Source: an uncultured Cohaesibacter sp.
GTDB taxonomy: Bacteria > Pseudomonadota > Alphaproteobacteria > Rhizobiales > Cohaesibacteraceae
Direction: 5' to 3'
Assembly: GCF_963676485.1 (NCBI RefSeq)
Contig: NZ_OY781114.1
Location: 1,820,501-1,884,500, forward strand
DNA length: 64,000 nucleotides
The notes under the pieces: model-generated
Told to the model about the DNA's origin: nothing
Databases searched by the model: none
What the model saw: only the letters and a program-made list of their open reading frames with translations
Position numbers and translations under genes: made by a program
Shown here: positions 1-64,000 of the stretch, piece by piece
How positions within the stretch are numbered: the stretch's first letter is position 1
How the letters are laid out: each line of letters begins with the position of its first letter

Positions 1-500
1 CTGATACGTCGCGGGACAATTTCTCCCGCACAATGGTCATTTCCTGCTTTTCCTTCACGGAAGCGGCAAAACGCGCAGCAGACCTGATGACCGATGGCGG
101 CTCCATGCTCACATTGACATACGCCGGCTCGACCCGCGTGATGCCAAACTATAATGTCATGGGTGTTGCCAAGGCCGGGCTTGAGGCGTCTATTCGCTAT
201 CTGGCCAATGATTTCGGCCCGTCAGGCATTCGCGTCAACGCGATTTCGGCTGGCCCCGTGCGTACACTGGCAGGCAATGGCATTGCCGACGCGCGCCAGA
301 TGTATAGCTATCAACGCGATAACAGCCCAATGCGCGATGTCTGTACCATTGAGGATGTTGGCGGTGCAGCCCTTTACCTGCTCTCCGATCTTTCCAAGAA
401 AGTCACAGGTCAGGTGCATTTTGTTGATTCCGGCTATAGCTGCATATCAATGCCTACGGTCGAAACGCTCAGTAAACTGGACAAGATCGAGAAATCTTGA
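1..500 (+). CDS. fabI: Enoyl-ACP reductase FabI (3' part)
   Basis: C-terminal 165 residues of an NADH-dependent enoyl-ACP reductase, which makes the final reduction in each cycle of type II fatty-acid elongation in the cytoplasm. The frame is open from the window edge, so the nucleotide-binding N-terminus (roughly 100 residues) lies outside. The FabI-type catalytic Y-x6-K pair is visible as YNVMGVAK, followed by the conserved SIRYLANDFG and VNAISAGPVRTLAG segments of the family and the C-terminal YLLSDLS...VDSGY stretch. The shared SDR fold makes other reductases possible, but the Y-x6-K spacing (not Y-x3-K) is the FabI signature. A strong terminator follows 45 bases downstream. Confidence 0.93.
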   Translation, partial: DTSRDNFSRTMVISCFSFTEAAKRAADLMTDGGSMLTLTYAGSTRVMPNYNVMGVAKAGLEASIRYLANDFGPSGIRVNAISAGPVRTLAGNGIADARQMYSYQRDNSPMRDVCTIEDVGGAALYLLSDLSKKVTGQVHFVDSGYSCISMPTVETLSKLDKIEKS

Positions 501-544
501 CTTGTCCGTATTGTACAAGCTTATTCACAATAGGCAATATTGAG

Positions 545-567
545 AAGAGGGCATTGCCCTCTTTTTC
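545..567 (+). terminator. Intrinsic terminator after fabI
   Basis: Stem AAGAGGGC / GCCCTCTT with a three-base loop, then a T-rich tract. It closes the fabI transcript before the AT-rich region that carries the next promoter. Confidence 0.8.
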
Positions 568-659
568 TTTGTCTTTTTAAATGTGATATATTTATAACTT
601 ATACTTTTCTTTCCGATAAACAACAACAGTTCCACTTCTATAGTTGTTCTAACAAAAAA

Positions 660-689
660 TCGACATTTACTATAGCCGTTAGGTATGAA
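660..689 (+). promoter_or_regulatory. Candidate sigma-70 promoter of the first GGDEF-EAL gene
   Basis: TCGACA at 660-665 and TATGAA at 684-689 with an 18-base spacer, in an AT-rich region and about 50 bases before the chosen start. It is a reasonable match to TTGACA/TATAAT, judged by eye only. Confidence 0.4.
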
Positions 690-738
690 TTAGCTTATTT
701 GATATATGCTCTCAGACAAATCGTGTTCTGGAGCTCTT

Positions 739-2307
739 ATGATCGGTTTTTTCGGTAAATATGATCGACTGTTTAGCAAACAAATAGCAGCCCTTGCCGT
801 GTTGATGGTGGCCAACTTTATTTGTGCCGTTACTGTTTCACTTATTTTTTCCAATCAGGATCCGGAAACCCGGTCCATGGTTCAGCTTGCAACGATTGCT
901 GTCATTTCAATGCTTTCCTGCATCGTTCTGATTCAACTAAACAGTTCGCGGGTGGCAGCAGAGGAAGCAATGGACACTCTGGTTGCCAAGGACAAGTTGA
1001 CGGGGTTGACCAATCGCGAAGCCTTCCAGCGCTATCTGGCCAATCGAGTGGCGACTGACAGGAACCAGGCCTTCATCCTGTTGCTCCTCGATCTTGATCG
1101 TTTCAAGGAGCTCAACGCCTTTTTGGGCTACGGCGCTGCTGATCAGATTTTGCAGCAATTTGCGGCCCGCTTGGCACAGTTGGCAGAGACAGAGGCCGAT
1201 GCTGCACGCATTGGCGGCGATGAGTTCGCGCTTGTTGTACCCTATGACGGAAGCAGCAGCAGCCTGAAGGCAAAGGTGAGCAAGATCTTCGAAACGCTCT
1301 ACAAGCCCTATCTGTGCAACAAGCAGTCCGTGGACATGACTGTTTCCATGGGCACCACCTTGTTTCCCGAGGATGGGAAAGACCCCGAAAGTCTCAACCA
1401 GAACGCCTATTTCGCTCTGCAGCGCGCCAAAAAGGAAGGGCACAACAGAGTATGCTGCTATGAAGAAGCCATCGATTCCAAGATGATGGATGACCATTTC
1501 TTGTCGCAGGATATGGATCGAGCACTACAAAAGGGCGAATTCGTCGTTTTTTTCCAGCCGCAATTCAGTTTTGCGACGGGTAGACAAACCGGATTTGAGG
1601 CGCTTGTTCGGTGGATCCACAAAGATCGCGGCGAGATTTCGCCCTGTGTCTTCATTCCCATTGCCGAACAAAATGGTCTTATTGTTCCGATTTCTGAATT
1701 TGTACTGCGCAGTGCCTGCCAAATTGCCAGCCAATGGAAGAATCCGCTCAAGATAGCTGTCAATCTATCCCCCATTCAAATGCGCCAATGCATCATTTCA
1801 GATCTGGTGACCGAGATTCTATTTGAAACCGGGCTCGACCCGAAAAGGCTGGAGTTGGAGGTCACCGAGAGTCTGTTTATCGACATCAATGATGAAGTAT
1901 CCGCTGACCTTTTGCTGCTGCAACGGCGTGGCATCTCGATTGCGCTTGATGACTTCGGAACGGGCTACTCATCATTGGCCTATTTGACCAGCTTCCCCTT
2001 CGACAAAATCAAGATAGACCGCTCGTTCGTTCAGAATCTGGCGACCGATGACAGTTCGATGGCCATCATTTCCGCTGTCATCGGCATGGGCAAAAGCCTG
2101 AATATGCAAATCACGGCCGAGGGCATAGAGGATTATCAAGCCTACGAGATCCTGCGGCTTGCTGGCGTGGATCAGGCTCAGGGCTACTTGTTGGGTGAGC
2201 CTCAAGAGATTGAAGCCGAGCCGGAAATGGCAATTCCGAAGATCCTTAAGGCACAGACCGAGGTGGCCGGTGACCATCCCGCCATCCATCGCCAACAAGC
2301 ATCTTGA
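739..2307 (+). CDS. Membrane-anchored GGDEF-EAL c-di-GMP protein
   Basis: Likely bifunctional c-di-GMP enzyme of 522 residues. Two hydrophobic segments (about residues 12-40 and 48-66) anchor it in the inner membrane with almost no periplasmic sensor. The GGDEF domain (about 85-240) keeps the DKLTGLTNR entry motif, the metal-binding DLDRFKELN and an intact GGDEF; the RxxD inhibitory site is absent (TEAD at that position). The EAL domain (about 265-505) keeps EALVRW, VNLSP, ELEVTES, DDFGTGYSS, KIKIDRS and TAEGIED, so phosphodiesterase residues look complete. I chose the ATG at 739 because a GGAG box sits five bases upstream; an in-frame ATG at 706 is possible. A paralogue follows directly. Which activity dominates cannot be told from sequence. 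Confidence 0.9.
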   Translation: MIGFFGKYDRLFSKQIAALAVLMVANFICAVTVSLIFSNQDPETRSMVQLATIAVISMLSCIVLIQLNSSRVAAEEAMDTLVAKDKLTGLTNREAFQRYLANRVATDRNQAFILLLLDLDRFKELNAFLGYGAADQILQQFAARLAQLAETEADAARIGGDEFALVVPYDGSSSSLKAKVSKIFETLYKPYLCNKQSVDMTVSMGTTLFPEDGKDPESLNQNAYFALQRAKKEGHNRVCCYEEAIDSKMMDDHFLSQDMDRALQKGEFVVFFQPQFSFATGRQTGFEALVRWIHKDRGEISPCVFIPIAEQNGLIVPISEFVLRSACQIASQWKNPLKIAVNLSPIQMRQCIISDLVTEILFETGLDPKRLELEVTESLFIDINDEVSADLLLLQRRGISIALDDFGTGYSSLAYLTSFPFDKIKIDRSFVQNLATDDSSMAIISAVIGMGKSLNMQITAEGIEDYQAYEILRLAGVDQAQGYLLGEPQEIEAEPEMAIPKILKAQTEVAGDHPAIHRQQAS

Positions 2308-2330
2308 TTGCGTGGCATGTCTTTTTTAGC

Positions 2331-2379
2331 ACGATCCCTCGCCATTTTGGCTACGGCCATGGATGGGGGCGAGGATCGT
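2331..2379 (+). other. Long imperfect inverted repeat between the two GGDEF-EAL genes
   Basis: ACGATCC-C-TCGCC (2331-2343) pairs with GGCGAGGATCGT (2368-2379), a 12-bp stem with one bulged base, and the loop can pair further (GGCTACGGCC, CCATGG). No T-run follows, so it is not a classical terminator. It lies 24 bases after the stop of the first gene; an mRNA 3' stabiliser or processing site is possible. Confidence 0.5.
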
Positions 2380-2578
2380 AGGCCTGCCTAATCGATATGA
2401 TACGTAGAAATAGCAAATCCCTATTTAAAAAAGTTTTAGAAGTCTATGAGCCCTTTGTAATGCTTAGGGTTTTTGACGTGACCTTTTGAAAGGGGCATTC
2501 CATTAACCATTAAAGTTCCGATTTTCTTCAGAACTACCCTGTAGGTTAAGATCAGGCTTGGCTAAAAAGAGCAGTTTG

Positions 2579-4153
2579 ATGCAAGATTCGTCAACCAAAT
2601 ATAAGCTGATCGACTCCGATTTGGGCGCACCCCGGAAATTGTTTGTGCTTTTGGGCCTGCTGGTGATGGCGCTGGTTCTGTCTCACCATAACAGCCCTCT
2701 CATACGGCAGCTTCCCATTTTGGCATTGACCCTTCTGGTCGGCTATTATTTCCTGTTCCTCAATAGCAAACAAAAGCGCAGACGCGAAACGCTGCGCAGC
2801 ATGATCGATGAGCTTAAGTCTCGGGACAATCTGACGGGGCTTTCCAATCGGCAACTGTTTCTCTCATCTGTTTACCAGCGTTTGAAATCTGCGGAATATC
2901 AGAACACACCTTTTGCGCTTCTGCTCATCGATATTGACCGATTTAAAGAGCTGGATACCATTCTAGGCACCGAAAACGGCGATCTGCTGCTGCAGGAATT
3001 TGCACAGCGCCTCTCCCATTTTCAGCATGACAGGTCGATGGTTGCCCGTTTGTCGGGCAACGAGTTCGCTATTGTTATCGACCAATTGGGGACCAGCGCA
3101 ACATTCGAGCAGCGTATTCAGATTCTTCATTCCTATCTCAAGCAGCCCTATCGCTTCAATGGCCGCCCGATTGAGATCACCATCTCCGGCGGCTATATCC
3201 AGTTTCCGCATCATGGATACAGGGTCAGCGCGTTGCTGCAGCAGGCCAAGCTGGCCTTGCTCAGAGCAAAACAGGAAGGGCGAAACCAGATATGCCGCTT
3301 TGAGCAATGTCACGATGTGCGCGCCCATATGGACCATGAGCTATCGCAGGAAATGGGAAAATCGATCGCTCTTGGAGAATTCAAACTCCATTTCCAACCA
3401 CAGTTCAGCATCGCGACAGGCAAGCAGACTGGCTTCGAAGCCTTGATGCGCTGGGATCACCCGGTGCGCGGCTGGATCTCTCCGGGCTCCTTCATCCAAA
3501 TCGCCGAAAGCAATGGCCTTATCTTGCCGCTTTCCGAATTTGCCCTGCGGGAGGCTTGCACCACAGCCGCCCAATGGACACAGCCCCTGCGTGTCGCTGT
3601 TAATCTGTCTCCCATCCAGTTCAAGAAGATCGATCTTGTGCCCATGGTCGAGAGCATTCTCAAGGAGACCGGCTTGCCAGCCCACAGATTGGAACTGGAA
3701 GTCACTGAAAGCTTGTTCATTCAGAGCAGCCAACGCACCATCGAGACACTCAAGCAATTGCGCAGTATGGGAATCACCATTGCGCTTGATGACTTCGGAA
3801 CCGGTTACTCTTCGCTCAGCTATCTTTCGTCCTTCCCGATCGACAAGATCAAGATCGACCGCTCATTTGTACGCGATCTGACCAACAGTCATGGCAACAT
3901 GGCGATTATATCCGCGATGATCGGCATCGGTCGGAGCCTTAATATCGAAGTGTTGGCCGAAGGCATCGAAGACAAGGAAACACTCGACATGCTGCACGCC
4001 GCTGGCTGTCAGGAAGTGCAGGGCTACTATCTTGGCCGCCCGCGTGATCTGGCTGCAGAGCCGGGCTTCGAGATGTCACGGCCTGCTTTGGAAGACAAGG
4101 CCGAAAAGGCCAAGGCCCTCAAACTGATCAAAAACACATCTATGTGCGCCTGA
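2579..4153 (+). CDS. Membrane GGDEF-EAL protein with degenerate GGDEF
   Basis: Paralogue of the preceding gene (524 residues from the ATG at 2579). Two membrane segments (about residues 20-35 and 45-62) are followed by a GGDEF-type domain that keeps DNLTGLSNR and DIDRFKELD but reads SGNEF where GGDEF should be, so cyclase activity is doubtful. The EAL domain is complete by motif: EALMRW, VNLSP, ELEVTES, DDFGTGYSS, KIKIDRS, LAEGIED. The likely role is a c-di-GMP phosphodiesterase, perhaps with a GTP-sensing degenerate GGDEF domain as described for other family members. A TTG at 2558 would add seven residues; I prefer the ATG because an AAGAG box stands at a normal distance from it. The separate intergenic region suggests its own promoter. 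Confidence 0.9.
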   Translation: MQDSSTKYKLIDSDLGAPRKLFVLLGLLVMALVLSHHNSPLIRQLPILALTLLVGYYFLFLNSKQKRRRETLRSMIDELKSRDNLTGLSNRQLFLSSVYQRLKSAEYQNTPFALLLIDIDRFKELDTILGTENGDLLLQEFAQRLSHFQHDRSMVARLSGNEFAIVIDQLGTSATFEQRIQILHSYLKQPYRFNGRPIEITISGGYIQFPHHGYRVSALLQQAKLALLRAKQEGRNQICRFEQCHDVRAHMDHELSQEMGKSIALGEFKLHFQPQFSIATGKQTGFEALMRWDHPVRGWISPGSFIQIAESNGLILPLSEFALREACTTAAQWTQPLRVAVNLSPIQFKKIDLVPMVESILKETGLPAHRLELEVTESLFIQSSQRTIETLKQLRSMGITIALDDFGTGYSSLSYLSSFPIDKIKIDRSFVRDLTNSHGNMAIISAMIGIGRSLNIEVLAEGIEDKETLDMLHAAGCQEVQGYYLGRPRDLAAEPGFEMSRPALEDKAEKAKALKLIKNTSMCA

Positions 4154-4170
4154 AAGCCAGCATCGATCCG

Positions 4171-4196
4171 CAAGCCCTTTGTGGGCATTGAATTTT
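4171..4196 (+). terminator. Weak terminator-like hairpin
   Basis: CAAGCCC / GGGC-A-TTG stem with one bulge and a five-base loop, followed by AATTTT. It is plausible as the end of the GGDEF-EAL transcript but weaker than the others in this window. Confidence 0.4.
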
Positions 4197-4255
4197 CGGA
4201 TTTTCGCATGCACAGCCGCATTATTGTTTTGAATGGGCCGACCGACTCCTATACC

Positions 4256-4297
4256 AATGGGCCAACTGTTTTGTGATTCTTTGTCAAACGGCCCATT
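4256..4297 (+). promoter_or_regulatory. Hairpin directly abutting the lnt start codon
   Basis: AATGGGCC (4256-4263) and GGCCCATT (4290-4297) form a perfect 8-bp stem, with a further GTTT/AAAC pairing inside the loop. The lnt ATG begins only three bases after the stem. No Shine-Dalgarno box is visible here, so the structure may limit or position ribosome entry. Confidence 0.5.
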
Positions 4298-4300
4298 TTC

Positions 4301-5890
4301 ATGGCGTTTCTCATTTCCAATCTTATTTTGCTTGATGGTTGGCGCCGCCTGCTGGTCGCTTTCCTTTTTGGGTGTCTGGCCAGTCTGGCGATGGCCCCTC
4401 TGAGCTGGTTCCCCCTGCTTTGGCTTTGTGTTCCCGTTTTTGTCTGGCTGCTTGATTCTGCCTCTTTAGGGAACAGCACGAAAAGAGCCATCCGCTCTAT
4501 GGCTTTGGTAGGCTGGGTCTTTGGCCTGGGTTTCTTCCTTTGCGCTTTCTACTGGATCGGTGCCGCGTTCCTCGTGGAAGCAGACAAATTTGCAGCCCTG
4601 ATGCCTTTTGCTCTGTTTTTCTTTGCAGCCGGGCTGGCTCTCTTCTGGGCAGTGGCCTGTGGCCTTGTTGCTCCGCTCTGGTCATCTTCTCCGATGCGCG
4701 TCATATGGCTGGCGCTGACATGGTCCGCGTTGGAGTGGCTGCGTGGCACGATCTTCACCGGATTGCCTTGGGGCGGCCTTGGGCAGGCGCTCACATCAAC
4801 GACTGTCACGATGCAAGCGCTGGCGCTCGTCGGCCCGGAGAGCATGGGGCTAATAGCCCCCGTCATCTTTGCCTTACCGGTATTTTTCTTTGCTGACGCG
4901 CCCTCTCGTAAGAGCGGCTATGGGCTGACCTTTATTGCCGCTTTGTTATTCGTAAGCCAATGCGCATTCGGCTTCTATCGATTGAATCAGACACCTCCTC
5001 AGCCAGACGCCCCCGTGACCGTACGGATCGTGCAGCCGAACATTCCGCAGCGGGAAAAATGGAAACTTGAGAATCGTTCATGGATTTTCAATCGCCTGCT
5101 TGCCTTAACGACTTTGGATCGTGAGGAGTATCCTGTTGAAAAAGTCGACCTCTTTGTCTGGCCAGAAACAGCCATTCCCTTCTATCTGATCGAGCAACCA
5201 GCCGGACTTGCGGCGATCGCACAATCTCTGCCGGACAAGGCCACATTGCTGACAGGGGCTCTCAGAAGAGAGGTAAATTTTACCAGTAGCGAACAAGTTT
5301 ACAATTCCATCTATCAGATCTCCGGCGATGGAACGATCATGGCCTCCTATGACAAGATTCATCTTGTCCCTTTTGGCGAATATTTGCCGAAAGAGCGCTG
5401 GTTGCGTGCCATCGGCCTTGAACATCTAGCCGCGCAATTATCCGGTTTTTCATCCGGTACAAAAAGAAAACTGCTGGGTGACGCTCATTTGGGAAAAATT
5501 CTACCCCTGATTTGCTATGAAATAGCATTCCCAAGCGAAATTCTTTCCTACCCGGCGGGAGCAACCATGATTGTGAATGTCACGAACGATGCCTGGTTTG
5601 GGAAGACGGCAGGCCCATGGCAGCATCTGCATCTGGCTCAAATGCGAGCGGTTGAAACCGGCCTACCGGTTATTCGTTCCGCAAATACAGGTATTTCAGC
5701 AATTATTGATCCCTTTGGCAGACTGGTGGCAAAACAGGATCTGGGCACCGATGGTCTGGTTCAGGAAATTGTTCCTGCGCGGCTGCCAGCCACCCTTTAT
5801 AGCCGCTTTGGCGATCACATCTTCTTTTTCCTATGGTTGCTGACTGGCTGTCTTGCATTAATCAAAATGAGAAAATCCAAAATCCGCTAA
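4301..5890 (+). CDS. lnt: Apolipoprotein N-acyltransferase
   Basis: Inner-membrane enzyme (529 residues) that adds the third acyl chain to the N-terminal cysteine of diacylated lipoproteins, using a phospholipid as donor. The N-terminal half has about six hydrophobic segments; the nitrilase-like periplasmic domain covers roughly residues 225-490 and a last membrane segment lies near 505-520. The catalytic triad is visible: E289 in WPETAIPF, K352 in YDKIHLVPFGEYLP and C405 in LICYEIAFP. Downstream NVTNDAWFG and SANTGISA are family-typical. The first in-frame start after the upstream stop is ATG 4301, yet no ribosome-binding site precedes it; a hairpin does. The next gene is an XRE regulator, as is common before metK in Hyphomicrobiales. 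Confidence 0.96.
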   Translation: MAFLISNLILLDGWRRLLVAFLFGCLASLAMAPLSWFPLLWLCVPVFVWLLDSASLGNSTKRAIRSMALVGWVFGLGFFLCAFYWIGAAFLVEADKFAALMPFALFFFAAGLALFWAVACGLVAPLWSSSPMRVIWLALTWSALEWLRGTIFTGLPWGGLGQALTSTTVTMQALALVGPESMGLIAPVIFALPVFFFADAPSRKSGYGLTFIAALLFVSQCAFGFYRLNQTPPQPDAPVTVRIVQPNIPQREKWKLENRSWIFNRLLALTTLDREEYPVEKVDLFVWPETAIPFYLIEQPAGLAAIAQSLPDKATLLTGALRREVNFTSSEQVYNSIYQISGDGTIMASYDKIHLVPFGEYLPKERWLRAIGLEHLAAQLSGFSSGTKRKLLGDAHLGKILPLICYEIAFPSEILSYPAGATMIVNVTNDAWFGKTAGPWQHLHLAQMRAVETGLPVIRSANTGISAIIDPFGRLVAKQDLGTDGLVQEIVPARLPATLYSRFGDHIFFFLWLLTGCLALIKMRKSKIR

Positions 5891-5899
5891 TTGTAATAA

Positions 5900-5930
5900 T
5901 TGACATATAGCGTTAATACACGGCACTATT
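5900..5930 (+). promoter_or_regulatory. Possible promoter of the XRE regulator gene
   Basis: A perfect TTGACA at 5900-5905 lies ten bases after the lnt stop; the best -10 candidates (CACTAT or TATTGT) give 18- to 21-base spacers and are weak. It would give a leader of about 140 bases. Confidence 0.3.
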
Positions 5931-6070
5931 GTAGAATCCCGTTTTCTATAGCCAAAGGCGCAAACGGTTTACGGGAAAAGCGCAGGAAGCGGAACCTGCA
6001 GTATAACCAGATGGACGTGAAAAAAACTTGTCACACAGAACAACACGTCGAAACAAAAAAAGAGAGCCAA

Positions 6071-6484
6071 ATGGCCAGTAAAAAAGCACCGAACCCAATC
6101 GATGTCTATGTTGGAAGTCGTGTCCGACTTCGTCGTATGATGCTTTCTATGAGCCAAGAAAAACTTGGGGAGCATCTGGGCATTACATTCCAGCAGATTC
6201 AGAAATACGAAAAAGGGACCAACCGTATTGGCGCCAGCCGTCTTCAGCACATTGCAACCGTGCTGCAAGTCCCGGTTTCCTTTTTCTTCGAAGACGCCCC
6301 AGGTACCCCCCAAGAAGCTCAGGGCCTTGCTGAATCCAAGTCAGAGAATTATGTCATCGACTTCCTATCCTCTTCTGAAGGCCTGCAGTTGAACCGTGCC
6401 TTCGTACAGATCAAAGACCAGAAAATACGACGCAAGATCGTTGAACTGGTGCGTGAGATCTCCGGAGAGGGTGCGGAAAGCTAA
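6071..6484 (+). CDS. XRE-family helix-turn-helix regulator
   Basis: Small DNA-binding protein of 137 residues. A Cro/CI-type HTH covers about residues 15-70 (SQEKLGEHLGITFQQIQKYE, then NRIGASRLQHIA), and a conserved C-terminal tail (LQLNRAFVQIKDQKIRRKIVELV) follows a variable linker. This regulator type is regularly found between lnt and metK in Hyphomicrobiales; its targets are not evident from sequence. The ATG at 6071 is preceded by AAAGAGAG at good distance and begins MASKK, matching the usual start; a longer open frame upstream to 5900 has no family support. Two hairpins follow the stop. Confidence 0.9.
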   Translation: MASKKAPNPIDVYVGSRVRLRRMMLSMSQEKLGEHLGITFQQIQKYEKGTNRIGASRLQHIATVLQVPVSFFFEDAPGTPQEAQGLAESKSENYVIDFLSSSEGLQLNRAFVQIKDQKIRRKIVELVREISGEGAES

Positions 6485-6488
6485 TTTA

Positions 6489-6516
6489 GATATGCCACAC
6501 TGGTGTGCAGCATATC
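6489..6516 (+). other. Perfect palindromic hairpin after the XRE gene
   Basis: GATATGC-CACAC-TG-GTGTG-CA-GCATATC: nested arms of seven and five bases with small internal gaps, five bases after the stop codon and 12 bases before the terminator. It could be an mRNA 3' structure or a dyad operator. Confidence 0.5.
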
Positions 6517-6528
6517 CGCATTATAGCA

Positions 6529-6566
6529 AAAAGGCGGTTGGGAACCGAGTTCCTGACCGCCTTTTC
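6529..6566 (+). terminator. Strong terminator separating the XRE gene from metK
   Basis: AAAGGCGGT / ACCGCCTTT outer stem with GGAAC / GTTCC inside and a TTTT tail. It shows that metK is transcribed from its own promoter. Confidence 0.88.
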
Positions 6567-6956
6567 ATTTCTGGGCCGGAGCCGTGCCCTTAGAATATAT
6601 TGGATCAGGCTCGGTGGGATTTGTAATTTTACCCATACTAGAGCCCTGCAGGAAATCGATATTACCTATTTTATTTACCCGATTTTAGGTTGCGATTCTA
6701 AATAATACAGTCTTCAATTCGACTGACTAAGTGATTCTCCGAAGCGCCTCCAATCGGCCGCTCCGGGTTAATATCAAGCCCAGTCCAGTATTTGATATAT
6801 GCACCTTTCACAATTTTCCTTCGGACATTCTTTCAATGATTTCCCGATTTGAGAATGCAGGATTTAGTAACCGGTAATTCCGCTTTGGATTGCGTCGCGT
6901 TTCCTGATGTGATAACGACATGCAGAACCCTTTATATCACAGAAAAAGACATTCCC
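6567..6956 (+). other. Long metK leader region without a gene
   Basis: About 390 bases between terminator and metK with no convincing coding frame; an in-frame open stretch from 6849 into metK lacks the family start. AT-rich segments (for example around 6590-6720) are suited to a promoter but I cannot pick one. The 3' end contains the SAM/SAH-like motif listed separately. Confidence 0.5.
6889..6928 (+). promoter_or_regulatory. Candidate divergent SAM/SAH-type riboswitch motif
   Basis: TTTCCTGATGTGA (6900-6912) resembles the conserved CUUCCUGRCGUGA core of the SAM/SAH riboswitch known upstream of metK in some Alphaproteobacteria. ATTGCGTC (6889-6896) pairs with GATGTGAT (6906-6913) using three wobbles, and GTTT in the loop can pair with GAAC at 6925-6928 as the pseudoknot. 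The usual GGAGC partner is missing and the motif ends 28 bases before the start, so this is a hypothesis only. Confidence 0.25.
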
Positions 6957-8129
6957 ATGGCCCGCAAAGAATATCTGTTTACCAGTGAGTCCGTATCCGA
7001 AGGACATCCGGACAAGATCTGTGACCGTATCTCCGACGCAATTGTCGATGCCTTCATCGCGGCAGACCCGCACGCGCGCTGCGCCGTGGAAACCATGGCG
7101 ACAACCAACAAGGTTGTTCTTGCTGGCGAGGTCAGGGGGCCTGCCGAGATCGATTGCCATATCATGGAAAAGGCTGCTCGCCGGGTGATCAAGGAGATCG
7201 GCTACGAGCAGGACGGCTTCCACTGGGAAAAGGCTGACATCGACATCTATGTGCATGAGCAGTCCGCAGATATTGCTCAAGGCGTCGATGAAGCCGATGG
7301 CAAGGATGAAGGGGCAGGCGATCAGGGCATCATGTTCGGCTATGCGTCCAATGAAACCCCTGAATTGATGCCAGCCCCGATCCTTTATGCCCACAAGATC
7401 CTGCGCCTGATTGCCGAAGCACGCCATGCAGGCACAGAAACCCGTCTGGGTCCGGATGCGAAAAGCCAGCTCACGCTGCGCTATGTGGATGGCAAACCGG
7501 TCGAGGTGGCTTCTCTGGTGCTTTCCACGCAGCATTTTGATGGCAACCTGACCTCTGCCGATATCCGCGAAATCGTGACGCCTTATATTACGACGGCGCT
7601 GCCGGAAGGATGGCTGACCGACAAGACCATCTGGCATGTGAACCCAACCGGCAAATTTGTCATTGGCGGGCCGGATGGCGATGCTGGCCTTACGGGCCGC
7701 AAGATCATTGTTGATACCTATGGCGGTGCTGCGCCCCATGGCGGCGGCGCATTCTCCGGCAAAGACCCCACCAAAGTGGATCGCTCTGCGGCTTATGTCT
7801 CCCGCTATCTGGCCAAGAATGTGGTTGCTGCCGGCTATGCCGAAAAATGCTCCATCCAGCTGGCCTATGCCATTGGCGTGTCGGAGCCTCTCTCGCTCTA
7901 TGTTGATACCTACGGCACGGGGTCCGTGCGGGATTCCGTCATCGAAAAGGCTCTGTGGGACATCGTGCCGCTGACGCCACGGGGCATCCGCACGCATCTT
8001 GGCCTCAACAAGCCGATTTACGAGCGCACCGCTGCCTATGGTCATTTTGGCCGCGAGCCAGACGCCGAGGGTGGTTTTTCTTGGGAAAAAACCGATATTG
8101 TCGACGCCTTGCACAAGGCAATCGGCTAA
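6957..8129 (+). CDS. metK: S-adenosylmethionine synthetase
   Basis: Makes S-adenosylmethionine from methionine and ATP in the cytoplasm (390 residues, normal length). Visible family motifs are GHPDKICD near residue 15, the DQGIMFGYA segment that follows GAGD in the first third, and the glycine-rich [16 protein letters not shown] loop. The start at 6957 gives the standard [19 protein letters not shown]-terminus. The gene is monocistronic on its 5' side, with a long leader; trmB follows after a structured 160-base spacer. Confidence 0.97.
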
Positions 8130-8168
8130 AGAAGGCGCACTTTTCGCATAAAGCGAGATCAAACTTGT

Positions 8169-8226
8169 TTTGGCCTGCTCGAACAGTCCCGTTGCTTGCA
8201 ACGCGATTTGGTTTGCGCGGGCCAAA
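8169..8226 (+). other. Structured spacer between metK and trmB
   Basis: TTTGGCCTGC (8169-8178) pairs with GCGGGCCAAA (8217-8226) over ten base pairs, enclosing a second hairpin CGTTG-CTTG-CAACG (8190-8203). No T-run follows, so read-through into trmB is expected; processing or translational control is possible. Confidence 0.45.
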
Positions 8227-8289
8227 CTGCTATTATGAGGCCGCAGTCTTTTGCCTTTAAGCCCAACAAATCCTATCCAGTCCGAGTCC

Positions 8290-9027
8290 ATGACCCCTTT
8301 GTCTTCCGAGAAGCCCAAATTCCGCCCCTCCCAATCCCGCCTGATCGAAAAGCAGATCGCGACCAGTTTCTTCGGGCGGCGCAAGGGCAAGCCACTGAGC
8401 CCTGCGCAGCAAAAGCTGATTGACGAGCTTCTGCCGCGCATAAGCCTCAACCCGACCCATCCCATCGAGGATATCAAGGGACAGTTTGCCCATGCTCCGA
8501 ATGAAGTCTGGATGGAAATCGGCTATGGTGGCGGTGAGCATCTTATCAGGCAGGCGACAAGCAACCCGACCGTGGGCCTGATCGGCTGCGAACCTTTCAT
8601 TAACGGGGCCGTCAAAGCGCTGGCCGCGATCAATGAAAGGCAAATCGACAATATCCGGCTCTATGACGAAGACGCCGCCCATATTCTGGATTGGCTCCCT
8701 GAAGCCTCTCTCGACCGGGTTTTTCTGCTCTATCCCGATCCATGGCACAAGAAACGCCATTGGAAGCGTCGCTTTGTCTCCAGCCGGAATCTTGACCGCA
8801 TTGCCCGTGTGTTGAAGCCGGGGGGTGTCTTCCGTTTTGCCTCTGATATCGAGGATTATGTGGAATGGACACTGAACCATGTCGAGGGGTGCGACGCATT
8901 GACTGAAGAATGCACCTCTCCTGAAGACAGGCAGATTGCATGGCCGGATTGGGAACGCACCCGCTATGAGGCCAAAGCTATTCGTGAGGGAAGAAAGCCG
9001 CAATATCTGACATTTCGACGTAAATAG
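8290..9027 (+). CDS. trmB: tRNA (guanine-N7-)-methyltransferase
   Basis: SAM-dependent enzyme that methylates G46 in the variable loop of tRNAs. The 245-residue protein shows the SAM-binding EIGYGGGEHL, the acidic GCEPF that binds the cofactor ribose, and the catalytic LLYPDPWHKKRHWKRRF motif. I chose ATG 8290 (MTPLSSEKPKF); a TTG at 8251 would add 13 unconserved residues. Position directly after metK couples the methyl donor supply with a methyltransferase gene, a common order in the group. Confidence 0.95.
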   Translation: MTPLSSEKPKFRPSQSRLIEKQIATSFFGRRKGKPLSPAQQKLIDELLPRISLNPTHPIEDIKGQFAHAPNEVWMEIGYGGGEHLIRQATSNPTVGLIGCEPFINGAVKALAAINERQIDNIRLYDEDAAHILDWLPEASLDRVFLLYPDPWHKKRHWKRRFVSSRNLDRIARVLKPGGVFRFASDIEDYVEWTLNHVEGCDALTEECTSPEDRQIAWPDWERTRYEAKAIREGRKPQYLTFRRK

Positions 9028-9045
9028 CAGAGAAATGTCAGCTCT

Positions 9046-9078
9046 GATCGTAAAAACCCTTGCTTTTTACGATCTTTC
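9046..9078 (+). terminator. Intrinsic terminator after trmB
   Basis: Perfect 11-bp stem GATCGTAAAAA / TTTTTACGATC with a seven-base loop, then TTTCT. It begins 18 bases after the trmB stop. Confidence 0.8.
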
Positions 9079-9116
9079 TGGTGTATTACAGCCTCAAAAT
9101 CTAGACAAGCTGTTTA

Positions 9117-9148
9117 GAGTGGGCCGTGACAAGGACCCGCTCTTTTTT
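9117..9148 (+). terminator. Terminator-like hairpin ahead of rimP (possible attenuator)
   Basis: GAGTGGG / CCCGCTC stem extended by CC/GG, followed by six Ts. It lies only about 40 bases after the trmB terminator and about 205 bases before rimP, so it may be an attenuator in the rimP-nusA-infB leader rather than a second trmB stop. Confidence 0.65.
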
Positions 9149-9209
9149 GTTAGGTGGCCTCCCCTTCTACAGCCGGGTCTGGTAAATTAGGTGATCATGA
9201 TCCGATATG

Positions 9210-9241
9210 TTGCCCCATTTCCACACTTTGGAAAAAGGCAA
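9210..9241 (+). promoter_or_regulatory. Two-part hairpin in the rimP leader
   Basis: TTGCC / GGCAA outer stem and TTTCCA / TGGAAA inner stem separated by a small internal loop, with a five-base apex. No T-run follows. It is the second structure between the trmB terminator and rimP. Confidence 0.45.
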
Positions 9242-9355
9242 GCCCCACGGGACGAAACGCATATAGGAAAACAGTTGCCTTGAATAGAAACGGTTTGTCG
9301 CAAGTAGGCTATGGTCGCCTGCTTGGACGAAAAGAAATGGAGACAGGCTTTCCCT

Positions 9356-9961
9356 ATGGTTGAGAGCAGTCAAGTAAAAGCGGGAACAGAGCCGCGCCTC
9401 ACTGGCGAAAAAGGGCTGGAAGCACGCATTGCCAGCATAGTTGAGCCTGCCATTATTGATCTGGGCTACGATCTGGTCCGCGTGAGAATCACCGGCCAGC
9501 ATGGCTGTACCGTTCAGATCATGGCCGAGGCCCCCGATGGCACGATGACGATTGATGGCTGCGAGGCTGTATCCCGCGCTCTTTCGCCTGTGCTTGATGT
9601 CGAAGATCCAATTGACAGCGAATATTATCTTGAAGTCTCCTCGCCGGGAGTGGATCGTCCGCTGGTACGCGTGCGTGATCTGGTGGCCTGGAGTGGGCAT
9701 GATGCCAAGATCGAACTGTCTGTTCCTATGGATGGTCGTCGCCGGTTCAGAGGCATTCTTGATGGTGTGGACGGGGAAGAACTCAAACTGATTTTGCCCG
9801 ACGTACCTCAGGATAGCGATCCAAATGTGCGTTTGCCGCTTTCGGATCTGGCAGATGCAAAGCTTGTAATGACTGATAAACTCATGGAGCTGGCGCTGAA
9901 AGCTCAGCCCGCAGAACCGGCAGAAGTGGAAGAAGCCACTGACGCTGACAGGGAAGAATAG
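9356..9961 (+). CDS. rimP: Ribosome maturation factor RimP
   Basis: Assists assembly of the 30S subunit (201 residues). The N-terminal domain carries VEPAIIDLGYDLVRVRI, DGTMTIDGCEAVSRALSPVLD and YYLEVSSPGVDRPL, all family hallmarks; the C-terminal SH3-like domain follows. ATG 9356 leaves about 16 residues before the conserved core, as in related proteins; an in-frame ATG at 9311 would add 15 residues and cannot be excluded. It is the first gene of the nusA-infB unit, with nusA starting 13 bases after the stop. Confidence 0.94.
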   Translation: MVESSQVKAGTEPRLTGEKGLEARIASIVEPAIIDLGYDLVRVRITGQHGCTVQIMAEAPDGTMTIDGCEAVSRALSPVLDVEDPIDSEYYLEVSSPGVDRPLVRVRDLVAWSGHDAKIELSVPMDGRRRFRGILDGVDGEELKLILPDVPQDSDPNVRLPLSDLADAKLVMTDKLMELALKAQPAEPAEVEEATDADREE

Positions 9962-9974
9962 GAGACACTGAACG

Positions 9975-11690
9975 ATGGCAATCAGTGCAAACCGTCTTGA
10001 ACTTTTGCAGATCGCAGATGCTGTGGCGCGCGAAAAATCGATTGATCGCATGATCGTGATTGGAGCCATGGAGGACGCAATCCAGAAAGCTGCGCGCTCC
10101 CGCTATGGTCAAGAGACAGAAATCAAGGCGACGATTAACCCACGCACCGGTGAAACCCGGCTTGAGCGGTTGATGGAAGTGGTTGAAGAAGTCGAGGATT
10201 ATGCAACCCAGATTGCCTTGGTTGATGCCAAGGTTAAGAATCCGGATGCACAGATCGGCGATATCGTTTCGGACCAACTGCCTCCGCTGGAATTCGGGCG
10301 TATTTCTGCCCAGTCAGCCAAGCAGGTTATCGTGCAGAAAGTGCGCGAAGCCGAGCGTGATCATCAGTATGAAGAATTCAAGGATCGCCAGTTCGAAATA
10401 GTCAACGGTCAGGTCAAACGCGTTGAATATGGCAATGTCACTGTTGATCTTTCAGGCACCGAAGCCATTGTCCGTCGCGATGAACTGATCGCACGCGAAG
10501 CCTTCCGTCCGGGTGACCGCATCCGCGCCATCATCTATGATGTGCGTCGCGAGCAACGTGGCCCGCAGATCTTTTTGTCCAGAACACATCCACAGTTCAT
10601 GGCCAAGTTGTTTGCACAAGAAGTGCCGGAGATCTATGATGGTATCATTACGATCAAGTCTGTGGCCCGCGATCCAGGATCCCGCGCCAAGATTGCCGTT
10701 ATTTCTAGTGACAGTTCCATTGATCCTGTTGGTGCTTGCGTTGGTATGCGCGGTTCACGCGTTCAGGCCGTCGTCAATGAGCTTCAGGGTGAAAAGATCG
10801 ACATCATTCCATGGTCCGAAGATCCTGCGACCTTTATCGTCAATGCGCTGCAGCCAGCCGAAGTGGCCAAGGTTGTCCTTGATGAAGACAGCGAGCGGAT
10901 CGAAGTTGTTGTTCCCAATGACCAGCTCTCGCTTGCCATTGGCCGTCGCGGTCAGAATGTTCGTCTTGCTTCCCAGCTGACTGGTTGGGACATCGACATC
11001 ATGACCGAGGAAGAAGAATCCGAGCGTCGTCAGAAAGAATTCAACGAACGCGCCCAGCTCTTCATGCAGGCGCTTGACGTTGATGACATCGTCGCACAGC
11101 TTCTGGCTTCCGAAGGCTTCACCTCGATTGAGGAAGTGGCCTATGTGGATAGCAGCGAAGTCTCTGATATCGAGGGCTTCGACGAAGAAACCGCTCAGGA
11201 AATCCAGAAACGCGCAAGTGAATATCTGGAAGCCGAAGCGGAAAAACAGAATGAAGAGCGCCTCGCACTGGGTGTTTCGGATGATCTTCTTGAAATTTCG
11301 GGTCTCACGCTGCCGATGCTTGTGGCGCTTGGTCGCGACGACATCAAGACCATTGAAGATCTTGCCGGTTGCGCCACGGACGATCTGGTTGGCTGGACCG
11401 AACGGCACAATGGTGAAGTGAAGCGCTTCAAGGGCACCCTGTCCGATTTTGATATTTCGCGTCAGGAAGCCGAAGACATCGTCATGCTGACCCGTGTTGC
11501 TGCCGGATGGATCGACCCTTCCGAACTGTTGAGCGAGGAAGAAGCTGCGGAATATGAGCAGATGGAAGCAGACGAAATGGGCGAGCTGGATCCGAGCGAT
11601 GAAGCCGCTGGCGCAATCGCAGACGATCAGCAGTCTGATGATGAGAATGAAGAAGAGGAAGCAACCGCTGAGGAAGAAGAAAAGGCCTGA
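9975..11690 (+). CDS. nusA: Transcription termination/antitermination factor NusA
   Basis: RNA polymerase-binding factor controlling pausing, termination and rRNA antitermination (571 residues). Order of parts: N-terminal RNAP-binding domain (1-130), S1 domain (about 135-200, with VKRVEYGNVTVDL), two KH domains (about 235-345, with GACVGMRGSRVQAVVNEL and AIGRRGQNVRLASQL), then helix-hairpin-helix AR-type repeats (about 365-505) and a very acidic tail rich in Glu. An AGGAGA box precedes the ATG. The gene is downstream of rimP in the conserved operon. Confidence 0.97.
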   Translation: MAISANRLELLQIADAVAREKSIDRMIVIGAMEDAIQKAARSRYGQETEIKATINPRTGETRLERLMEVVEEVEDYATQIALVDAKVKNPDAQIGDIVSDQLPPLEFGRISAQSAKQVIVQKVREAERDHQYEEFKDRQFEIVNGQVKRVEYGNVTVDLSGTEAIVRRDELIAREAFRPGDRIRAIIYDVRREQRGPQIFLSRTHPQFMAKLFAQEVPEIYDGIITIKSVARDPGSRAKIAVISSDSSIDPVGACVGMRGSRVQAVVNELQGEKIDIIPWSEDPATFIVNALQPAEVAKVVLDEDSERIEVVVPNDQLSLAIGRRGQNVRLASQLTGWDIDIMTEEEESERRQKEFNERAQLFMQALDVDDIVAQLLASEGFTSIEEVAYVDSSEVSDIEGFDEETAQEIQKRASEYLEAEAEKQNEERLALGVSDDLLEISGLTLPMLVALGRDDIKTIEDLAGCATDDLVGWTERHNGEVKRFKGTLSDFDISRQEAEDIVMLTRVAAGWIDPSELLSEEEAAEYEQMEADEMGELDPSDEAAGAIADDQQSDDENEEEEATAEEEEKA

Positions 11691-11766
11691 AACCGGTCTG
11701 AACTGTCGCCCGATTAGTCTCGGTTTGCGACAAGATTTGACAAAAACGGCCTTGAGAGGATAAACC

Positions 11767-12420
11767 GTGCCGCAAAAGAGCGAACAGACAACAAGACAAT
11801 GTCTGGTAACACGGGAAAGTCTTCCCAAGGACCAAATGATCCGGTTTGTACTGGCTCCTGATCTCAGCGTTGTTCCAGACCTGAAAATGCGGTTACCCGG
11901 ACGAGGCGTCTGGGTGACAGCAAAGCATGATTTGGTGAAGCAGGCCGCAAACAAGGGTATGTTTGCGCGCGGTTTCAAGCAAAAAGTGCAAAAATGCGAC
12001 GACCTGGCAGAGCTTGTCGCAAATCTGATGGAAAAGGGGTGTTTATCATCCCTTTCCATGACACGAAAAGCCGGCCAAATCGTCACCGGCTTTGCAAAGG
12101 TAGAAACGTCCATTGCGCAAAGGGGTGCAATTGGACTAATACATGCGGCAGATGCTGCAGAAGACGGACAGAAAAAACTGTCCCAAGCCGTGCGGCGCCA
12201 TTATGGCAGCGACTGCGAACTACCCATTGTTCGCAGATTCAGCGCTGAGGCGTTAAGTAACGCGCTTGGATACGGAAATGTGGTACATGCTGCCTTGATC
12301 GCCGGTTCGGCGAGCAAGAGCTTCATCAAACAGGTTGCGGTGCTGGAAGCCTACTTGCAACCAAGTGAACCGGATTCTAACAGCGGCCCGGACGACCGAA
12401 CCGCTGGACAGGCCTCTTAA
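11767..12420 (+). CDS. YlxR-L7Ae fusion RNA-binding protein
   Basis: A 217-residue protein made of two known parts: an N-terminal YlxR/DUF448 domain (about 5-85; [19 protein letters not shown] and PGRGVWV motifs) and a C-terminal L7Ae/L30e-like RNA-binding domain (about 95-195; [14 protein letters not shown] and the [10 protein letters not shown] loop). This fusion between nusA and infB is typical of Alphaproteobacteria; in Gram-positive bacteria the two domains are separate genes at the same locus. The start is GTG 11767, supported by GAGAGG eight bases upstream. The exact function is not settled; RNA binding linked to RNase P has been proposed for YlxR. Confidence 0.9.
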
Positions 12421-12449
12421 CGGAGGCAGTGAAGGGTATTGACCGAGAA

Positions 12450-15401
12450 ATGAGCAACGAAAACAGCAGCGACAACAATAGCCCGTCAGAGAAAAAGACA
12501 TTGTCTCTGGGCAAGAATGTGGGGCAAGGCACCGTACGCCAGAGTTTTTCTCATGGCCGATCGAAGGCGGTTGTTGTTGAAAAACGAAAGCGGCGGTTCA
12601 CTGCACCAGGTGACACAAAGCCAGCAACCGGTGGAAAACCGGCTGCAGGTGAAGCTGCGCCCAAATCTGCAGACAAGCCGGCGGCCTCTTCCGGTCAGTC
12701 GCAAAATCGCGGTTCTGACAACCGCTCCGGCGGTGGAAACGGCGGCAATGGCGCCAACCAGGGCAAGGGCTCGGGTGGACGCGGCCAGCGCCAACGCAAT
12801 CGCAACGGCAATAATCAGGGCAACGGCAACGGCAACAACAATACGACCGGCCAGCGCAACCTGACCTCTTCGGAAAATGCGAAACGCCTTCAAGCGCTTG
12901 AAGCGGCGAAAGTCCGCGCGCGCGAAATGGAGCAGCGCAAGAAAGAAGAAGAAGCCAAGCGCAAGGTAGAAGCTGCACGCCAGGCGGAAGAAGAAGCCAA
13001 ACGCAAAGCGGAAGAAGAAGTCGCCGCAGCGCAGAAGGCCAAAGAAGAAGCTGAAGCGAAGAAAGCCGACGAAGAGCGCAAGGCGCTTGAGGCGGCAGAA
13101 GCTGCAAAAGCGGATACCAAGCCAGCCAAGGCACCTGCCGAAGCAAAAGGTGACGCTCAGGCTCCCCGCTCCAAGGATCGCACAGGCAAACCGGCTGATC
13201 GTGCGCCAAGAGGGGATCGTCCGCAGGGTGATCGCCCGGCACGGGATGCCAAACCGGGTACAGACAAACGTCCCGTCAAGCCACGGGTACGCCGCGATGG
13301 CGAAGATGATCGGGCCGGAGCACGTCCTGGCGCCAAGATCAACCGCCCGCAACGCGGTGGTGCACGGGCTTCTGGTGGAGAAGGCTTTGTTGCTCCGGAT
13401 GCTTCGGTTGAAGCAAAACCAGGCGCAAAGACAATCAAGCCAGTGCCCAAGAAGCCGCGGCCTGATGACAATGCACGCGCAGCAACGCCAGCAAAACCAC
13501 GCACCGATGCACAGCGTCGCCGTGGCAAGCTGACGCTGACCAATGCGCTCAATGCCGACGAACAGCGCGAGCGTTCACTCGCTTCCATGCGTCGTCGTCG
13601 TCAGAAGCAAAAAGGTGCCCAGCATGATGCTCCGCGTGAAAAGGTCTTCCGCGAAGTCGTCATTCCTGAAACCATCACGGTTCAGGAACTGGCCCAGCGC
13701 ATGACCGAACGTGCTGTTGACGTTATCAAAATCCTGATGAAGCAGGGCATGATGGTCAAGACTGTCGATGTTCTGGACGCTGACACCGCGCAGCTGGTGG
13801 CTGAAGAATTGGGCCACACTGTTAAACGTGTTGCAGCATCCGACGTTGAGGAAGGTCTGTTCGACAAGAAAGATGCTGAAGATGATCTGGCGTCCCGTCC
13901 GGCTGTTGTGACCATCATGGGTCACGTCGACCACGGCAAGACCTCGCTGCTTGATGCCATTCGTCACGCCAATGTGGTGCGCGGCGAAGCTGGCGGCATC
14001 ACCCAGCATATCGGTGCCTATCAGGTCACGCAGAAAGATCAGAAGATCACCTTCATCGATACGCCGGGCCACGCCGCCTTTACCGAGATGCGTGCTCGTG
14101 GTGCCCAGTCAACCGATATCGTCATTCTTGTGGTTGCCGCAGATGATGGCGTCATGCCGCAGACTATCGAGGCAATCAACCACGCCAAGGCCGCTGAAGT
14201 GCCAATCATCGTGGCCGTGAACAAGATCGATCTGCCAGCCGCAGATCCGACCCGCGTTCGCAACGAATTGCTTCAGCATGGTGTCTTTGTGGAAAGCATG
14301 GGCGGTGATGTGCTCGAAGTTGAAGTTTCTGCCAAGGAAAAACTGCATCTGGAAGATCTTCTCGATGCCATCCTGATGCAGTCCGAACTGCTCGAGCTCA
14401 AGTCCAACCCGGACAGAGAAGCTGACGGGATCGTGGTCGAAGCCAAGCTCGACAAGGGCCGTGGCCCAGTGGCAACGGTTCTGGTGCAGAATGGTACCCT
14501 CAAGGTCGGCGACATTGTTGTTGCCGGTGAGCATTGGGGTAAGGTTCGCGCTCTGATCGATGACACGGGCAGTAAGGTTGAAGAGGCAGAACCGTCCAAA
14601 CCGGTCGAGATTCTGGGCTTTGATGCCGCGCCTGACGCTGGCGACCAGTTTGCAGTTGTTGAAACAGAAGGCCGCGCCCGCGAGATCACGGATTACCGTA
14701 TCCGAAAGAACAAGGATCTTGCTGCAGCCAAAGCCAACCGCGGTTCGCTGGAACAGATGTTGAGCAACCTGAAGGAAAGCGGCGACAGCCAGTCCTTCCC
14801 GCTGGTCATCAAGGGCGACGTGAAAGGCTCTGTCGAAGCGATCATTGGTGCACTGGACGGCATCGGCAACGAAGAAGTGTCCGCACAGATCCTGCATTCC
14901 GGTGTTGGTGGTGTGACCGAATCCGATGTGACCCTTGCGGCAGCATCGGGCGCTCCGATCATCGCCTTTAACGTGCGTGCAAACGTACAGGCCAAGCAGG
15001 CTGCCGAGCAGAAAGGCGTCGAAATCCGCTACTATAACATCATCTACGATCTGACCGATGATGTGAAAGCGGCAATGTCCGGCATGCTCAGCCCAGAAGT
15101 TCGCGAAACCTTTATCGGTTATGCGGAAATTCTGGAAGTGTTCAACATCACCAAGGTCGGCAAGGTTGCAGGTTGCCGCGTCACCGAAGGTGTTGTGGAA
15201 CGCGGCACCGGCGTGCGCTTGCTGCGCGACGATGTTGTGATCCATACGGGCAAGCTGTCGACCCTCAAGCGCTTCAAGGACGAAGTCAAGGAAGTGCGGG
15301 TCGGACAGGAATGCGGCATGGCCTTTGAAAATTATCAGGACCTGCGCGCAGGCGACCAGATCGAATGCTTCCGCGTGGAAGAGATCGCCCGGACGCTCTA
15401 G
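12450..15401 (+). CDS. infB: Translation initiation factor IF-2
   Basis: GTPase that brings initiator tRNA to the 30S subunit (983 residues). The N-terminal 390 residues are low complexity: a KTLSL...[20 protein letters not shown] head, Gly/Asn/Gln-rich tract, a Lys/Glu/Ala coiled coil (about 150-215) and a Pro/Lys/Arg-rich linker. An IF2_N-type module starts near 410. The G domain has [12 protein letters not shown] (near 490), [14 protein letters not shown] and SAKEK; domains II-IV follow. I chose ATG 12450 (MSNENSSD), which matches the usual start; a GTG at 12429 has a GGAGG nearby but a short spacing. A strong terminator ends the unit. Confidence 0.97.
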
Positions 15402-15425
15402 GTATCTTATGTGAACGCAATCGGG

Positions 15426-15466
15426 CAAAGGTCGAGGGGTTTCTTCCCTTGACCTTTGCCATTTTT
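15426..15466 (+). terminator. Strong terminator after infB
   Basis: A 13-bp fully paired stem CAAAGGTCGAGGG / CCCTTGACCTTTG (one G-T pair), short loop and a TTTTT tail. It separates infB from rbfA. Confidence 0.9.
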
Positions 15467-15558
15467 AATAGACCTAACGCAATAAGCCGCATGGCTGACG
15501 TTATTCCAGGCTTGGCCGGTCCAATCCCGCCCATTGCCACAGACAATTAGGACATCTC

Positions 15559-15993
15559 ATGGGACGTGGTTCTCGCAAAGGCGGCGGTATGCCGTCTCAG
15601 CGCCAGTTGCGCGTAGGCGAACTGGTTCGAAAATCCTTATCTGAATGCCTTACACGAGGCGAGATCATTGATCCGTTTCTGGAACAATTCGTGATCTCCA
15701 TTCCCGAAGTACGCATGAGTCCGGACCTGACCCTGGCAACCGCCTTTGTCATGCCGCTTGGTGCGCCCGGGGAGGAAAAGGCAATCGTGGATGCGCTCAA
15801 TGGCCACAAGAAATATCTGCGCGGCCGTCTGGGACGTGACCTGACGCTCAAGCATACGCCCGATCTGCGCTTTCGCTATGACGAAACATTTGATGAGGCA
15901 TCACGCATCGATGCCTTGCTCGATTCGCCGCTTGTTCAAAGAGATTTGCATCATGATGATGATGCATCCGAAGATGACACTGACGACAAGTAG
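15559..15993 (+). CDS. rbfA: Ribosome-binding factor A
   Basis: Binds the 30S subunit and helps mature the 5' end of 16S rRNA (144 residues, KH-like fold). Seen: QRQLRVGELVRKSLSECL at the N-terminus, ISIPEVRMSPDLTLATAFV in the middle and the conserved TLKHTPDLRFRYDETF near the end, followed by an acidic Asp/His tail. The next gene, truB, starts eight bases after the stop, so rbfA-truB and probably rpsO are co-transcribed. Confidence 0.96.
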   Translation: MGRGSRKGGGMPSQRQLRVGELVRKSLSECLTRGEIIDPFLEQFVISIPEVRMSPDLTLATAFVMPLGAPGEEKAIVDALNGHKKYLRGRLGRDLTLKHTPDLRFRYDETFDEASRIDALLDSPLVQRDLHHDDDASEDDTDDK

Positions 15994-16001
15994 GAGCCGA
16001 C

Positions 16002-17048
16002 ATGAGCAAAGATATGCAGCAAGAGGGCTCCGCACCTGAAGATCAGGCAAGCGAAGCTCCAAAACCCAAGAAGAAAAAGAAGCAGCAGTTTCGCGCCAAG
16101 CGCCGAACCGACGTGCATGGTTGGATTGCTCTGGACAAGCCGCTCAACATGACCTCAACCCAGGCCGTTGGCGCCATCAAGCGCATCTTCAATGTCAAGA
16201 AGGCTGGCCATGCCGGCACGCTGGACCCGCTGGCCTCCGGTTGCTTGCCGATTGCCATCGGTGAAGGCACCAAGACGGTTTCCTTCGTCATGGACGGCTA
16301 CAAGGAATATGAATTCACGGTGCGATGGGGCGAAGAGACCTCAACGGACGACGCGGAAGGGGAACTGATCGACAGCTCCGCCCACCGCCCGACCGAAGAG
16401 GAAATCGAAGCGGCCCTTGATCATTTTTCCGGCGAGATCATGCAGGTTCCCCCCGCATTTTCTGCCATCAAGGTGAATGGTGAACGCGCCTATGATCTGG
16501 CGCGCGACGGCGAAGAGGTCAAACTCGCTGCACGCCCGGTGACCATTCACCATCTGGAACTCCTCGAAGCACCAGACGAGGATACCGCAGTTTTTGTCGC
16601 CGAATGCTCCAAGGGCACCTATGTCAGGTCTCTGGCACGGGATATTGGGCGACATCTGGGAACGCGCGGCCATGTCGTGGCCCTGCGTCGGCTCATTTCA
16701 GGTCCATTTACCGAAGAAATGCTTATTTCGCTGGACGATCTGGAACAGTTGAGCCATAGTGCGCCCGGCGAGCCCGGGCTCGCCTCTGCCTTGCTTCCTG
16801 TTGAGACCGCGCTGGACGACATCCCGGCTCTGGCCATAAACAGGAATGCCGCTGCAAGATTACGCCGAGGACAATCGGTTTTGCTGCGTGGACAAGAAGC
16901 TCCGATCGACGGTCACGTCGCGGCCATGAATGCAGGTTTGCTGGTGGCCATATGCGAAGTGATCGAAGGAGAACTCTGGCCAAGGCGCGTTTTCAATCTG
17001 CCTGAGCATCCGCCTGTCTTTTCAAGCGATGCCGAGCCAAAAAACTAA
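16002..17048 (+). CDS. truB: tRNA pseudouridine(55) synthase
   Basis: Makes pseudouridine 55 in the T-loop of tRNAs (348 residues). A basic N-terminal extension of about 35 residues ([15 protein letters not shown]) precedes the core. The catalytic aspartate is D75 in [40 protein letters not shown] and [13 protein letters not shown] are family motifs. The C-terminal PUA-like part is present. It sits between rbfA and rpsO in the usual order. Confidence 0.96.
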
Positions 17049-17059
17049 AGGAGATACCG

Positions 17060-17329
17060 ATGTCGATTACTGCTGAACGCAAGCAAGAGCTGATCAAGGA
17101 ATATGCCACCAAAGACGGCGATACCGGTTCCCCCGAGGTACAGGTTGCTGTTCTTACCGAGCGGATCATCAACTTGACCGAGCACTTCAAGTCTCACAAG
17201 AAGGATAACCACTCCCGTCGTGGCCTCCTGAAACTGGTTTCCCAGCGTCGTAAGCTGCTTGACTATGTCAAAGCCAAAGACGTGGCACGTTACCAGTCGC
17301 TGATCGAACGCCTCGGACTGCGTCGTTAA
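17060..17329 (+). CDS. rpsO: 30S ribosomal protein S15
   Basis: 89-residue primary 16S rRNA binding protein. The sequence shows the family signature [15 protein letters not shown], the [16 protein letters not shown] rRNA-binding segment and the [10 protein letters not shown]...[13 protein letters not shown]-terminus. An AAAGGAGA box precedes the ATG at ideal spacing. A terminator follows at once, before pnp. Confidence 0.98.
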
Positions 17330-17339
17330 TTCTCTGATA

Positions 17340-17370
17340 AACGCGGTGGCCTGCCGGTCACCGCGTTTTC
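17340..17370 (+). terminator. Terminator after rpsO
   Basis: AACGCGGTG / CACCGCGTT nine-bp stem with further pairing in the loop and a TTTTC tail. Confidence 0.85.
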
Positions 17371-17708
17371 AAATTGTACGATCCGCTGTCCTTTCGATAT
17401 TCCATCGATTTTCAAAGGATTGACGTTACCACAAGATCGTACGCATTCTCGTTGTGCGCTCAAGTGACCAACGAAATGCCCAAGGGGAAACCCTCCCGCT
17501 GCTCTGGCATAACAGTGCCTGAGTGTTTAAACAGAACTGGTGTAATCGGATTTTCTGATTCACCAGCGTTCACAGGCAGGATTGCCAGCCGCTTTGCCCA
17601 AGCGCCACACAGTGCTGGAGCCGCTCGTTGTCTTGCCCGTGATCAAAATATTGTTAGATCGATGCCCCATATATCCGATATGCAGGGCATACAGGAAAGG
17701 ACATTTCA
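17371..17708 (+). promoter_or_regulatory. Structured pnp leader
   Basis: 338 bases without a convincing gene. I see three dyads: GTACGATC (17376-17383) with GATCGTAC (17435-17442); GCAT..CGTTG / CAACG..ATGC (about 17442-17480); and a 10-bp hairpin CTGGTG-T-AATC / GATTCACCAG (17537-17566). In enteric bacteria the pnp leader hairpin is cut by RNase III and then degraded by PNPase for autoregulation; these structures are candidates for the same logic. A TTGACG at 17419-17424 may be a -35 box, with a poor -10. Confidence 0.5.
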
Positions 17709-19838
17709 ATGTTCGATATTCAACGTGAAGAAATCGATTGGGGCGGGCAGAAGCTCGTTCTGGAAACCGGTCAAATTGCGCGTCAGGCTGACGGCGCTGT
17801 TCTGGCTACCCTTGGCGAAACCTCTGTTCTTGCGACCGTTGTGTCTGCAAAGCACCCTAAGCCGGGCCTCGACTTCTTCCCGCTTACCGTCAACTATCAG
17901 GAAAAAACCTACGCTGCCGGTAAAATCCCAGGTGGTTTCTTCAAACGTGAAGGCCGTCCGAGCGAAAAAGAGACCCTTACGTCCCGTCTGATCGACCGTC
18001 CGATCCGTCCGCTGTTTGTTGATGGTTACAAATGCGAAACCCAGATCATCATTACCGTTGTCAGCCATGACATGGTCAATGATCCAGACATTCTGGCCAT
18101 GGTTGCCGCTTCCGCAGCGCTGACCCTTTCGGGCGTTCCTTTCATGGGCCCGATCGGCGGTGCGCGCGTTGGTCTCATCAACGACGAATTCGTTCTCAAC
18201 CCGGCCATCGATTCGATGGAAGATTCCAAGCTGGATCTGATTGTTGCCGGTACCAACGATGCGGTTCTGATGGTTGAATCCGAAGCACAGAACCTGTCTG
18301 AAGAAACCATGCTGAAAGCCGTGATGTTCGGTCATGCTGGCTTCCAGCCGGTTATTGACGCCATCATCCGCCTTGCTGAAAAAGCTGCCAAAGAGCCTCG
18401 CGAATTCTCCATGCCGGATTATTCCGAGCTGGCTGCCAAGGTTGAAGAAATCGCTGGTGAGGACCTGCAGGCTGCTTTCCAGATTGCTGCCAAGACCGAA
18501 CGCTACGCTGCTGTTGACGCCGCAAAAGAAAAAGTCATGGCTGCGCTCTGCAATCCGGAAGACGAAAATGCAGCAGATGCTGTTATCGTTGGCGATCTGT
18601 TCAAGAAGGCAGAAGCCAAGATCGTTCGTGGCCAGATCATCAAGACCGGCGGTCGTATCGATGGTCGCGATCTGAAAACCGTTCGCCCGATCGTTTCGGA
18701 AGTTGGCAAGCTGCCACGCACCCATGGGTCTGCCCTGTTCACCCGCGGTGAAACTCAGGCTCTGGTTGTTGCGACCCTTGGTACCGGTGACGACGAGCAG
18801 TTCGTCGATTCCCTCGCTGGCACCTACAAAGAAACCTTCATGCTGCATTACAACTTCCCTCCGTTCTCGGTTGGTGAAGCTGGCCGCATCGGGTCTCCGG
18901 GTCGTCGTGAAATCGGTCATGGCAAGCTGGCATGGCGCGCTGTGCATCCTATGCTGCCTGCACATCATGAATTCCCATACACTCTGCGTGTTGTTTCCGA
19001 CATCACCGAGTCCAACGGGTCTTCTTCCATGGCCACCGTCTGCGGCACCTCTTTGGCGCTGATGGATGCGGGTGTTCCTCTGAAGGCTCCTGTTGCCGGT
19101 ATCGCAATGGGTCTCATCAAGGAAGGCGATGAGTTCGCCGTTCTCTCCGACATTCTTGGTGACGAAGATCACCTGGGTGATATGGACTTCAAGGTTGCCG
19201 GTACGTCAGAAGGCATTACCTCCCTGCAGATGGACATCAAGATCGACGGTATCACCGAAGAGATCATGAAGGTTGCTCTGGAGCAGGCCAAGGGTGGTCG
19301 TCTGCATATTCTGGGCGAAATGAGCAAAGCTCTGGGCGAAGCACGCGCTGAAGTTGGCGAATTCGCACCACGCATCGAAACGCTGAAAATTGCGGTCGAC
19401 AAGATCCGTGAAGTCATCGGTTCGGGCGGCAAGGTTATCCGCGAAATCGTCGAGAAAACCGGCGCCAAGGTCGATATCAGCGACGACGGCACCATCAAGG
19501 TTGCTTCTTCCGATGGCGCAGCCATCACCGCAGCGATCAACTGGATCAATTCCATTGCCGCTGAGCCAGAAGTTGGCGTTATCTACAAAGGCAAGGTTGT
19601 CAAAACCGTTGACTTTGGTGCCTTCGTGAACTTCTTCGGCGCACGCGATGGTCTGGTTCACATCTCCCAGCTGACACCACAGCGCACCAACAAGGTGACC
19701 GACGTGGTAAAAGAAGGCGACAGCGTCTTCGTTAAGCTGCTTGGCTTTGATGATCGCGGCAAGGTTCGCCTGTCCATGAAAGTGGTTGATCAGGAAACCG
19801 GCGAAGAAATCAAACAGGAAGAAAAGAAAGCCGACTAA
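17709..19838 (+). CDS. pnp: Polyribonucleotide nucleotidyltransferase (PNPase)
   Basis: 3'-5' phosphorolytic exoribonuclease (709 residues, normal length), trimeric and usually part of the RNA degradosome. Parts in order: first RNase PH domain (1-145, [19 protein letters not shown] and [14 protein letters not shown]), helical linker, second RNase PH domain (about 310-540, [14 protein letters not shown] and [20 protein letters not shown] with catalytic acidic residues), KH (about 555-615, [11 protein letters not shown]) and S1 domain (about 620-690). AGGAAAGG precedes the ATG. It is regulated at least through its own structured leader and ends with a strong terminator. Confidence 0.98.
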
Positions 19839-19863
19839 GGCTTTCCATCCTTCCATGCAATAA

Positions 19864-19900
19864 GAAAGGCGCTCCCGAGCAATCGGTGAGCGCCTTTTTC
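19864..19900 (+). terminator. Terminator after pnp
   Basis: AAAGGCGCTC / GAGCGCCTTT stem with inner CCGA / TCGG and a TTTTT tail. The opposite strand ends in TTTCTTATT, so it may also serve the converging GNAT gene. Confidence 0.88.
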
Positions 19901-19929
19901 TATAGACTGTTGGAAAAGCCAGTCCCTGC

Positions 19930-20301
19930 CTAGTCCGCACGCGGCGAAATACGCCTGATCTGATATCCGGTTTTCGAAGCTTCAAATCCTGCGCGCCGAT
20001 AAAAGGCATGCGTTTCAGGCTTTTGTGATCCGGTTAAAAGCATCACCTTGTAACAATCGTGGTGCCATGCATGCTCAATGGCATGGGAGAGCACCTGTTT
20101 GCCAGCAGAATAGCCAACGAAAACCGCACTGCCTGCAATCGCATGAAAGGCGGCCAACCGCTTGGTGGCCAAATCAAGGTCCATTTGGATATTGTCGGCA
20201 GCCAGGTGCTCATAAAGTGCAAGAAGTTGAGGTAAGCTCTCCGGCGTTGCCGTTGCAATTCTCAGAAGCGCATCAGTTGATTTCTTCATTGGGATAGACA
20301 C
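19930..20301 (-). pseudogene. GNAT acetyltransferase with internal deletion
   Basis: 123-residue open frame clearly derived from a GNAT N-acetyltransferase: the N-terminus (LLALYEHLAADN, FHAIAGSAVFVG) and C-terminus (GKQVLSHAIEHAWHHDCYKVMLLTGSQKPETHAFYRRAGF) are well conserved, but about 35-40 residues between FVG and GKQVL are missing. That stretch normally holds beta strands 3-4 and the R-G-x-G-x-G/A acetyl-CoA pyrophosphate loop, of which only a remnant (YSAGK) is left. The frame is preserved, so it may be expressed, but acetyl transfer is doubtful. The start overlaps the end of the SH3 gene upstream on the same strand; MKKSTD at 20289 is an alternative start. Confidence 0.55.
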
Positions 20302-20800
20302 CCCATAAGAGGTTGGACTTCAACCAGCCGCTATAGCTCTTGACGGCAACCTCACACCAACCCCGTTCACATTCTGTGATATCCACCTGCACCCCGGCCT
20401 GAGCCTTGGCCGCAACGGAAGCATCTTCAGATGGACTTCTGAGCAGATTCACCAGCGTCCCCGCTGTTTGCCAAGGGCTAATCAGCGCCGTACGACGGCC
20501 CGAAAGGAGGGAATGATAGACCCAACCTTCCTCTCCTTCGGAATCGCGAATCTGGCGCCAATTTTCGAATTCATGCACGATTTCAACCGGCAACCCGGCA
20601 CGGCGGAAAACCCATTTCACCTTATGGTCAGTGGAAGGACCGCCACGCACATTGACCCGATCAGACTTGAGAGAAACAAATCTGGGAACTTTCAGCCCGG
20701 AGGGCCCTATGGTGGTTCCCTGAGCATGGGCTGGCAGGTCAGCGATGGCGATTAAGCATATCGCCATGATCCATTGTGCAATGAACTGTCTCTTTGTCAT
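20273..20800 (-). CDS. Secreted protein with two bacterial SH3 domains
   Basis: 175-residue protein with a signal peptide (IAQWIMAICLIAIADLPAHAQ, cleavage near residue 27) and two bacterial SH3-like domains: about 40-100 (RVNVRGGPSTDHKVKWVF, WRQIRDSEGEEGWVY) and about 105-170 (NLLRSPSEDASVAAKAQAGV, GWCEVAVKSYSGWLK). Such domains bind cell-wall peptides or act in the periplasm, but no enzymatic domain is present. It is divergent from the 2-hydroxyacid dehydrogenase gene, a pairing common in Hyphomicrobiales, and overlaps the truncated GNAT frame by about 29 bases. Confidence 0.88.
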   Translation of the reverse strand: MTKRQFIAQWIMAICLIAIADLPAHAQGTTIGPSGLKVPRFVSLKSDRVNVRGGPSTDHKVKWVFRRAGLPVEIVHEFENWRQIRDSEGEEGWVYHSLLSGRRTALISPWQTAGTLVNLLRSPSEDASVAAKAQAGVQVDITECERGWCEVAVKSYSGWLKSNLLWGVYPNEEIN

Positions 20801-21241
20801 CGTGCCTCTGCGCTGCTTACTACTTGGCGTTCCTTATTTCGACAGAGTCGAACCTACACCATTGCAATAAAGAATCTTTTAACCCTGAATGACCTGCATG
20901 CATAAGTCCGGGCCATCTCAAACCATGGGATGACTGGTCATGACAGGGGCATTCCCTATAGCATTCAAAAGGTGCCTGTGATTGAATTTATTGCGATTTT
21001 TTGCAAATTGTCACGGCCCCTTGAAAAGAGCGGGATATCAATTTCATTCCGAATTGATCATATCCTGACTTTTCAAAGCAAAATGGCGTGCTGTTGGCAT
21101 GCTGAAAACCGAAGAAATTCACCTGAATGCGCTTCTTTTGCGACGGTGGCAAACATCTGAAGACCTATATTCTTACTGATGTTTCTACCAATATCACAGA
21201 TGGAAGCGGGTGATGCTATGAGGCAGGAATAGGGCAAACCT
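20801..21241. other. Divergent intergenic region, no gene seen
   Basis: 441 bases between the SH3 gene (minus) and the 2-hydroxyacid dehydrogenase gene (plus). It must hold promoters for both. I see no convincing -35/-10 pair, no long dyad, no RNA gene and no coding frame with family features. Confidence 0.5.
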
Positions 21242-22231
21242 ATGGCGAGACAAAAGCCGGTTGTGGTCGTTACCCGCAAACTCCCAGCTGCTGTGGAAAC
21301 GCGGATGCGCGAGTTGTTTGATACAAGGCTCAAGGAAGATGAAACGCCCATGAGCCAGGCGCAACTGGTCGAGGCAGTCAAACATGCTGACATTCTGGTG
21401 CCTACGGTCACGGACCGCATTGATGCCCATCTGCTCTCGCAGGCTGGGGAAAATCTCAAACTGATTGCCAATTTCGGCAATGGTATCGACAATATCGATG
21501 TCCTCTCAGCCAATGCCCGCAACATCACCGTAACCAACACCCCCGGCGTTCTGACCGAAGACACCGCCGACATGGCCATGTCGCTCATTCTGGCGGTGCC
21601 GCGGCGCTTTGCGGAAGGGATGCTCTATCTGAAAGAGCATAAGGACTGGCCGGGCTGGTCACCCACATGGATGCTGGGCAAGCGGGTCTGGGGCAAGAGG
21701 CTGGGCATCATTGGCATGGGCCGCATCGGTCAGGCTGTGGCGCGCCGCGCCAAGGCCTTCGGCATGCAGATCCATTATCACAATCGGCGCCGACTACCCG
21801 AAGAGATCGAATATGATCTGGAGGCAACCTACTGGGAGAGCCTTGATCAAATGTTGGCGCGGATGGATGTCATTTCCATTCACTGCCCCCACACGCCGGC
21901 CACCTATCATCTGCTTTCAGCCCGTCGGCTCAAGCTGATCAACAAGAACGCCTATATCGTCAACACGGCGCGCGGCGAGGTGATTGACGAACAGACGCTG
22001 GCCCGCCTGATCGAGAATGGCAGCATCGCCGGTGCGGGGCTTGATGTGTTCGAGAATGAACCCAAGATCAATCCCAAGCTGGCCAAATCGGAGCGTGTGT
22101 TGCTCATGCCTCATATGGGCTCGGCCACAGAGGAAGGCCGCATGGATATGGGGGAGAAGGTGATTATCAATATCAAGGCCTTCATCGACGGTCACAGGCC
22201 GCCGGACAGGGTGTTGCCATCCATGATCTGA
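21242..22231 (+). CDS. D-2-hydroxyacid dehydrogenase (glyoxylate/hydroxypyruvate reductase type)
   Basis: NAD(P)H-dependent dehydrogenase of 329 residues that probably interconverts D-glycerate and hydroxypyruvate or reduces glyoxylate. It shows the substrate-domain NFGNGIDNID, the nucleotide-binding GIIGMGRIGQAVARRAKAFG (about 155-175), the catalytic Arg in NTARGEVIDE, Glu in FENEP and His in LMPHMGSAT. The substrate cannot be fixed by sequence alone. It is monocistronic and converges with the MoeB-like gene. Confidence 0.92.
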   Translation: MARQKPVVVVTRKLPAAVETRMRELFDTRLKEDETPMSQAQLVEAVKHADILVPTVTDRIDAHLLSQAGENLKLIANFGNGIDNIDVLSANARNITVTNTPGVLTEDTADMAMSLILAVPRRFAEGMLYLKEHKDWPGWSPTWMLGKRVWGKRLGIIGMGRIGQAVARRAKAFGMQIHYHNRRRLPEEIEYDLEATYWESLDQMLARMDVISIHCPHTPATYHLLSARRLKLINKNAYIVNTARGEVIDEQTLARLIENGSIAGAGLDVFENEPKINPKLAKSERVLLMPHMGSATEEGRMDMGEKVIINIKAFIDGHRPPDRVLPSMI

Positions 22232-22294
22232 AGCGATGCTCCCCCCTGTTTCGTCCCAACGAGGCCTGCTTCTGACTGGAGCGGGGCGCATGGA

Positions 22295-23044
22295 TCAATC
22301 TTTCCGGCGGCGATAGCGGATCGTCTCAAAGCGGCTCGCGCGCGCATCATACAAGATAAGGCGCCCAACAAGCCCTTCCCCAAGGCCAACAATCTCCTTG
22401 ATGACCTCCAGCGCCATCATGGAGCCAATGACACCGGTGAGCGCCCCAAGAATGCCAGCTTCAGAACAGGCGGGAATGGTGCCCGGCGCTGGCCGCTGAG
22501 GGAAGAGATCCCGATAGCGCGGATTGAGATGGCCCTCGGGGCCCGTCTCATAGGGTTTCAGCGTGGTAATGGACCCATCAAACATCCCCACCGCACCTGT
22601 GATCAGGGGCTTTCGGGCCTCCTCACATAATTCGGCTGTCAGATAGCGTGTATCGAAATTGTCTGTGCCATCAACCACGATATCATAGGATTGCAGCAAC
22701 GCTTTGCCATTGACCTCATCAAGGCGCATGACATGGGGCTGAACCGTCACATGGGGGTTGATGCGAGCAAGGCTTGCTGCGGCACTTTCAACCTTTAGCA
22801 GGCCGACAGCCTCACTATCATGGATGATCTGCCTTTGCAGATTGGATAGTGCCACACTGTCGTCATCCACGATGCCGAGGGTCCCCACGCCCGCAGCCGC
22901 CAGATAGGCCAGAAGGGGGGAGCCAAGACCACCAGCCCCTACCACAAGGACCCGTGTCGTTTTCAGCTTTTGCTGGCCCGGACCGCCAACATCCCTGAGG
23001 AGAATATGGCGGGCGTAGCGTTCCAGTTCTTCTTTGCTTAGCAT
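22295..23044 (-). CDS. HesA/MoeB/ThiF-family adenylyltransferase
   Basis: E1-like enzyme (249 residues) that adenylates the C-terminal glycine of a ubiquitin-like sulfur carrier such as MoaD or ThiS. Seen: ERYARHILLRDVGGPGQQKL at the N-terminus, the ATP-binding VVGAGGLGSPLLAYLAAAGVG (about 32-52), DDDSVALSNLQRQI, VDGTDNFDTRYL, and IPACSEAGILG near the conserved cysteine. The two CxxC pairs that bind zinc in E. coli MoeB are absent (only two cysteines in the whole protein). There is no rhodanese domain. No carrier gene is nearby, so MoeB versus ThiF cannot be decided. Confidence 0.88.
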   Translation of the reverse strand: MLSKEELERYARHILLRDVGGPGQQKLKTTRVLVVGAGGLGSPLLAYLAAAGVGTLGIVDDDSVALSNLQRQIIHDSEAVGLLKVESAAASLARINPHVTVQPHVMRLDEVNGKALLQSYDIVVDGTDNFDTRYLTAELCEEARKPLITGAVGMFDGSITTLKPYETGPEGHLNPRYRDLFPQRPAPGTIPACSEAGILGALTGVIGSMMALEVIKEIVGLGEGLVGRLILYDARASRFETIRYRRRKD

Positions 23045-23073
23045 GTCTTGCTTTCGTTCTCACAAAGGGCGGA

Positions 23074-23814
23074 TCAGAATGAGAAAGGGACGGCGATATA
23101 GCGCAGATCCTGCCCGTCATCGGCCTTGCTGAAAACACCCACCAACGCAACCGCGTGGGTTTGTGCTTCCATCCGTGTTGGCGCAAAGACCGCAGAGAGA
23201 TGATAGTCCAGCGGACAACCGCGCGAGCGCGGGGCCGACGTCTCATCATGCAGCTTTCGCGTCTCTCCAGCTGGCGTCGTCAGGGTCAGGGAAAAGCCGG
23301 TGACCGTTCCGCCGCCCATTTCGCACCCGTTCAGATCTTTCACATCCTTGGTGTTAATCTCAAGAGTATAAGGGGATGCAGTATTGTTCAACAATGGCTG
23401 CGTTGTCTTTTGAAAACGCATGATGGCTTTTTCGCCCACTTCGCTTACGGGAGAGGCAGCCAGAAGCACGCCGGAATTGGAAATCTGATATTGCTGCATG
23501 ATGGGTGTGGCTTTTTCAAATGCCCTGACGCGCGCCACGATCGGAGTTTCGCCCTCTTCCTGCAGCCGCACGCGTACAGGGGTATCCGGCACCCATTTGT
23601 CCGTTGCCAAATCAACGATATAGATGTTGGAGTAAGGATAGTGAGGACCACTTTCTACGCCAAATTCCTCAAACGCGAAATAGCGGCCCCGTTCATCATC
23701 AGAGAATCCATGGGAGCGAAATTCAGCGGCGTCTCCTGCCAGCGCCGTTCCGGCCAGCACTGCACCAACTGCGGTAAGCAGTGACACGGCGAGACAATTC
23801 GAAAGTCGGGTCAT
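23074..23814 (-). CDS. DUF2259 predicted secreted protein
   Basis: 246-residue protein with a signal peptide (SNCLAVSLLTAVGAVLAGTALA) and the DUF2259 pattern EFRSHGFSDDERGRYFAFEEFGVESGPHYPYSNIYIVDLAT... read in parts: FSDDGRYFAFEEFG-like opening, YPYSNIYIVDL, then a C-terminal part ending DLRYIAVPFSF. The family is found in Alphaproteobacteria with no known function; the layout resembles a beta-rich periplasmic protein. I chose ATG 23814 because the signal peptide begins there; the frame is open to 23904. It is 29 bases upstream of the MoeB-like gene, probably one transcript. Confidence 0.8.
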   Translation of the reverse strand: MTRLSNCLAVSLLTAVGAVLAGTALAGDAAEFRSHGFSDDERGRYFAFEEFGVESGPHYPYSNIYIVDLATDKWVPDTPVRVRLQEEGETPIVARVRAFEKATPIMQQYQISNSGVLLAASPVSEVGEKAIMRFQKTTQPLLNNTASPYTLEINTKDVKDLNGCEMGGGTVTGFSLTLTTPAGETRKLHDETSAPRSRGCPLDYHLSAVFAPTRMEAQTHAVALVGVFSKADDGQDLRYIAVPFSF

Positions 23815-23997
23815 TCCATCACCATTCTGTTCAGATCTCTCAAGGCGGGCCTTCTTCACGCTTCTGGCTCGAAGGCCACGGCCCGGTTTATCCGCAAGAG
23901 CCATGTTTCCTTAAGCCATAAAAGAGGTAGGACTACATGGCAGCTTGCTTGCAAAGCAAAGCGATTCAAAAGATGCAAGAACCATATCACAGATAGC

Positions 23998-24035
23998 AAA
24001 AAGCCGTGGCGGGGAAATGTGATCCCACCACGGCC
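23998..24035 (-). terminator. Terminator after cysK
   Basis: On the minus strand GCCGTGG-TGGG / CCCG-CCACGGC followed by TTTTTGC, about 45 bases past the cysK stop. Confidence 0.85.
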
Positions 24036-24081
24036 AATGCGCTCAGAAAACGTTTCGGAAGCTTAACAATTCCCGGTTTTC

Positions 24082-25056
24082 TTATTCTCCAATACCGTCA
24101 AACAAGGCAGTGGACAGATAGCGTTCGGCAAAACTTGGAATGATGATGACGATATTTTTACCGGCAAATTCATCCCTTTTGCCCAATTCAATGGCTGCAG
24201 CCAAGGCGGCACCGGACGAAATGCCTACAGGCACACCCTCGGTGCGGGCCAGTTCACGCGAGAAGGCAAAAGCATCATCGTTTGAAATCTTGATGATTTC
24301 ATCAATGATACTGGTGTCCAGCACGTCAGGCACAAAGCCGGCGCCAATACCTTGGATCTTGTGCGGTCCCGGTTTGCCACCGGAGAGAACCGCGCTGTCT
24401 GCGGGTTCAACCGCGACCACCTTGACATCGGCCTTGCGGGCCTTCAGTTCGGAGCCAACGCCAGTAATGGTGCCGCCGGTGCCAACGCCGGAGATCAGGG
24501 CATCCACCTCCCCGTTGGTATCATTCCAGATTTCAACAGCAGTGGTGCTGCGGTGGATTTCAGGGTTGGCCGCATTCTGGAACTGCTGAGGAATGACAGC
24601 ATTGTCGATGTCATTGACCAACTCTTCCGCGCGCGCAATGGCACCCTTCATGCCTTTGGGGCCTTCGGTCAATTCCAATTCGGCACCAAGATAGGCAAAC
24701 ATCTTGCGACGCTCGATCGACATGGTTTCCGGCATGACCAAAATGAGGCGGTAGCCTTTGGCCGCAGCTGTGAAGGCGAGCGCGATACCAGTGTTGCCGG
24801 ATGTCGGCTCGATCAGGGTGGTTTTGCCCGGTTCGATCTTGCCTTCATCTTCCATGGCTTCAATCATGTTGACGCCGATGCGATCCTTGACGCTTGCAAG
24901 CGGGTTGAAGAATTCAAGCTTACCGATCAGGTTTGCCTTGACGCCATGTTTGGCGGCAATCTTGTCAAACCGCACCAGAGGTGTGTTGCCGATGGTGTCG
25001 ATGATGGAGTCATAGATCCGGCTGCGGCCTTCAGTGGATTTTGGAGTATGGGCCAT
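24082..25056 (-). CDS. cysK: Cysteine synthase A (O-acetylserine sulfhydrylase)
   Basis: PLP enzyme making cysteine from O-acetylserine and sulfide (324 residues). Seen: IGNTPLVRF, the PLP lysine in NPLASVKDRIG, the substrate loop PTSGNTGIALAF, the phosphate-binding GVGTGGTITG and the C-terminal GISSGAALAAA. The start at 25056 (MAHTPKS) has GAGGAA at the right distance; an upstream in-frame ATG at 25071 would place that box inside the gene. It has its own terminator and a long upstream region, so it is probably a single-gene transcript. Confidence 0.96.
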   Translation of the reverse strand: MAHTPKSTEGRSRIYDSIIDTIGNTPLVRFDKIAAKHGVKANLIGKLEFFNPLASVKDRIGVNMIEAMEDEGKIEPGKTTLIEPTSGNTGIALAFTAAAKGYRLILVMPETMSIERRKMFAYLGAELELTEGPKGMKGAIARAEELVNDIDNAVIPQQFQNAANPEIHRSTTAVEIWNDTNGEVDALISGVGTGGTITGVGSELKARKADVKVVAVEPADSAVLSGGKPGPHKIQGIGAGFVPDVLDTSIIDEIIKISNDDAFAFSRELARTEGVPVGISSGAALAAAIELGKRDEFAGKNIVIIIPSFAERYLSTALFDGIGE

Positions 25057-25319
25057 TTGTGTTCCTCGCATTTAGAACGTCATGCACGCCCTTGCCTTTC
25101 AAGATCCCTTATCCGGATCGGGGCAAGCGTATGGATCGTTCATCCCTAGCATTAAATCTCTTCCTCACAATGTAGGTAATTCGATGGGGGACTACGAGAA
25201 ATCATGTACCAACTTATGCGTTAGAATAGAAAAATTTCGCTACGCTTTAAGCATGTGACAGAACAAGCGACCTCAAGCCGTTTATTGAACGCGGGATGTG
25301 GCAAAATTATTCTATGAAA

Positions 25320-25340
25320 GCCTCTTTCTTTAAAAGAGGC
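25320..25340 (-). terminator. Second tandem hairpin after the dehydrogenase gene
   Basis: Perfect 8-bp stem GCCTCTTT / AAAGAGGC with a five-base loop, followed by TTTC on the minus strand. Backup to the stronger hairpin just before it. Confidence 0.5.
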
Positions 25341-25367
25341 GTGACGCGAAGCAATTGTGCGTTCCAA

Positions 25368-25402
25368 CTAAAAAAGTGCCTGCTTGAAAAAGCAGGCACT
25401 TG
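25368..25402 (-). terminator. Main terminator of the ABC transporter-dehydrogenase operon
   Basis: On the minus strand AAGTGCCTGCTT / AAGCAGGCACTT, a 12-bp perfect stem with a four-base loop, followed by TTTTTT. It lies about 117 bases after the dehydrogenase stop. Confidence 0.9.
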
Positions 25403-25518
25403 AATTGACTGACGATATTCTTGCTGAAGGAGAAGGGACTTGGGCAAGAAAGGATTGCAAGGGAGGTGCCAGTCAATCTGTATCCAAACCTATGGCCCGG
25501 AATTCCTTTTTCGCCACC

Positions 25519-26307
25519 TCACCAGCAGCAGAAGCCACCATCCACAAGCAGGTTTACGCCTGTGCAATAAGAAGAAGCATCACTGGCAAGGAAGATGGCC
25601 GGACCAACCATTTCTTTCACGCTGGCCATGCGATGCATCGGTGTCTGATCTTCAAATTCTTTGGTCTGATGCACCATTTCAGGACGGGTATTCATTGGCG
25701 TTGCCGTATAGCCCGGGCTAATGGCATTCACGCGCAGACCACCGTCAACCCATTCCATTGCCATGCTCTTGGTCAGATGAATGACGCCAGCCTTGGAGGA
25801 ATTATAATGCACCTGCATGAGGCCACGGTTGACGATCACGCCAGACATGGAAGCGATATTGACGATGGCACCCTTGCCATGTTTGAGCATTGCGTTGGCT
25901 TCTGCCTGACAGGACAGGAAAACCCCTTTCAGGTTGATCTCCATCAGGGTCTGGAATTGGTCTTCACTCATTTCTTCTGCCGGATTGGCATTGGCGATGC
26001 CAGCAGAGTTGACCGCGATCGCCAAGTCTCCGAGCTCTGCTTCCGTTTTGGCGACAGCCTCAACAAGGGACTCCTTGTTCGTGACATCAGCCGTAATGGC
26101 AATTGCCTTCTTCCCTGCGGCGGCAATCGCGTCAACCGTCTTGGCAAGGCCATCATCTTCGCGGCGGTCCAGACATGCCACGTCTGCGCCGCACTGGGCC
26201 AGACCAATGGCAATATGCTGCCCAATGCCGCTGCCCGCTCCGGTCACCAGAGCCACGCGGCCGCCAAGATCAAACATCGCTGGCGCATTGAAATTGAATT
26301 CGGACAT
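25519..26307 (-). CDS. Short-chain dehydrogenase (polyol/sugar type)
   Basis: Classical SDR of 262 residues, probably oxidising a polyol to a ketose with NAD. Seen: Rossmann TGAGSGIG (near 22-29), the acidic CLDRR after strand 2 that favours NAD, NSAG, the catalytic Ser in NIASMSG and YNSSK, and the SPGYTATPMNTRPE segment common to sugar-alcohol dehydrogenases of the arabinitol/threitol type. The C-terminus GVNLLVDGGF is intact. It is the last gene of the importer operon, 45 bases after the ATPase gene, which ties it to use of the imported compound. The exact substrate is unknown. Confidence 0.88.
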   Translation of the reverse strand: MSEFNFNAPAMFDLGGRVALVTGAGSGIGQHIAIGLAQCGADVACLDRREDDGLAKTVDAIAAAGKKAIAITADVTNKESLVEAVAKTEAELGDLAIAVNSAGIANANPAEEMSEDQFQTLMEINLKGVFLSCQAEANAMLKHGKGAIVNIASMSGVIVNRGLMQVHYNSSKAGVIHLTKSMAMEWVDGGLRVNAISPGYTATPMNTRPEMVHQTKEFEDQTPMHRMASVKEMVGPAIFLASDASSYCTGVNLLVDGGFCCW

Positions 26308-26352
26308 ATCTTTCTCCCATATTCGAACCAGGAAATCCTTTTGCCAGACGAG

Positions 26353-27843
26353 CTAGCTGGTAGCCAGTTCCATGACTGACACATCATTTGCATTTGCGCG
26401 ATCCAGGATTCCGGCCTGTTTGCCTTCAGCCATTACCAGGATCCGGTTTGAAACACCCAACACTTCCTCAAGATCGGAGCTGACAACAATCACGCAGATC
26501 CCTTTTTCCGACAGCTCGACAATGATGTCATAGATGGACGAACGGGCGCCCACATCAATCCCGCGGGTCGGCTCATCCAGAACAACCACCTTGGGGTCTG
26601 TTGCCAACCATTTGGCCAAAACCACTTTTTGCTGGTTACCACCAGACATCTCGTCGGCATTCTGGTGCCCTTGCCCCTTCACACCAAAGCGAGCAATGTT
26701 TTCTGCGGCAAAGCTGTCCAGCGCCTTCTTGCTTACCCATTTTTTCGGGGCGACGGCCTTCATGTTGGCATAGCCGATATTTTCAGAGATGCTGTGCTCA
26801 AGCACCAACCCCTGCAGTTTGCGATCTTCAGGCACGAGAACGATACCATTGCGGATGGATTGTTGCGGGCTGCGCGGCGTAACATCCTTGCCATCAAGAT
26901 AAACCCGCCCTGACGAAATCGGATCTGCGCCAGTGATGGCGCGAACCAGCTCGGAGCGCCCAGCTCCGACCAGTCCGGCAATGCCGAACACCTCGCCCTT
27001 ATGAACCTTGAAACTGACATCATGAAAAGCACCCTGAGCTGATGTCAGGTCCTTCACCTCAAGGGTCACGTCATCACCAACAGGCGGAAAACTCGGGAAC
27101 ATGCGCCCAAGCTCGCGTCCCACCATGCTTTCAACAATGGTGCGCACGGGCACATCGCCCTTGTCGAATTCCCGCACCTTGGAGCCGTCGCGCATGACCA
27201 CGATACGATCAGCGATACGCCGGATTTCTTCCAGGCGGTGCGAAATATAGATGATACCGACGCCATCGGCCCGCAGGCGATCAATCTGCTTGAACAGCAG
27301 TTCCGTCTCGGCGTCGCCAAGCGCTGCGGTCGGTTCATCAAGAATAAGCAATTTTGCATTGAGGGTAAGCGCCTTGGCGATTTCTACCAGCTGCTGATTG
27401 GCGGTAGAAAGACCCTCGACCTTGCGGTTCGCAGGCAGATCAAGCCCCAGCCGTTCCAGCTGTTCCTGTGCCTTGCGCTCCATGGCCTTGCGATCAACCT
27501 GACCGTGGGATTTGGGCCAGCGCCCAACGAATACATTCTCTGCAATCGTAAGATGGGGAAGCAATCTTAGCTCCTGATGGATCAGGCCCAAACCTGAATC
27601 GATTGCCTCGCGAGGGTTGGCGGGCGCGTAATCCGCGCCTCGCCATGTCATTGAGCCCGAACTTGGCCGGATTGTACCGCAAATGATGTTGGATACCGTT
27701 GACTTACCGGCTCCGTTTTCACCCAGCAGGGCAACCACTTCTCCTTCATGAATATCAAGATCGATGCCATGAAGAATCTGCAGCGGTCCATAACTCTTCT
27801 TGATTTGACGAAGAGAAAGAATTGGAGATTTGACCTCAGCCAT
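26353..27843 (-). CDS. Sugar ABC transporter ATPase, RbsA type
   Basis: Energy subunit (496 residues) with two ABC domains. First domain: Walker A GENGAGKS (41-48), Walker B LLILDEPTAAL, signature region TANQQLVEIAKAL. Second domain: degenerate Walker A GLVGAGRSE, signature SGGNQQKVVLAKWL, Walker B VVLDEPTRGIDVG. The degenerate second P-loop is normal for the ribose/xylose transporter class. It works with the RbsC-like permease and RbsB-like binding protein encoded upstream in the same operon. Confidence 0.94.
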   Translation of the reverse strand: MAEVKSPILSLRQIKKSYGPLQILHGIDLDIHEGEVVALLGENGAGKSTVSNIICGTIRPSSGSMTWRGADYAPANPREAIDSGLGLIHQELRLLPHLTIAENVFVGRWPKSHGQVDRKAMERKAQEQLERLGLDLPANRKVEGLSTANQQLVEIAKALTLNAKLLILDEPTAALGDAETELLFKQIDRLRADGVGIIYISHRLEEIRRIADRIVVMRDGSKVREFDKGDVPVRTIVESMVGRELGRMFPSFPPVGDDVTLEVKDLTSAQGAFHDVSFKVHKGEVFGIAGLVGAGRSELVRAITGADPISSGRVYLDGKDVTPRSPQQSIRNGIVLVPEDRKLQGLVLEHSISENIGYANMKAVAPKKWVSKKALDSFAAENIARFGVKGQGHQNADEMSGGNQQKVVLAKWLATDPKVVVLDEPTRGIDVGARSSIYDIIVELSEKGICVIVVSSDLEEVLGVSNRILVMAEGKQAGILDRANANDVSVMELATS

Positions 27844-27895
27844 TTCGGGCCCTCCCTTATCCAGCCATTATCGAACAATCAGACGTCAGGTCCGA

Positions 27896-28831
27896 TCAAG
27901 GATGATTTTCGATGAACGGGCCAACATTGTCCTTTGTGGTCAGGGTCGCTGGCAGCAACTGCAGTTTCGGAACCTCTTCGCCTGCAACAAGCTTGATGGC
28001 GCTATCCACGGCCAGACGACCGAAATACTGGGTACGCTGGGTGCTGGTTGCATCGAAGACGCCATCCTGCAGAGCCTTAAGAGCCGCGGTGTCACCATCA
28101 AAGCCGAAGACGAAGATGTGCTGCGGCAGGTTGGCAACCTTTACGGCCTGAGCTGCACCAAGTGCCAAAGCGTCTGCCTGACCCCAAACGATGGTTGCGT
28201 CTGGATGCGCCTGCAGCATGTTCTGGGTGATCTGGAATCCTTCGTCCTGTGACCACATCTGGCTATATTGCTCGGATGCGATGGAAATGTCCGGATACGC
28301 TTTCATGGCTTCCATACAGCCTTTGGTGCGATCCACTTCAGGGGTGGTGCCTTTCTGACCATGCACGATCAGCATGGTGCCTTTTCCGCCCACCTGTTCG
28401 AATGCATAGTTGCAGATTTCCTTGGCAGAAGCGACGGAGTCGGATGCGATGAAAGTATCGCCTGGCGCGCCTTCCGGATTACGGTCAATGTTGATGACAG
28501 GAACACCCTGAGCGTGGGCAAGGCGGGTTGGCACTGCCGCTGCGGCAGCACCTGCGGGGACATAAATCAAGGCCTGAATACCCTGCGTCAGCAGATCCTG
28601 AACCTGGCTGACCTGCGTTGCGCTATCGCCTTTGGCATCTACGATGATGAGATCGAGACCTTTTTCCTTGGAATAGGCTTCAACCGACATTTTGATCTGA
28701 TTAAAGAAGTTGGCCTGAAGGTTGGCGACTGCGAGGCCAAGCTTGTGAAGTTCGGCTGCAGAGCTGCTCACAGGTGTCAGTGCGGTTGCCAGAACAGCTG
28801 CTGCGGCAAACAGTGAATGTTTGAGTTTCAT
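27896..28831 (-). CDS. Periplasmic sugar-binding protein, RbsB type
   Basis: Substrate-binding protein (311 residues) of the ribose-type ABC importer. Signal peptide MKLKHSLFAAAAVLATALTP to about residue 26; the mature part has the type I fold pattern: QIKMSVEAYSKEKGLDLIIVDA, DLLTQGIQALIYVPAG, VPVINIDRNPEG, KGTMLIVHGQKG, TIVWGQADALALGA, VFGFDGD. The GGAGGAG box gives strong translation. The ligand is not identifiable by eye; family relatives bind ribose, galactose, polyols or autoinducer-2. It lies between permease and ATPase genes, after two intercistronic hairpins. Confidence 0.93.
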   Translation of the reverse strand: MKLKHSLFAAAAVLATALTPVSSSAAELHKLGLAVANLQANFFNQIKMSVEAYSKEKGLDLIIVDAKGDSATQVSQVQDLLTQGIQALIYVPAGAAAAAVPTRLAHAQGVPVINIDRNPEGAPGDTFIASDSVASAKEICNYAFEQVGGKGTMLIVHGQKGTTPEVDRTKGCMEAMKAYPDISIASEQYSQMWSQDEGFQITQNMLQAHPDATIVWGQADALALGAAQAVKVANLPQHIFVFGFDGDTAALKALQDGVFDATSTQRTQYFGRLAVDSAIKLVAGEEVPKLQLLPATLTTKDNVGPFIENHP

Positions 28832-28855
28832 TTGATATTTCTCCTCCGTTAAGAC

Positions 28856-28887
28856 CCAGACATTGCCTCCAACAACAGTATGTCTGG
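28856..28887 (-). other. Intercistronic hairpin before the binding-protein gene
   Basis: Perfect 8-bp dyad CCAGACAT / ATGTCTGG with a 16-base loop. With the next hairpin it fills the gap between the permease and binding-protein genes; no T-run follows, so it more likely stabilises the downstream mRNA. Confidence 0.5.
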
Positions 28888-28909
28888 CATTTTCCGGCTT
28901 GCACCGGTT

Positions 28910-28932
28910 GGTGGTGGCCCGTGCTCACCACC
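28910..28932 (-). other. Second intercistronic hairpin after the permease gene
   Basis: Perfect 7-bp dyad GGTGGTG / CACCACC with a nine-base loop, 24 bases after the permease stop on the minus strand. Confidence 0.5.
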
Positions 28933-28955
28933 GTCTTTGGCACAATGCCAAAATC

Positions 28956-29936
28956 CTATCCCTTCTTTTTCTTGAGCACTTCGGCAGCCACTGCCAAAGC
29001 GATCACGACCCCGATAACCACCTGCTGCGTGAAGGGAGAGACCCCCAGCAGATTGAGGCCATTGCGCAAGACGCCGATCACCAACACCCCGATCACCGTT
29101 CCGGCAATGCCGCCGGTGCCACCGCTAAGGCTGGCGCCGCCGATAACCACGGCAGCAATCGTGTCCAGTTCGTAGGAAATACCGGAACTTGGCTGAACCG
29201 AATCGAGCCTTGCGGCCAAAACGATGCCTGCGAGCCCGGAAAGAACCGCCGAGGTGACATAAACAAGGATGGTGGACAGCCGAACATTGATGCCGGCCAG
29301 ACGCGCGACTTCCTGATTGCCACCGATTGCATAGAGGCAGCGGCCGCCCGTGGTGTTGCGCAAGAAGATCCATCCGGCAGCAAAGACAACCAGCATCAAC
29401 CCGACTGTCACGGTCAGGAAACCGCCGTGACGAATGATCGCAAGCAGATTGAACCAGCCCGGAAACCCGACAATCTGCTGACCATCGGTGATCATATTGG
29501 CCAAGCCGCGCGCAACAGACATCATTGCAAGAGTGGAAATAAAGGCAGGCACGCTGAATTCCGTAATCAGCAATCCGGTCACCGCTCCGGCAACTGCCGA
29601 GGCAAACAGGGCAACCACGATCGCAAGCGGCAGTGCCATGCCCACTTCATTGGACAGATAGCCCATGACCATCATGGAAAGAGCCAGGATCGAGCCAACG
29701 GACAGGTCAATGCCGCCAATAAGGATGACAAAGGTCATGCCTACGGCCATGATTCCGAGCACTGTGATCTGGTCGAGCACATTCAAAAGATTGCGTGCGG
29801 TGAAGAAGGAATCTGTCGCGAAGCTGAGAAAGGCACAAAGCAACAGAAGTCCGATAAGAGGTCCAGTTGCCCCACCAAAAGAAAACAGGCTTGAGACAGA
29901 CGGTGAGGATGAGCGCCCCCGTGCTACTGAAATCAT
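28956..29936 (-). CDS. Sugar ABC transporter permease, RbsC type
   Basis: Integral membrane permease (326 residues) with eight to ten hydrophobic segments. The family motif MTFVILIGGIDLSVGSILAL and the later GLAGIVLAARLDS, TIAAVVIGGASLSGGTG and LRNGLNLLGV segments identify the RbsC/XylH class (BPD_transp_2). The start at 29936 (MISVARG) is chosen for the GGGAGGA box ten bases upstream; the open frame runs further up to 30041 without family support. It is the first gene of the minus-strand operon and is transcribed from the promoter at 29994-30022. Confidence 0.92.
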   Translation of the reverse strand: MISVARGRSSSPSVSSLFSFGGATGPLIGLLLLCAFLSFATDSFFTARNLLNVLDQITVLGIMAVGMTFVILIGGIDLSVGSILALSMMVMGYLSNEVGMALPLAIVVALFASAVAGAVTGLLITEFSVPAFISTLAMMSVARGLANMITDGQQIVGFPGWFNLLAIIRHGGFLTVTVGLMLVVFAAGWIFLRNTTGGRCLYAIGGNQEVARLAGINVRLSTILVYVTSAVLSGLAGIVLAARLDSVQPSSGISYELDTIAAVVIGGASLSGGTGGIAGTVIGVLVIGVLRNGLNLLGVSPFTQQVVIGVVIALAVAAEVLKKKKG

Positions 29937-29993
29937 GACAGCAATTCCTCCCATTTCCTTAAAACTGCATAAATATTCAGTGTTGATAATAAT

Positions 29994-30022
29994 TTCATAT
30001 CTGAACTTGAATTCAATGTCAA
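29994..30022 (-). promoter_or_regulatory. Promoter of the importer operon with palindrome in the spacer
   Basis: On the minus strand a perfect TTGACA (30017-30022) and TATGAA (29994-29999) with a 17-base spacer. The spacer contains the perfect 10-bp palindrome TTGAATTCAA (30007-30016), a candidate operator for the SorC-family regulator encoded in the divergent operon. Confidence 0.6.
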
Positions 30023-30096
30023 TGAAAATTGCGTGAAACACAAGCAGAAATGGTTATTTGGTCTAAAGTTTAGCACAATCATCCCAAACAAAATTC

Positions 30097-30125
30097 TTGA
30101 CACCCTATATGAAATGCATTTTAAT
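30097..30125 (+). promoter_or_regulatory. Promoter of the transketolase-kinase operon
   Basis: Perfect TTGACA (30097-30102), 17-base spacer and TTTAAT (30120-30125), about 33 bases before the first start codon. The palindrome AAATGCATTT (30112-30121) overlaps the -10 side and is another candidate operator half. Confidence 0.6.
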
Positions 30126-30157
30126 TTATTATAGAATATTTATTCAGGGAGCCAATC

Positions 30158-30979
30158 ATGGATATCTTAGAACTGAAAAAGATGGCCAATGACATTCGCC
30201 AGAGAGATCTGCGGGCTGTCTTTGAAGCGGGCGCGGGGCATATCGGCGGTGAAATGTCGGTAACGGATCTCCTCACAGCTCTCTATTTCCGCATTCTGAA
30301 TGTGGATCCAAAGAACCCGATGGACCCCAAACGGGACCGATTCATTCTCAGCAAGGGCCATGCGGCGCTTGCCCTCTATGTCACGCTCTCCAAACGGGGA
30401 TTCATTGATCCAGAAGAGATTTCCACTTTCCTGAAGCCGCATTCCCGTCTCAACGGCCACCCCAACCGAAACAAGGTGCCCGGCGTTGAAACCAACACCG
30501 GCCCCTTGGGGCATGGTTTACCGATCGCAGTGGGCATGGCAAAAGCCGCCAAGATCAGCGGCGATACATGGCGCACGGTGGTGATCACAGGCGATGGTGA
30601 AATGCAGGAAGGCAGCAACTGGGAAGCCATCATGGCTGCAGCTCAGTTCGGGCTGGACAATCTCACGCTGATCATCGACCACAACCGCCTGCAACAGGGC
30701 GCAAGACTGGCAGACACCAACAATATTGCCCCTCTCCCTCCCAAGCTTGAAGCCTTTGGCTGGGCTGTTGAAGAGATCAACGGCAACGATATGGAAGAAA
30801 TCTGCGACGCGCTTGACGCCAGCAAGGTGGTTCCGGGCAAACCGAGATGCATCGTGGCACACACCAACAAAGGACATGGTATTTCCTTCATGTCCGACAA
30901 TGTGGCCTGGCATCACAAGGTTCCTGACGCAGAGCAATATAAACAGGCCATGGCCGAGCTGGAGGAGACCGTATCATGA
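30158..30979 (+). CDS. Transketolase, N-terminal subunit
   Basis: 273-residue thiamine-diphosphate subunit of a two-gene transketolase. Seen: GHIGGEMS, the catalytic histidine loop SKGHAALALY, GPLGHGLPIAVGMAKA, and the ThDP/Mg motif GDGEMQEG...IIDHNRLQQG. It lacks the pyrimidine-binding and C-terminal domains, which are supplied by the next gene; the two overlap by four bases (ATGA), implying coupled translation. CAGGGAG precedes the ATG. Two-subunit transketolases next to a sugar kinase often serve a dedicated catabolic route rather than the pentose phosphate cycle. Confidence 0.93.
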   Translation: MDILELKKMANDIRQRDLRAVFEAGAGHIGGEMSVTDLLTALYFRILNVDPKNPMDPKRDRFILSKGHAALALYVTLSKRGFIDPEEISTFLKPHSRLNGHPNRNKVPGVETNTGPLGHGLPIAVGMAKAAKISGDTWRTVVITGDGEMQEGSNWEAIMAAAQFGLDNLTLIIDHNRLQQGARLADTNNIAPLPPKLEAFGWAVEEINGNDMEEICDALDASKVVPGKPRCIVAHTNKGHGISFMSDNVAWHHKVPDAEQYKQAMAELEETVS

Positions 30980-31935
30980 GCAATTTGTCAGAAGCAAAAC
31001 TCCACGACTGCCGGGATGCGTTTACCCAAACCCTTGAAAGCATGGCCCAGACCAATCAGGAGATTGTGGCCGTTTGCAACGATTCGGTTGGCTCTTCCAA
31101 GCTGAATAGCTTCAAGGACAAATATCCGGACCGACTGATCAATGTCGGAATTGCCGAACAGAATATGATCGGCGTCGGAGCTGGTCTCGCCAACGGGGGC
31201 AAGGTTCCGTTCGTTTGCGGCGCAGCCTGCTTCCTGACCGGACGCGCTCTTGAGCAGATCAAGGCTGACGTGGCCTATTCCAACACCAATGTGAAGCTGG
31301 TTGGAATCAGCTCGGGCATGGCTTATGGCCCCCTTGGTCCGACCCATCATTCCACCGAGGATTTCGCATGGGTTCGCGCCATCCCCAATGTACCGATCGT
31401 CGCACCATGCGATTCAATCGAGACCGCAGCGGCGGTTGCCTATGCGGCTGAGCATACTGGACCGATCTTCCTGCGCCTATCGCGCGAAGGGGTGCCGGAT
31501 CTGTTGCCGGCAGACCACAAATTCGAACTCGGCAAGGCCGTAACCCTCAGGGAGGGCAGCGATATCACGCTGATTGCCAATGGCATCCTTTCGGTGCGCG
31601 CTTTGAAAGCTGCCGAATTGCTGGCTGCCGAAGGCATTTCCGCGCGTGTTCTCAACATGGCAACTGTTCGCCCGATTGACCGCGATGCCATCATTGCGGC
31701 AGCTGAGGAGACCGGCGCGATCCTGACATGTGAAGAGCATACCATCTTTGGTGGGTTGGGCAGTTCGGTTGCTGAGGTTGTTGTCGAGACGGTGCCTGTT
31801 CCAATGACACGGTTGGGCGTTCCCGGCATTTTTGTACCCACTGGTACCGCCAGCTTCCTGCTGGATGAATTCGGTATGGCGCCAGAAGGGCTTGCGGCAA
31901 GCGCCAAAGAGCTTATTAAAAAGAAAAAAGCCTGA
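30976..31935 (+). CDS. Transketolase, C-terminal subunit
   Basis: 319-residue subunit with the pyrimidine-binding domain (about 10-175) and the transketolase C domain (about 190-315). The catalytic glutamate is in GIAEQNMIGVGAGLA; GPTHHSTEDFAW and LRLSREGVPDL follow; CEEHTIFGGLGSSVAEV and FGMAPEGLAASAKELI mark the C domain. Together with the preceding subunit it transfers two-carbon units between a ketose phosphate and an aldose phosphate. The kinase gene downstream suggests its donor is the phosphorylated ketose of this pathway. Confidence 0.93.
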   Translation: MSNLSEAKLHDCRDAFTQTLESMAQTNQEIVAVCNDSVGSSKLNSFKDKYPDRLINVGIAEQNMIGVGAGLANGGKVPFVCGAACFLTGRALEQIKADVAYSNTNVKLVGISSGMAYGPLGPTHHSTEDFAWVRAIPNVPIVAPCDSIETAAAVAYAAEHTGPIFLRLSREGVPDLLPADHKFELGKAVTLREGSDITLIANGILSVRALKAAELLAAEGISARVLNMATVRPIDRDAIIAAAEETGAILTCEEHTIFGGLGSSVAEVVVETVPVPMTRLGVPGIFVPTGTASFLLDEFGMAPEGLAASAKELIKKKKA

Positions 31936-32015
31936 GTTTCCCTCAAGGGACCATGGCTCAAAGGACAGACCCTGCGCGGGAGGAGAACCGGGCAGCAGGG
32001 TCCGAGGAGGACGCA

Positions 32016-33479
32016 ATGCAACGGGCAATATTGGCCATTGACGAAGGCACGACAAACAGCAAGGCGATTCTGGTTTCCAAAACCGGAGACATTCTTGCAA
32101 GGGGCTCGTGTCCCGTGCCCATCAACCATCCCCAGTCCGGTTGGGTGGAGCAGGATGCCGAGACCATCTGGAACAGCACCCTCAAGGCCATTGCCGCCTG
32201 TCTTGCGGCAGGTCCGGACATCATGCTGGAGGCCATTGGCATATCCAACCAGCGCGAGTCGGTTCTTGCATGGGACCGGACAACCGGCAAGGCGCTGGGT
32301 CCGGTCGTCACCTGGCAGTGCCGCCGCACCTCGGAAGCGTGCGAACGTCTGAAAGCAGCCGGTCAGGAAGACGAAGTCATCAGACGCACCGGCCTGCCGC
32401 TCGATCCTCTCTTTCCGGCCACCAAAGTGCGCTGGCTGCTGGATAATTGCGGCAAGGACAAAGCGCCTGAAGATATTTGTATCGGCACGGTCGATTCCTG
32501 GCTGATCTGGAATTTCTCCGGTGGAACCCAGCATTTATGCGACGCATCCAACGCCGCCAGAACGCAGCTTTTCAATATTTCCCAAACCTGCTGGGACGAT
32601 ACCCTGTGCGCGCTCTTCGGCGTACCCAAGGCCGTGTTACCCGAGGTGAAGGATTCCTCCCACATTTTCACCCATACAACCGGTGTGCCCGGCTTACCCG
32701 ATGGCATTCCGGTCGCCTCTGCCATTGGCGACTCGCATGCTGCGCTCTTCGGCCATGGCGCTTATGGGTTGGGCGATGGCAAGGTAACCTTTGGCACCGG
32801 CTCGTCGGTGATGACCACCATGCCGGAATTCGTCGTGCCGCCACGAGGCGTGACCACCACCATCGCATGGTCTTGCAACGGCAAGCCGACTTATGCCTTT
32901 GAAGGCAATATTCTGGTGAGCGCATCCATTCTGCCCTGGACGGCGGAGCTTCTGGGGCAGAAGGATGTCACCGAACTGCTTGATCTGGCCCAGACTGTTG
33001 AGGATACGCAAGGCGTTGTGCTGGTGCCGGCCCATGTGGGGCTCGGTGCGCCGCACTGGAATTCCACGGCGCGAGGCCTGATGTGTGGTCTCTCCTTTGC
33101 CAGTGGCAAGGCCCATGTCGCACGCGCCGCCGCAGAGAGCATCGCTTTTCAGGTGCAGGATGTGTTCGAGATCATCCTTGCCAATTCGGGTCATGGCATC
33201 GGTAAGCTGTTTGTTGATGGTGGCCCGAGCCAAAATCCATTCCTCATGGGCATGGTTGCTGATTATATCGATCATTCTGTCATTCAGGGTGAAAGCACCG
33301 AGGCTTCGGCGCAAGGTGCAGCCTATCTGGCAGGCCTTGCGACAGGATTCTGGGCCGACCTGGATGCCATTAGCGCTCTTGGTCAGCATGGGCAGGAAAT
33401 TCAGCCAACAATAGCAAGTGACAGACGCAAGAAAGAGCTTTCCAAATGGCAAGTGGGCATTGAACGAACGCTTCTTTGA
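32016..33479 (+). CDS. FGGY-family carbohydrate kinase (glycerol-kinase-like)
   Basis: ATP-dependent kinase of 487 residues. Seen: phosphate-1 motif AIDEGTTNSKAIL, GISNQRESVLAWDRTTGKAL, CRRTSEACERL, TGLPLDPLFPATKVRWLLD, the second phosphate motif TFGTGSSVMT and the adenosine motif VDGGPSQNPFLMGMVADYI. Overall it resembles the glycerol kinase branch more than xylulokinase, but several substrate-loop residues differ and the gene context (importer, SDRs, transketolase) points to a ketose. The start at 32016 has GAGGAGG six bases upstream; an upstream in-frame ATG (31953) lacks family similarity. The stop overlaps a TTG but the regulator gene probably starts further on. Confidence 0.9.
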   Translation: MQRAILAIDEGTTNSKAILVSKTGDILARGSCPVPINHPQSGWVEQDAETIWNSTLKAIAACLAAGPDIMLEAIGISNQRESVLAWDRTTGKALGPVVTWQCRRTSEACERLKAAGQEDEVIRRTGLPLDPLFPATKVRWLLDNCGKDKAPEDICIGTVDSWLIWNFSGGTQHLCDASNAARTQLFNISQTCWDDTLCALFGVPKAVLPEVKDSSHIFTHTTGVPGLPDGIPVASAIGDSHAALFGHGAYGLGDGKVTFGTGSSVMTTMPEFVVPPRGVTTTIAWSCNGKPTYAFEGNILVSASILPWTAELLGQKDVTELLDLAQTVEDTQGVVLVPAHVGLGAPHWNSTARGLMCGLSFASGKAHVARAAAESIAFQVQDVFEIILANSGHGIGKLFVDGGPSQNPFLMGMVADYIDHSVIQGESTEASAQGAAYLAGLATGFWADLDAISALGQHGQEIQPTIASDRRKKELSKWQVGIERTLL

Positions 33480-33538
33480 ATCTGAAACCTTTCAGGATAG
33501 TATCGCGCGCGATCAACCCTGAATTGGAGGATGCCACT

Positions 33539-34507
33539 TTGGCAAGAGTAAACGAACTGCGGCTTATCGCTCGTGTGGCTCAGCTATACCATGTGGAAGG
33601 CCGCAGACAGGCAGACATAGCAAAGCATTTGCGCATTTCTCAGGCAACCATTTCACGATTGCTCAAGAAAGCACAGGAAGAGGAAATTGTAAGAACAACC
33701 ATCGTTGCTCCCTCCGGAACCTTTGTCGAACTGGAAGACGGGCTGCGCCAGAAATACGAGCTGTCTGAAGTCATCGTCGTGGAGGCGTCGGAGGATCGCC
33801 AAAGCACGATCATGGACAGGATCGGAGAATCGGCCGCCCATTTTCTGGAAGTATCCCTTCAAAAAGACGAGGTGATCGGGGTGTCCAGCTGGAGTGAGAC
33901 GATCCTGCGCATGGTGGACAATATCCACCCCATGCGTTCGGGCCTTGCCAAATATGTGGTGCAGACCCTGGGTGGTATGGGGGATCCGACAGTTCAGACA
34001 CATGCAACTCAGCTGACATCGCGTCTGGCGCGCCTCACTGGAGCCGAAGCGCGCTTGCTGACGGCCCCGGGGGTTGCCCAGTCTCGCGAAGCCAAGCTGG
34101 TGCTTCTGGGCGATCCCTATGTCAGGGAAACGATGGAATTGTTCAACAAGATCACGTTGGCGATCGTCGGGATCGGCGCCACGGAACCCTCATCCATGCT
34201 GGCTCGCAGCGGCAACACTTTCTCCCCCAACGAGTTGGCTGAGCTGACTGATGCCGGGGCCGTTGGCGATATGAGCCTGCGCTTCTTCGATCGCGACGGA
34301 AAGGTAATCAAGACCCCACTGGATGACCGCGTTATCGGCATGCCCCTAGAAGATCTGGCCAACGTGGACCGGGTCATCGCCCTTGCTGGAGGAGAGAGCA
34401 AAACCGAAGCCATTCACGGAGCCCTGAAGACCGGCTGTCTCGATGTTCTGATTACAGACAATTTCACGGCTTGCCGCCTTCTGGAGGAGACAGGCCCAAG
34501 CAGCTAG
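33539..34507 (+). CDS. SorC-family transcriptional regulator
   Basis: Probable local regulator of both divergent operons (322 residues). An N-terminal HTH (about residues 22-42, RQADIAKHLRISQATISRLL) is followed by a phosphosugar-binding domain of about 250 residues (GVSSWSETILRMVDNI, QTLGGMGD, GIGATEPSSML, RVIALAGGESKTEAI). The start is most likely TTG 33539: a GGAGG box lies eight bases upstream and the N-terminus ARVNELRLIARVAQLY then fits the family. A longer frame from TTG 33476 would overlap the kinase stop and has no box. Effectors of this family are usually phosphorylated sugars, fitting the kinase upstream. Confidence 0.88.
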   Translation: MARVNELRLIARVAQLYHVEGRRQADIAKHLRISQATISRLLKKAQEEEIVRTTIVAPSGTFVELEDGLRQKYELSEVIVVEASEDRQSTIMDRIGESAAHFLEVSLQKDEVIGVSSWSETILRMVDNIHPMRSGLAKYVVQTLGGMGDPTVQTHATQLTSRLARLTGAEARLLTAPGVAQSREAKLVLLGDPYVRETMELFNKITLAIVGIGATEPSSMLARSGNTFSPNELAELTDAGAVGDMSLRFFDRDGKVIKTPLDDRVIGMPLEDLANVDRVIALAGGESKTEAIHGALKTGCLDVLITDNFTACRLLEETGPSS

Positions 34508-34526
34508 AAAGCAATGGGAGAATGCA

Positions 34527-35309
34527 ATGAAACGGTTTGAAGGCAAAACCACCGTGATCACCGGAGGAAACAAGGGAATCGGCTTCGCAATTGCGACCAA
34601 ATTTGCCGAAGAAGGCGCAAATGTCGTGATCGCTTCCTTTGAAGATCAGGTCAGGGAAGCTGCAGCAGAGCTGTCCGGCAAAGGCTACAATGTGATCCCT
34701 GCCCTGTGTGATGTCACCAAACCGGAGGAAATCGTCAAGCTTTATGATGCCGCCGAAGAAGCTTTCGGTGAAATCAATATTGGCATTCAGAATGCTGGCG
34801 TAATCTATATTTCCAAAATCGAAGATGTTTCCTACGAAGAATGGACCAAGACGCTGGCCGTCAACACCACCGGATGCTTCCTTGCCTGTCAGGAAGCCAT
34901 CAAACGCATGCGCAAGCATGGCAAGGGCGGCAAGCTGGTCAACACGGCATCCGGTCAGGCGCGAGAAGGCTTTATCTACACGCCGCATTACGCAGCCTCC
35001 AAGTTCGGCGTCATGGGTCTTACCCAGAGCCTTGCCAAGGAAGTGGCGCTTGAAAAGATCAATGTCAACGCCATTTGCCCGGGTATCATCAAGACCGACA
35101 TGTGGGACTATAATGATCGCGTCTGGGGCAGCATGCTGGGTGACTATGGCCCGGGCGAACTGATGGCTGAATGGGTGCAGGGCATTCCGATGCAATATGC
35201 CGGTGAAGGCAAGGACATCGCCAATGCAGTAGCCTTTCTTGCCAGTGATGATGCATCCTACATCACGGGCCAGACCATCAATATTGATGGTGGTCTGATC
35301 ATGTCCTAA
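34527..35309 (+). CDS. Short-chain dehydrogenase (acetoin/sorbitol dehydrogenase type)
   Basis: Second SDR of the cluster (260 residues). Seen: TGGNKGIGFAIA (near 11-22), QNAG, Ser in NTASGQ and YAASK, then CPGIIKTDMWDYNDRVWG and the end GQTINIDGGLIMS. The segment after the CPG motif resembles the diacetyl/acetoin and sugar-alcohol dehydrogenase group. GGGAGA precedes the ATG. It is the last gene of the plus-strand operon, 19 bases after the regulator. With the SDR at 25519 the cluster has two different dehydrogenases, suggesting two oxidations or two related substrates. Confidence 0.88.
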   Translation: MKRFEGKTTVITGGNKGIGFAIATKFAEEGANVVIASFEDQVREAAAELSGKGYNVIPALCDVTKPEEIVKLYDAAEEAFGEINIGIQNAGVIYISKIEDVSYEEWTKTLAVNTTGCFLACQEAIKRMRKHGKGGKLVNTASGQAREGFIYTPHYAASKFGVMGLTQSLAKEVALEKINVNAICPGIIKTDMWDYNDRVWGSMLGDYGPGELMAEWVQGIPMQYAGEGKDIANAVAFLASDDASYITGQTINIDGGLIMS

Positions 35310-35334
35310 GCATCAGAAGATGCATTCGTTTCGT

Positions 35335-35366
35335 GGCCGAGCGGACCTCCGCCCGGCCTTTCTTAT
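35335..35366 (+). terminator. Terminator of the plus-strand catabolic operon
   Basis: GGCCGAGCGG / CCGCCCGGCC ten-bp stem with one mismatch, four-base loop and TTTCTTAT tail. Confidence 0.85.
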
Positions 35367-35416
35367 AGGCTGATCGCCTCCATCGGGCGCGTCCTTTCCA
35401 ACAAAGAAAGGGCGGT

Positions 35417-35869
35417 CTAGTCCTTGATACCGGTCGAGCCAAAGCCACCAGCCCCGCGCACGGTATCATTTAGCGTGGTTACTTCGATGATGCGCGGCCT
35501 GCGCACATCTGCAATCACCGCCTGAGCAATACGGTCTGCGTGGGAAACCGTGTAGGCTTCAGAGCCTGCATTCAGCAAGGCAATCTTGATTGGCCCGCGA
35601 TAATCTTCATCCACGGTGCCGGGGCTATTGGGCACCAGAAGACCATGCTTGGTTGCCAGTCCGGAGCGGGGTCTGATCTGCATTTCCGTTGATGGGGGCA
35701 GCTCCACGGCAAATCCTGTCGGAATAAGCGCAATCCGGCCGGGCTCGATTGTCACGGGCCCTTCGGGCAAACAGGCGCGCAAATCCATGCCAGCAGCACC
35801 AGGTGTCGCATAAGCGGGAAGCGGCAGATCCTTATTCTCCGGCAATCGCTTGAATCTTACATCATTCAT
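35417..35869 (-). CDS. dut: dUTP diphosphatase
   Basis: Hydrolyses dUTP to dUMP, keeping uracil out of DNA (150 residues, trimeric family). All motifs are seen: AGMDLRA, RSGLATKHGL, the GTVDEDYRGPIKIALLN segment with catalytic Asp, DRIAQAVI, and the P-loop-like RGAGGFGSTG at the C-terminus. ATG 35869 (MNDVRFKRL) has AGAGG five bases upstream; the open frame extends to 35953 without similarity. It follows coaBC on the same strand, as usual in the group. Confidence 0.97.
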   Translation of the reverse strand: MNDVRFKRLPENKDLPLPAYATPGAAGMDLRACLPEGPVTIEPGRIALIPTGFAVELPPSTEMQIRPRSGLATKHGLLVPNSPGTVDEDYRGPIKIALLNAGSEAYTVSHADRIAQAVIADVRRPRIIEVTTLNDTVRGAGGFGSTGIKD

Positions 35870-35930
35870 GTGCGCCTCTTTTGTTAAAACGGCATGATCA
35901 GAAGGCGTTGCCAAATCGGGCCTGCCTGTC

Positions 35931-37148
35931 TCAGATTTCGATACTCTCTTCAAGGGCTTCGCTCAGGCGGGCGATAAGGCGAGTGGAAACCTCCTGCTTG
36001 CTCATGTCTTGCCACGCCTCGATGCTATCGGAGCGGATGATCTTGATCATATTGTGATCGCCGCCCATGATGCCTGTCTGGGGCGATACATCATTGGCGA
36101 TGATCCAGTCGACGCCCTTCTTGGTCAGCTTCTTGGCTGCATTGGCCTCCAAATCCTGCGTCTCGGCGGCAAAACCGATAACAAGCTTGGGGCGCTTGTC
36201 TGGATGGGTGCCAACAAAGCGGGCAATGTCCGGATTTTCCGCAAACTGAAGCGCGGGGAAGCCGCCATCGGCCTGCTTCTTGATTTTCTCAGCTCCCTGA
36301 TTGGCCACATGCCAATCTGCAACGGCGGCTGCCATGATGGCAATATCGGCCGGAAGAGCCCCGCTCACCGCCGCTTTCATCTCCCGTGCAGTCTCTACCC
36401 TGATGATTTCCACCCCCCTTGGCGGCTCAAGGACCACAGGGCCCGAAACGAGGGTCACCCGTGCGCCAGCATCCCTCGCGGCAGCTGCAAGGGCATAGCC
36501 CTGTTTGCCCGAAGAGCGATTGGCGATATAGCGCACCGGATCAATCGGTTCATGCGTGGGGCCAGCCGTGATGAGCACATGCCTGCCGGCCAGCGGTTTG
36601 GGGCTGTCGTCCAGTAGTGCCTTTATGGCATGAAAAATGTCTTCAGGCTCACTGAGACGGCCGGGGCCTTCTTCATTGCAGGCCATCATGCCCACTGCCG
36701 GACCGACAAAATGCAATCCGTCTTCTTGCAAGGTTGCAAGATTGCGCTGGGTCGCGGGATGGTACCACATACGCACATTCATGGCCGGAGCGACCAACAC
36801 CGGCTTGTCGGTTGCCAGCAGCATGGTGCTGGGCAGGTCATCGGCGATGCCATTGGCCATCTTGGCGATCAGATTGGCGGTAGCGGGCGCCACAACCACC
36901 AGATCTGCGGCGCGGGACAATTCGATATGCCCGATTTCGCTCTCTCGCATCAGGTCGAACAGATCGGTCAGCACCGGTTTTCCTGTCAGCGTGGCGATGG
37001 TCAGCGGCGCAACGAATTCGGTTGCAGCCTTGGTCATGATTACCTGAACACCGGCGCCTTCTTTGAGGAGAAGGCGGATAATATCCAGCGCCTTGAATGC
37101 GGCAATACCGCCGGAAATAACGAGCAGGACGCGCTTGTTTTCAAGCAT
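35931..37148 (-). CDS. coaBC: Bifunctional phosphopantothenoylcysteine decarboxylase / phosphopantothenate-cysteine ligase
   Basis: Two steps of coenzyme A synthesis in one 405-residue protein. The CoaC flavoprotein part (1-185) shows VISGGIAAFKALD, the active-site GHIELSRAADL, PAMNVRMWYHPATQRNL and MMACNEEGPGRL. The CoaB part (about 190-400) shows ITAGPTHEPIDPVRYIANRS read as TAGPTHEPIDPVR then NRSSGKQGYALA, and ends in the dimer/nucleotide region with NDVSPQTGIMGGDHN. GGAGAG precedes the ATG. It lies 16 bases after ubiB. Confidence 0.96.
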   Translation of the reverse strand: MLENKRVLLVISGGIAAFKALDIIRLLLKEGAGVQVIMTKAATEFVAPLTIATLTGKPVLTDLFDLMRESEIGHIELSRAADLVVVAPATANLIAKMANGIADDLPSTMLLATDKPVLVAPAMNVRMWYHPATQRNLATLQEDGLHFVGPAVGMMACNEEGPGRLSEPEDIFHAIKALLDDSPKPLAGRHVLITAGPTHEPIDPVRYIANRSSGKQGYALAAAARDAGARVTLVSGPVVLEPPRGVEIIRVETAREMKAAVSGALPADIAIMAAAVADWHVANQGAEKIKKQADGGFPALQFAENPDIARFVGTHPDKRPKLVIGFAAETQDLEANAAKKLTKKGVDWIIANDVSPQTGIMGGDHNMIKIIRSDSIEAWQDMSKQEVSTRLIARLSEALEESIEI

Positions 37149-37164
37149 GGTGAACTCTCCTATC

Positions 37165-38751
37165 CTAACTCCAGATACGAATGGCTATGGCAGCAAGAGC
37201 AATGGCAATCACCCAGAGGGCGAGGCGGCCAGAGCGGCTCTTGCGGGCTTCGGCTTTCCCGATAGCTGCCACTGTTTCGGCATCGAGACGAAGGCCATCA
37301 CGGCTCATTTCATCAAAGCTGCTGGACAAACGCTCGGCACGACGGGCCATCTCTGGCAATTGGGCAGACAGTGTGCCCAGCACCGATAGGCCCTCGGCCA
37401 TTTCTCTGGCCTTGGCAACGGGGCCAAGATTCTTCTCCATCCAGCTTTTGACCACCGGCTCGGATGTGTTCCAGAGATTGAGGCTATCATCAAGCATCCG
37501 CGCAACGCCTTCAGCGACCACCATTGTCTTTTGCAAAAGGATCAGCTCGGTGCGGGTTGCCATGCCGAACAGCTCGGTGAATTCAAACAGCTGCTGCAAC
37601 AGGACTGCCATGGAAATCTCGGCAGAATCGCGGCCATGGATGGGTTCACCGATGGAACGCAGAGCCTGCGCGAAGGTGTCAACATCCTGTGTGGAGGGCA
37701 CATAGCCCGCTTCGAAATGCACCATGGACACGCGCCGATAATCGCGCTTGATGAACCCGAAAAGAATTTCGGCAAGGAAGCGCTGCTCTTTTATGCCAAG
37801 CCGCCCCATGATGCCAAAGTCAACGGCCACCAGCTTGCCATCGCTGCCAAGGAACAGATTGCCCGGATGCATGTCTGCATGGAAAAAGCCATCGCGCAGG
37901 GCATGACGCAAAAAGGACTGGATCACGGTGCGCCCAAGGGCACTGAGGTCATGGCCGGATGCCTTCAGCGCTTCGATATCATTGAGCTTGATGCCATCGA
38001 TCCATTCCATGGTCATGACGGTCTTTTCCGACTTGGCCCAGTGGATGGTCGGCACGCGGAAATCATCATCCTCGGCGCAATTTTCAGCCATCTCACTCAT
38101 GGCAGCAGCTTCGAGGCGGAAATCCATTTCAAGGCGAATGGACCGGGCCAGCGTATCAACCACACCAACGGGTTTCAGGCGACGGGACGGAGCATGCACG
38201 GCTTCGATAAGGCGCGCGGCCAGATAAAAGCTCGCCAGATCATCCTGAAACCGCTGGGCGATTTTGGGCCGCAGGATCTTGACGGCGACATCCTGACGTT
38301 CGCCATTGGCATCCACAAAGGAAGCTTTGTGCACCTGCGCAATGGAGGCAGCTGCGATCGGTTCGGAGAAGCTATCGAACAGAGCTTCAACCGGCTTGCC
38401 CAAGGCGTCCTCAACAGCCTTGCGCGCTTCCCCCATACTGAAGGCAGGCACGCGGTCTTGCAGCGCTGTCAGAGCTTCAGCAAGCTCTGGTCCAACCAGA
38501 TCAGGGCGGGTTGCCAGAAATTGGCCCATCTTGACATAAGATGGCCCCAGCCGGTTGAGCGCAGCGCTCAGACGTTCGCCCTTGTTGCGCACAGAGGCGT
38601 TCTTGCGCTCGAACAGCTTAAGGAAGGCAAGACCAACACGCGGAACTGCGGGCAGGTCTGCCGGCGGCTCAACGATAGAGAAGACGCCCTCACGAGCCAG
38701 AATATAGCCTGTATGCACAAGGCGTAGCAGAGCAGATGACGCACCAATCAT
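37165..38751 (-). CDS. ubiB: UbiB-family atypical kinase for ubiquinone synthesis
   Basis: Membrane-associated atypical kinase/ATPase needed for ubiquinone biosynthesis (528 residues). The N-terminal KxGQ-type motif is seen in SYVKMGQFLATRPDL, the Ala-rich substitute for the P-loop in PIAAASIAQVHKA, the ion-binding ADMHPGNLF and VDFGIMGRL; a C-terminal transmembrane segment (LALWVIAIALAAIAIRIW) anchors it. It lies between ubiE and coaBC on one strand, an order typical of Hyphomicrobiales. Confidence 0.95.
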   Translation of the reverse strand: MIGASSALLRLVHTGYILAREGVFSIVEPPADLPAVPRVGLAFLKLFERKNASVRNKGERLSAALNRLGPSYVKMGQFLATRPDLVGPELAEALTALQDRVPAFSMGEARKAVEDALGKPVEALFDSFSEPIAAASIAQVHKASFVDANGERQDVAVKILRPKIAQRFQDDLASFYLAARLIEAVHAPSRRLKPVGVVDTLARSIRLEMDFRLEAAAMSEMAENCAEDDDFRVPTIHWAKSEKTVMTMEWIDGIKLNDIEALKASGHDLSALGRTVIQSFLRHALRDGFFHADMHPGNLFLGSDGKLVAVDFGIMGRLGIKEQRFLAEILFGFIKRDYRRVSMVHFEAGYVPSTQDVDTFAQALRSIGEPIHGRDSAEISMAVLLQQLFEFTELFGMATRTELILLQKTMVVAEGVARMLDDSLNLWNTSEPVVKSWMEKNLGPVAKAREMAEGLSVLGTLSAQLPEMARRAERLSSSFDEMSRDGLRLDAETVAAIGKAEARKSRSGRLALWVIAIALAAIAIRIWS

Positions 38752-38769
38752 AATTGTCTTTTCCGATCC

Positions 38770-39561
38770 TTAAAGCTTCCAGCCCGAATGCATGGCGGTG
38801 ATGCCGCCAGACATGTTGCGATAGGTCACCTGCTGGAAACCGGCATCCTCGACCATCATCTTGAAGCGTGCCTTATTGGGAAACTTGCGGATCGACTGGA
38901 CGAAATATTCATAGCTTTCCCTGTCACCCGTGACGACATCACCAATGGCAGGAATGGCATTGAAGGAAAAGGCATCATAGACCTTATCGAGCAGGGGCAT
39001 ATCAACGTTGGAAAATTCAAGGCACATGAAGCGCCCTCCCCGTTTCAACACGCGATAGGCCTCGGACAGCGCCTTGTCGATGCGCGGCACATTGCGGATG
39101 CCATAGGCGATGGTGTAGGCGTCAAAGCTGTTATCCTCAAAGGGCAGCTCTTCTGCATTGCCTTCAACAAATTCGAGATTGCTGATCAGGCCATTTTCCT
39201 TGGCCCTGTCCTTGCCGACAGCAAGCATCGAACCATTGATATCAAACACCGTGCAGTGGGCATTCTTGCGTGAGCGCTCAACGACACGGAACGAAATGTC
39301 CCCTGTGCCACCGGCCACATCGAGCAGCTTGAAGGGAACGCGCCCGCCCTGCGGCGGATTGAGCCAGGCAACGAAGGCATCTTTCCAGAGCCGATGCATA
39401 CCGCCGCTCATCAGATCATTCATCACATCATAGCGATCGGCCACATGGTGGAAAACCTCGTTAACCCGCGGCTGCTTCTCTCCTTCGCCAACTTGTTCAA
39501 AGCCGAAAGAGGTGGCCATTTCCGTGACTTTTTCCGTGCGTTCTTTGTTTTGTGCCGCCAT
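38770..39561 (-). CDS. ubiE: Demethylmenaquinol/ubiquinone C-methyltransferase
   Basis: SAM-dependent C-methyltransferase of the ubiquinone pathway (263 residues). Seen: [25 protein letters not shown], the SAM motif [38 protein letters not shown] in parts and the [12 protein letters not shown] motif, ending with [12 protein letters not shown]. It is upstream of ubiB, 18 bases apart, and divergent from the class V aminotransferase gene. Confidence 0.97.
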
Positions 39562-39729
39562 GATCCATGTCCTGCGCTCGGCCTGATCGGGGAGCGATTG
39601 TCATTTCTTTTCCGCCGGACAATAGCTTATCTTCATTTCAAATGCCATGTTTCCAAACGGCTTTTCTTGTGTTGCTTTCGTCCCATTGATAAGGTCAGTT
39701 TTCCTTTTGTCTCTTTTCGGGAGCCCTCC

Positions 39730-40899
39730 ATGGACATTGAGAAAATTCGCAAGGAAACACCGGGGCTCGCCCATGGTATCCACCTGATGGCCTGCGGTTC
39801 GGCACTGGCACCGCAGCCGGTTGTCGATGCGGTAATGGCCTATCTCGACCTGGAGGCCAAAATCGGCGGCTATGAGGCCCACGCCCAAGAATCCGCCATG
39901 CTGGATGGGGCCTATCAGTCGGTTGCCCGTCTGATCGGGGCCAACCCCCGTGAGATCGCCATTATGGAGAATGCCACAGCGGCCTGGTGTCAGGCCTTCT
40001 ATGCATTGCCACTTAAGGCCGGGGATCGCATTATCACCTGTCAGGCCGAATATGCGGCCAATTATGTTGCCTATCTGCATCGCCAGAAAAAGGACGGCAT
40101 CGAGATCGACATCGTTCCCAATGACGAAACCGGCGCACTGGATCTTGTGGCCCTTGAAAGGCTGATCTGCGAGAAGACAGCGTTGATCACCATTACCTGG
40201 GTGCCGACCAATGGCGGGCTGGTCAATCCGGCCGCAGCGGTAGGGGCAATTGCCAAAAACCATGGCGTGCCCTATTTGCTGGATGCCTGTCAGGCAGTGG
40301 GGCAGATGCCGGTGAATGTCGAGGCGCTCAATTGCGATTTCCTATCCGCAACGGGTCGAAAATTTCTGCGCGGACCGCGTGGAACCGGGTTTCTCTATAT
40401 CCGGGAAAAATGGCTTGAAAGCCTGGAACCGGCAGCCCTTGATCACTTCTCTGCACCTTTGGTGGATAGCAGCCAGTATGCCGTGCGTGACGATGCCCGA
40501 CGGTTCGAAACATGGGAGAACAGCTACGCCTTGCGCGCCGGTCTCAAGGTCGCCTGCGATTATGCCATGGATATCGGCCTTGAAGCGATCCAGCAAAGAG
40601 CTTGGGGATTGGCTGGATCCTTGCGGGAAAAGCTGGCCCTTCTGCCTGGCTGTCGCATCATGGATCTGGGAACGGAGAAATGTGCGATCGTCAGCTTCAC
40701 TATTGATGGGCTGGAACCTCAACATGCTGTCGAGAGCCTCAAAACCCATGGCATCGCCATTGGCATGACGCGCCCGGGCAGTTCCCTGCTGGATGCCGAG
40801 CGCAGGAATCTTCCTGTCATGCTGCGCATTTCGCCCCATTATTACAATGATGAAGCCGATCTTGACGCCTGCATTCAGGCTCTCAAAGACCTTTTGTGA
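39730..40899 (+). CDS. Class V PLP-dependent aminotransferase
   Basis: 389-residue fold type I PLP enzyme of the NifS/SufS/isopenicillin-epimerase superfamily. Seen: the PLP-stacking region ENATAAWCQAFYAL, TWVPTNGGLVNP, the cofactor aspartate in LLDACQAVGQMP and the PLP lysine in SATGRKFLRGPRGTGF. A cysteine-desulfurase active-site Cys loop is not obvious. Possible roles include a C-S lyase or amino-acid aminotransferase; the substrate is unknown. GGGAG six bases before the ATG supports the start. It sits between ubiE and mutM and is separated from mutM by nine bases, so they may be co-transcribed. Confidence 0.85.
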   Translation: MDIEKIRKETPGLAHGIHLMACGSALAPQPVVDAVMAYLDLEAKIGGYEAHAQESAMLDGAYQSVARLIGANPREIAIMENATAAWCQAFYALPLKAGDRIITCQAEYAANYVAYLHRQKKDGIEIDIVPNDETGALDLVALERLICEKTALITITWVPTNGGLVNPAAAVGAIAKNHGVPYLLDACQAVGQMPVNVEALNCDFLSATGRKFLRGPRGTGFLYIREKWLESLEPAALDHFSAPLVDSSQYAVRDDARRFETWENSYALRAGLKVACDYAMDIGLEAIQQRAWGLAGSLREKLALLPGCRIMDLGTEKCAIVSFTIDGLEPQHAVESLKTHGIAIGMTRPGSSLLDAERRNLPVMLRISPHYYNDEADLDACIQALKDLL

Positions 40900-40908
40900 G
40901 ATAGCATT

Positions 40909-41796
40909 ATGCCAGAATTGCCAGAGGTGGAAACCGTTCGGCTCGGCCTGCAGCCGGTGCTTGAGAATGCCACGATTGAGCGGGCTGAAATCCGCCGCCA
41001 AAATCTCAGATTTGCCTTTCCGGACAATCTGGCTGACCGTCTTGCGGGTCGGCAGGTGGTGGGTCTGGGGCGTCGGGCCAAATATTTGCTGGCCGATCTG
41101 GATGATGGCATGGTGCTGGTCATGCATCTGGGCATGTCCGGCTCCTTCCGTGTGGTCAGCCAGGAAGAGCAGCATCTGATTGCCGAGGAGAGCTTTCACC
41201 TCGCCCGGGGCAAGCGGCCCCAGCATGATCATGTGGTGCTGCATCTCACCTCCGGCGCATCCATCCTCTATAACGATCCACGCCGCTTTGGCTTTTTTGA
41301 TCTCATCGCCCGTGTCTCGCTGGCCGAACATCCCTATTTTGCCAAGCTGGGTGTGGAGCCGGTGGGCAACAGCCTGAGCGCAGACTATCTGGCGGAGAAA
41401 TTTGCGGGCAAGAAAACGCCTTTGAAATCGGCGCTGCTCGACCAGCATATCATCGCCGGACTGGGGAATATCTATGTGTGCGAAGCGCTTTTCCGCTCTG
41501 GCCTTGACCCAAAACGCGCTGCTGGCACGCTGGTTGGCAAAAGGGGAAAGCCATCGGCAAAGCTTGCGGTGCTAACCGAGGAGATCCGCGCGACCATCGC
41601 AGAGGCCATTGCGGCAGGAGGCTCCACCTTGCGCGATCATACCCGCGCTGACGGCAGCCTTGGCTATTTCCAGCATCGCTTCAAGGTCTATGATCGCGAA
41701 GGGGATGCATGCACGAAAGAGGGATGCGGCGGCACAATCGAGCGGATCACCCAGAGCGGACGGTCCACTTTCTTCTGCGCCAAATGCCAGAAATAA
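40909..41796 (+). CDS. mutM: Formamidopyrimidine-DNA glycosylase
   Basis: Base-excision repair enzyme for 8-oxoguanine and formamidopyrimidines (295 residues). The N-terminal catalytic proline and glutamate are seen in [11 protein letters not shown] near 60 in GRRAKYLL, the helix-two-turn-helix in [15 protein letters not shown], and the C-terminal zinc finger ([10 protein letters not shown] ... TFFCAKCQ). A Met-to-His or other key change is not seen. It lies directly downstream of the aminotransferase gene. Confidence 0.97.
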
Positions 41797-41823
41797 TAGA
41801 AAAGGGGAGCAAGAGCTCCCCTT
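41797..41823 (-). terminator. Terminator between mutM and argB
   Basis: AAGGGGAGC / GCTCCCCTT nine-bp stem with loop AAGA. The T-run (TTTTCTATTATT) is on the minus strand, so it mainly serves argB; it may also slow plus-strand transcription from mutM. Confidence 0.8.
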
Positions 41824-41858
41824 GAATGCATATGGCTTTGTGTATCAATCGCACTCGA

Positions 41859-42761
41859 TCAATGGGTGAGCAGGGTTCCGGCTCCACCTTCGGTGAAGAG
41901 CTCAAGCAGCACGGCATGCGGCACCTTGCCATCAAGGATGACGACCCCTTCAACGCCCTTGTTGAGGGCTTCGATGCATGTTTCAACTTTTGGAATCATA
42001 CCGCCAGAAATCGTGCCATCAGCAATCAGAGCATGCGCCTGTTTGATGGTGAGGGCCTTGATCAGCTTGCCATCCTTGTCGAGAACGCCGGGCACATCCG
42101 TCAGAAATAGCAGGCGCTTTGCATCAATTGCTCCGGCCACCGCTCCGGCAAAGGTATCAGCGTTGATATTATAGGTGGCTCCATCGGCACCCGGAGCGAC
42201 CGGTGCAATCACCGGAATAAGCGCATCCTTGGCAACGATATCAAGCACGGAGCGGTCAACCTTCTTAGGCTCACCGACAAAGCCCAGATCAACGATTTCC
42301 TCAATCTTGCTATCAGGGTGGCGGATGGTTCTGGTCAGCTTTTCGGCCAAAACCATGTTGCCATCCTTGCCACACAGGCCAATGGCACGGCCGCCTTCTG
42401 CATTGATATTGCTAACAATGGATTTGTTGATCGATCCGGCCAGCACCATTTCGACCACTTCCACGGTGTGGGCATCCGTCACGCGCAGACCGCCCTTGAA
42501 TTCGGATTCGATGCCGAGACGTTCGAGCATTGATTTGATCTGTGGACCGCCACCATGCACAACAACCGGTTTGACACCCGCCTGTTTGAGCAGAACGATG
42601 TCGCGTGCAAAAGCCTGCCCCAATTCTGCGTCCCCCATGGCATGACCACCATATTTGACAACAACGGTCTGGCCATCATAGCGCTGCATGAAGGGAAGCG
42701 CTTCGGAAATGGTCTTGGCACGATTGGCCGGTTTGTTTGATGAGTTGGAAGTCTCGGACAT
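41859..42761 (-). CDS. argB: Acetylglutamate kinase
   Basis: Second step of arginine biosynthesis (300 residues). Seen: [25 protein letters not shown], the arginine-sensing-type N-terminal helix ([15 protein letters not shown]), [28 protein letters not shown] and [26 protein letters not shown]. The extended N-terminal helix is typical of hexameric, arginine-inhibited forms. I chose ATG 42761 (MSETSN); the longer frame has no similarity. It follows yihA on the same strand in the usual order. Confidence 0.96.
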
Positions 42762-42890
42762 GGCGCTTCTCTGTATCGGCGGTTTACGTAACTGACCACG
42801 CTGTATAACGACTATTATTGAGCTACGCAAGAAATCCGAAGGGTTATGCCGCATTTGTCACAATTTATGAAACAATGTGCGGCTTTTCTT

Positions 42891-43607
42891 TCACATCCCG
42901 TCAGACAAAAGCAGCATTTCAGCGCGCAGGCGCTTGATGCCGATCTTCTTTTCAGAGGAGGTCAGCAAAATCTCCGGGTGAGCTGCCGGACGCTTCTTCA
43001 GGCCCAGCTGCACCTTCTCAATAACCTTGCTAAGATCCTTGAGCTTGGTCTTGTCCACCTTGGTGAGCACCACCTGATAGTTCACCGCAGCTTTATCAAG
43101 CGTTTCCATGACCTCGGTGTCATTGGGCTTGAGGCCATGGCGACTGTCGATGAGAACATAGACACGCCGCAAATTTGGGCGCCCGCGAAGATAGTCGAGA
43201 ATAAGCGCGTTCCAGGCTGCCACTTCCTTCTTGGAGGCCTTGGCATAGCCATAGCCGGGCATGTCACAAATCACCAGAGTGGGGTCTTTTTCCGGACGGA
43301 AGAAGTTGAGCTCTTTGGTGCGGCCCGGCGTGTTGGATGTTCGCGCCAGTGCCTTGCGACCGGTGATCGCATTGAGCAGAGAGGATTTGCCCACATTGGA
43401 CCGGCCGGCAAAGGCGATCTCGACGCCTTCAATCGGCGGCAACTGGTGGAAGAATTTCGTCCCCCACATAAAATCCCAACTTTGCGCGAAAAGGAGTCTG
43501 GCCCGCTCGGCAAGCGCTGGATCCACCTCATCATCACCAACAAGCGCAACAAGGCTTTCAGCATCTTCAGCGGAGGTGGTCGCGACGGTTTTATCTTCAT
43601 CGGTCAT
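42891..43607 (-). CDS. engB: Ribosome biogenesis GTPase YihA/YsxC (EngB)
   Basis: Small GTPase for assembly of the 50S subunit (238 residues). G1 [11 protein letters not shown]2-region [11 protein letters not shown]3 [10 protein letters not shown]4 LTKVDK and G5-like LTSSEKKIG are seen. It precedes argB on the same strand. The usual neighbour yidC lies further upstream, separated here by a hexapeptide acetyltransferase gene. Confidence 0.96.
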
Positions 43608-43625
43608 GATTGAGTGTTCCTGTTT

Positions 43626-43656
43626 AAAAAGGGCAGGCCTTGGTAGCCTGCCTTTT
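43626..43656 (-). terminator. Terminator after the acetyltransferase gene
   Basis: On the minus strand AAGGCAGGC / GCCTGCC-C-TT with a TTTTT tail, in the 78-base gap before yihA. Confidence 0.75.
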
Positions 43657-43685
43657 ACAGAGAAACAAGCACGAAAGCGAGACCC

Positions 43686-44366
43686 TTATCTGTCCTGCGT
43701 GCCAGAAATCGCCTCGTAGGCTACTTGCAGAGCATCGACATCCCCGCCTTGAATGAGCATCCTGTGCCGGTTGATCATCTCAACGGGCCAGTTCCACCAG
43801 GCAATGGCCAGAAGCCGCTCAATGGTCTTGGCATCAAAACGCTTGCGAACGGGTCTGGCCGGATTGCCGACAACAATCGTATAGTCAGGCACATCACTGG
43901 CCACCACGGCGCCTGATCCGATGATCACCCCGGAGCCGATGGTAACGCCCGGCATGATGGTGGCATTGCGCCCGATCCAGACATCATGGCCGACAACCGT
44001 ATCGCCACGGGAAAGGCTTTTGAAGGCTTCGACATCAAAGCCCTCTCCCCAACCGCCGCCCATAATGCCGAATGGGTAGCAGGATAGGCCACGCATATCA
44101 TGGTTGGCCCCGTTCATGATGAAGGTCACGCCAGTCGCCAAGGCGCAGAAATTTCCGATGATCAGGCGATCGCCGAGAAAATCATAGTGATACAGCACGT
44201 TTTTGTGCTCGAATTCTTCGGGCGCTTCAGGGTCGTCATAATAGCTGAAGTCCCCCACTTCGATCAGCGGATTGGTGATCAGGGGCTTGAGAAAGACCGT
44301 GCGCTTGAATGCGGCAATCGGATAGGGATTGTTCGGGTCGGGATTGGCGAAATGAGTGTCTTGCAT
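43686..44366 (-). CDS. Vat/CatB-like hexapeptide O-acetyltransferase
   Basis: 226-residue left-handed beta-helix acetyltransferase of the xenobiotic (Vat, CatB) group. Seen: VGDFSYYDDPEAPEEFE-type opening read as VGDFSYYDDP, then HYDFLGDRLIIGNFCALATGV, the catalytic-His region NGANHDMRGLSCYPF, and the hexapeptide repeats DTVVGHDVWIGRNATIMPGVTIGSG in parts, followed by VVVASDVPDYTIVVGNPA-type coil. Vat enzymes inactivate streptogramin A, CatB enzymes chloramphenicol; chromosomal relatives often have unknown substrates. It interrupts the common yidC-yihA order and has its own terminator. The AAAGGA box supports the start. Confidence 0.88.
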   Translation of the reverse strand: MQDTHFANPDPNNPYPIAAFKRTVFLKPLITNPLIEVGDFSYYDDPEAPEEFEHKNVLYHYDFLGDRLIIGNFCALATGVTFIMNGANHDMRGLSCYPFGIMGGGWGEGFDVEAFKSLSRGDTVVGHDVWIGRNATIMPGVTIGSGVIIGSGAVVASDVPDYTIVVGNPARPVRKRFDAKTIERLLAIAWWNWPVEMINRHRMLIQGGDVDALQVAYEAISGTQDR

Positions 44367-44651
44367 GGAAAGGTCCTTTCGATGAGATAGGAAAATAGAG
44401 CGACAGCGGGAGATGCAGCACAGATCGTATGAGACACACGATCACCCTCGAAAGCGCTTTGCGCGCCCTGCTCACGCCTGAGCGTGATGCCTGGAGGATT
44501 GGGAAATTGGCTGCTGTCAGTTGTTCATCGAACCGGTTCGCTCGTAATCGCATCGTTGCAAGGTGAGGCCAATTTATCAGAAATTGCATTCTGGTCCAGT
44601 CAGACCGAAGCTTTGCACCTTACACCACCGAAGAGCGTTGTTTTCCTGCAA
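44367..44651 (-). other. Leader region of the acetyltransferase gene, no other gene seen
   Basis: With the yidC terminator this makes a 336-base non-coding gap. It contains two clean dyads close to the gene: GATCGT / ACGATC (44423-44443, nine-base loop) and TCACGC-CTGA-GCGTGA (44472-44487). They may be leader hairpins or operators. I cannot define the promoter. Confidence 0.45.
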
Positions 44652-44677
44652 CAAAAAGGGCGGCTAAAAAGCCGCCC
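44652..44677 (-). terminator. Terminator after yidC
   Basis: On the minus strand GGGCGGCT / AGCCGCCC with a four-base loop and a TTTTT tail. Confidence 0.9.
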
Positions 44678-44702
44678 GATTGTCTTTTCTTCTTCAAAGG
44701 CT

Positions 44703-46502
44703 CTATTTGCTGGTCGCTTTCGAGCGCTTGAAGGTATCCTTGATATTCTGCCAGATCTCGATCTTGGTGCCATGCTTTTTCATGATGGTCGCCTGCTGGA
44801 TGATGGACAAAGAGTTGTTCCATGCCCAGTAGATCACCAGACCGGCTGGCATGCGCGCCAGCATGAAGGTGAACATGATCGGCATCCAGGTGAAGATCAT
44901 CTTCTGTGTCGGATCCGGAGGCGTCGGGTTCAGCTTCATCTGAACGAACATGGTAATACCCATGATGATCGGCCAGATACCGATAGCCAAGAAGGCCGGA
45001 TGATCCCAAGGCACAAGGCCGAACAGGGTGAACAAGTTGGTCGGATCGGGGGCCGAAAGGTCCTGAATCCAGCCAAAGAACGGCGCATGGCGCATTTCGA
45101 TGGTGGTATAGAGCACCTTATAGAGGGAGAAGAAGACCGGTATCTGAATGGCAATCGGCAAACAACCGGCCAGCGGATTGACCTTCTCTTCCTGATAGAG
45201 CTTCATGATGGCCTGTTGCTGGGCCTGCTTGTCATCACCGAAATTCTTCTTGATCTCTTCCATCTTCGGCTGCAGCAGCTTCATCTTGGCCATAGACGCA
45301 TAGGACTTGCTGGCCAGCGGGAAGAAGATCGCCTTGACGGTGACAGTGATCAGAAGAATGGCAATACCAAAGTTGCCAACCAAACCATAGAGGTGGTCGA
45401 TGGCCCAGAACATCGGCTTGGTGAGGAAGTAGAACCAGCCCCAGTCGATCATCAGATCGAAGTTGAGTGCGTTGGTCTTGCTTTCAACGGCATTCAGGGT
45501 TGCCACTTCCTTGGCGCCAGCAAACAGAGCCGTTTTATAATCGGCGCTGGAACCAGCGGCCACACTGACCACATCCCCCAGATAGTCTGACTGATAGGCA
45601 GGCTTTCCGGCAATCTCGTTGTAACGGAAACTCGGCTGGAAGCTCTGGCCTTGTGGTGGAATGACAGCCGTTGCCCAATATTTATCCGTGATGCCAACCC
45701 AACCTGCAGAGGATTTATCCGGCTGCACGAGTTTTTCTTCAGCAAGATCCTTGTAGTCAACTTCCTGCAGGCCAGCGTCACCAGCCACACCGATCAAACC
45801 TTCATGCAGAATGTAGATGCCGGTGGTCTTGATGGTGCCATGACGGGAAATCAAACCATAGGGATAGAGGGCAACATCAGCGTCTGTGTTATTTTCAACT
45901 TTCTGGTCGATGGTAAACAGATAGTCGTTGTCCACAGAGATGGTGCGCACAAAGGTAAGGCCTGCGCCATTGTCCCATTTCAACACCAGTGGCTTATCAA
46001 GGGTAAGTTTGGCATTCTCCGGAGCGGTCCAAACGGTGTTGGCTGTCGGCAGCGCAATATCACCAGAGCCGGAAACCCAGCCGAACTCTGCATAATAGGG
46101 CTGCTTCGCTCCCGACGGAGACAGAAGCGTGATGGTCGGGCTGTCCGCGTCCAGTGTCTCGCGATACTCACGCAGATGCAGATCATCAAGGCGTGCACCG
46201 GTCAGGTTCAGCGACCCGCTCAGCTTTGGTGTATCGATTTCAACACGGGCCGACTGGGACAGGGCATCTTGCGGGCTCAGCGGGACGGCGCCAGCCGTAG
46301 TCGCTGGTGCAGGAGAGGTGCCCGGAGTGGGTGCCGTATCAGCATGCTTGGAGGTTTCAGTTTGCGTCGCCTGTTGGGCGTCAAGTTGCTCCTGCCGCGC
46401 CTGTTCTGCTTCCATGCGCGGTCCGGCGACAAAATACTGCCATCCCAGCAAGACAATGAAAGACAGGGCGATGGCAAGGAAGAGATTGCGATTATTGTCC
46501 AT
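44703..46502 (-). CDS. yidC: Membrane protein insertase YidC
   Basis: Inserts and folds inner-membrane proteins alone or with Sec (599 residues). An N-terminal membrane segment (NRNLFLAIALSFIVLLGWQYF) is followed by a variable Ala/Thr/Pro-rich linker, a large periplasmic domain (about 75-350) and the conserved five-segment core (about 365-585) with FPLASKSYASMAKMKLLQPKM, NPLAGCLPIAIQIPVFFSLYKVL and MPAGLVIYWAWNNSLSIIQQ. The 239 bases upstream, to rnpA, have no visible gene; a yidD frame, often found here, is not present. Confidence 0.97.
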   Translation of the reverse strand: MDNNRNLFLAIALSFIVLLGWQYFVAGPRMEAEQARQEQLDAQQATQTETSKHADTAPTPGTSPAPATTAGAVPLSPQDALSQSARVEIDTPKLSGSLNLTGARLDDLHLREYRETLDADSPTITLLSPSGAKQPYYAEFGWVSGSGDIALPTANTVWTAPENAKLTLDKPLVLKWDNGAGLTFVRTISVDNDYLFTIDQKVENNTDADVALYPYGLISRHGTIKTTGIYILHEGLIGVAGDAGLQEVDYKDLAEEKLVQPDKSSAGWVGITDKYWATAVIPPQGQSFQPSFRYNEIAGKPAYQSDYLGDVVSVAAGSSADYKTALFAGAKEVATLNAVESKTNALNFDLMIDWGWFYFLTKPMFWAIDHLYGLVGNFGIAILLITVTVKAIFFPLASKSYASMAKMKLLQPKMEEIKKNFGDDKQAQQQAIMKLYQEEKVNPLAGCLPIAIQIPVFFSLYKVLYTTIEMRHAPFFGWIQDLSAPDPTNLFTLFGLVPWDHPAFLAIGIWPIIMGITMFVQMKLNPTPPDPTQKMIFTWMPIMFTFMLARMPAGLVIYWAWNNSLSIIQQATIMKKHGTKIEIWQNIKDTFKRSKATSK

Positions 46503-46741
46503 CGACTTTCTTCATCCCATAATTGAGTATCGAACTTGTGCTCTGTCCCGGACAATAATGAACGGTCGTGATCTGACAAGTCCGACTTGATACACACCCA
46601 ATTGGCCGCTTGCCGCCGCCAAGTCAAGTGTTTCGTTTCATTTGGAGCGCCTCAACCTGGCCTTCAAGCTGGCCGAAATCGGGGCAAACCACTCTGCTCG
46701 TCTGATAACTGATACCTGAAACCTCTGCCTGAGGCCCATGA

Positions 46742-47185
46742 TCAGTTGCTGCTTTGCGAATTCCTGCCATCGGGCTTACCCGACAATTGCAAGCCCCCAG
46801 CTGGTGCCTTCCTGCGCGAGGAGCGCCCCGAAGCACGCCGTTTTGCGTCCGTCTTGCCAGCGGCAAGATCGCGTACACATCCCTTGAAATCTGCGCAGAG
46901 AGAATCGAAAGGCAAATGCAACGCGCCTTGTCGCCCGATGAGCACATAGTCCCACCCGGATTGAAGATGCTCCGGCCCCAAAAGCCTTGCCACTTCGCGC
47001 AACCGGCGTTTCACCCTGTTGCGAATCACAGCGTTGCCGACTTTCTTGGTCACCGTGAAGCCGACACGAGCCGGAACCTTGTCTTCTGGCGTCCGTCTTA
47101 TGGCCTGAAGCACAAAACCGCGACGTGAGAGGCGCACTCCCCTGGCCGCGGCTAAGAATTCGCTGCGCTTTTTCAATCGAAGCAT
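46742..47185 (-). CDS. rnpA: Ribonuclease P protein component
   Basis: Protein subunit of RNase P that matures tRNA 5' ends (147 residues). Seen: LKKRSEFLAAARG, the central RVGFTVTKKVGNAVIRNRVKRRLRE with the RNR signature, and DYVLIGRQGAL. A basic, disordered tail of about 40 residues (KRRASGRSSRRKAPAGG) extends beyond the conserved fold. AGGAGG precedes the ATG at 47185. It follows rpmH on the same strand after a terminator-like hairpin. Confidence 0.95.
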   Translation of the reverse strand: MLRLKKRSEFLAAARGVRLSRRGFVLQAIRRTPEDKVPARVGFTVTKKVGNAVIRNRVKRRLREVARLLGPEHLQSGWDYVLIGRQGALHLPFDSLCADFKGCVRDLAAGKTDAKRRASGRSSRRKAPAGGLQLSGKPDGRNSQSSN

Positions 47186-47262
47186 GCATGCCTCCTAGAA
47201 GCGCTCCGAGGGTCAGTCACCGCGAAAGATTGATTCATCGCAAATGATTGTCCCGGACATGC

Positions 47263-47306
47263 AAAACCGCCAGATTTGAAGCTCAAGCGCTTAAATTCTG
47301 GCGGTT
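47263..47306 (-). terminator. Long hairpin between rpmH and rnpA
   Basis: On the minus strand AACCGCCAGA / TCTGGCGGTT continued by ATTTAAGC / GCTT-C-AAAT, almost fully paired, followed by TTTT. As rnpA needs read-through, it is probably a partial terminator that keeps rpmH expression above rnpA. Confidence 0.75.
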
Positions 47307-47319
47307 GATGCAATTTGCC

Positions 47320-47454
47320 TTACGCGGAAAGACGCTTGCGTCCTTTTGCCCGGCGGCGTGCCAAGACCAGACGGCCATTCTTGGTTGCCATACGAGCCCG
47401 GAAGCCGTGGCGGCGCTTGCGCACCAATCGGCTTGGCTGATAAGTCCGTTTCAT
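47320..47454 (-). CDS. rpmH: 50S ribosomal protein L34
   Basis: 44-residue basic ribosomal protein. The translation opens [20 protein letters not shown], contains [19 protein letters not shown] and ends KRLSA, the standard L34 sequence. It is followed on the same strand by rnpA and yidC, the universal order. A strong promoter lies about 120 bases upstream. Confidence 0.97.
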
Positions 47455-47845
47455 GGGCTTTATACCGCTTTCGCGGCCCCTTATTTGATTTTCTCAAATC
47501 CTACCAGAGCGGTAAAAATAAGCGCCTCCAGAGAGACGCCTTCCGCTATCCTGATACACTTGGTGAGGCTTATACGGAGATGAGGGCTTTGAGTCAATCG
47601 TCCGCAAAGAAAAAACGCCTATTCTTGACCATGTTACCCGCAACAAGGCCCTCTAAAGGTCAAAAGCCCCCTATCAATCACAAAATGAGGCTCTGCGGTC
47701 ACACCCCCGTGAGCATCCCATGATTGGCGATCAAAAGACGGTGAGAGGCCTCCCAAGGCACAGTTTTGCGTTTATATACGACTTATCAGGCATTTCACCG
47801 AGAGGGCAACTCCTCCATTATTTCCCCGTCATGAGGCCATTGTTG
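47455..47845. other. Divergent intergenic region between rpmH and the TVP38 gene
   Basis: About 390 bases. It carries the rpmH promoter noted separately; for the plus strand I see no clear boxes. No other gene, RNA or repeat is visible. I see no DnaA-box cluster, so no origin is claimed despite the rpmH neighbourhood. Confidence 0.45.
47569..47597 (-). promoter_or_regulatory. Strong promoter upstream of rpmH
   Basis: On the minus strand TTGACT (47592-47597) and TATAAG (47569-47574) with exactly 17 bases between. About 115 bases before the rpmH start. Confidence 0.6.
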
Positions 47846-48643
47846 ATGACCGATCAGACCAACCAAATTTGTCAGGATAGCGCCGTGACAGTCTTTATGA
47901 AAAAATGGCTCCCGCTGTTGCTGTTGCTGGCTTTGGCCCTCTTTGGCTTTCTTCAGGGATGGCATCATTATTTCACTCTGGAAGCGCTGGTCGAGAATCG
48001 CAGCCGTTTGTCTGGCTATGTGACAGATCACTACGGCCTGACGCTTTTGACCTATGGCATGCTTTATACGCTGGCGGTGGCCATATCCTTTCCCGGAGCC
48101 AGTTTTCTCACCATTGCAGGCGGGCTGTTGTTTGGCTGGGCTATCGGCGGCCTTGTCACCGTGCTCGCCGCCACGATGGGCGCGGGAATTGTATTTCTGG
48201 CGGCGCGATCAGCCCTTGGCTCCTCTTTGCGCGCGCGCGCTGGCAGCTTCGCTGAGCGCTTTGCCGAGGGCTTCCGCGAAGATGCCTTCAGCTACATGCT
48301 GTTTTTACGCCTTGTACCGCTCTTTCCCTTCTGGCTTGTCAATATCGTGCCTGCCCTGTTTCAGATGCGGTTCGGTCCTTATATCGTGGCAACGCTTGTT
48401 GGCATCTTTCCGGGCACCTTTGCCTATGCACTGGTCGGGTCGGGGCTGGACAGCGTGATTGCAGCGCAGCTGGCAAGCAATCCCGGATGCCTTGACGATC
48501 CAAACTGTACGCTCACGTTGGACACCGGCTCGGTCATCACGGGCGAACTGATCGCCGCTTTTGTGGCCATGGGGGTTGTTTCCCTCATCCCCCCTGTCCT
48601 CAAGGCCTTCAGAAAACGACGAAATGCAGCCAAATATGGTTGA
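47846..48643 (+). CDS. TVP38/TMEM64 (DedA-like) membrane protein
   Basis: Inner-membrane protein of 265 residues with about six hydrophobic segments. The VTT/SNARE-assoc domain is visible: AISFPGASFLTIAGGLLFGWAIGG, ARSALGSSLRARAG, and FLRLVPLFPFWLVNIVPALF, with the conserved arginine and prolines. The family includes proteins thought to be lipid scramblases or transporters. ATG 47846 has a GAGG nine bases upstream; the frame is open from 47720 and a further ATG at 47900 is possible. A flavoprotein gene follows 57 bases downstream, a recurrent pairing in Proteobacteria. Confidence 0.88.
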   Translation: MTDQTNQICQDSAVTVFMKKWLPLLLLLALALFGFLQGWHHYFTLEALVENRSRLSGYVTDHYGLTLLTYGMLYTLAVAISFPGASFLTIAGGLLFGWAIGGLVTVLAATMGAGIVFLAARSALGSSLRARAGSFAERFAEGFREDAFSYMLFLRLVPLFPFWLVNIVPALFQMRFGPYIVATLVGIFPGTFAYALVGSGLDSVIAAQLASNPGCLDDPNCTLTLDTGSVITGELIAAFVAMGVVSLIPPVLKAFRKRRNAAKYG

Positions 48644-48700
48644 GCATAGCGATCCCTCACTTCACAATAGCAATCAAGACAACAATTTTCAGGGCAGATC

Positions 48701-50167
48701 ATGGGCGAACAAATCAAGGCAGACATCTGCGTTATAGGCGCGGGCTCTGGCGGTCTGACGGTTGCAGCAGCCGCTGCGGCCTTTGGCGAGCAAGTGGTAT
48801 TGCTGGAAAAGGGTCAGATGGGGGGCGATTGCCTCAATACCGGCTGTGTTCCCTCCAAGGCCCTGATTGCGTCCGCGCACCATGCCGACAGCATGCGCAA
48901 GGCAAATCTGTTTGGCATCAGTTCGATCGAGCCGCGCGTCGATTTTCAGGCCGTTCATGACCATATCCATTCGGTGATCGGAGCCATTGCGCCAAACGAT
49001 TCCGTAGAGCGCTTTGAAGGCCTTGGCGTGCGTGTCATCCAGCAGGCAGGTCACTTCTCGGATCTCCGAACGGTTGTCACCGCAGATGGCATGTATGAGA
49101 TCAAGGCCCGCGCTTTTGTCATCGCCACAGGGTCGTCTGCCGCGATCCCACCCATTGAGGGCATGGACCGCGTCTCCTATTTGACAAATGAAACCATCTT
49201 CTCGCTCACTGAAAGACCCAAGCATCTGGTCATCATCGGTGGAGGCCCGATCGGGGTGGAGCTGGCCCAGGCTCACCGCCGCCTTGGTGCCGAGGTTACC
49301 ATATTGGAAGCCTATGGCATCCTCTCCAGAGAAGACCCGGAGCTGTCTTGCGTGGTGATTGATCAACTCAAGCGCGAAGGCATCACCCTGAATGAAGGGG
49401 TGACAATCGAGCGTATCGAGCCAGCAGAAGACAGGGAAGCGACACCCCATGGTGGGACAATCCATTTTTCCCGCTCTTCAGAAGCTGGGGCCAAGAGCGG
49501 CTCCGATTTTGTCGAGGCGACGCATATCCTGGTCGCAACAGGCAGACGCGCCAATGTGACAGGCCTCGGTCTGGAAGCAGCAGGCATCCGCCATGATGAG
49601 CGGGGAATTCAGGTCAAGCCCACCATGAAGACCAGCAACCGGCGGGTCTATGCCATCGGCGATGTGGCGGGGGGCATGCAATTCACCCATGTGGCGGGCT
49701 ATCATGCCGGTCTTGTGGTGCGCAACATCCTCTTCAAGCTTGGTGCGAAGGAAAATCCACACATCGTGCCACGCGTTACCTTCACAGCGCCTGAATTGGC
49801 CCATGTGGGCTATGGTGAAAAGGAAGCGCGACAGAAATTCCGTCAGGTACGGGTTTTGCGCTGGCCCTTCGCAGAGAATGACCGCGCACAGACCGAGCGG
49901 GAAACGGCCGGCTTCATCAAGGTCATCACGAACAAGAAGGGCGTGGTGCTCGGGGCCTCCGTGGTGGGCAAGAATGCAGGCGAGATCATCAATATGTGGT
50001 CTCTGATTGTTTCCCAGAAGATGAATATCAAAGCCATTACTGGCTATGTCTCACCCTACCCGACCCTCTCGGAGGTCGGCCGCCGGGCCGCCATCAGCGC
50101 CTATGCCGATCTTCCATCCAAACCGGGCATTCGCAAGATCATCTCCTTGCTTAAATTTCTTGGATAG
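48701..50167 (+). CDS. MerA-like pyridine nucleotide-disulfide oxidoreductase
   Basis: FAD enzyme of 488 residues in the dihydrolipoamide dehydrogenase/mercuric reductase family. FAD motif GAGSGGLTVAAAAAAFG (13-29), redox disulfide C44/C49 in GGDCLNTGCVPSKAL, NAD(P) motif VIIGGGPIGVELAQ, and second FAD site YAIGDVAGGMQFTHVA. In the dimer-interface segment the catalytic His of lipoamide dehydrogenase (before PTLSE) is Tyr here (SPYPTLSE), as in mercuric reductases, but the C-terminal vicinal Cys pair of MerA is absent. So it is neither a normal Lpd nor a standard MerA; the electron acceptor is unknown. Pairing with the TVP38 gene suggests a joint membrane-linked role. Confidence 0.85.
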   Translation: MGEQIKADICVIGAGSGGLTVAAAAAAFGEQVVLLEKGQMGGDCLNTGCVPSKALIASAHHADSMRKANLFGISSIEPRVDFQAVHDHIHSVIGAIAPNDSVERFEGLGVRVIQQAGHFSDLRTVVTADGMYEIKARAFVIATGSSAAIPPIEGMDRVSYLTNETIFSLTERPKHLVIIGGGPIGVELAQAHRRLGAEVTILEAYGILSREDPELSCVVIDQLKREGITLNEGVTIERIEPAEDREATPHGGTIHFSRSSEAGAKSGSDFVEATHILVATGRRANVTGLGLEAAGIRHDERGIQVKPTMKTSNRRVYAIGDVAGGMQFTHVAGYHAGLVVRNILFKLGAKENPHIVPRVTFTAPELAHVGYGEKEARQKFRQVRVLRWPFAENDRAQTERETAGFIKVITNKKGVVLGASVVGKNAGEIINMWSLIVSQKMNIKAITGYVSPYPTLSEVGRRAAISAYADLPSKPGIRKIISLLKFLG

Positions 50168-50221
50168 GGGATGCACTTTCAGGCAATTCGCGGTAAGACA
50201 GGTCTCGTTTGACGACTTCAT

Positions 50222-50668
50222 ATGAGTGGACCAAGGGATATGTCTAATCGCATCTTCATCAAGGAAGGCCTGAGCCTTGACGCGGACGAGCTGCAAGAGC
50301 GCTTCATTCGTGCTTCCGGTCCGGGCGGGCAGAATGTCAACAAGGTATCCACTGCGGTTGAATTGCGGTTTGATGTGCGCCGGTCCCCGTCCCTGCCACC
50401 CTATATCAAGGCCAACCTGCGCCGACAGGCAGCCCATTTGATGACACAGGATGGCGAGCTGGTGATGCAGGTGCAAACCCACCGCACACAGGCCCGAAAT
50501 CGTGAGGAAGCCGTCGAACGCCTTGTCTCTCTCATTGAAAAGGCCGCCTATCGGCCCAAGAGACGCATCGCAACCAAACCCTCCAAAGCCAGCAAGAAGC
50601 GGCGAATGGACAGCAAGACCAAGCGCGGCGCAATCAAAAAGCTGCGTTCATCAAAAAATTACGACTGA
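50222..50668 (+). CDS. arfB: Alternative ribosome-rescue factor ArfB (YaeJ)
   Basis: Peptidyl-tRNA hydrolase that frees ribosomes stalled without a stop codon (148 residues). The release-factor GGQ motif is at 35-37 in SGPGGQNVNKVSTAVELRF; the C-terminal basic tail (RPKRRIATKPSKASKKRRMDSKTKRGAI), which enters the empty mRNA channel, is present. A second ATG at 50240 (MSNRIFI) would also give a full protein with an AAGGGA box close by. Confidence 0.93.
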   Translation: MSGPRDMSNRIFIKEGLSLDADELQERFIRASGPGGQNVNKVSTAVELRFDVRRSPSLPPYIKANLRRQAAHLMTQDGELVMQVQTHRTQARNREEAVERLVSLIEKAAYRPKRRIATKPSKASKKRRMDSKTKRGAIKKLRSSKNYD

Positions 50669-50694
50669 CTGCAGATTGCCGACCTTACCACCTC

Positions 50695-52221
50695 TTAGGC
50701 CACCAGTGATGGCGTGGAAACCCTATACCCCAGCGCCTCGGCAATTTCTTCACTGCCCGGTTGATCCCGACCAGCCAGATCGGCCAGCGTTCGGGCCAGT
50801 TTCAAGACACGATGATAGCCACGCGCTGAAAGCGCCATGGTCTGGGCCGCATGGGCCAAAAGGGTGCGCGCTTCGCCACTCGGCTCGCAAATGCGCTCAA
50901 TCATGCTGGCTGGGCATTGCGCATTGGTGATGACTGTCTCAAGCCCCATTGCAGCAAAGCGTTCTTTCTGCAGCTTGCGAGCGTGTCCCACGCGGGCTCC
51001 GACTTCAGCCGAGCCTTCTTTGGAGGGCGGCAGCATGAGATCGGTCGCAGATACGGCAGGCACCTCCACGCGCAAGTCGAAGCGATCCATCAGGGGGCCG
51101 GAAATGCGGGCCTGATAATCAGCAGCGCAACGTGGGCCGCGCTTGCAGACATATCCCGGCTCACCGGCATGGCCACAGCGGCAGGGATTCATTGCGGCGA
51201 TCAGCTGGAACCGTGCCGGATAGGTAACCCTGTGGTTGGCGCGGGCAATCACCGCTTCACCGCTCTCAATCGGCTGTCGCAAGCTATCGAGCACCTGCGG
51301 GGAAAATTCGGGCAACTCATCCAAAAACAGAATGCCATTATGAGCCAGTGCCACCTCTCCGGGTTTGGCGCGCATGCCACCCCCGATCATCGCCGCCATG
51401 GAGGCCGAATGATGCGGATTTCGAAACGGGCGCGCAACGGACAGCTGGCCATTGGGTAGCAGCCCGGCGATGGAATGGATCATCGAAACATCCAGCAGCT
51501 CTGCTGGCGCAAGAGGCGGCAGAATGGTTGGAAGACGCGCTGCCAACATGGACTTGCCCGACCCGGGAGGTCCGACCATCAGCATATTATGGCCACCTGC
51601 AGCGGTAACTTCGAGCGCCCGCTTGGCCACCTCCTGCCCCTTGATATCAGACAGGTCAATCAAGGATGCATTGGGATCACGGATCGAAGCGCGCGGGCGC
51701 GAGAGAACCTGACTGCCCTTGAAATGATTGGCCAGCGAGATGAGGCTATCGGGGGCCAGGATATCCATATCCGGATCGGCCCACGCCGCTTCCGGCCCAC
51801 AGTCAAACGGACAAATAAGCCCCCGCTCCTCACCATTGGCAGCAATGGCTGCGGGCAATACCCCTACAACGGGAGCCAATCGGCCATCCAGCGCCAGCTC
51901 CCCCAGCACTGTATAGGCATCCAGACTGTCGGCAGGAACAGCGCCGATGGCCGCCATCAGCCCAAGAGCGATTGGCAGATCAAAATGGCTGCCTTCCTTG
52001 GGCAAATCTGCCGGAGCGAGATTGATGGTGATACGCTTGGGCGGCAGCGACAGGCCAGAGGCTGAAAGCGCTGCCCGCACACGCTCGCGGCTTTCCGCCA
52101 CAGCCTTGTCAGGCAGGCCGACAATAGTGAAGGCTGGCAAGCCCGAAGCCACATGCACCTGCACGTCAACGGGAGTGGCAGCTATGCCCTGAAAGGACAC
52201 CGTTTGAACATGGGAAACCAT
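50695..52221 (-). CDS. comM: YifB/ComM-family AAA+ Mg-chelatase-like ATPase
   Basis: 508-residue AAA+ protein related to ComM, a branch-migration helicase helping integration of DNA in natural transformation. The N-terminal Lon-like ChlI domain (about 20-140; VHVASGLPAFTIVGLPDKAV) precedes the AAA+ domain with Walker A GPPGSGKSMLA, Walker B LFLDELPEF and sensor AAMNPCRCGHAGEPG; the C-terminal Mg_chelatase_C part ends near GYRVSTPSLVA. Present in many non-competent bacteria, so competence is not implied. Confidence 0.93.
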   Translation of the reverse strand: MVSHVQTVSFQGIAATPVDVQVHVASGLPAFTIVGLPDKAVAESRERVRAALSASGLSLPPKRITINLAPADLPKEGSHFDLPIALGLMAAIGAVPADSLDAYTVLGELALDGRLAPVVGVLPAAIAANGEERGLICPFDCGPEAAWADPDMDILAPDSLISLANHFKGSQVLSRPRASIRDPNASLIDLSDIKGQEVAKRALEVTAAGGHNMLMVGPPGSGKSMLAARLPTILPPLAPAELLDVSMIHSIAGLLPNGQLSVARPFRNPHHSASMAAMIGGGMRAKPGEVALAHNGILFLDELPEFSPQVLDSLRQPIESGEAVIARANHRVTYPARFQLIAAMNPCRCGHAGEPGYVCKRGPRCAADYQARISGPLMDRFDLRVEVPAVSATDLMLPPSKEGSAEVGARVGHARKLQKERFAAMGLETVITNAQCPASMIERICEPSGEARTLLAHAAQTMALSARGYHRVLKLARTLADLAGRDQPGSEEIAEALGYRVSTPSLVA

Positions 52222-52389
52222 GGCGGACTCTGGATAGCGAAAAGAACAAAACCATTTCTGCGTGATGAAGAGATTTTAACAACCATATGATGTTTCAAGT
52301 TGTGCTTCAAGAACAATATGTGAACACATTTTTGCCCTACACAGCCTCTATGGAAAGGTCAAACCCTACTTAAATCGGCAGGATGTGAC

Positions 52390-52920
52390 GTGAACGCAGA
52401 CGAGATCCAATTTTGTTATCATGAGAGCCCGATTGGCCCCTTGCTTCTCAGCGGTATTGAAGACTGTTTGTATGCGCTCTCCTTTCCCGTCGATGGAGAG
52501 GGACTCCCAGCCGACAGCATGTGGCGTGAAAATCCTGCCAGCTTCGCGAATGCGCGCCGTGAGCTTGACGCCTATTTCGAAAAGAAGCTTGAGCGTTTCA
52601 CCATATCCTATCTGCTCAGAGGGTCGCAGTTCCAGCTATCTGTCTGGCGTGCCCTTTCCTCCATTCCCTATGGTTCTTTTGTCAGCTATGGGGAGATTGC
52701 CAAGCGGGTCGGCAAGCCAAAAGGCGCCCAGGCCGTCGGTATGGCCAACCATGCCAATCCCTTGCCGATCATCATCCCCTGTCATCGAGTGATTGGAGCG
52801 GACGGTTCCATGGTTGGTTTCGGAGGCGGGATAGATTTAAAGCGCTGGCTTTTGACCCATGAAGGGATCACCCTTGGACAGACGACTAGCAGCCCCGGAC
52901 AGCTTGGCTTTGCGTTTTGA
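52390..52920 (+). CDS. ogt: Methylated-DNA--protein-cysteine methyltransferase
   Basis: Suicide repair protein removing O6-alkyl groups from guanine (176 residues). The acceptor cysteine is C131 in IIPCHRVIG, preceded by the helix-turn-helix QLSVWRALSSIPYGSFVSYGEIAKRVG in parts and followed by VGFGGGIDLKRWLL. The start is GTG 52390 with an AGGA box about seven bases upstream. It lies between comM (divergent) and a convergent membrane methyltransferase-like gene. Confidence 0.93.
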   Translation: MNADEIQFCYHESPIGPLLLSGIEDCLYALSFPVDGEGLPADSMWRENPASFANARRELDAYFEKKLERFTISYLLRGSQFQLSVWRALSSIPYGSFVSYGEIAKRVGKPKGAQAVGMANHANPLPIIIPCHRVIGADGSMVGFGGGIDLKRWLLTHEGITLGQTTSSPGQLGFAF

Positions 52921-52940
52921 CCCCTTAGACCGTTGTCCAT

Positions 52941-53441
52941 TCAAAGCCAGCGGCGGGTTTGCGCACAATAGTCGGTATAGATTTCGCCAAATTCAGCCTT
53001 GAGATAAGCCTCCTCGCGCGGAATGACGAAGCGATCAAGATAGAAAAACATGACAAGCGTGGCGAACAGGAATGGAACGCTGTCAAACAATATGATCCCT
53101 GCAAATAGCATCACCACAAAGCCCACATACATGGGATTGCGGCTGAATCGGAAGGCGCCGTCGCTCACCAGAGTTGAAGCGGCAACGGCTGTATTGGCGC
53201 TGGTTCCGATCAGATGAAAATGCACAAAGCCCCAGCCCATGAAAGCAAAGCCTGCCGCACCTATTAGAAAGCCGCAAACAACAAGAGCAAAAATGGGAAT
53301 GCCCAGGGCAGAGAGCGGACCGACAGAATGGAAATAGACCCATTCCAGTGCCAACGCGCCAACGCCACACAAAACAAAGATCAGCGGCGGAATGGCAATG
53401 CGGATGCCCGGAGATGTTGGCTTGTTCGTTTCGGCATGCAT
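52941..53441 (-). CDS. Isoprenylcysteine carboxyl methyltransferase-like membrane protein
   Basis: 166-residue integral membrane protein with four hydrophobic segments and the ICMT/PEMT-type C-terminal signature: FRFSRNPMYVGFVVMLF for cofactor binding, then RFVIPREEAYLKAEFGEIYTDYCAQTRRW. Members methylate small or lipid substrates with SAM; the substrate here is unknown. ATG 53441 (MHAETNKP) is preferred over the ATG at 53483 because an AAAGAG box precedes it and the first extra residues are unconserved. Confidence 0.85.
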   Translation of the reverse strand: MHAETNKPTSPGIRIAIPPLIFVLCGVGALALEWVYFHSVGPLSALGIPIFALVVCGFLIGAAGFAFMGWGFVHFHLIGTSANTAVAASTLVSDGAFRFSRNPMYVGFVVMLFAGIILFDSVPFLFATLVMFFYLDRFVIPREEAYLKAEFGEIYTDYCAQTRRWL

Positions 53442-53560
53442 GATCGTGGGCTCTTTCCCTTGTCTTGAAGCACTTCCCCGCAAAGAGTGAGAGGACGTCT
53501 CCTGTCGGTCACCAAAGAATGACCCGTCACAGACAGCCCAAAACCGGACATGGCAAAGGG

Positions 53561-54754
53561 CTAATCTTCCAGTAGATATTCATAGCGCTGATCTGTGAGA
53601 GTCTTCAAGAAGGCGACCAGCGCCTTGATCCGTCGCTCATCGAGCGCTGGACCATCGGTCAGCTTTTCCATATCGATTGTCCCGGCCACTTCCGGTTCGC
53701 CCCAAGGCTCATTGGTTTCCGGATTGATCGAGGCACTTTCTGCCCGTGAGTTATATTTATTATAGAAGCGGATCACCGTTTCAAGATCGTTGAACACCCC
53801 GTTATGCATGTAAGGTCCGGTTACGGCCACATTGCGCAAGGTGCTGGTCTTGTAGGTGCCATCCCATTTCTTGTCCGTCACATGGGGATTGTTTTCCAAA
53901 AGACCATGATCGACGAAATCGGCTTTCGATCCGTTGGCTGCCCGCAGAGCCTTATGCGCAGGCACGCCGATGTTGAAATATTGGTAGTTGGTGAAGGTTT
54001 CCTTCTCCATACCGGGCCTTGGACGCAACTGATGGCACTGGTTGCAATTGGTAAATTGTTGGGAGAAGAACAAGGTCCGCCCCAATTCCTCTTCGCGGGT
54101 AAATTCGGCTTCCCCGCGCAAATAGCGATCATATTTGGAATCAAACGGGCTGAAAAATTCCGTACGCTCGAAAGCGGCGATGGCCTCCGTCATGGCCCGG
54201 TAGGCCCGCTCTGGGTCTTTGAATATGCCATCGCCATATAGCAGCTTGAAGCCGTTGACATATTCCTCATTTTCCTTGAGCCGGGCGACAACAGAAGCCT
54301 TGTCCGGCATGCCCATTTCTATGGGGTTAAGCGGCGGTCCCCCCGCCTGCCCTTCCAGATCCGGCTCTCGCCCATCGTGAAACTGGCCACCGACATAGAG
54401 GCCCTCTTCATTGAGATGGAATTTCGGACTGAAGGCGGCATAACTCGCTGTCGGGGCATTGCGATCTCCAACCGATTGATCATCATCGCCCAGAGACGCC
54501 GCTCGTCCAGCAAGCCCATCAAGACCATTGGGGCGCGGATCGGCAAACCCCACATCCGGTGAATGACAGGTCGCGCAGGCCTGATTGCGATTTCTGGATA
54601 GATTTTCGTCAAAAAACAGCGCCGCGCCAAGGCCTTCCAGCGTTGCCTTGTCATCAGGCAAGGTCGGTAGCTCTTCGGCAACGGCCATCGTAGCCGCAAG
54701 GGTAGATACCGAGACGCACAGGGCCATCACCCGCAGCTTTTCCAGTCGGGACAT
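53561..54754 (-). CDS. Di-heme cytochrome c peroxidase (MauG/CCP family)
   Basis: Periplasmic di-heme protein of 397 residues. Signal peptide VMALCVSVSTLAATMAVAE; two heme c sites C60-ATC-H64 and C237-NQC-H241. Family segments such as GLGAALFFDENLSRN, FADPRPNG, GRTLFFSQQFTNC and TSTLRNVAVTGPYMHNG are seen. Classical members reduce peroxide with cytochrome c; MauG-like members modify proteins. With no mau genes near, peroxidase is the simpler assumption. GAGG five bases before ATG 54754 decides the start. Confidence 0.9.
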   Translation of the reverse strand: MSRLEKLRVMALCVSVSTLAATMAVAEELPTLPDDKATLEGLGAALFFDENLSRNRNQACATCHSPDVGFADPRPNGLDGLAGRAASLGDDDQSVGDRNAPTASYAAFSPKFHLNEEGLYVGGQFHDGREPDLEGQAGGPPLNPIEMGMPDKASVVARLKENEEYVNGFKLLYGDGIFKDPERAYRAMTEAIAAFERTEFFSPFDSKYDRYLRGEAEFTREEELGRTLFFSQQFTNCNQCHQLRPRPGMEKETFTNYQYFNIGVPAHKALRAANGSKADFVDHGLLENNPHVTDKKWDGTYKTSTLRNVAVTGPYMHNGVFNDLETVIRFYNKYNSRAESASINPETNEPWGEPEVAGTIDMEKLTDGPALDERRIKALVAFLKTLTDQRYEYLLED

Positions 54755-54899
54755 ACTATCCTCATTCAAAGCATAGCGGCTGGCTGGTCACACCAGACGC
54801 AAGACAAATGCGGTCCTTCTAGTCTCTAGACGTAGATACACATATGTCCTGCAACTGGTCAAGCTTTGTCAAAAAGGCTCCAGAACTGGAACCCTTTTA

Positions 54900-55853
54900 T
54901 CAAGCGCGTTTGGCTTCGATTGCGTCCCAAACCATGGCGGCAACATCGATGCCTGAGAGATTCTGGATGGACCGGATGCCCGTCGGAGAGGTCACGTTGA
55001 TTTCGGTGAGATAGCCACCGATCACATCGATGCCGACCAGAATGAAGCCCATTTCCTTGAGTGCAGGCCCGATTCGGTCACAGATTTCCTTTTCGCGATC
55101 CGTCAGCTCCGTTTTGGCTGCGGCCCCACCACGCACCATGTTGGAGCGCAGATCGTCATCGGCCGGAATACGATTGACCGCGCCCGCGGCTTTGCCATCG
55201 ACCAGAAGAATGCGTTTGTCGCCGGCCTTCACGTCAGGCAGGAATTTCTGAGCAACCCATGGCTCACGGAAAATGTCGCCAAACAGCGCCACCAGAGACC
55301 CGAAATTCTGATCTTCTTTGCCCAGACGGAAAACCGCCGCACCGCCATGGCCATAAAGCGGCTTCATCACGATGTCGCCATGCTTTTCCTTGAAGGCGCG
55401 CAATTCATCTTCCGAGCGGGTGATGATGGTTGGCGGCATCAGGTCGGGAAACTGGGTGACAAAAATCTTCTCGGGCGCATTGCGCACATTGGCCGGATCG
55501 TTGACCACCAATGTTTTGGGATGAATCCGCTCCAGCATATGGGTGGCGGAAATATAGTTCAGGTCAAATGGCGGATCCTGACGCATGTGAATGACGTCAA
55601 ACTCGGCCAGATTGGTGCGCACGGCATCCCCGAGGGTGAAGTGGCTTCCTGCTTCGTCCCGCACTTCAACCGGCTCGACCGCGGCAAAGACCTCGCCATT
55701 TTCCATGGCCATGCTATCGACCGTGTAGTGGAAGATCTCATACCCGCGCTTCTGCGCTTCCAGCATCATGGCAAAGGTGGAATCCCCTGCAATGTTAATG
55801 CCCTTGATGTGATCCATTTGAAACGCGACTTTGAGTGTGCGCGACTGAGCCAT
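54900..55853 (-). CDS. gshB: Glutathione synthetase
   Basis: ATP-grasp ligase joining gamma-glutamylcysteine and glycine (317 residues). Seen: [22 protein letters not shown] in parts, [35 protein letters not shown], the ATP-grasp [12 protein letters not shown] and the metal-binding [20 protein letters not shown] in parts. It follows yraN/rsmI on the same strand in the usual order. Confidence 0.96.
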
Positions 55854-55991
55854 GACGGATGCTCCGGCTTGAGAATATCGGGATGGTCCGGAGCGTTGGT
55901 CCGGAAGAAAGTGTCAGATCCTATATGTCCGCTTTGAAAGGATATTTCAAGGTGCCGTTTGGCTGGACCACCGACTATGAGCAGACATCCC

Positions 55992-56408
55992 TCAAAAGGC
56001 CTCGAATGCCGCTTCCAGATGAGACCAGCGAGGCACGGGGCCAGACCCTTTGGCAAAGGCCATGATGTCGAACCGATAGCTGCCGACGCTTTGGTCTTCA
56101 AACTGCGCAATATAGGCACTGGCAGCGGCCACAATACGGCTCTGATTGCGGGGGGTTATGGCGTAAAGCGCGTCATCCAAACGGTCACGGTATTTGACTT
56201 CGAGAAAGACGATGAGGTCATCCTTTCTGCAAATGAGATCGATCTCGCCGCCTTGCGCCTTGTAGCGTCGTTTGATGATCTCATAGCCCTTGGCCCGCAT
56301 GATCCAGCCTGCCCAGCGCTCAACACGCACGCCCCGCTCATAGCTTTCCTTGCGGTGTTGGGCCTTCCCGGCTTTTCGTTTGGGTCTTAAGGGCTGCAAA
56401 CCTGTCAT
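55992..56408 (-). CDS. YraN/UPF0102-family nuclease-like protein
   Basis: 138-residue protein with a PD-(D/E)xK-type core: GYEIIKRRYKAQGGEIDLI, then IVFLEVKYR, the usual E-x-D and E-x-K catalytic pattern. It starts five bases after rsmI and belongs to the conserved rsmI-yraN pair. The cellular function is not firmly known; a Holliday-junction-like endonuclease fold is inferred for the family. Confidence 0.9.
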   Translation of the reverse strand: MTGLQPLRPKRKAGKAQHRKESYERGVRVERWAGWIMRAKGYEIIKRRYKAQGGEIDLICRKDDLIVFLEVKYRDRLDDALYAITPRNQSRIVAAASAYIAQFEDQSVGSYRFDIMAFAKGSGPVPRWSHLEAAFEAF

Positions 56409-56412
56409 CGGC

Positions 56413-57408
56413 CTATGCCTTGTCTTTATCAGCCATAGCGTCTTTCAGGCTTTGGGCGCGCTTGTAGATGTCGTTTTTCTTAGCGCCAACCTTCTGGGCG
56501 ATCTCACCGGAGAGCGCTTTGATATGATGGCCCTCGCTCAGACCGTTGATGATCATTGCATCGATATCGCCATCGTCGGGTGCTTTTTCTTCTGCCGGGC
56601 CCAGCAGAACCACGGCCTCTCCCCTTGGTGCGTCGGCAGTGACATAATGCTCGGCCAGGTCGCCGAGCGTGCCGCGATGGAATTCTTCAAATTTCTTGGT
56701 AAGCTCTCGTGCGATAACCACTTGCCGCCCAGCGCCCAGATGCTCCGCCATAGCAGGCAGAACCGCGCCAAGGCGGCGAGGGCTTTCATAAAAGACCAGC
56801 GTGCCGGGGATATTCTTGAGATCCGCGAGCTTACGACTTCTGGCGCCAGCCTTCTGGGGCAGAAAACCGGCAAAATGGATTTGATCCGTGGGAAGCCCGC
56901 TGGCAACCAGCGCTGAAAGCATGGCCGACGCGCCGGGGATGGGCACCACATTGTGTCCTGCATCGAGCATATCAGCCACAAGTTTGTATCCGGGGTCCGA
57001 AAGCAACGGCGTACCCGCATCGGAAATCAGCGCCACCGCTTTTCCCTCTTCGAGCGCATTGAGCAAATAGGGGCGCTGCTTGTCTGCATTATGCTCATGA
57101 TAGGTGATAAGGCGGGTATGAATGCCATAATGGGTCAGCAGCTTTCGCGAAACGCGGGTGTCTTCGCAGGCGATGATATCGCATCCGGCCAGTGTCTCCA
57201 GCGCACGCACTGTCATGTCCTTCAAATTCCCGATCGGAGTGGCCACGATATAGAGCGCAGAAGCAAGGCTCGGAGCCCGTTGCTTGGCACCAAGCAGAAT
57301 GAAATCCCTGCGGGCAGTGTCGCCAGCGCCTTGTAGCTCTTCTTTGAGAACGGCAAGCGATGATCCGTCAGCGTCATCTGCATGGGCGTTTTTGTCTGTT
57401 TCGTTCAT
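56413..57408 (-). CDS. rsmI: 16S rRNA (cytidine(1402)-2'-O)-methyltransferase
   Basis: Methylates the ribose of C1402 in the decoding centre of 16S rRNA (331 residues). Seen: YIVATPIGNLKDMTVRALE, CEDTRVSRKLLTHYGI, ALISDAGTPLLSDPGYKLV, PIPGASAMLSAL and FYESPRRLGAVL; a C-terminal Lys-rich extension (PRGEAVVLLGPAEEKAPDDG onward) is typical in the group. It faces the LpoA-like lipoprotein gene, reproducing the widespread yraL-yraM arrangement. Confidence 0.96.
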   Translation of the reverse strand: MNETDKNAHADDADGSSLAVLKEELQGAGDTARRDFILLGAKQRAPSLASALYIVATPIGNLKDMTVRALETLAGCDIIACEDTRVSRKLLTHYGIHTRLITYHEHNADKQRPYLLNALEEGKAVALISDAGTPLLSDPGYKLVADMLDAGHNVVPIPGASAMLSALVASGLPTDQIHFAGFLPQKAGARSRKLADLKNIPGTLVFYESPRRLGAVLPAMAEHLGAGRQVVIARELTKKFEEFHRGTLGDLAEHYVTADAPRGEAVVLLGPAEEKAPDDGDIDAMIINGLSEGHHIKALSGEIAQKVGAKKNDIYKRAQSLKDAMADKDKA

Positions 57409-57792
57409 CTCTTCCGCTTTCCTGTTGGCCTATCGGTGGGTTTATACCGGTACCACCGAGCCGCAAAGCCCCTGTTGCTGCGTTTCAGCATGTCACACCA
57501 CAGCCTGCCTGTCGTGTGAATTGCCGGGGTGATTCGCGACAAATAGGCCACAGTTTCATTGAAATATCACACATTTCCGTGTCCGCTCTCCAAGGCGCTT
57601 GTTATCAAACCATAATTCTGACAAATCAAGGAATCAAACAAGCTTCGTTGTTGGGATGATTTTGAGAGTTGCATTCGTGCATAGATAGCTCTTTACGGAC
57701 CCCTTCGAATGTGCTGCCATAGGCCCATTCAGCTCCACCATTCAAACGATGCAAATCAATACGGACATGTGGTCTGATTTGGAGGCCAGAAA
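57409..57792. other. Divergent region between rsmI and the lipoprotein gene
   Basis: 384 bases with no gene seen. It carries the dyad TCGGTGG / CCACCGA (57433-57459, 13-base loop) close to the rsmI start. Promoters for both genes must lie here; I cannot identify them with confidence. Confidence 0.45.
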
Positions 57793-59067
57793 TTGATAGG
57801 TTTTTTTCGCTCGTCACCTGACGCTCAACCGCTCCTGCACAGGCTGATCCGTCACACAATTTCCGGCGCCGTGATTGGCGCTGCGTCGCTGCTTGCTGCC
57901 TGTAATCCGACAACGCTTTCGGGCCCCGGATTCGGAACCGGCACCAACCAGCCATTGACCATTGCCGAGCCAACAGGCGAAGTGCTTGGGTCTGGCTCCG
58001 TGCGTGTGGCGCTGCTGACGCCTTCCTCAGCGCAGGGCGTGTTCGGACAAACAGGCCAGGCGCTCAGAAATGCGGCTGCCATGGCACTGCAGGACTACAG
58101 CTCTGCCGATTTGCAGGTGATCGTGAAGGATGTTGGCCAAAACACCAGTGGCGCGTCCCAGCAGGCCAGCCAGGCCCTGGCTGAAGGTGCTCAGCTGGTC
58201 ATCGGACCGCTGCGCTCTGATGCGGTCAAAAGGGCAGGCATGGTGCTCAAGCCAGCCGGGGTCCCGATGATTGCCTTCACAACAGACACCGGCGCTGCCG
58301 CTCAAGGGGTCTATCTCATCAATTTCACACCTGAAAATGATGTCGAGCGCATTATTTCCTATGCGGCATCTCGGGGAAAACGCAGCATCGCTGCCATGGT
58401 CCCCCAGACACCTTACGGAAATATCGTCGAAGCTTCGCTGCGCCAGAATGCCGCCCGCCACGGCATGCGCGTCATGACCATCGAGAATTACAAATCGGGC
58501 AGCAAACCTGATCCATTCGGTTTGCAGAAGGCCGCTGAACAGATTGCCAAGGTCAAGGATCAAATCGACACGATCTTTATTCCCGAAGGGGATGCAGCGG
58601 TTTCCGCAACCCAGCTTCTTGCCGGGCAGGGGGTTCGCAACAAGTCCGTTACCTTCCTTGGCACCGGCCAGTGGGATCAACCAGCCATTGCGCGTGAACC
58701 CATGTTGACGGGTGCCTGGTATCCTGCCGCTCCAAAGGTCTTGCGCAATCTTGATGGTCGCACCATCGGGTTTGAGAGCTTTGCCAACCGCTATGCCGCC
58801 CAATTCGGTTCACAGCCTCCGCGCGTGGCCTCATTGGCGTATGACAGCGTCATTCTGGCAGCCGCTCTTGTGGCCCAGTCTGGTGACCGTCGCTTCTCAC
58901 CGCAGACCCTGACCGATCCGAATGGCTTCATCGGCTTTGGTGATGGCTTCTTCCGCTTCCGTGCGGATGGCACATCCCAACGCGGCCTCGCAATCATGGA
59001 AATTTCCGATGGCAACGCAAGGATCATCGATGAAGCGCCCATGTCCGCAGCAGGCCTGCCGCACTAA
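57793..59067 (+). CDS. LpoA-like lipoprotein / penicillin-binding protein activator
   Basis: 424-residue lipoprotein with a type I periplasmic-binding fold (Leu/Ile/Val-binding type). A lipobox ends at C37 (SLLAAC). Seen: VRVALLTPSSAQGVFGQTGQALRNAAAMAL in parts, GAQLVIGPLRSDAVKRAG, and NFTPENDVERIISYAASRGKRSI in parts. Relatives opposite rsmI are annotated as activators of class A penicillin-binding proteins at the outer membrane. The start is TTG 57793: a perfect GGAGG lies seven bases upstream. It ends in a bidirectional terminator. Confidence 0.88.
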   Translation: MIGFFRSSPDAQPLLHRLIRHTISGAVIGAASLLAACNPTTLSGPGFGTGTNQPLTIAEPTGEVLGSGSVRVALLTPSSAQGVFGQTGQALRNAAAMALQDYSSADLQVIVKDVGQNTSGASQQASQALAEGAQLVIGPLRSDAVKRAGMVLKPAGVPMIAFTTDTGAAAQGVYLINFTPENDVERIISYAASRGKRSIAAMVPQTPYGNIVEASLRQNAARHGMRVMTIENYKSGSKPDPFGLQKAAEQIAKVKDQIDTIFIPEGDAAVSATQLLAGQGVRNKSVTFLGTGQWDQPAIAREPMLTGAWYPAAPKVLRNLDGRTIGFESFANRYAAQFGSQPPRVASLAYDSVILAAALVAQSGDRRFSPQTLTDPNGFIGFGDGFFRFRADGTSQRGLAIMEISDGNARIIDEAPMSAAGLPH

Positions 59068-59084
59068 GGTTGCGCTATAGAATG

Positions 59085-59114
59085 AAAAAGGGAGCCATCT
59101 GGCTCCCTTTTTTG
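59085..59114. terminator. Bidirectional terminator between the lipoprotein gene and hemW
   Basis: AAAAAGGGAGCC / GGCTCCCTTTTT 12-bp perfect stem with a four-base loop and T-runs on both strands, serving two converging genes. Confidence 0.92.
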
Positions 59115-59143
59115 TGCTCGCCTTTTATGAGCAACGCAAGGCA

Positions 59144-60358
59144 TCATGCGCTCGCCAAATCGGCCACCAATGCATTGAGAACGAGAAAGCCTGCGCGTGT
59201 GGCACCAATGCGGTTGCCTTTTCGCACCAGCAGCCCTTCGCCCACCAACCAGTCGATGCGTGCCTCATCAAGCTTGCGACCGGCCAGTCTTTCATAGCGT
59301 TCAAGGTCTATGCCCTCCTTGACACGCAAGCCCATGATGAGAAATTCATCGCTTTGTTCTTCAAGGGTCAGGATCTCTTCTTCGATCGCACCCGTGCCCT
59401 GTTGCTCAACATGCTTCAGCCAGCTCTCGGGGTGCCGTTCGTTGCTGGTAGCAAGCCTGCCATTGGCCAGCTGCAGCCGTCCATGCGCCCCGGCCCCAAC
59501 GCCGACGTAGTCCCCATACCGCCAATAGGTCAGATTGTGGCGGGATTCATAGCCCGGGCGGGCATGGTTGGAGATTTCATAAGCAGGCATCCCGTGCATT
59601 TCCAGCCGCTCATGGGTCATTTCATAAAGCGCCACCGATGTGTCTTCATCCGGGAGTTCGAACCTGCCATTGCGATAGAGCGCAAAGAAGGGCGTGTCCT
59701 GCTCGATGGTGAGCTGATAGAGCGACAGATGATCGGCTGCCAGTGCGATGGCCTCATCCAGTTCCTTGGCCCAGGCCTCTGGCGTTTGATGGGGGCGAGC
59801 ATAGATGAGATCAAACGACATGCGGTCAAAATGCTTTTGCGCCAGTTTAATGGCAGCCTTGGCCTCATCGGCGCTATGCATCCGGCCCAGAAAACGCAAT
59901 TGGTCATCATAGAGGGATTGCACACCTAGCGAGACGCGATTGACACCCGCGCTGGCATAGCCTCTGAAATGCTCCGCTTCAACCGAGGTGGGGTTGGCCT
60001 CAAGGGTGATCTCGGCGTCTGGTGCCACGGTCCAGAGATCGGCGATGGTGTCAAGCAGCCGGCCCACGATAGCAGGCTGCATCAGTGAGGGCGTGCCGCC
60101 ACCGAAAAAGACTGAGGTTACAGGTACATTTCGCCTTGCCCCCTTGATGCGATCTGCATAAAGACCAAGCTCGGCGATCATGGCAGAGGCAAAGCGCTCC
60201 TGATCCACCGGCTGGTGGCGCACATGGGAGTTGAAATCGCAATAGGGGCATTTGGCCTTGCAGAAAGGCCAATGCAAATAAATGCCAAAGCCGGGATTGT
60301 CTGGTCCCGGCTTTGAAAGACTTCGCTTGTCAGGGTGCATAAGCTCACCTGTCACCAT
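59144..60358 (-). CDS. hemW: Radical SAM heme chaperone HemW
   Basis: 404-residue radical SAM protein that delivers heme; related to oxygen-independent coproporphyrinogen oxidase (HemN). The 4Fe-4S motif is C33-x3-C37-x2-C40 in WPFCKAKCPYCDF. SVFFGGGTPSLM, ITLEANPTSVEAEHF and GVNRVSLGVQS follow; the C-terminal HemW-type domain is present. The extra HemN N-terminal trip-wire segment is absent, favouring HemW. It lies six bases after rdgB. Confidence 0.94.
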   Translation of the reverse strand: MVTGELMHPDKRSLSKPGPDNPGFGIYLHWPFCKAKCPYCDFNSHVRHQPVDQERFASAMIAELGLYADRIKGARRNVPVTSVFFGGGTPSLMQPAIVGRLLDTIADLWTVAPDAEITLEANPTSVEAEHFRGYASAGVNRVSLGVQSLYDDQLRFLGRMHSADEAKAAIKLAQKHFDRMSFDLIYARPHQTPEAWAKELDEAIALAADHLSLYQLTIEQDTPFFALYRNGRFELPDEDTSVALYEMTHERLEMHGMPAYEISNHARPGYESRHNLTYWRYGDYVGVGAGAHGRLQLANGRLATSNERHPESWLKHVEQQGTGAIEEEILTLEEQSDEFLIMGLRVKEGIDLERYERLAGRKLDEARIDWLVGEGLLVRKGNRIGATRAGFLVLNALVADLASA

Positions 60359-60364
60359 GGGGGA

Positions 60365-61006
60365 TTACCCTTCAAGGCACGCATCGGAAAAAAGCTTGAA
60401 GGCGCGGGACCGATGGGACAGGGCCTTGTCTTCACCCGGCTTCCATCCATGTTTCTGGTCCGGCTCCATTTCACCAAAGGTGATATCAAAGCCCTCGGGC
60501 TGGAACATGGGATCATACCCAAAGCCCTTCTCTCCGCGCGGTGGCCAAACGGCAACCCCTTCCACTTCACCGCGGAAGAAATGGGTTTCCCCATCTGGCC
60601 AGGCAAGGCAGAGCACCGCCACAAAACGGCATTTGCGTTTCTCTGGGGTGGTGGCCCCCAATGCCTGCAGCTTTTCTTCCACATTGCGCATGGCTTGGGC
60701 AAAATCCTTGTCGGGTCCCGCCCAGCGCGCTGAATAGATCCCCGGATCACCATCAAGCGCATCAACCGCAAAGCCCGAATCATCGGCCAGCGCTGGCAAT
60801 CCGGTTGCCTTGGCCGCAGCCATGGCCTTGAGTTCCGCATTGGCTTCAAAGGTCGTGCCCGTTTCTTCGGGCTCTTCCAGATCCAGCTCGGTTGCCGTCT
60901 TGATGCTGAGACCATAATGGCTGAGCAGATCCTTGATTTCCCGGATCTTGCCCTTGTTGTGGCTAGCCACAACAAGAGGCGTGTCAGCGGTTAATCTATT
61001 TGCCAT
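60365..61006 (-). CDS. rdgB: RdgB/HAM1 non-canonical purine NTP pyrophosphatase
   Basis: Cleans ITP, dITP and XTP from the nucleotide pool (213 residues). Seen: [50 protein letters not shown] in parts, GIYSARWAG, and [12 protein letters not shown]. It lies between rph and hemW on one strand, the usual order in Proteobacteria. Confidence 0.96.
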
Positions 61007-61012
61007 CCGTGT

Positions 61013-61738
61013 TTACTCCTGAGGCTGGGCTTCAAGCTGCTGGGCAACCAGTTCTCCGATGCCTTTTTTGGCGAGGGCCATCAACTGGGCGAATTCATCT
61101 TCGGAGAAAGGCTCCCCTTCGGCGGTGCCCTGAATTTCCACAATGCCACCCTTACCGGTCATGACGAAGTTGGAATCGGTTTCCGCATCCGAATCTTCCA
61201 GATAGTCGAGATCCAGTACCGGTGTGCCGTTGTAAATACCGCAGGAAATGGCTGCAACCTGATCTTTCAGGATCTTTGCGTCTGCGGCAATCATGCCACG
61301 GGCCCGCATCCATTCGATGCAATCATTCAGTGCAACCCATGCACCGGTGATAGAGGCTGTGCGGGTGCCGCCATCGGCCTGGAGTACATCGCAGTCGATG
61401 GTGATCTGACGTTCGCCAAGGGCTTCCAGATCAACAACAGCGCGCAAAGAGCGGCCAATCAGACGCTGGATTTCCTGCGTGCGGCCAGATTGCTTGCCAG
61501 CGCTGGCCTCACGGCGCATGCGATCACCGGTAGCCCGGGGCAGCATGCCATATTCTGCGGTTACCCAACCACGATTCTGTCCGCGCAGCCAGGGCGGGAT
61601 ACGCTCTTCAAGGCTGGCAACGCACAATACGTGGGTATCGCCGCATTTGATCAGGCAAGAGCCCTCCGCGTGTTTGGAGACATTGCGTGTCATGGTGACG
61701 ACGCGTTTCTGGTCGGGATTCCGTTTGGAAGGGCGCAT
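61013..61738 (-). CDS. rph: Ribonuclease PH
   Basis: Phosphorolytic trimming of tRNA 3' ends (241 residues). Seen: [28 protein letters not shown] in parts, [16 protein letters not shown], the phosphate site [39 protein letters not shown] in parts, and [21 protein letters not shown] in parts. It is the first gene of rph-rdgB-hemW and faces hrcA. Confidence 0.97.
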
Positions 61739-62038
61739 TATGCTCTCCTGCCTTGCTTTCTTGTGATGTCAAAATAATGGGCACTCGGGGCTGTTTGCTG
61801 CCATGGACAGTTTTCCCTTGAATATTCGCACCTATATATCGTTATGCTAGGCATAGTCCAATTTGTGCGAGCGCCCTTGTGGCGTTTCCTTAAGCTTCTT
61901 AAAAGCGTCAGGAGCAGGTGACAAGGGGCGCTTGCAGCTTTTCATGCTTTTGGGGCATAAATGGAACAGTTGCCCAACCGCTTTGTGGCGCAATTGTCAA
62001 TCCGGCTGCTTTCGGGCGGCTTGAACACGGATATAGAA
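61739..62038. other. Divergent rph/hrcA control region
   Basis: About 300 bases (220 if hrcA starts at 61961). AT-rich around 61820-61860, with TTGAAT and TATGCT 19 bases apart as a weak promoter for hrcA. I looked for the CIRCE dyad TTAGCACTC-N9-GAGTGCTAA and did not find it. Confidence 0.45.
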
Positions 62039-63148
62039 ATGTTTGAACGAGATCGTCTGAACCAGCTACCACCATTGGTCGGAATGGATGACAGGGTAAA
62101 GGATATATTCCGCACCATTGTGGAATCCTATCTTTCGACCGGTGATCCTGTGGGGTCGCGCAACATTTCCCGTGCCTTGCCCATTTCTCTTTCGCCGGCG
62201 TCGGTGCGCAATGTCATGTCCGATCTGGAACAACTCGGACTGATCTATTCGCCGCATACCAGTGCGGGCCGCCTGCCCACGGAAATGGGTTTGCGCTTCT
62301 TTGTGGATGCCATGATGGAATTTGGCGACCTGTCCAACGAAGAACGCAACGCCATCAAACGGCAGATGACCTCTTCCCATCAGCCTGATGCCGGCTTTGA
62401 GAGCCTGCTGACACAAGCCAGCCAGATGCTGTCCGGTCTGTCCTCCGGCGCAGGGCTTGTGTTGACCAACAAGCAGGACCAGCGCCTCAAGCATGTGGAG
62501 TTCGTGCGGCTTGAAGCCACAAAAGCGCTGGTTGTCCTCGTTGACGAGGATGACAAGGTGGAAAATCGCCTTATGACCCTGCCCAAGGGACTGCCTGCCT
62601 CAGCGCTGACGGAGGCGAGCAACTTTCTCAATGCCCACATTCGCGGCAAAACCCTGTATGAAGCGCAAAAGGAAATCGAGGCGCACCATGTGGAACTGCA
62701 GGCCGAGCTGGATGAACTCACCGCGAAGCTGGTGGAATCAGGGGTTGCCACATGGGCCGGAGCAAGTGAAGACCAGCCCCAGAGCCTGATCATTCGCGGG
62801 CGTTCCAATCTTTTGGAAAATGTAACGGCGCAGGAAGACCTTGAGCGCATCCGTCATTTGTTTGATGATCTTGAATCCAAAAAGGATTTCATTCAGCTGT
62901 TGGAGCTGGCTGAACAGGGCGATGGGGTGCGAATCTATATCGGCTCTGAAAACCAGCTCTTTTCGCTCTCTGGCTCCTCGGTCATTGTCTCTCCCTATCG
63001 GGATGGCAACCAGAAGATTGTCGGCGTGTTGGGCGTCATTGGCCCGACCCGGCTGAATTATGCGCGCATCGTGCCCATGGTCGATTATACGGCGCGGGTG
63101 TTGAGCAGCATGCTGACAGATCCGGCAAGGCGCTTTGAAAGCGACTGA
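62039..63148 (+). CDS. hrcA: Heat-inducible transcription repressor HrcA
   Basis: Repressor of chaperonin genes through CIRCE elements (369 residues from the ATG at 62039). A winged-helix domain (about 12-95; [30 protein letters not shown] in parts, [25 protein letters not shown] in parts) precedes the ligand domain with [20 protein letters not shown] in parts and [23 protein letters not shown] 62039 leaves a short N-terminus as in relatives; ATG 61961 would add 26 residues. It is upstream of grpE, the conserved order. Confidence 0.93.
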
Positions 63149-63311
63149 TTGGCTCCACAATCTGGACAATCGGGCCGCTTTATCCAACTCTTTGCCCGTG
63201 AGCTCTTGATTTTTTGATCAGAAAGCTCGATATCCGGTGCAAACTCATGCCCGGGCAGCGGATGTACGCTGCCTCCCATTTTGGGCGCGCAATCAAAATA
63301 GAGGCTAGTAG

Positions 63312-63947
63312 ATGTCTGACGAAAACCGTAACCCTGAAGCTGTCGTAGACCCACTTGCCGAGGCTCCGGCTGAAGAGGTTTCCCAAGAGGAACCTTATCT
63401 CAATCCTTTGGAAGCTGCCGAACTGCGCATCAAAGAGATGGAAAAAGAAGCCTCCGAGATGAAAGACCAGCTGCTGCGCACGGTGGCTGACATGGAAAAT
63501 CTGCGTCGCCGGACCGAAAAGGAAATCCGCGATGCCAAGCAGTTTTCCGTCACCAGCTTTGCACGCGATATGCTGGCTGTGGCCGACAATCTACGTCGTG
63601 GTCTGGAAGCCATTCCTGAGGATGAACGGGCCAATGCCGATGGCACTTTGAAGGCCCTGTTGGAAGGCACCGAGATGACCGAACGGGAAATGCTCAAGAC
63701 GCTGGAAAAGCATGGCGTTAAAAAGCTGAATCCAGAAGGAGAAAAATTCGACCCGAATTATCATCAGGCCATGTTTGAAGTGCCCAACCCTGATGTCCCG
63801 AACAATTCTGTCATTCAGGTCGTACAATCCGGTTACGTCATTGGAACCCGAGTGCTCCGTCCTGCGATGGTTGGTGTCGCCAAGGGTGGCCCGAAATTCC
63901 CTGCGCAGCCTGCCGATGATGCAGACAGCCTTGACAAGAGCGTGTAA
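63312..63947 (+). CDS. grpE: Nucleotide exchange factor GrpE
   Basis: Co-chaperone that speeds ADP release from DnaK (211 residues). A charged N-terminus leads into a long coiled-coil (about 30-90; [19 protein letters not shown]), then [38 protein letters not shown] and the C-terminal [12 protein letters not shown] with [22 protein letters not shown] in parts. GAGG eight bases before the ATG supports the start. dnaK is not in the window. Confidence 0.96.
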
Positions 63948-63976
63948 GATAACGCTATCCAAGAACACCTTCCCTT

Positions 63977-64000
63977 AACGTAAGTGGAAGAGTTACGTTT
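63977..64000 (+). terminator. Possible terminator after grpE, cut by the window edge
   Basis: AACGTAA / TTACGTT seven-bp stem with a nine-base loop and the first T of a possible tail at the last base of the window. Confidence 0.45.

Follow-up and report, generated by a model that had tools for sequence, protein, structure and literature searches.

The nine genes between positions 25519 and 35309 of the 64 kb window (the whole stretch of DNA that we analysed) would form an operon for the non-oxidative utilisation of D-apiose without an isomerase, a reading to which we give, from sequence comparison, a probability of about 0.7. In the proposed pathway, apiose or a close derivative would presumably enter the cell through an RbsABC-type importer. 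One SDR dehydrogenase (SDR2) would reduce apiose with NADPH to apiitol, a presumed intermediate, and the other (SDR1) would oxidise apiitol with NAD+ to apulose, so that two redox steps would stand in place of one isomerase step; we infer the assignment of each redox step to one or the other SDR. The FGGY kinase would convert apulose to apulose-4-phosphate, and the two-subunit transketolase would move a two-carbon unit onto glyceraldehyde-3-phosphate, giving xylulose-5-phosphate and dihydroxyacetone phosphate (DHAP).

All nine predicted genes are real: open reading frames and families agree with the initial annotation, which had described an RbsABC-type importer, two SDRs, a two-gene transketolase with a four-base overlap, an FGGY kinase and a SorC regulator. 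The complete nine-gene set was present in 23 fetched loci; plasmids of Rhizobium and Agrobacterium also hold the nine genes. A genome search gave matches in 41 genomes, and we fetched the gene contexts of 22 of these in addition to the window genome. The cluster did not arise by chance: the best 80 of 146 loci encoding a relative of the kinase were kept, and among these all nine genes occurred in each of the eight loci whose kinase was at least 65% identical.

The non-oxidative D-apiose pathway reportedly described by Carter et al. in 2018 includes an isomerase and runs through ApsI, AplK and AptA/AptB. The likeness to this pathway that had been noted earlier was borne out, since the kinase and the transketolase group with AplK and with AptA/AptB. 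The N-terminal transketolase subunit (30158-30979, plus strand), with the ThDP motif GDG...N, is 48% identical to E. coli AptA, and the C-terminal subunit (30976-31935, plus strand), which overlaps it by 4 bases and has the catalytic Glu in GIAEQ, is 43% identical to E. coli AptB. A quick tree placed it in one group (SH-aLRT 94) with all the remaining split transketolases linked to a kinase in our census, 50 in number. The kinase (32016-33479, plus strand) probably starts later than its longest open reading frame (31953-33479), at 32016, giving 487 aa. It shares one clade with E. coli AplK, the apulose kinase (support 100/99), apart from the glycerol-kinase-like sequences, which form a separate clade with the same support (100/99); within the AplK clade, the group of 21 sequences holding the window kinase is weakly supported (85/72).

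The best named family of the window kinase is GlpK, at 470.8 bits and thus below the cut-off of 498, its second GlpK curated score (461.5) is also below the required 590, and its best PDB matches are glycerol kinases, as those of the binding protein are ribose-binding proteins. These matches would fit an ordinary use of glycerol or ribose, in which the importer would carry ribose, the kinase would act on glycerol and the transketolase would be the household enzyme; we regard this reading as extremely improbable. A second GlpK-like kinase of the same genome, 39% identical to the window kinase, is the one that falls in the glycerol-kinase-like clade. Furthermore, positions 135, 246 and 270, which we take to be the glycerol pocket (Y135, Q246, F270), are Y, Q and F in 16/16 glycerol-kinase-like sequences, against L or M, S and S in 41/41 sequences of the AplK clade (L, S and S in the window). 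On the side of the importer, N13, F164 and N190, presumably the ribose-pocket positions of RbsB, are replaced by A, W and A in all 24 proteins of the window's importer type, both Asn residues thus being Ala, and the binding protein scores well below the RbsB curated cut-off (151.6 against 337). On clade, pocket residues and scores together, an ordinary glycerol kinase and a ribose importer were rejected.

As regards the upper part of the pathway, the best-conserved link between the window cluster and the D-apiose cluster of E. coli ST131 is the SDR pair. The D-apiose cluster of E. coli ST131/ST14 and E. fergusonii (PMC13001218) corresponds to ECSF_RS02670-02715 in strain SE15; E. coli strains with the ST131 cluster grow on D-apiose and K-12 does not, and growth is reported for both E. 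coli and E. fergusonii, by strain and not by gene deletion. The same paper proposes an isomerase-less variant for Escherichia, in 2026 and as a hypothesis, so that the earlier suggestion of a pathway not yet assigned was too strong. Like the window, the Escherichia cluster holds two SDRs, an FGGY kinase, AptA, AptB, a SorC regulator and an ABC importer without an isomerase, and a similar operator-like site; unlike the window, it has an importer of another subfamily with a DUF2291 gene, and a different gene order. SDR1 (25519-26307, minus strand) matches the PRK06114 equivalog (475.3 bits, cut-off 360) and is 65.5% identical to ECSF_RS02670, while SDR2 (34527-35309, plus strand) is 55.5% identical to ECSF_RS02675; these two are the only SDR genes of the E. 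coli cluster. The closeness of both to the E. coli pair gives good support to the earlier proposal that SDRs, and not an isomerase, would make the ketose.

The two window SDRs are 31% identical to each other, and from their motifs we predict that one is NAD-dependent and the other NADP-dependent. SDR1 has the NAD-type motif TGAGSGIG and an Asp after strand 2, the Asp being present in 30/30 sequences, as is the catalytic N/S/Y/K. SDR2 has the NADP-type motif, with K or R before GIG and no Asp after strand 2; both the basic residue and the catalytic N/S/Y/K are found in 34/34 sequences (32 distinct loci for the basic residue). SDR1 is thus a candidate apiitol/apulose (or apiose/apiitol) dehydrogenase, and SDR2 a candidate apiose reductase or second dehydrogenase. 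A threitol-type GolD/DthD assignment was rejected for both, which score 205.9 and 185.7 against NCBIfam PRK06841 (cut-off 286). Clusters of that type do occur in Caballeronia (L166) and in G613/L181; they resemble the window in their split transketolase, FGGY kinase and SDR2 relative, but SDR1 is replaced by another SDR, which in L166 belongs to the GolD/DthD family (315.8 bits against the same 286), and the kinase lies outside the AplK clade.

No isomerase was found in the cluster, as initially annotated. The whole window genome (96.7% complete) was searched for the two isomerase families that occur in related loci: the fucose-isomerase type gave only a match of 22%, and the TIM-barrel type gave no match at E <= 1e-10. 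To place this in context, we compiled a census of 51 loci with kinase and split transketolase, window included; L017/L202, with kinase and transketolase on different contigs, and L165 and other split-transketolase loci with no kinase in the fetched stretch were left out, and L200 was rejected because its kinase groups with GlpK and is separated from the transketolase genes by about 6.6 kb. The SDR pair is present in 30 loci and another SDR together with SDR2 in 2; an isomerase lies in the locus in 17 and elsewhere in the genome in 2. L187 and L191 had been candidates for isomerase-less loci until TIM-barrel matches were found, and so had L175 and L176, whose isomerases are elsewhere in their genomes; the label (T) of L175 in the kinase and transketolase trees was provisional, having been set before this genome search.

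The SDR pair is found in none of the 19 isomerase-type loci, and one of the 30 SDR-pair loci, that of Tropicimonas (L010), also holds an isomerase, so that mutual exclusion is nearly but not strictly true. In L010, this isomerase and a second importer adjoin the nine-gene cluster, but a search of the genome gave a single match to AptB (E <= 1e-40). Among six SDR-pair genomes searched whole, only this one has an isomerase. In isomerase-type loci, an isomerase of the fucose-isomerase or TIM-barrel type replaces the SDR pair and the importer is another one, while in the proteobacterial ones the kinase and split transketolase fall in the same clades as those of the window, except that the kinase falls elsewhere in three loci from small genomes (L135, L191, L193). 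Rahnella, which has an isomerase, and E. coli, which has the SDR pair, are 72% identical in the kinase, 79% in AptA and 76% in AptB. Within the AplK clade of the kinase tree, the SDR pair and the isomerase interchange three times or more (five route changes when each isomerase type is counted as a route of its own), an argument on which only 11 of the 19 isomerase-type loci bear, the other 8 having kinases outside the clade. Because of this interchange, both routes should deliver the same ketose, apulose. In three loci (L090, L184, L186), tpiA lies in the operon or at its end; its enzyme would turn the DHAP formed by the transketolase back into the acceptor. In addition, the oxidative D-apiose pathways, which go through apionate, have genes (NCBIfam names ApnL, OiaK and OiaX) that in Labrenzia sp. 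OB1 are neighbours of this operon; in Labrenzia L014/L226, ApnL and OiaX stand beside the operon above the NCBIfam cut-offs, and OiaX had no match in the window genome at E <= 1e-10.

These results bear on the possibility that the ketose is not apulose, and that enzymes derived from apiose use act on another branched or linear ketose made from an unusual polyol (a tetritol, a pentitol or another branched sugar). Such a substrate would be compatible with the moderate identity (42-48%) of the kinase and transketolase subunits to the E. coli copies, with an importer that differs from that of E. coli, and with position 135 of the kinase, which is L in 21 clade sequences including the window and M in 20. 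We nevertheless consider it improbable: the SDR pair is the same as in E. coli at 55-65% identity, the pocket change at positions 246 and 270 is common to 41/41 sequences, the operator-like sites are similar, the swaps with isomerase loci occur in one kinase clade, and apiose genes are found alongside, oxidative ones in Labrenzia and an apiose-type isomerase in Tropicimonas.

The imported compound is a separate matter, since the importer differs from that of E. coli and its compound could differ as well. The ATPase (26353-27843, minus strand; RbsA/AraG type) and the permease (28956-29936, minus strand; RbsC type) are 37% identical to those of the E. coli apiose cluster, and the periplasmic binding protein (27896-28831, minus strand), a subfamily of its own, is 25% identical to its E. 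coli counterpart. The ATPase is 66-67% identical to Rhizobium and Agrobacterium copies, and the permease probably starts later than its longest open reading frame, at 29936 (326 aa). The importer is a separate subfamily that may carry apiose or apiitol.

Uptake of a polyol had been proposed initially, and one version of this idea, which we consider unlikely, is that the importer carries apiitol, which SDR1 would oxidise to apulose, with SDR2 in a side role or acting on apiose from elsewhere and the lower pathway unchanged. The window's importer type is indeed present in 24 of the 30 SDR-pair loci and absent from all 17 loci that hold an isomerase themselves and lack the SDR pair. This association is strong in counts (24/6/0/17) but not independent of descent, comprising only 3 independent pairs and carrying no significance, and importer type was dropped as proof of a different substrate. 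L010, L014 and L180 hold both window-type and E. coli-type importers, as though each served a compound of its own; the second importer of L010 sits together with the isomerase. Against an apiitol importer, both SDRs are kept in 24/24 loci with this importer type, yet apiitol needs one oxidation; the E. coli pair, moreover, is linked with strains that grow on a sugar, D-apiose (PMC13001218), so that import of a polyol stays a conjecture. A dedicated apiitol system is a minor possibility: apiitol would enter by way of this binding-protein subfamily and be converted to apulose by an SDR, and apiose routes would use the same kinase/transketolase module; in Tropicimonas-like genomes, two importers and two ketose-making routes would then converge on one kinase.

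Returning to the apiose operon that we favour, the SorC protein (33476-34507, plus strand), a SorC/DeoR-type sugar-binding regulator, is 42% identical to its counterpart in the E. coli apiose cluster, and would control the two divergent arms through a pair of sites in the intergenic region between them. The near-palindrome CTGCATAAATATTCAG (29965-29980, plus strand) and the second operator-like site CTGAATAAATATTCTA (30132-30147, minus strand), both in this 221-base region, are the only two sites with 3 mismatches or fewer in the window, and we infer their use by the SorC protein. The motif was found from shared 8-mers and then scored against shuffles; an exact-palindrome operator search in the window gave nothing, and a promoter scan did little better than shuffled sequence, finding 2 against 1.3 expected. 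Operator-like sites were present in 32/39 loci with SorC, the other 7 giving no clear site, versus 1/12 without SorC. It should be noted that the motif was taken from the site in the window itself, which means that the window and L009 are not independent; with both left out, like sites occurred in 30/37 other fetched SorC loci. The fetched Enterobacterales isomerase-type loci also have a SorC regulator, most with an operator-like site.

The host bacterium is probably marine, and the nine-gene set most likely lets it use the plant sugar apiose with two redox enzymes, as judged from its sequence. Apiose is a main sugar of seagrass apiogalacturonan (PMC7644952), and marine carriers would therefore have a plausible source of it. 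Soil bacteria, E. coli and Klebsiella have closely similar gene sets. The apiose pathway itself is already known, and the SDR route has been published for Escherichia alone, as a hypothesis (PMC13001218). What our analysis contributes is a gene assignment for an uncharacterised step, namely how bacteria may make apulose without an isomerase, and its candidate carriers: rhizobia, alphaproteobacteria (Cohaesibacter, Tropicimonas, Labrenzia), Klebsiella and pandemic E. coli lineages. An apiose-reducing activity of Aerobacter aerogenes (EC 1.1.1.114) was reportedly described in 1970, and, if apiitol is the intermediate, the SDR genes might account for it. The kinase pocket and the SDR cofactor signatures would help to annotate both routes from sequence.

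The nine genes at 25519..35309 are arranged as the initial annotation had described, which ORF and family checks confirmed. The left arm (-) carries the permease, binding protein, ATPase and SDR1 (25519..26307), and the right arm (+) the transketolase N and C subunits (AptA/AptB-like), the FGGY kinase, the SorC regulator and SDR2 (34527..35309). With likely starts at 29936 (permease) and 32016 (kinase), the divergent region between the arms is 221 bases long. The source genome is probably a Cohaesibacter, judging from its kinase, which shares 95% identity with the C. marisflavi enzyme. Among the best 80 of 146 loci encoding a kinase relative (one genome per species), the top eight have kinases of 65-95% identity, and the next one drops to 44%; all nine genes were present in those top eight (Cohaesibacter, three Tropicimonas, Pacificibacter, Labrenzia, Rhodobium and Roseibium). 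The same gene set, at 56-78% identity, is found on Rhizobium and Agrobacterium plasmids; on one plasmid of each genus, ribB (3,4-dihydroxy-2-butanone-4-phosphate synthase) adjoins the operon (L090 1023-1652, L091 2534-3175). Overall, the complete set was observed in 23 fetched loci.

According to a recent study (PMC13001218, 2026), the D-apiose cluster of E. coli ST131/ST14 and E. fergusonii lacks the isomerase gene apsI; the authors suggest that two putative oxidoreductases stand in for apsI, and the tested carriers grew on D-apiose whereas K-12 did not. The E. coli cluster that we fetched contains two SDR genes, which we take to be these oxidoreductases. Window SDR1 is 65.5% like one of them and SDR2 55.5% like the other, with 31% between the two window SDRs; the kinase, both transketolase subunits and the regulator are 42-48% identical. 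The importer is a different one, with 25% for the binding protein. Since the importers differ while the other identities hold, the common core is the SDR pair, the kinase, the split transketolase and the regulator.

The initial annotation would have been refuted by a kinase grouping with those for an ordinary substrate such as glycerol, xylulose or ribulose. For glycerol this did not happen in a carefully built tree with 68 FGGY proteins, which included the window kinase, E. coli apulose kinase (AplK) and a GlpK-like kinase encoded elsewhere in the window genome, 39% identical to the cluster kinase. The window kinase and AplK share a 42-row clade (bootstrap 100, SH-aLRT 99), and 16 glycerol-kinase-like rows, including the window genome's own, form a separate one (100/99). 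At the glycerol-pocket positions Y135, Q246 and F270 of glycerol kinase, these 16 rows have Y, Q and F, whereas in the AplK clade every one of the 41 cluster-linked rows shows L or M at the first and S at the other two; the latter keep D245 in 41/41 and R83, E84 and W103 each in 40/41. Such a pocket would accommodate a substrate whose glycerol-like end is followed by additional carbon, and apulose, a glycerol bearing a glycoloyl group on C2, would match this pattern. Models for xylulose and ribulose kinase, types that are not in the tree, scored far lower, at 202.5 and 47.5 against 470.8 bits for the GlpK model. Against the simple picture, the AplK clade excludes the kinases of eight isomerase-type loci (five from Bacteroidia, three from small genomes of the alphaproteobacterial class) and of the two Caballeronia-type loci, whose substrate may therefore differ.

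The window transketolase has both the ThDP and the catalytic Glu motifs. In a quick tree with flagged long branches, the 51 kinase-adjoining split transketolases form one group (SH-aLRT 94), apart from 13 chosen kinase-less ones and that of locus L200. Release of a ketone phosphate would fit a branched donor, e.g. apulose-4-phosphate. A transketolase consuming glyceraldehyde-3-phosphate and yielding DHAP would benefit from tpiA, which lies inside the operon or at its end in L090, L184 and L186.

Regarding the SDRs, the TGAGSGIG motif of SDR1 is accompanied by an Asp behind the second strand in 30/30 rows, whereas SDR2 carries a K or R ahead of GIG and lacks that Asp in 34/34 rows (32 distinct loci); the catalytic N, S, Y and K are present in every row of both. 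The Asp is the pattern of NAD enzymes, and the basic residue without Asp that of NADP enzymes, so that SDR1 is predicted to be of NAD type and SDR2 of NADP type. Fungi pair an NADPH reductase with an NAD+ dehydrogenase in their xylose reductase/xylitol dehydrogenase route, and by analogy the two SDRs would convert apiose to apiitol and apiitol to apulose. Either SDR may take the first step; the apiose reductase of Aerobacter aerogenes (EC 1.1.1.114) reportedly depended on NAD, which would speak for SDR1. The SDR-type cluster also appears in Klebsiella aerogenes and K. pneumoniae records. The full-text literature searched mentions apiitol, but names neither an apiose reductase nor an apiitol dehydrogenase.

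For a census of ketose-making routes, AptB matches were collected in 20/398 Pseudomonadota genomes (E <= 1e-65; all 20 contexts examined), 41/385 genomes of the window's class (E <= 1e-60; 22 contexts fetched besides the window) and 4/198 of the class of L080 (all four examined). Together with the contexts from the kinase search and the fetched clusters, this gave 51 loci, window included, that encode a kinase beside the two transketolase subunits. SDR1 and SDR2 occurred in 30 of them, a different SDR with SDR2 in two, a fucose-isomerase-type gene without the pair in 13 and a TIM-barrel isomerase in four; the other two had no route gene of their own, and their isomerase (76% and 86% identical) is encoded at another place in the genome. 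SDR pair and isomerase were interchanged at least three times, whether the AplK clade alone or the complete kinase tree is considered; counting isomerase types separately gives 5 changes in the AplK clade, 7 in the complete kinase tree and 8 in that of the transketolases. The isomerase-type cluster of Rahnella and the SDR-type cluster of E. coli are so alike (kinase 72%, AptA 79%, AptB 76%, regulator 72%) that the ketose should be the same for both routes. Whole-genome searches for the two isomerase types covered six of the genomes with an SDR-pair locus (G387, G388, G389, G668, G617 and the window's own, G000), and a close isomerase was found only in G387; distant matches were 22% to one type in G000 and 34% to the other in G617.

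G387 belongs to Tropicimonas sp. IMCC34043. In its locus, one of the 30, the SDR-type operon is adjoined by a fucose-isomerase-type gene and an apiose importer of E. coli type (L010 1671-3455 and 636-1949). This genome has a single AptB match at E <= 1e-40, and thus the two routes should converge on a single kinase and transketolase. An OiaX-like gene lies elsewhere in it (L228 15501-18118; 79% to Labrenzia OiaX), making three putative apiose routes in a single genome possible. In Labrenzia sp. OB1, several oxidative apiose genes are directly next to the SDR-type operon (L014 13388-19786; L226 1-7010): D-apionate lactonase ApnL and OiaX, which exceed their NCBIfam cut-offs, and an OiaK-like kinase, which stays under its own.

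The reverse search gave SDR1 matches (E <= 1e-75) in 19/398 genomes: in 15, at >=65% identity, the match sits in such a cluster, and in four (58-61%) it does not. These four (L231-L234), from one family of the window's order, have a different gene setting, with neither transketolase nor kinase within the fetched stretch, and provide an outgroup for SDR1 function. In Caballeronia-type clusters (L166 11960-12757; L181), SDR1 is swapped for another SDR, of the GolD/DthD family in L166, and the SDR2 relative is retained.

The closest solved relatives of the binding protein are ribose-type. Yet N13, F164 and N190, the residues that contact ribose, are A, W and A in 24/24 binding proteins. The window-type importer accompanies the SDR pair in 24 loci, is missing from six SDR-pair loci and occurs in 0/17 loci with an isomerase but no SDR pair, although this association comprises only three independent pairs. 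Both importer types are present in three loci; in L180 (3017-17488; G526, Pseudomonadota outside the window's class) they flank one SDR pair, kinase and AptAB. In the SDR-pair locus L134 (4814-6097; G026), an MFS-kind permease-like gene, identified by reading the sequence and not by family search, replaces the ABC importer. The window-type importer may carry apiose, apiitol or both.

The divergent region contains CTGCATAAATATTCAG, a near-palindrome, which recurs there once more with 3 mismatches; no other site within 3 mismatches was found across the 64-kb window. Similar sites are TTGAATATATATTCAA in E. coli and GTGAATAAATATTCAC in Sodalis. An operator-like site (shuffle p <= 0.05, single-base shuffles; loci not independent) lies upstream of the transketolase, at no more than 260 bases, in 32/39 loci with SorC (30/37 without the window and L009) versus 1/12 without it.

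The pathway itself is already known, and its isomerase-less form was already proposed for Escherichia; the alphaproteobacterial form with the other importer was not found in searches of mostly open-access full texts. The ketose is very probably apulose, and the cluster would serve apiose import followed by a two-step redox route, a reading to which we give a probability of about 0.7.
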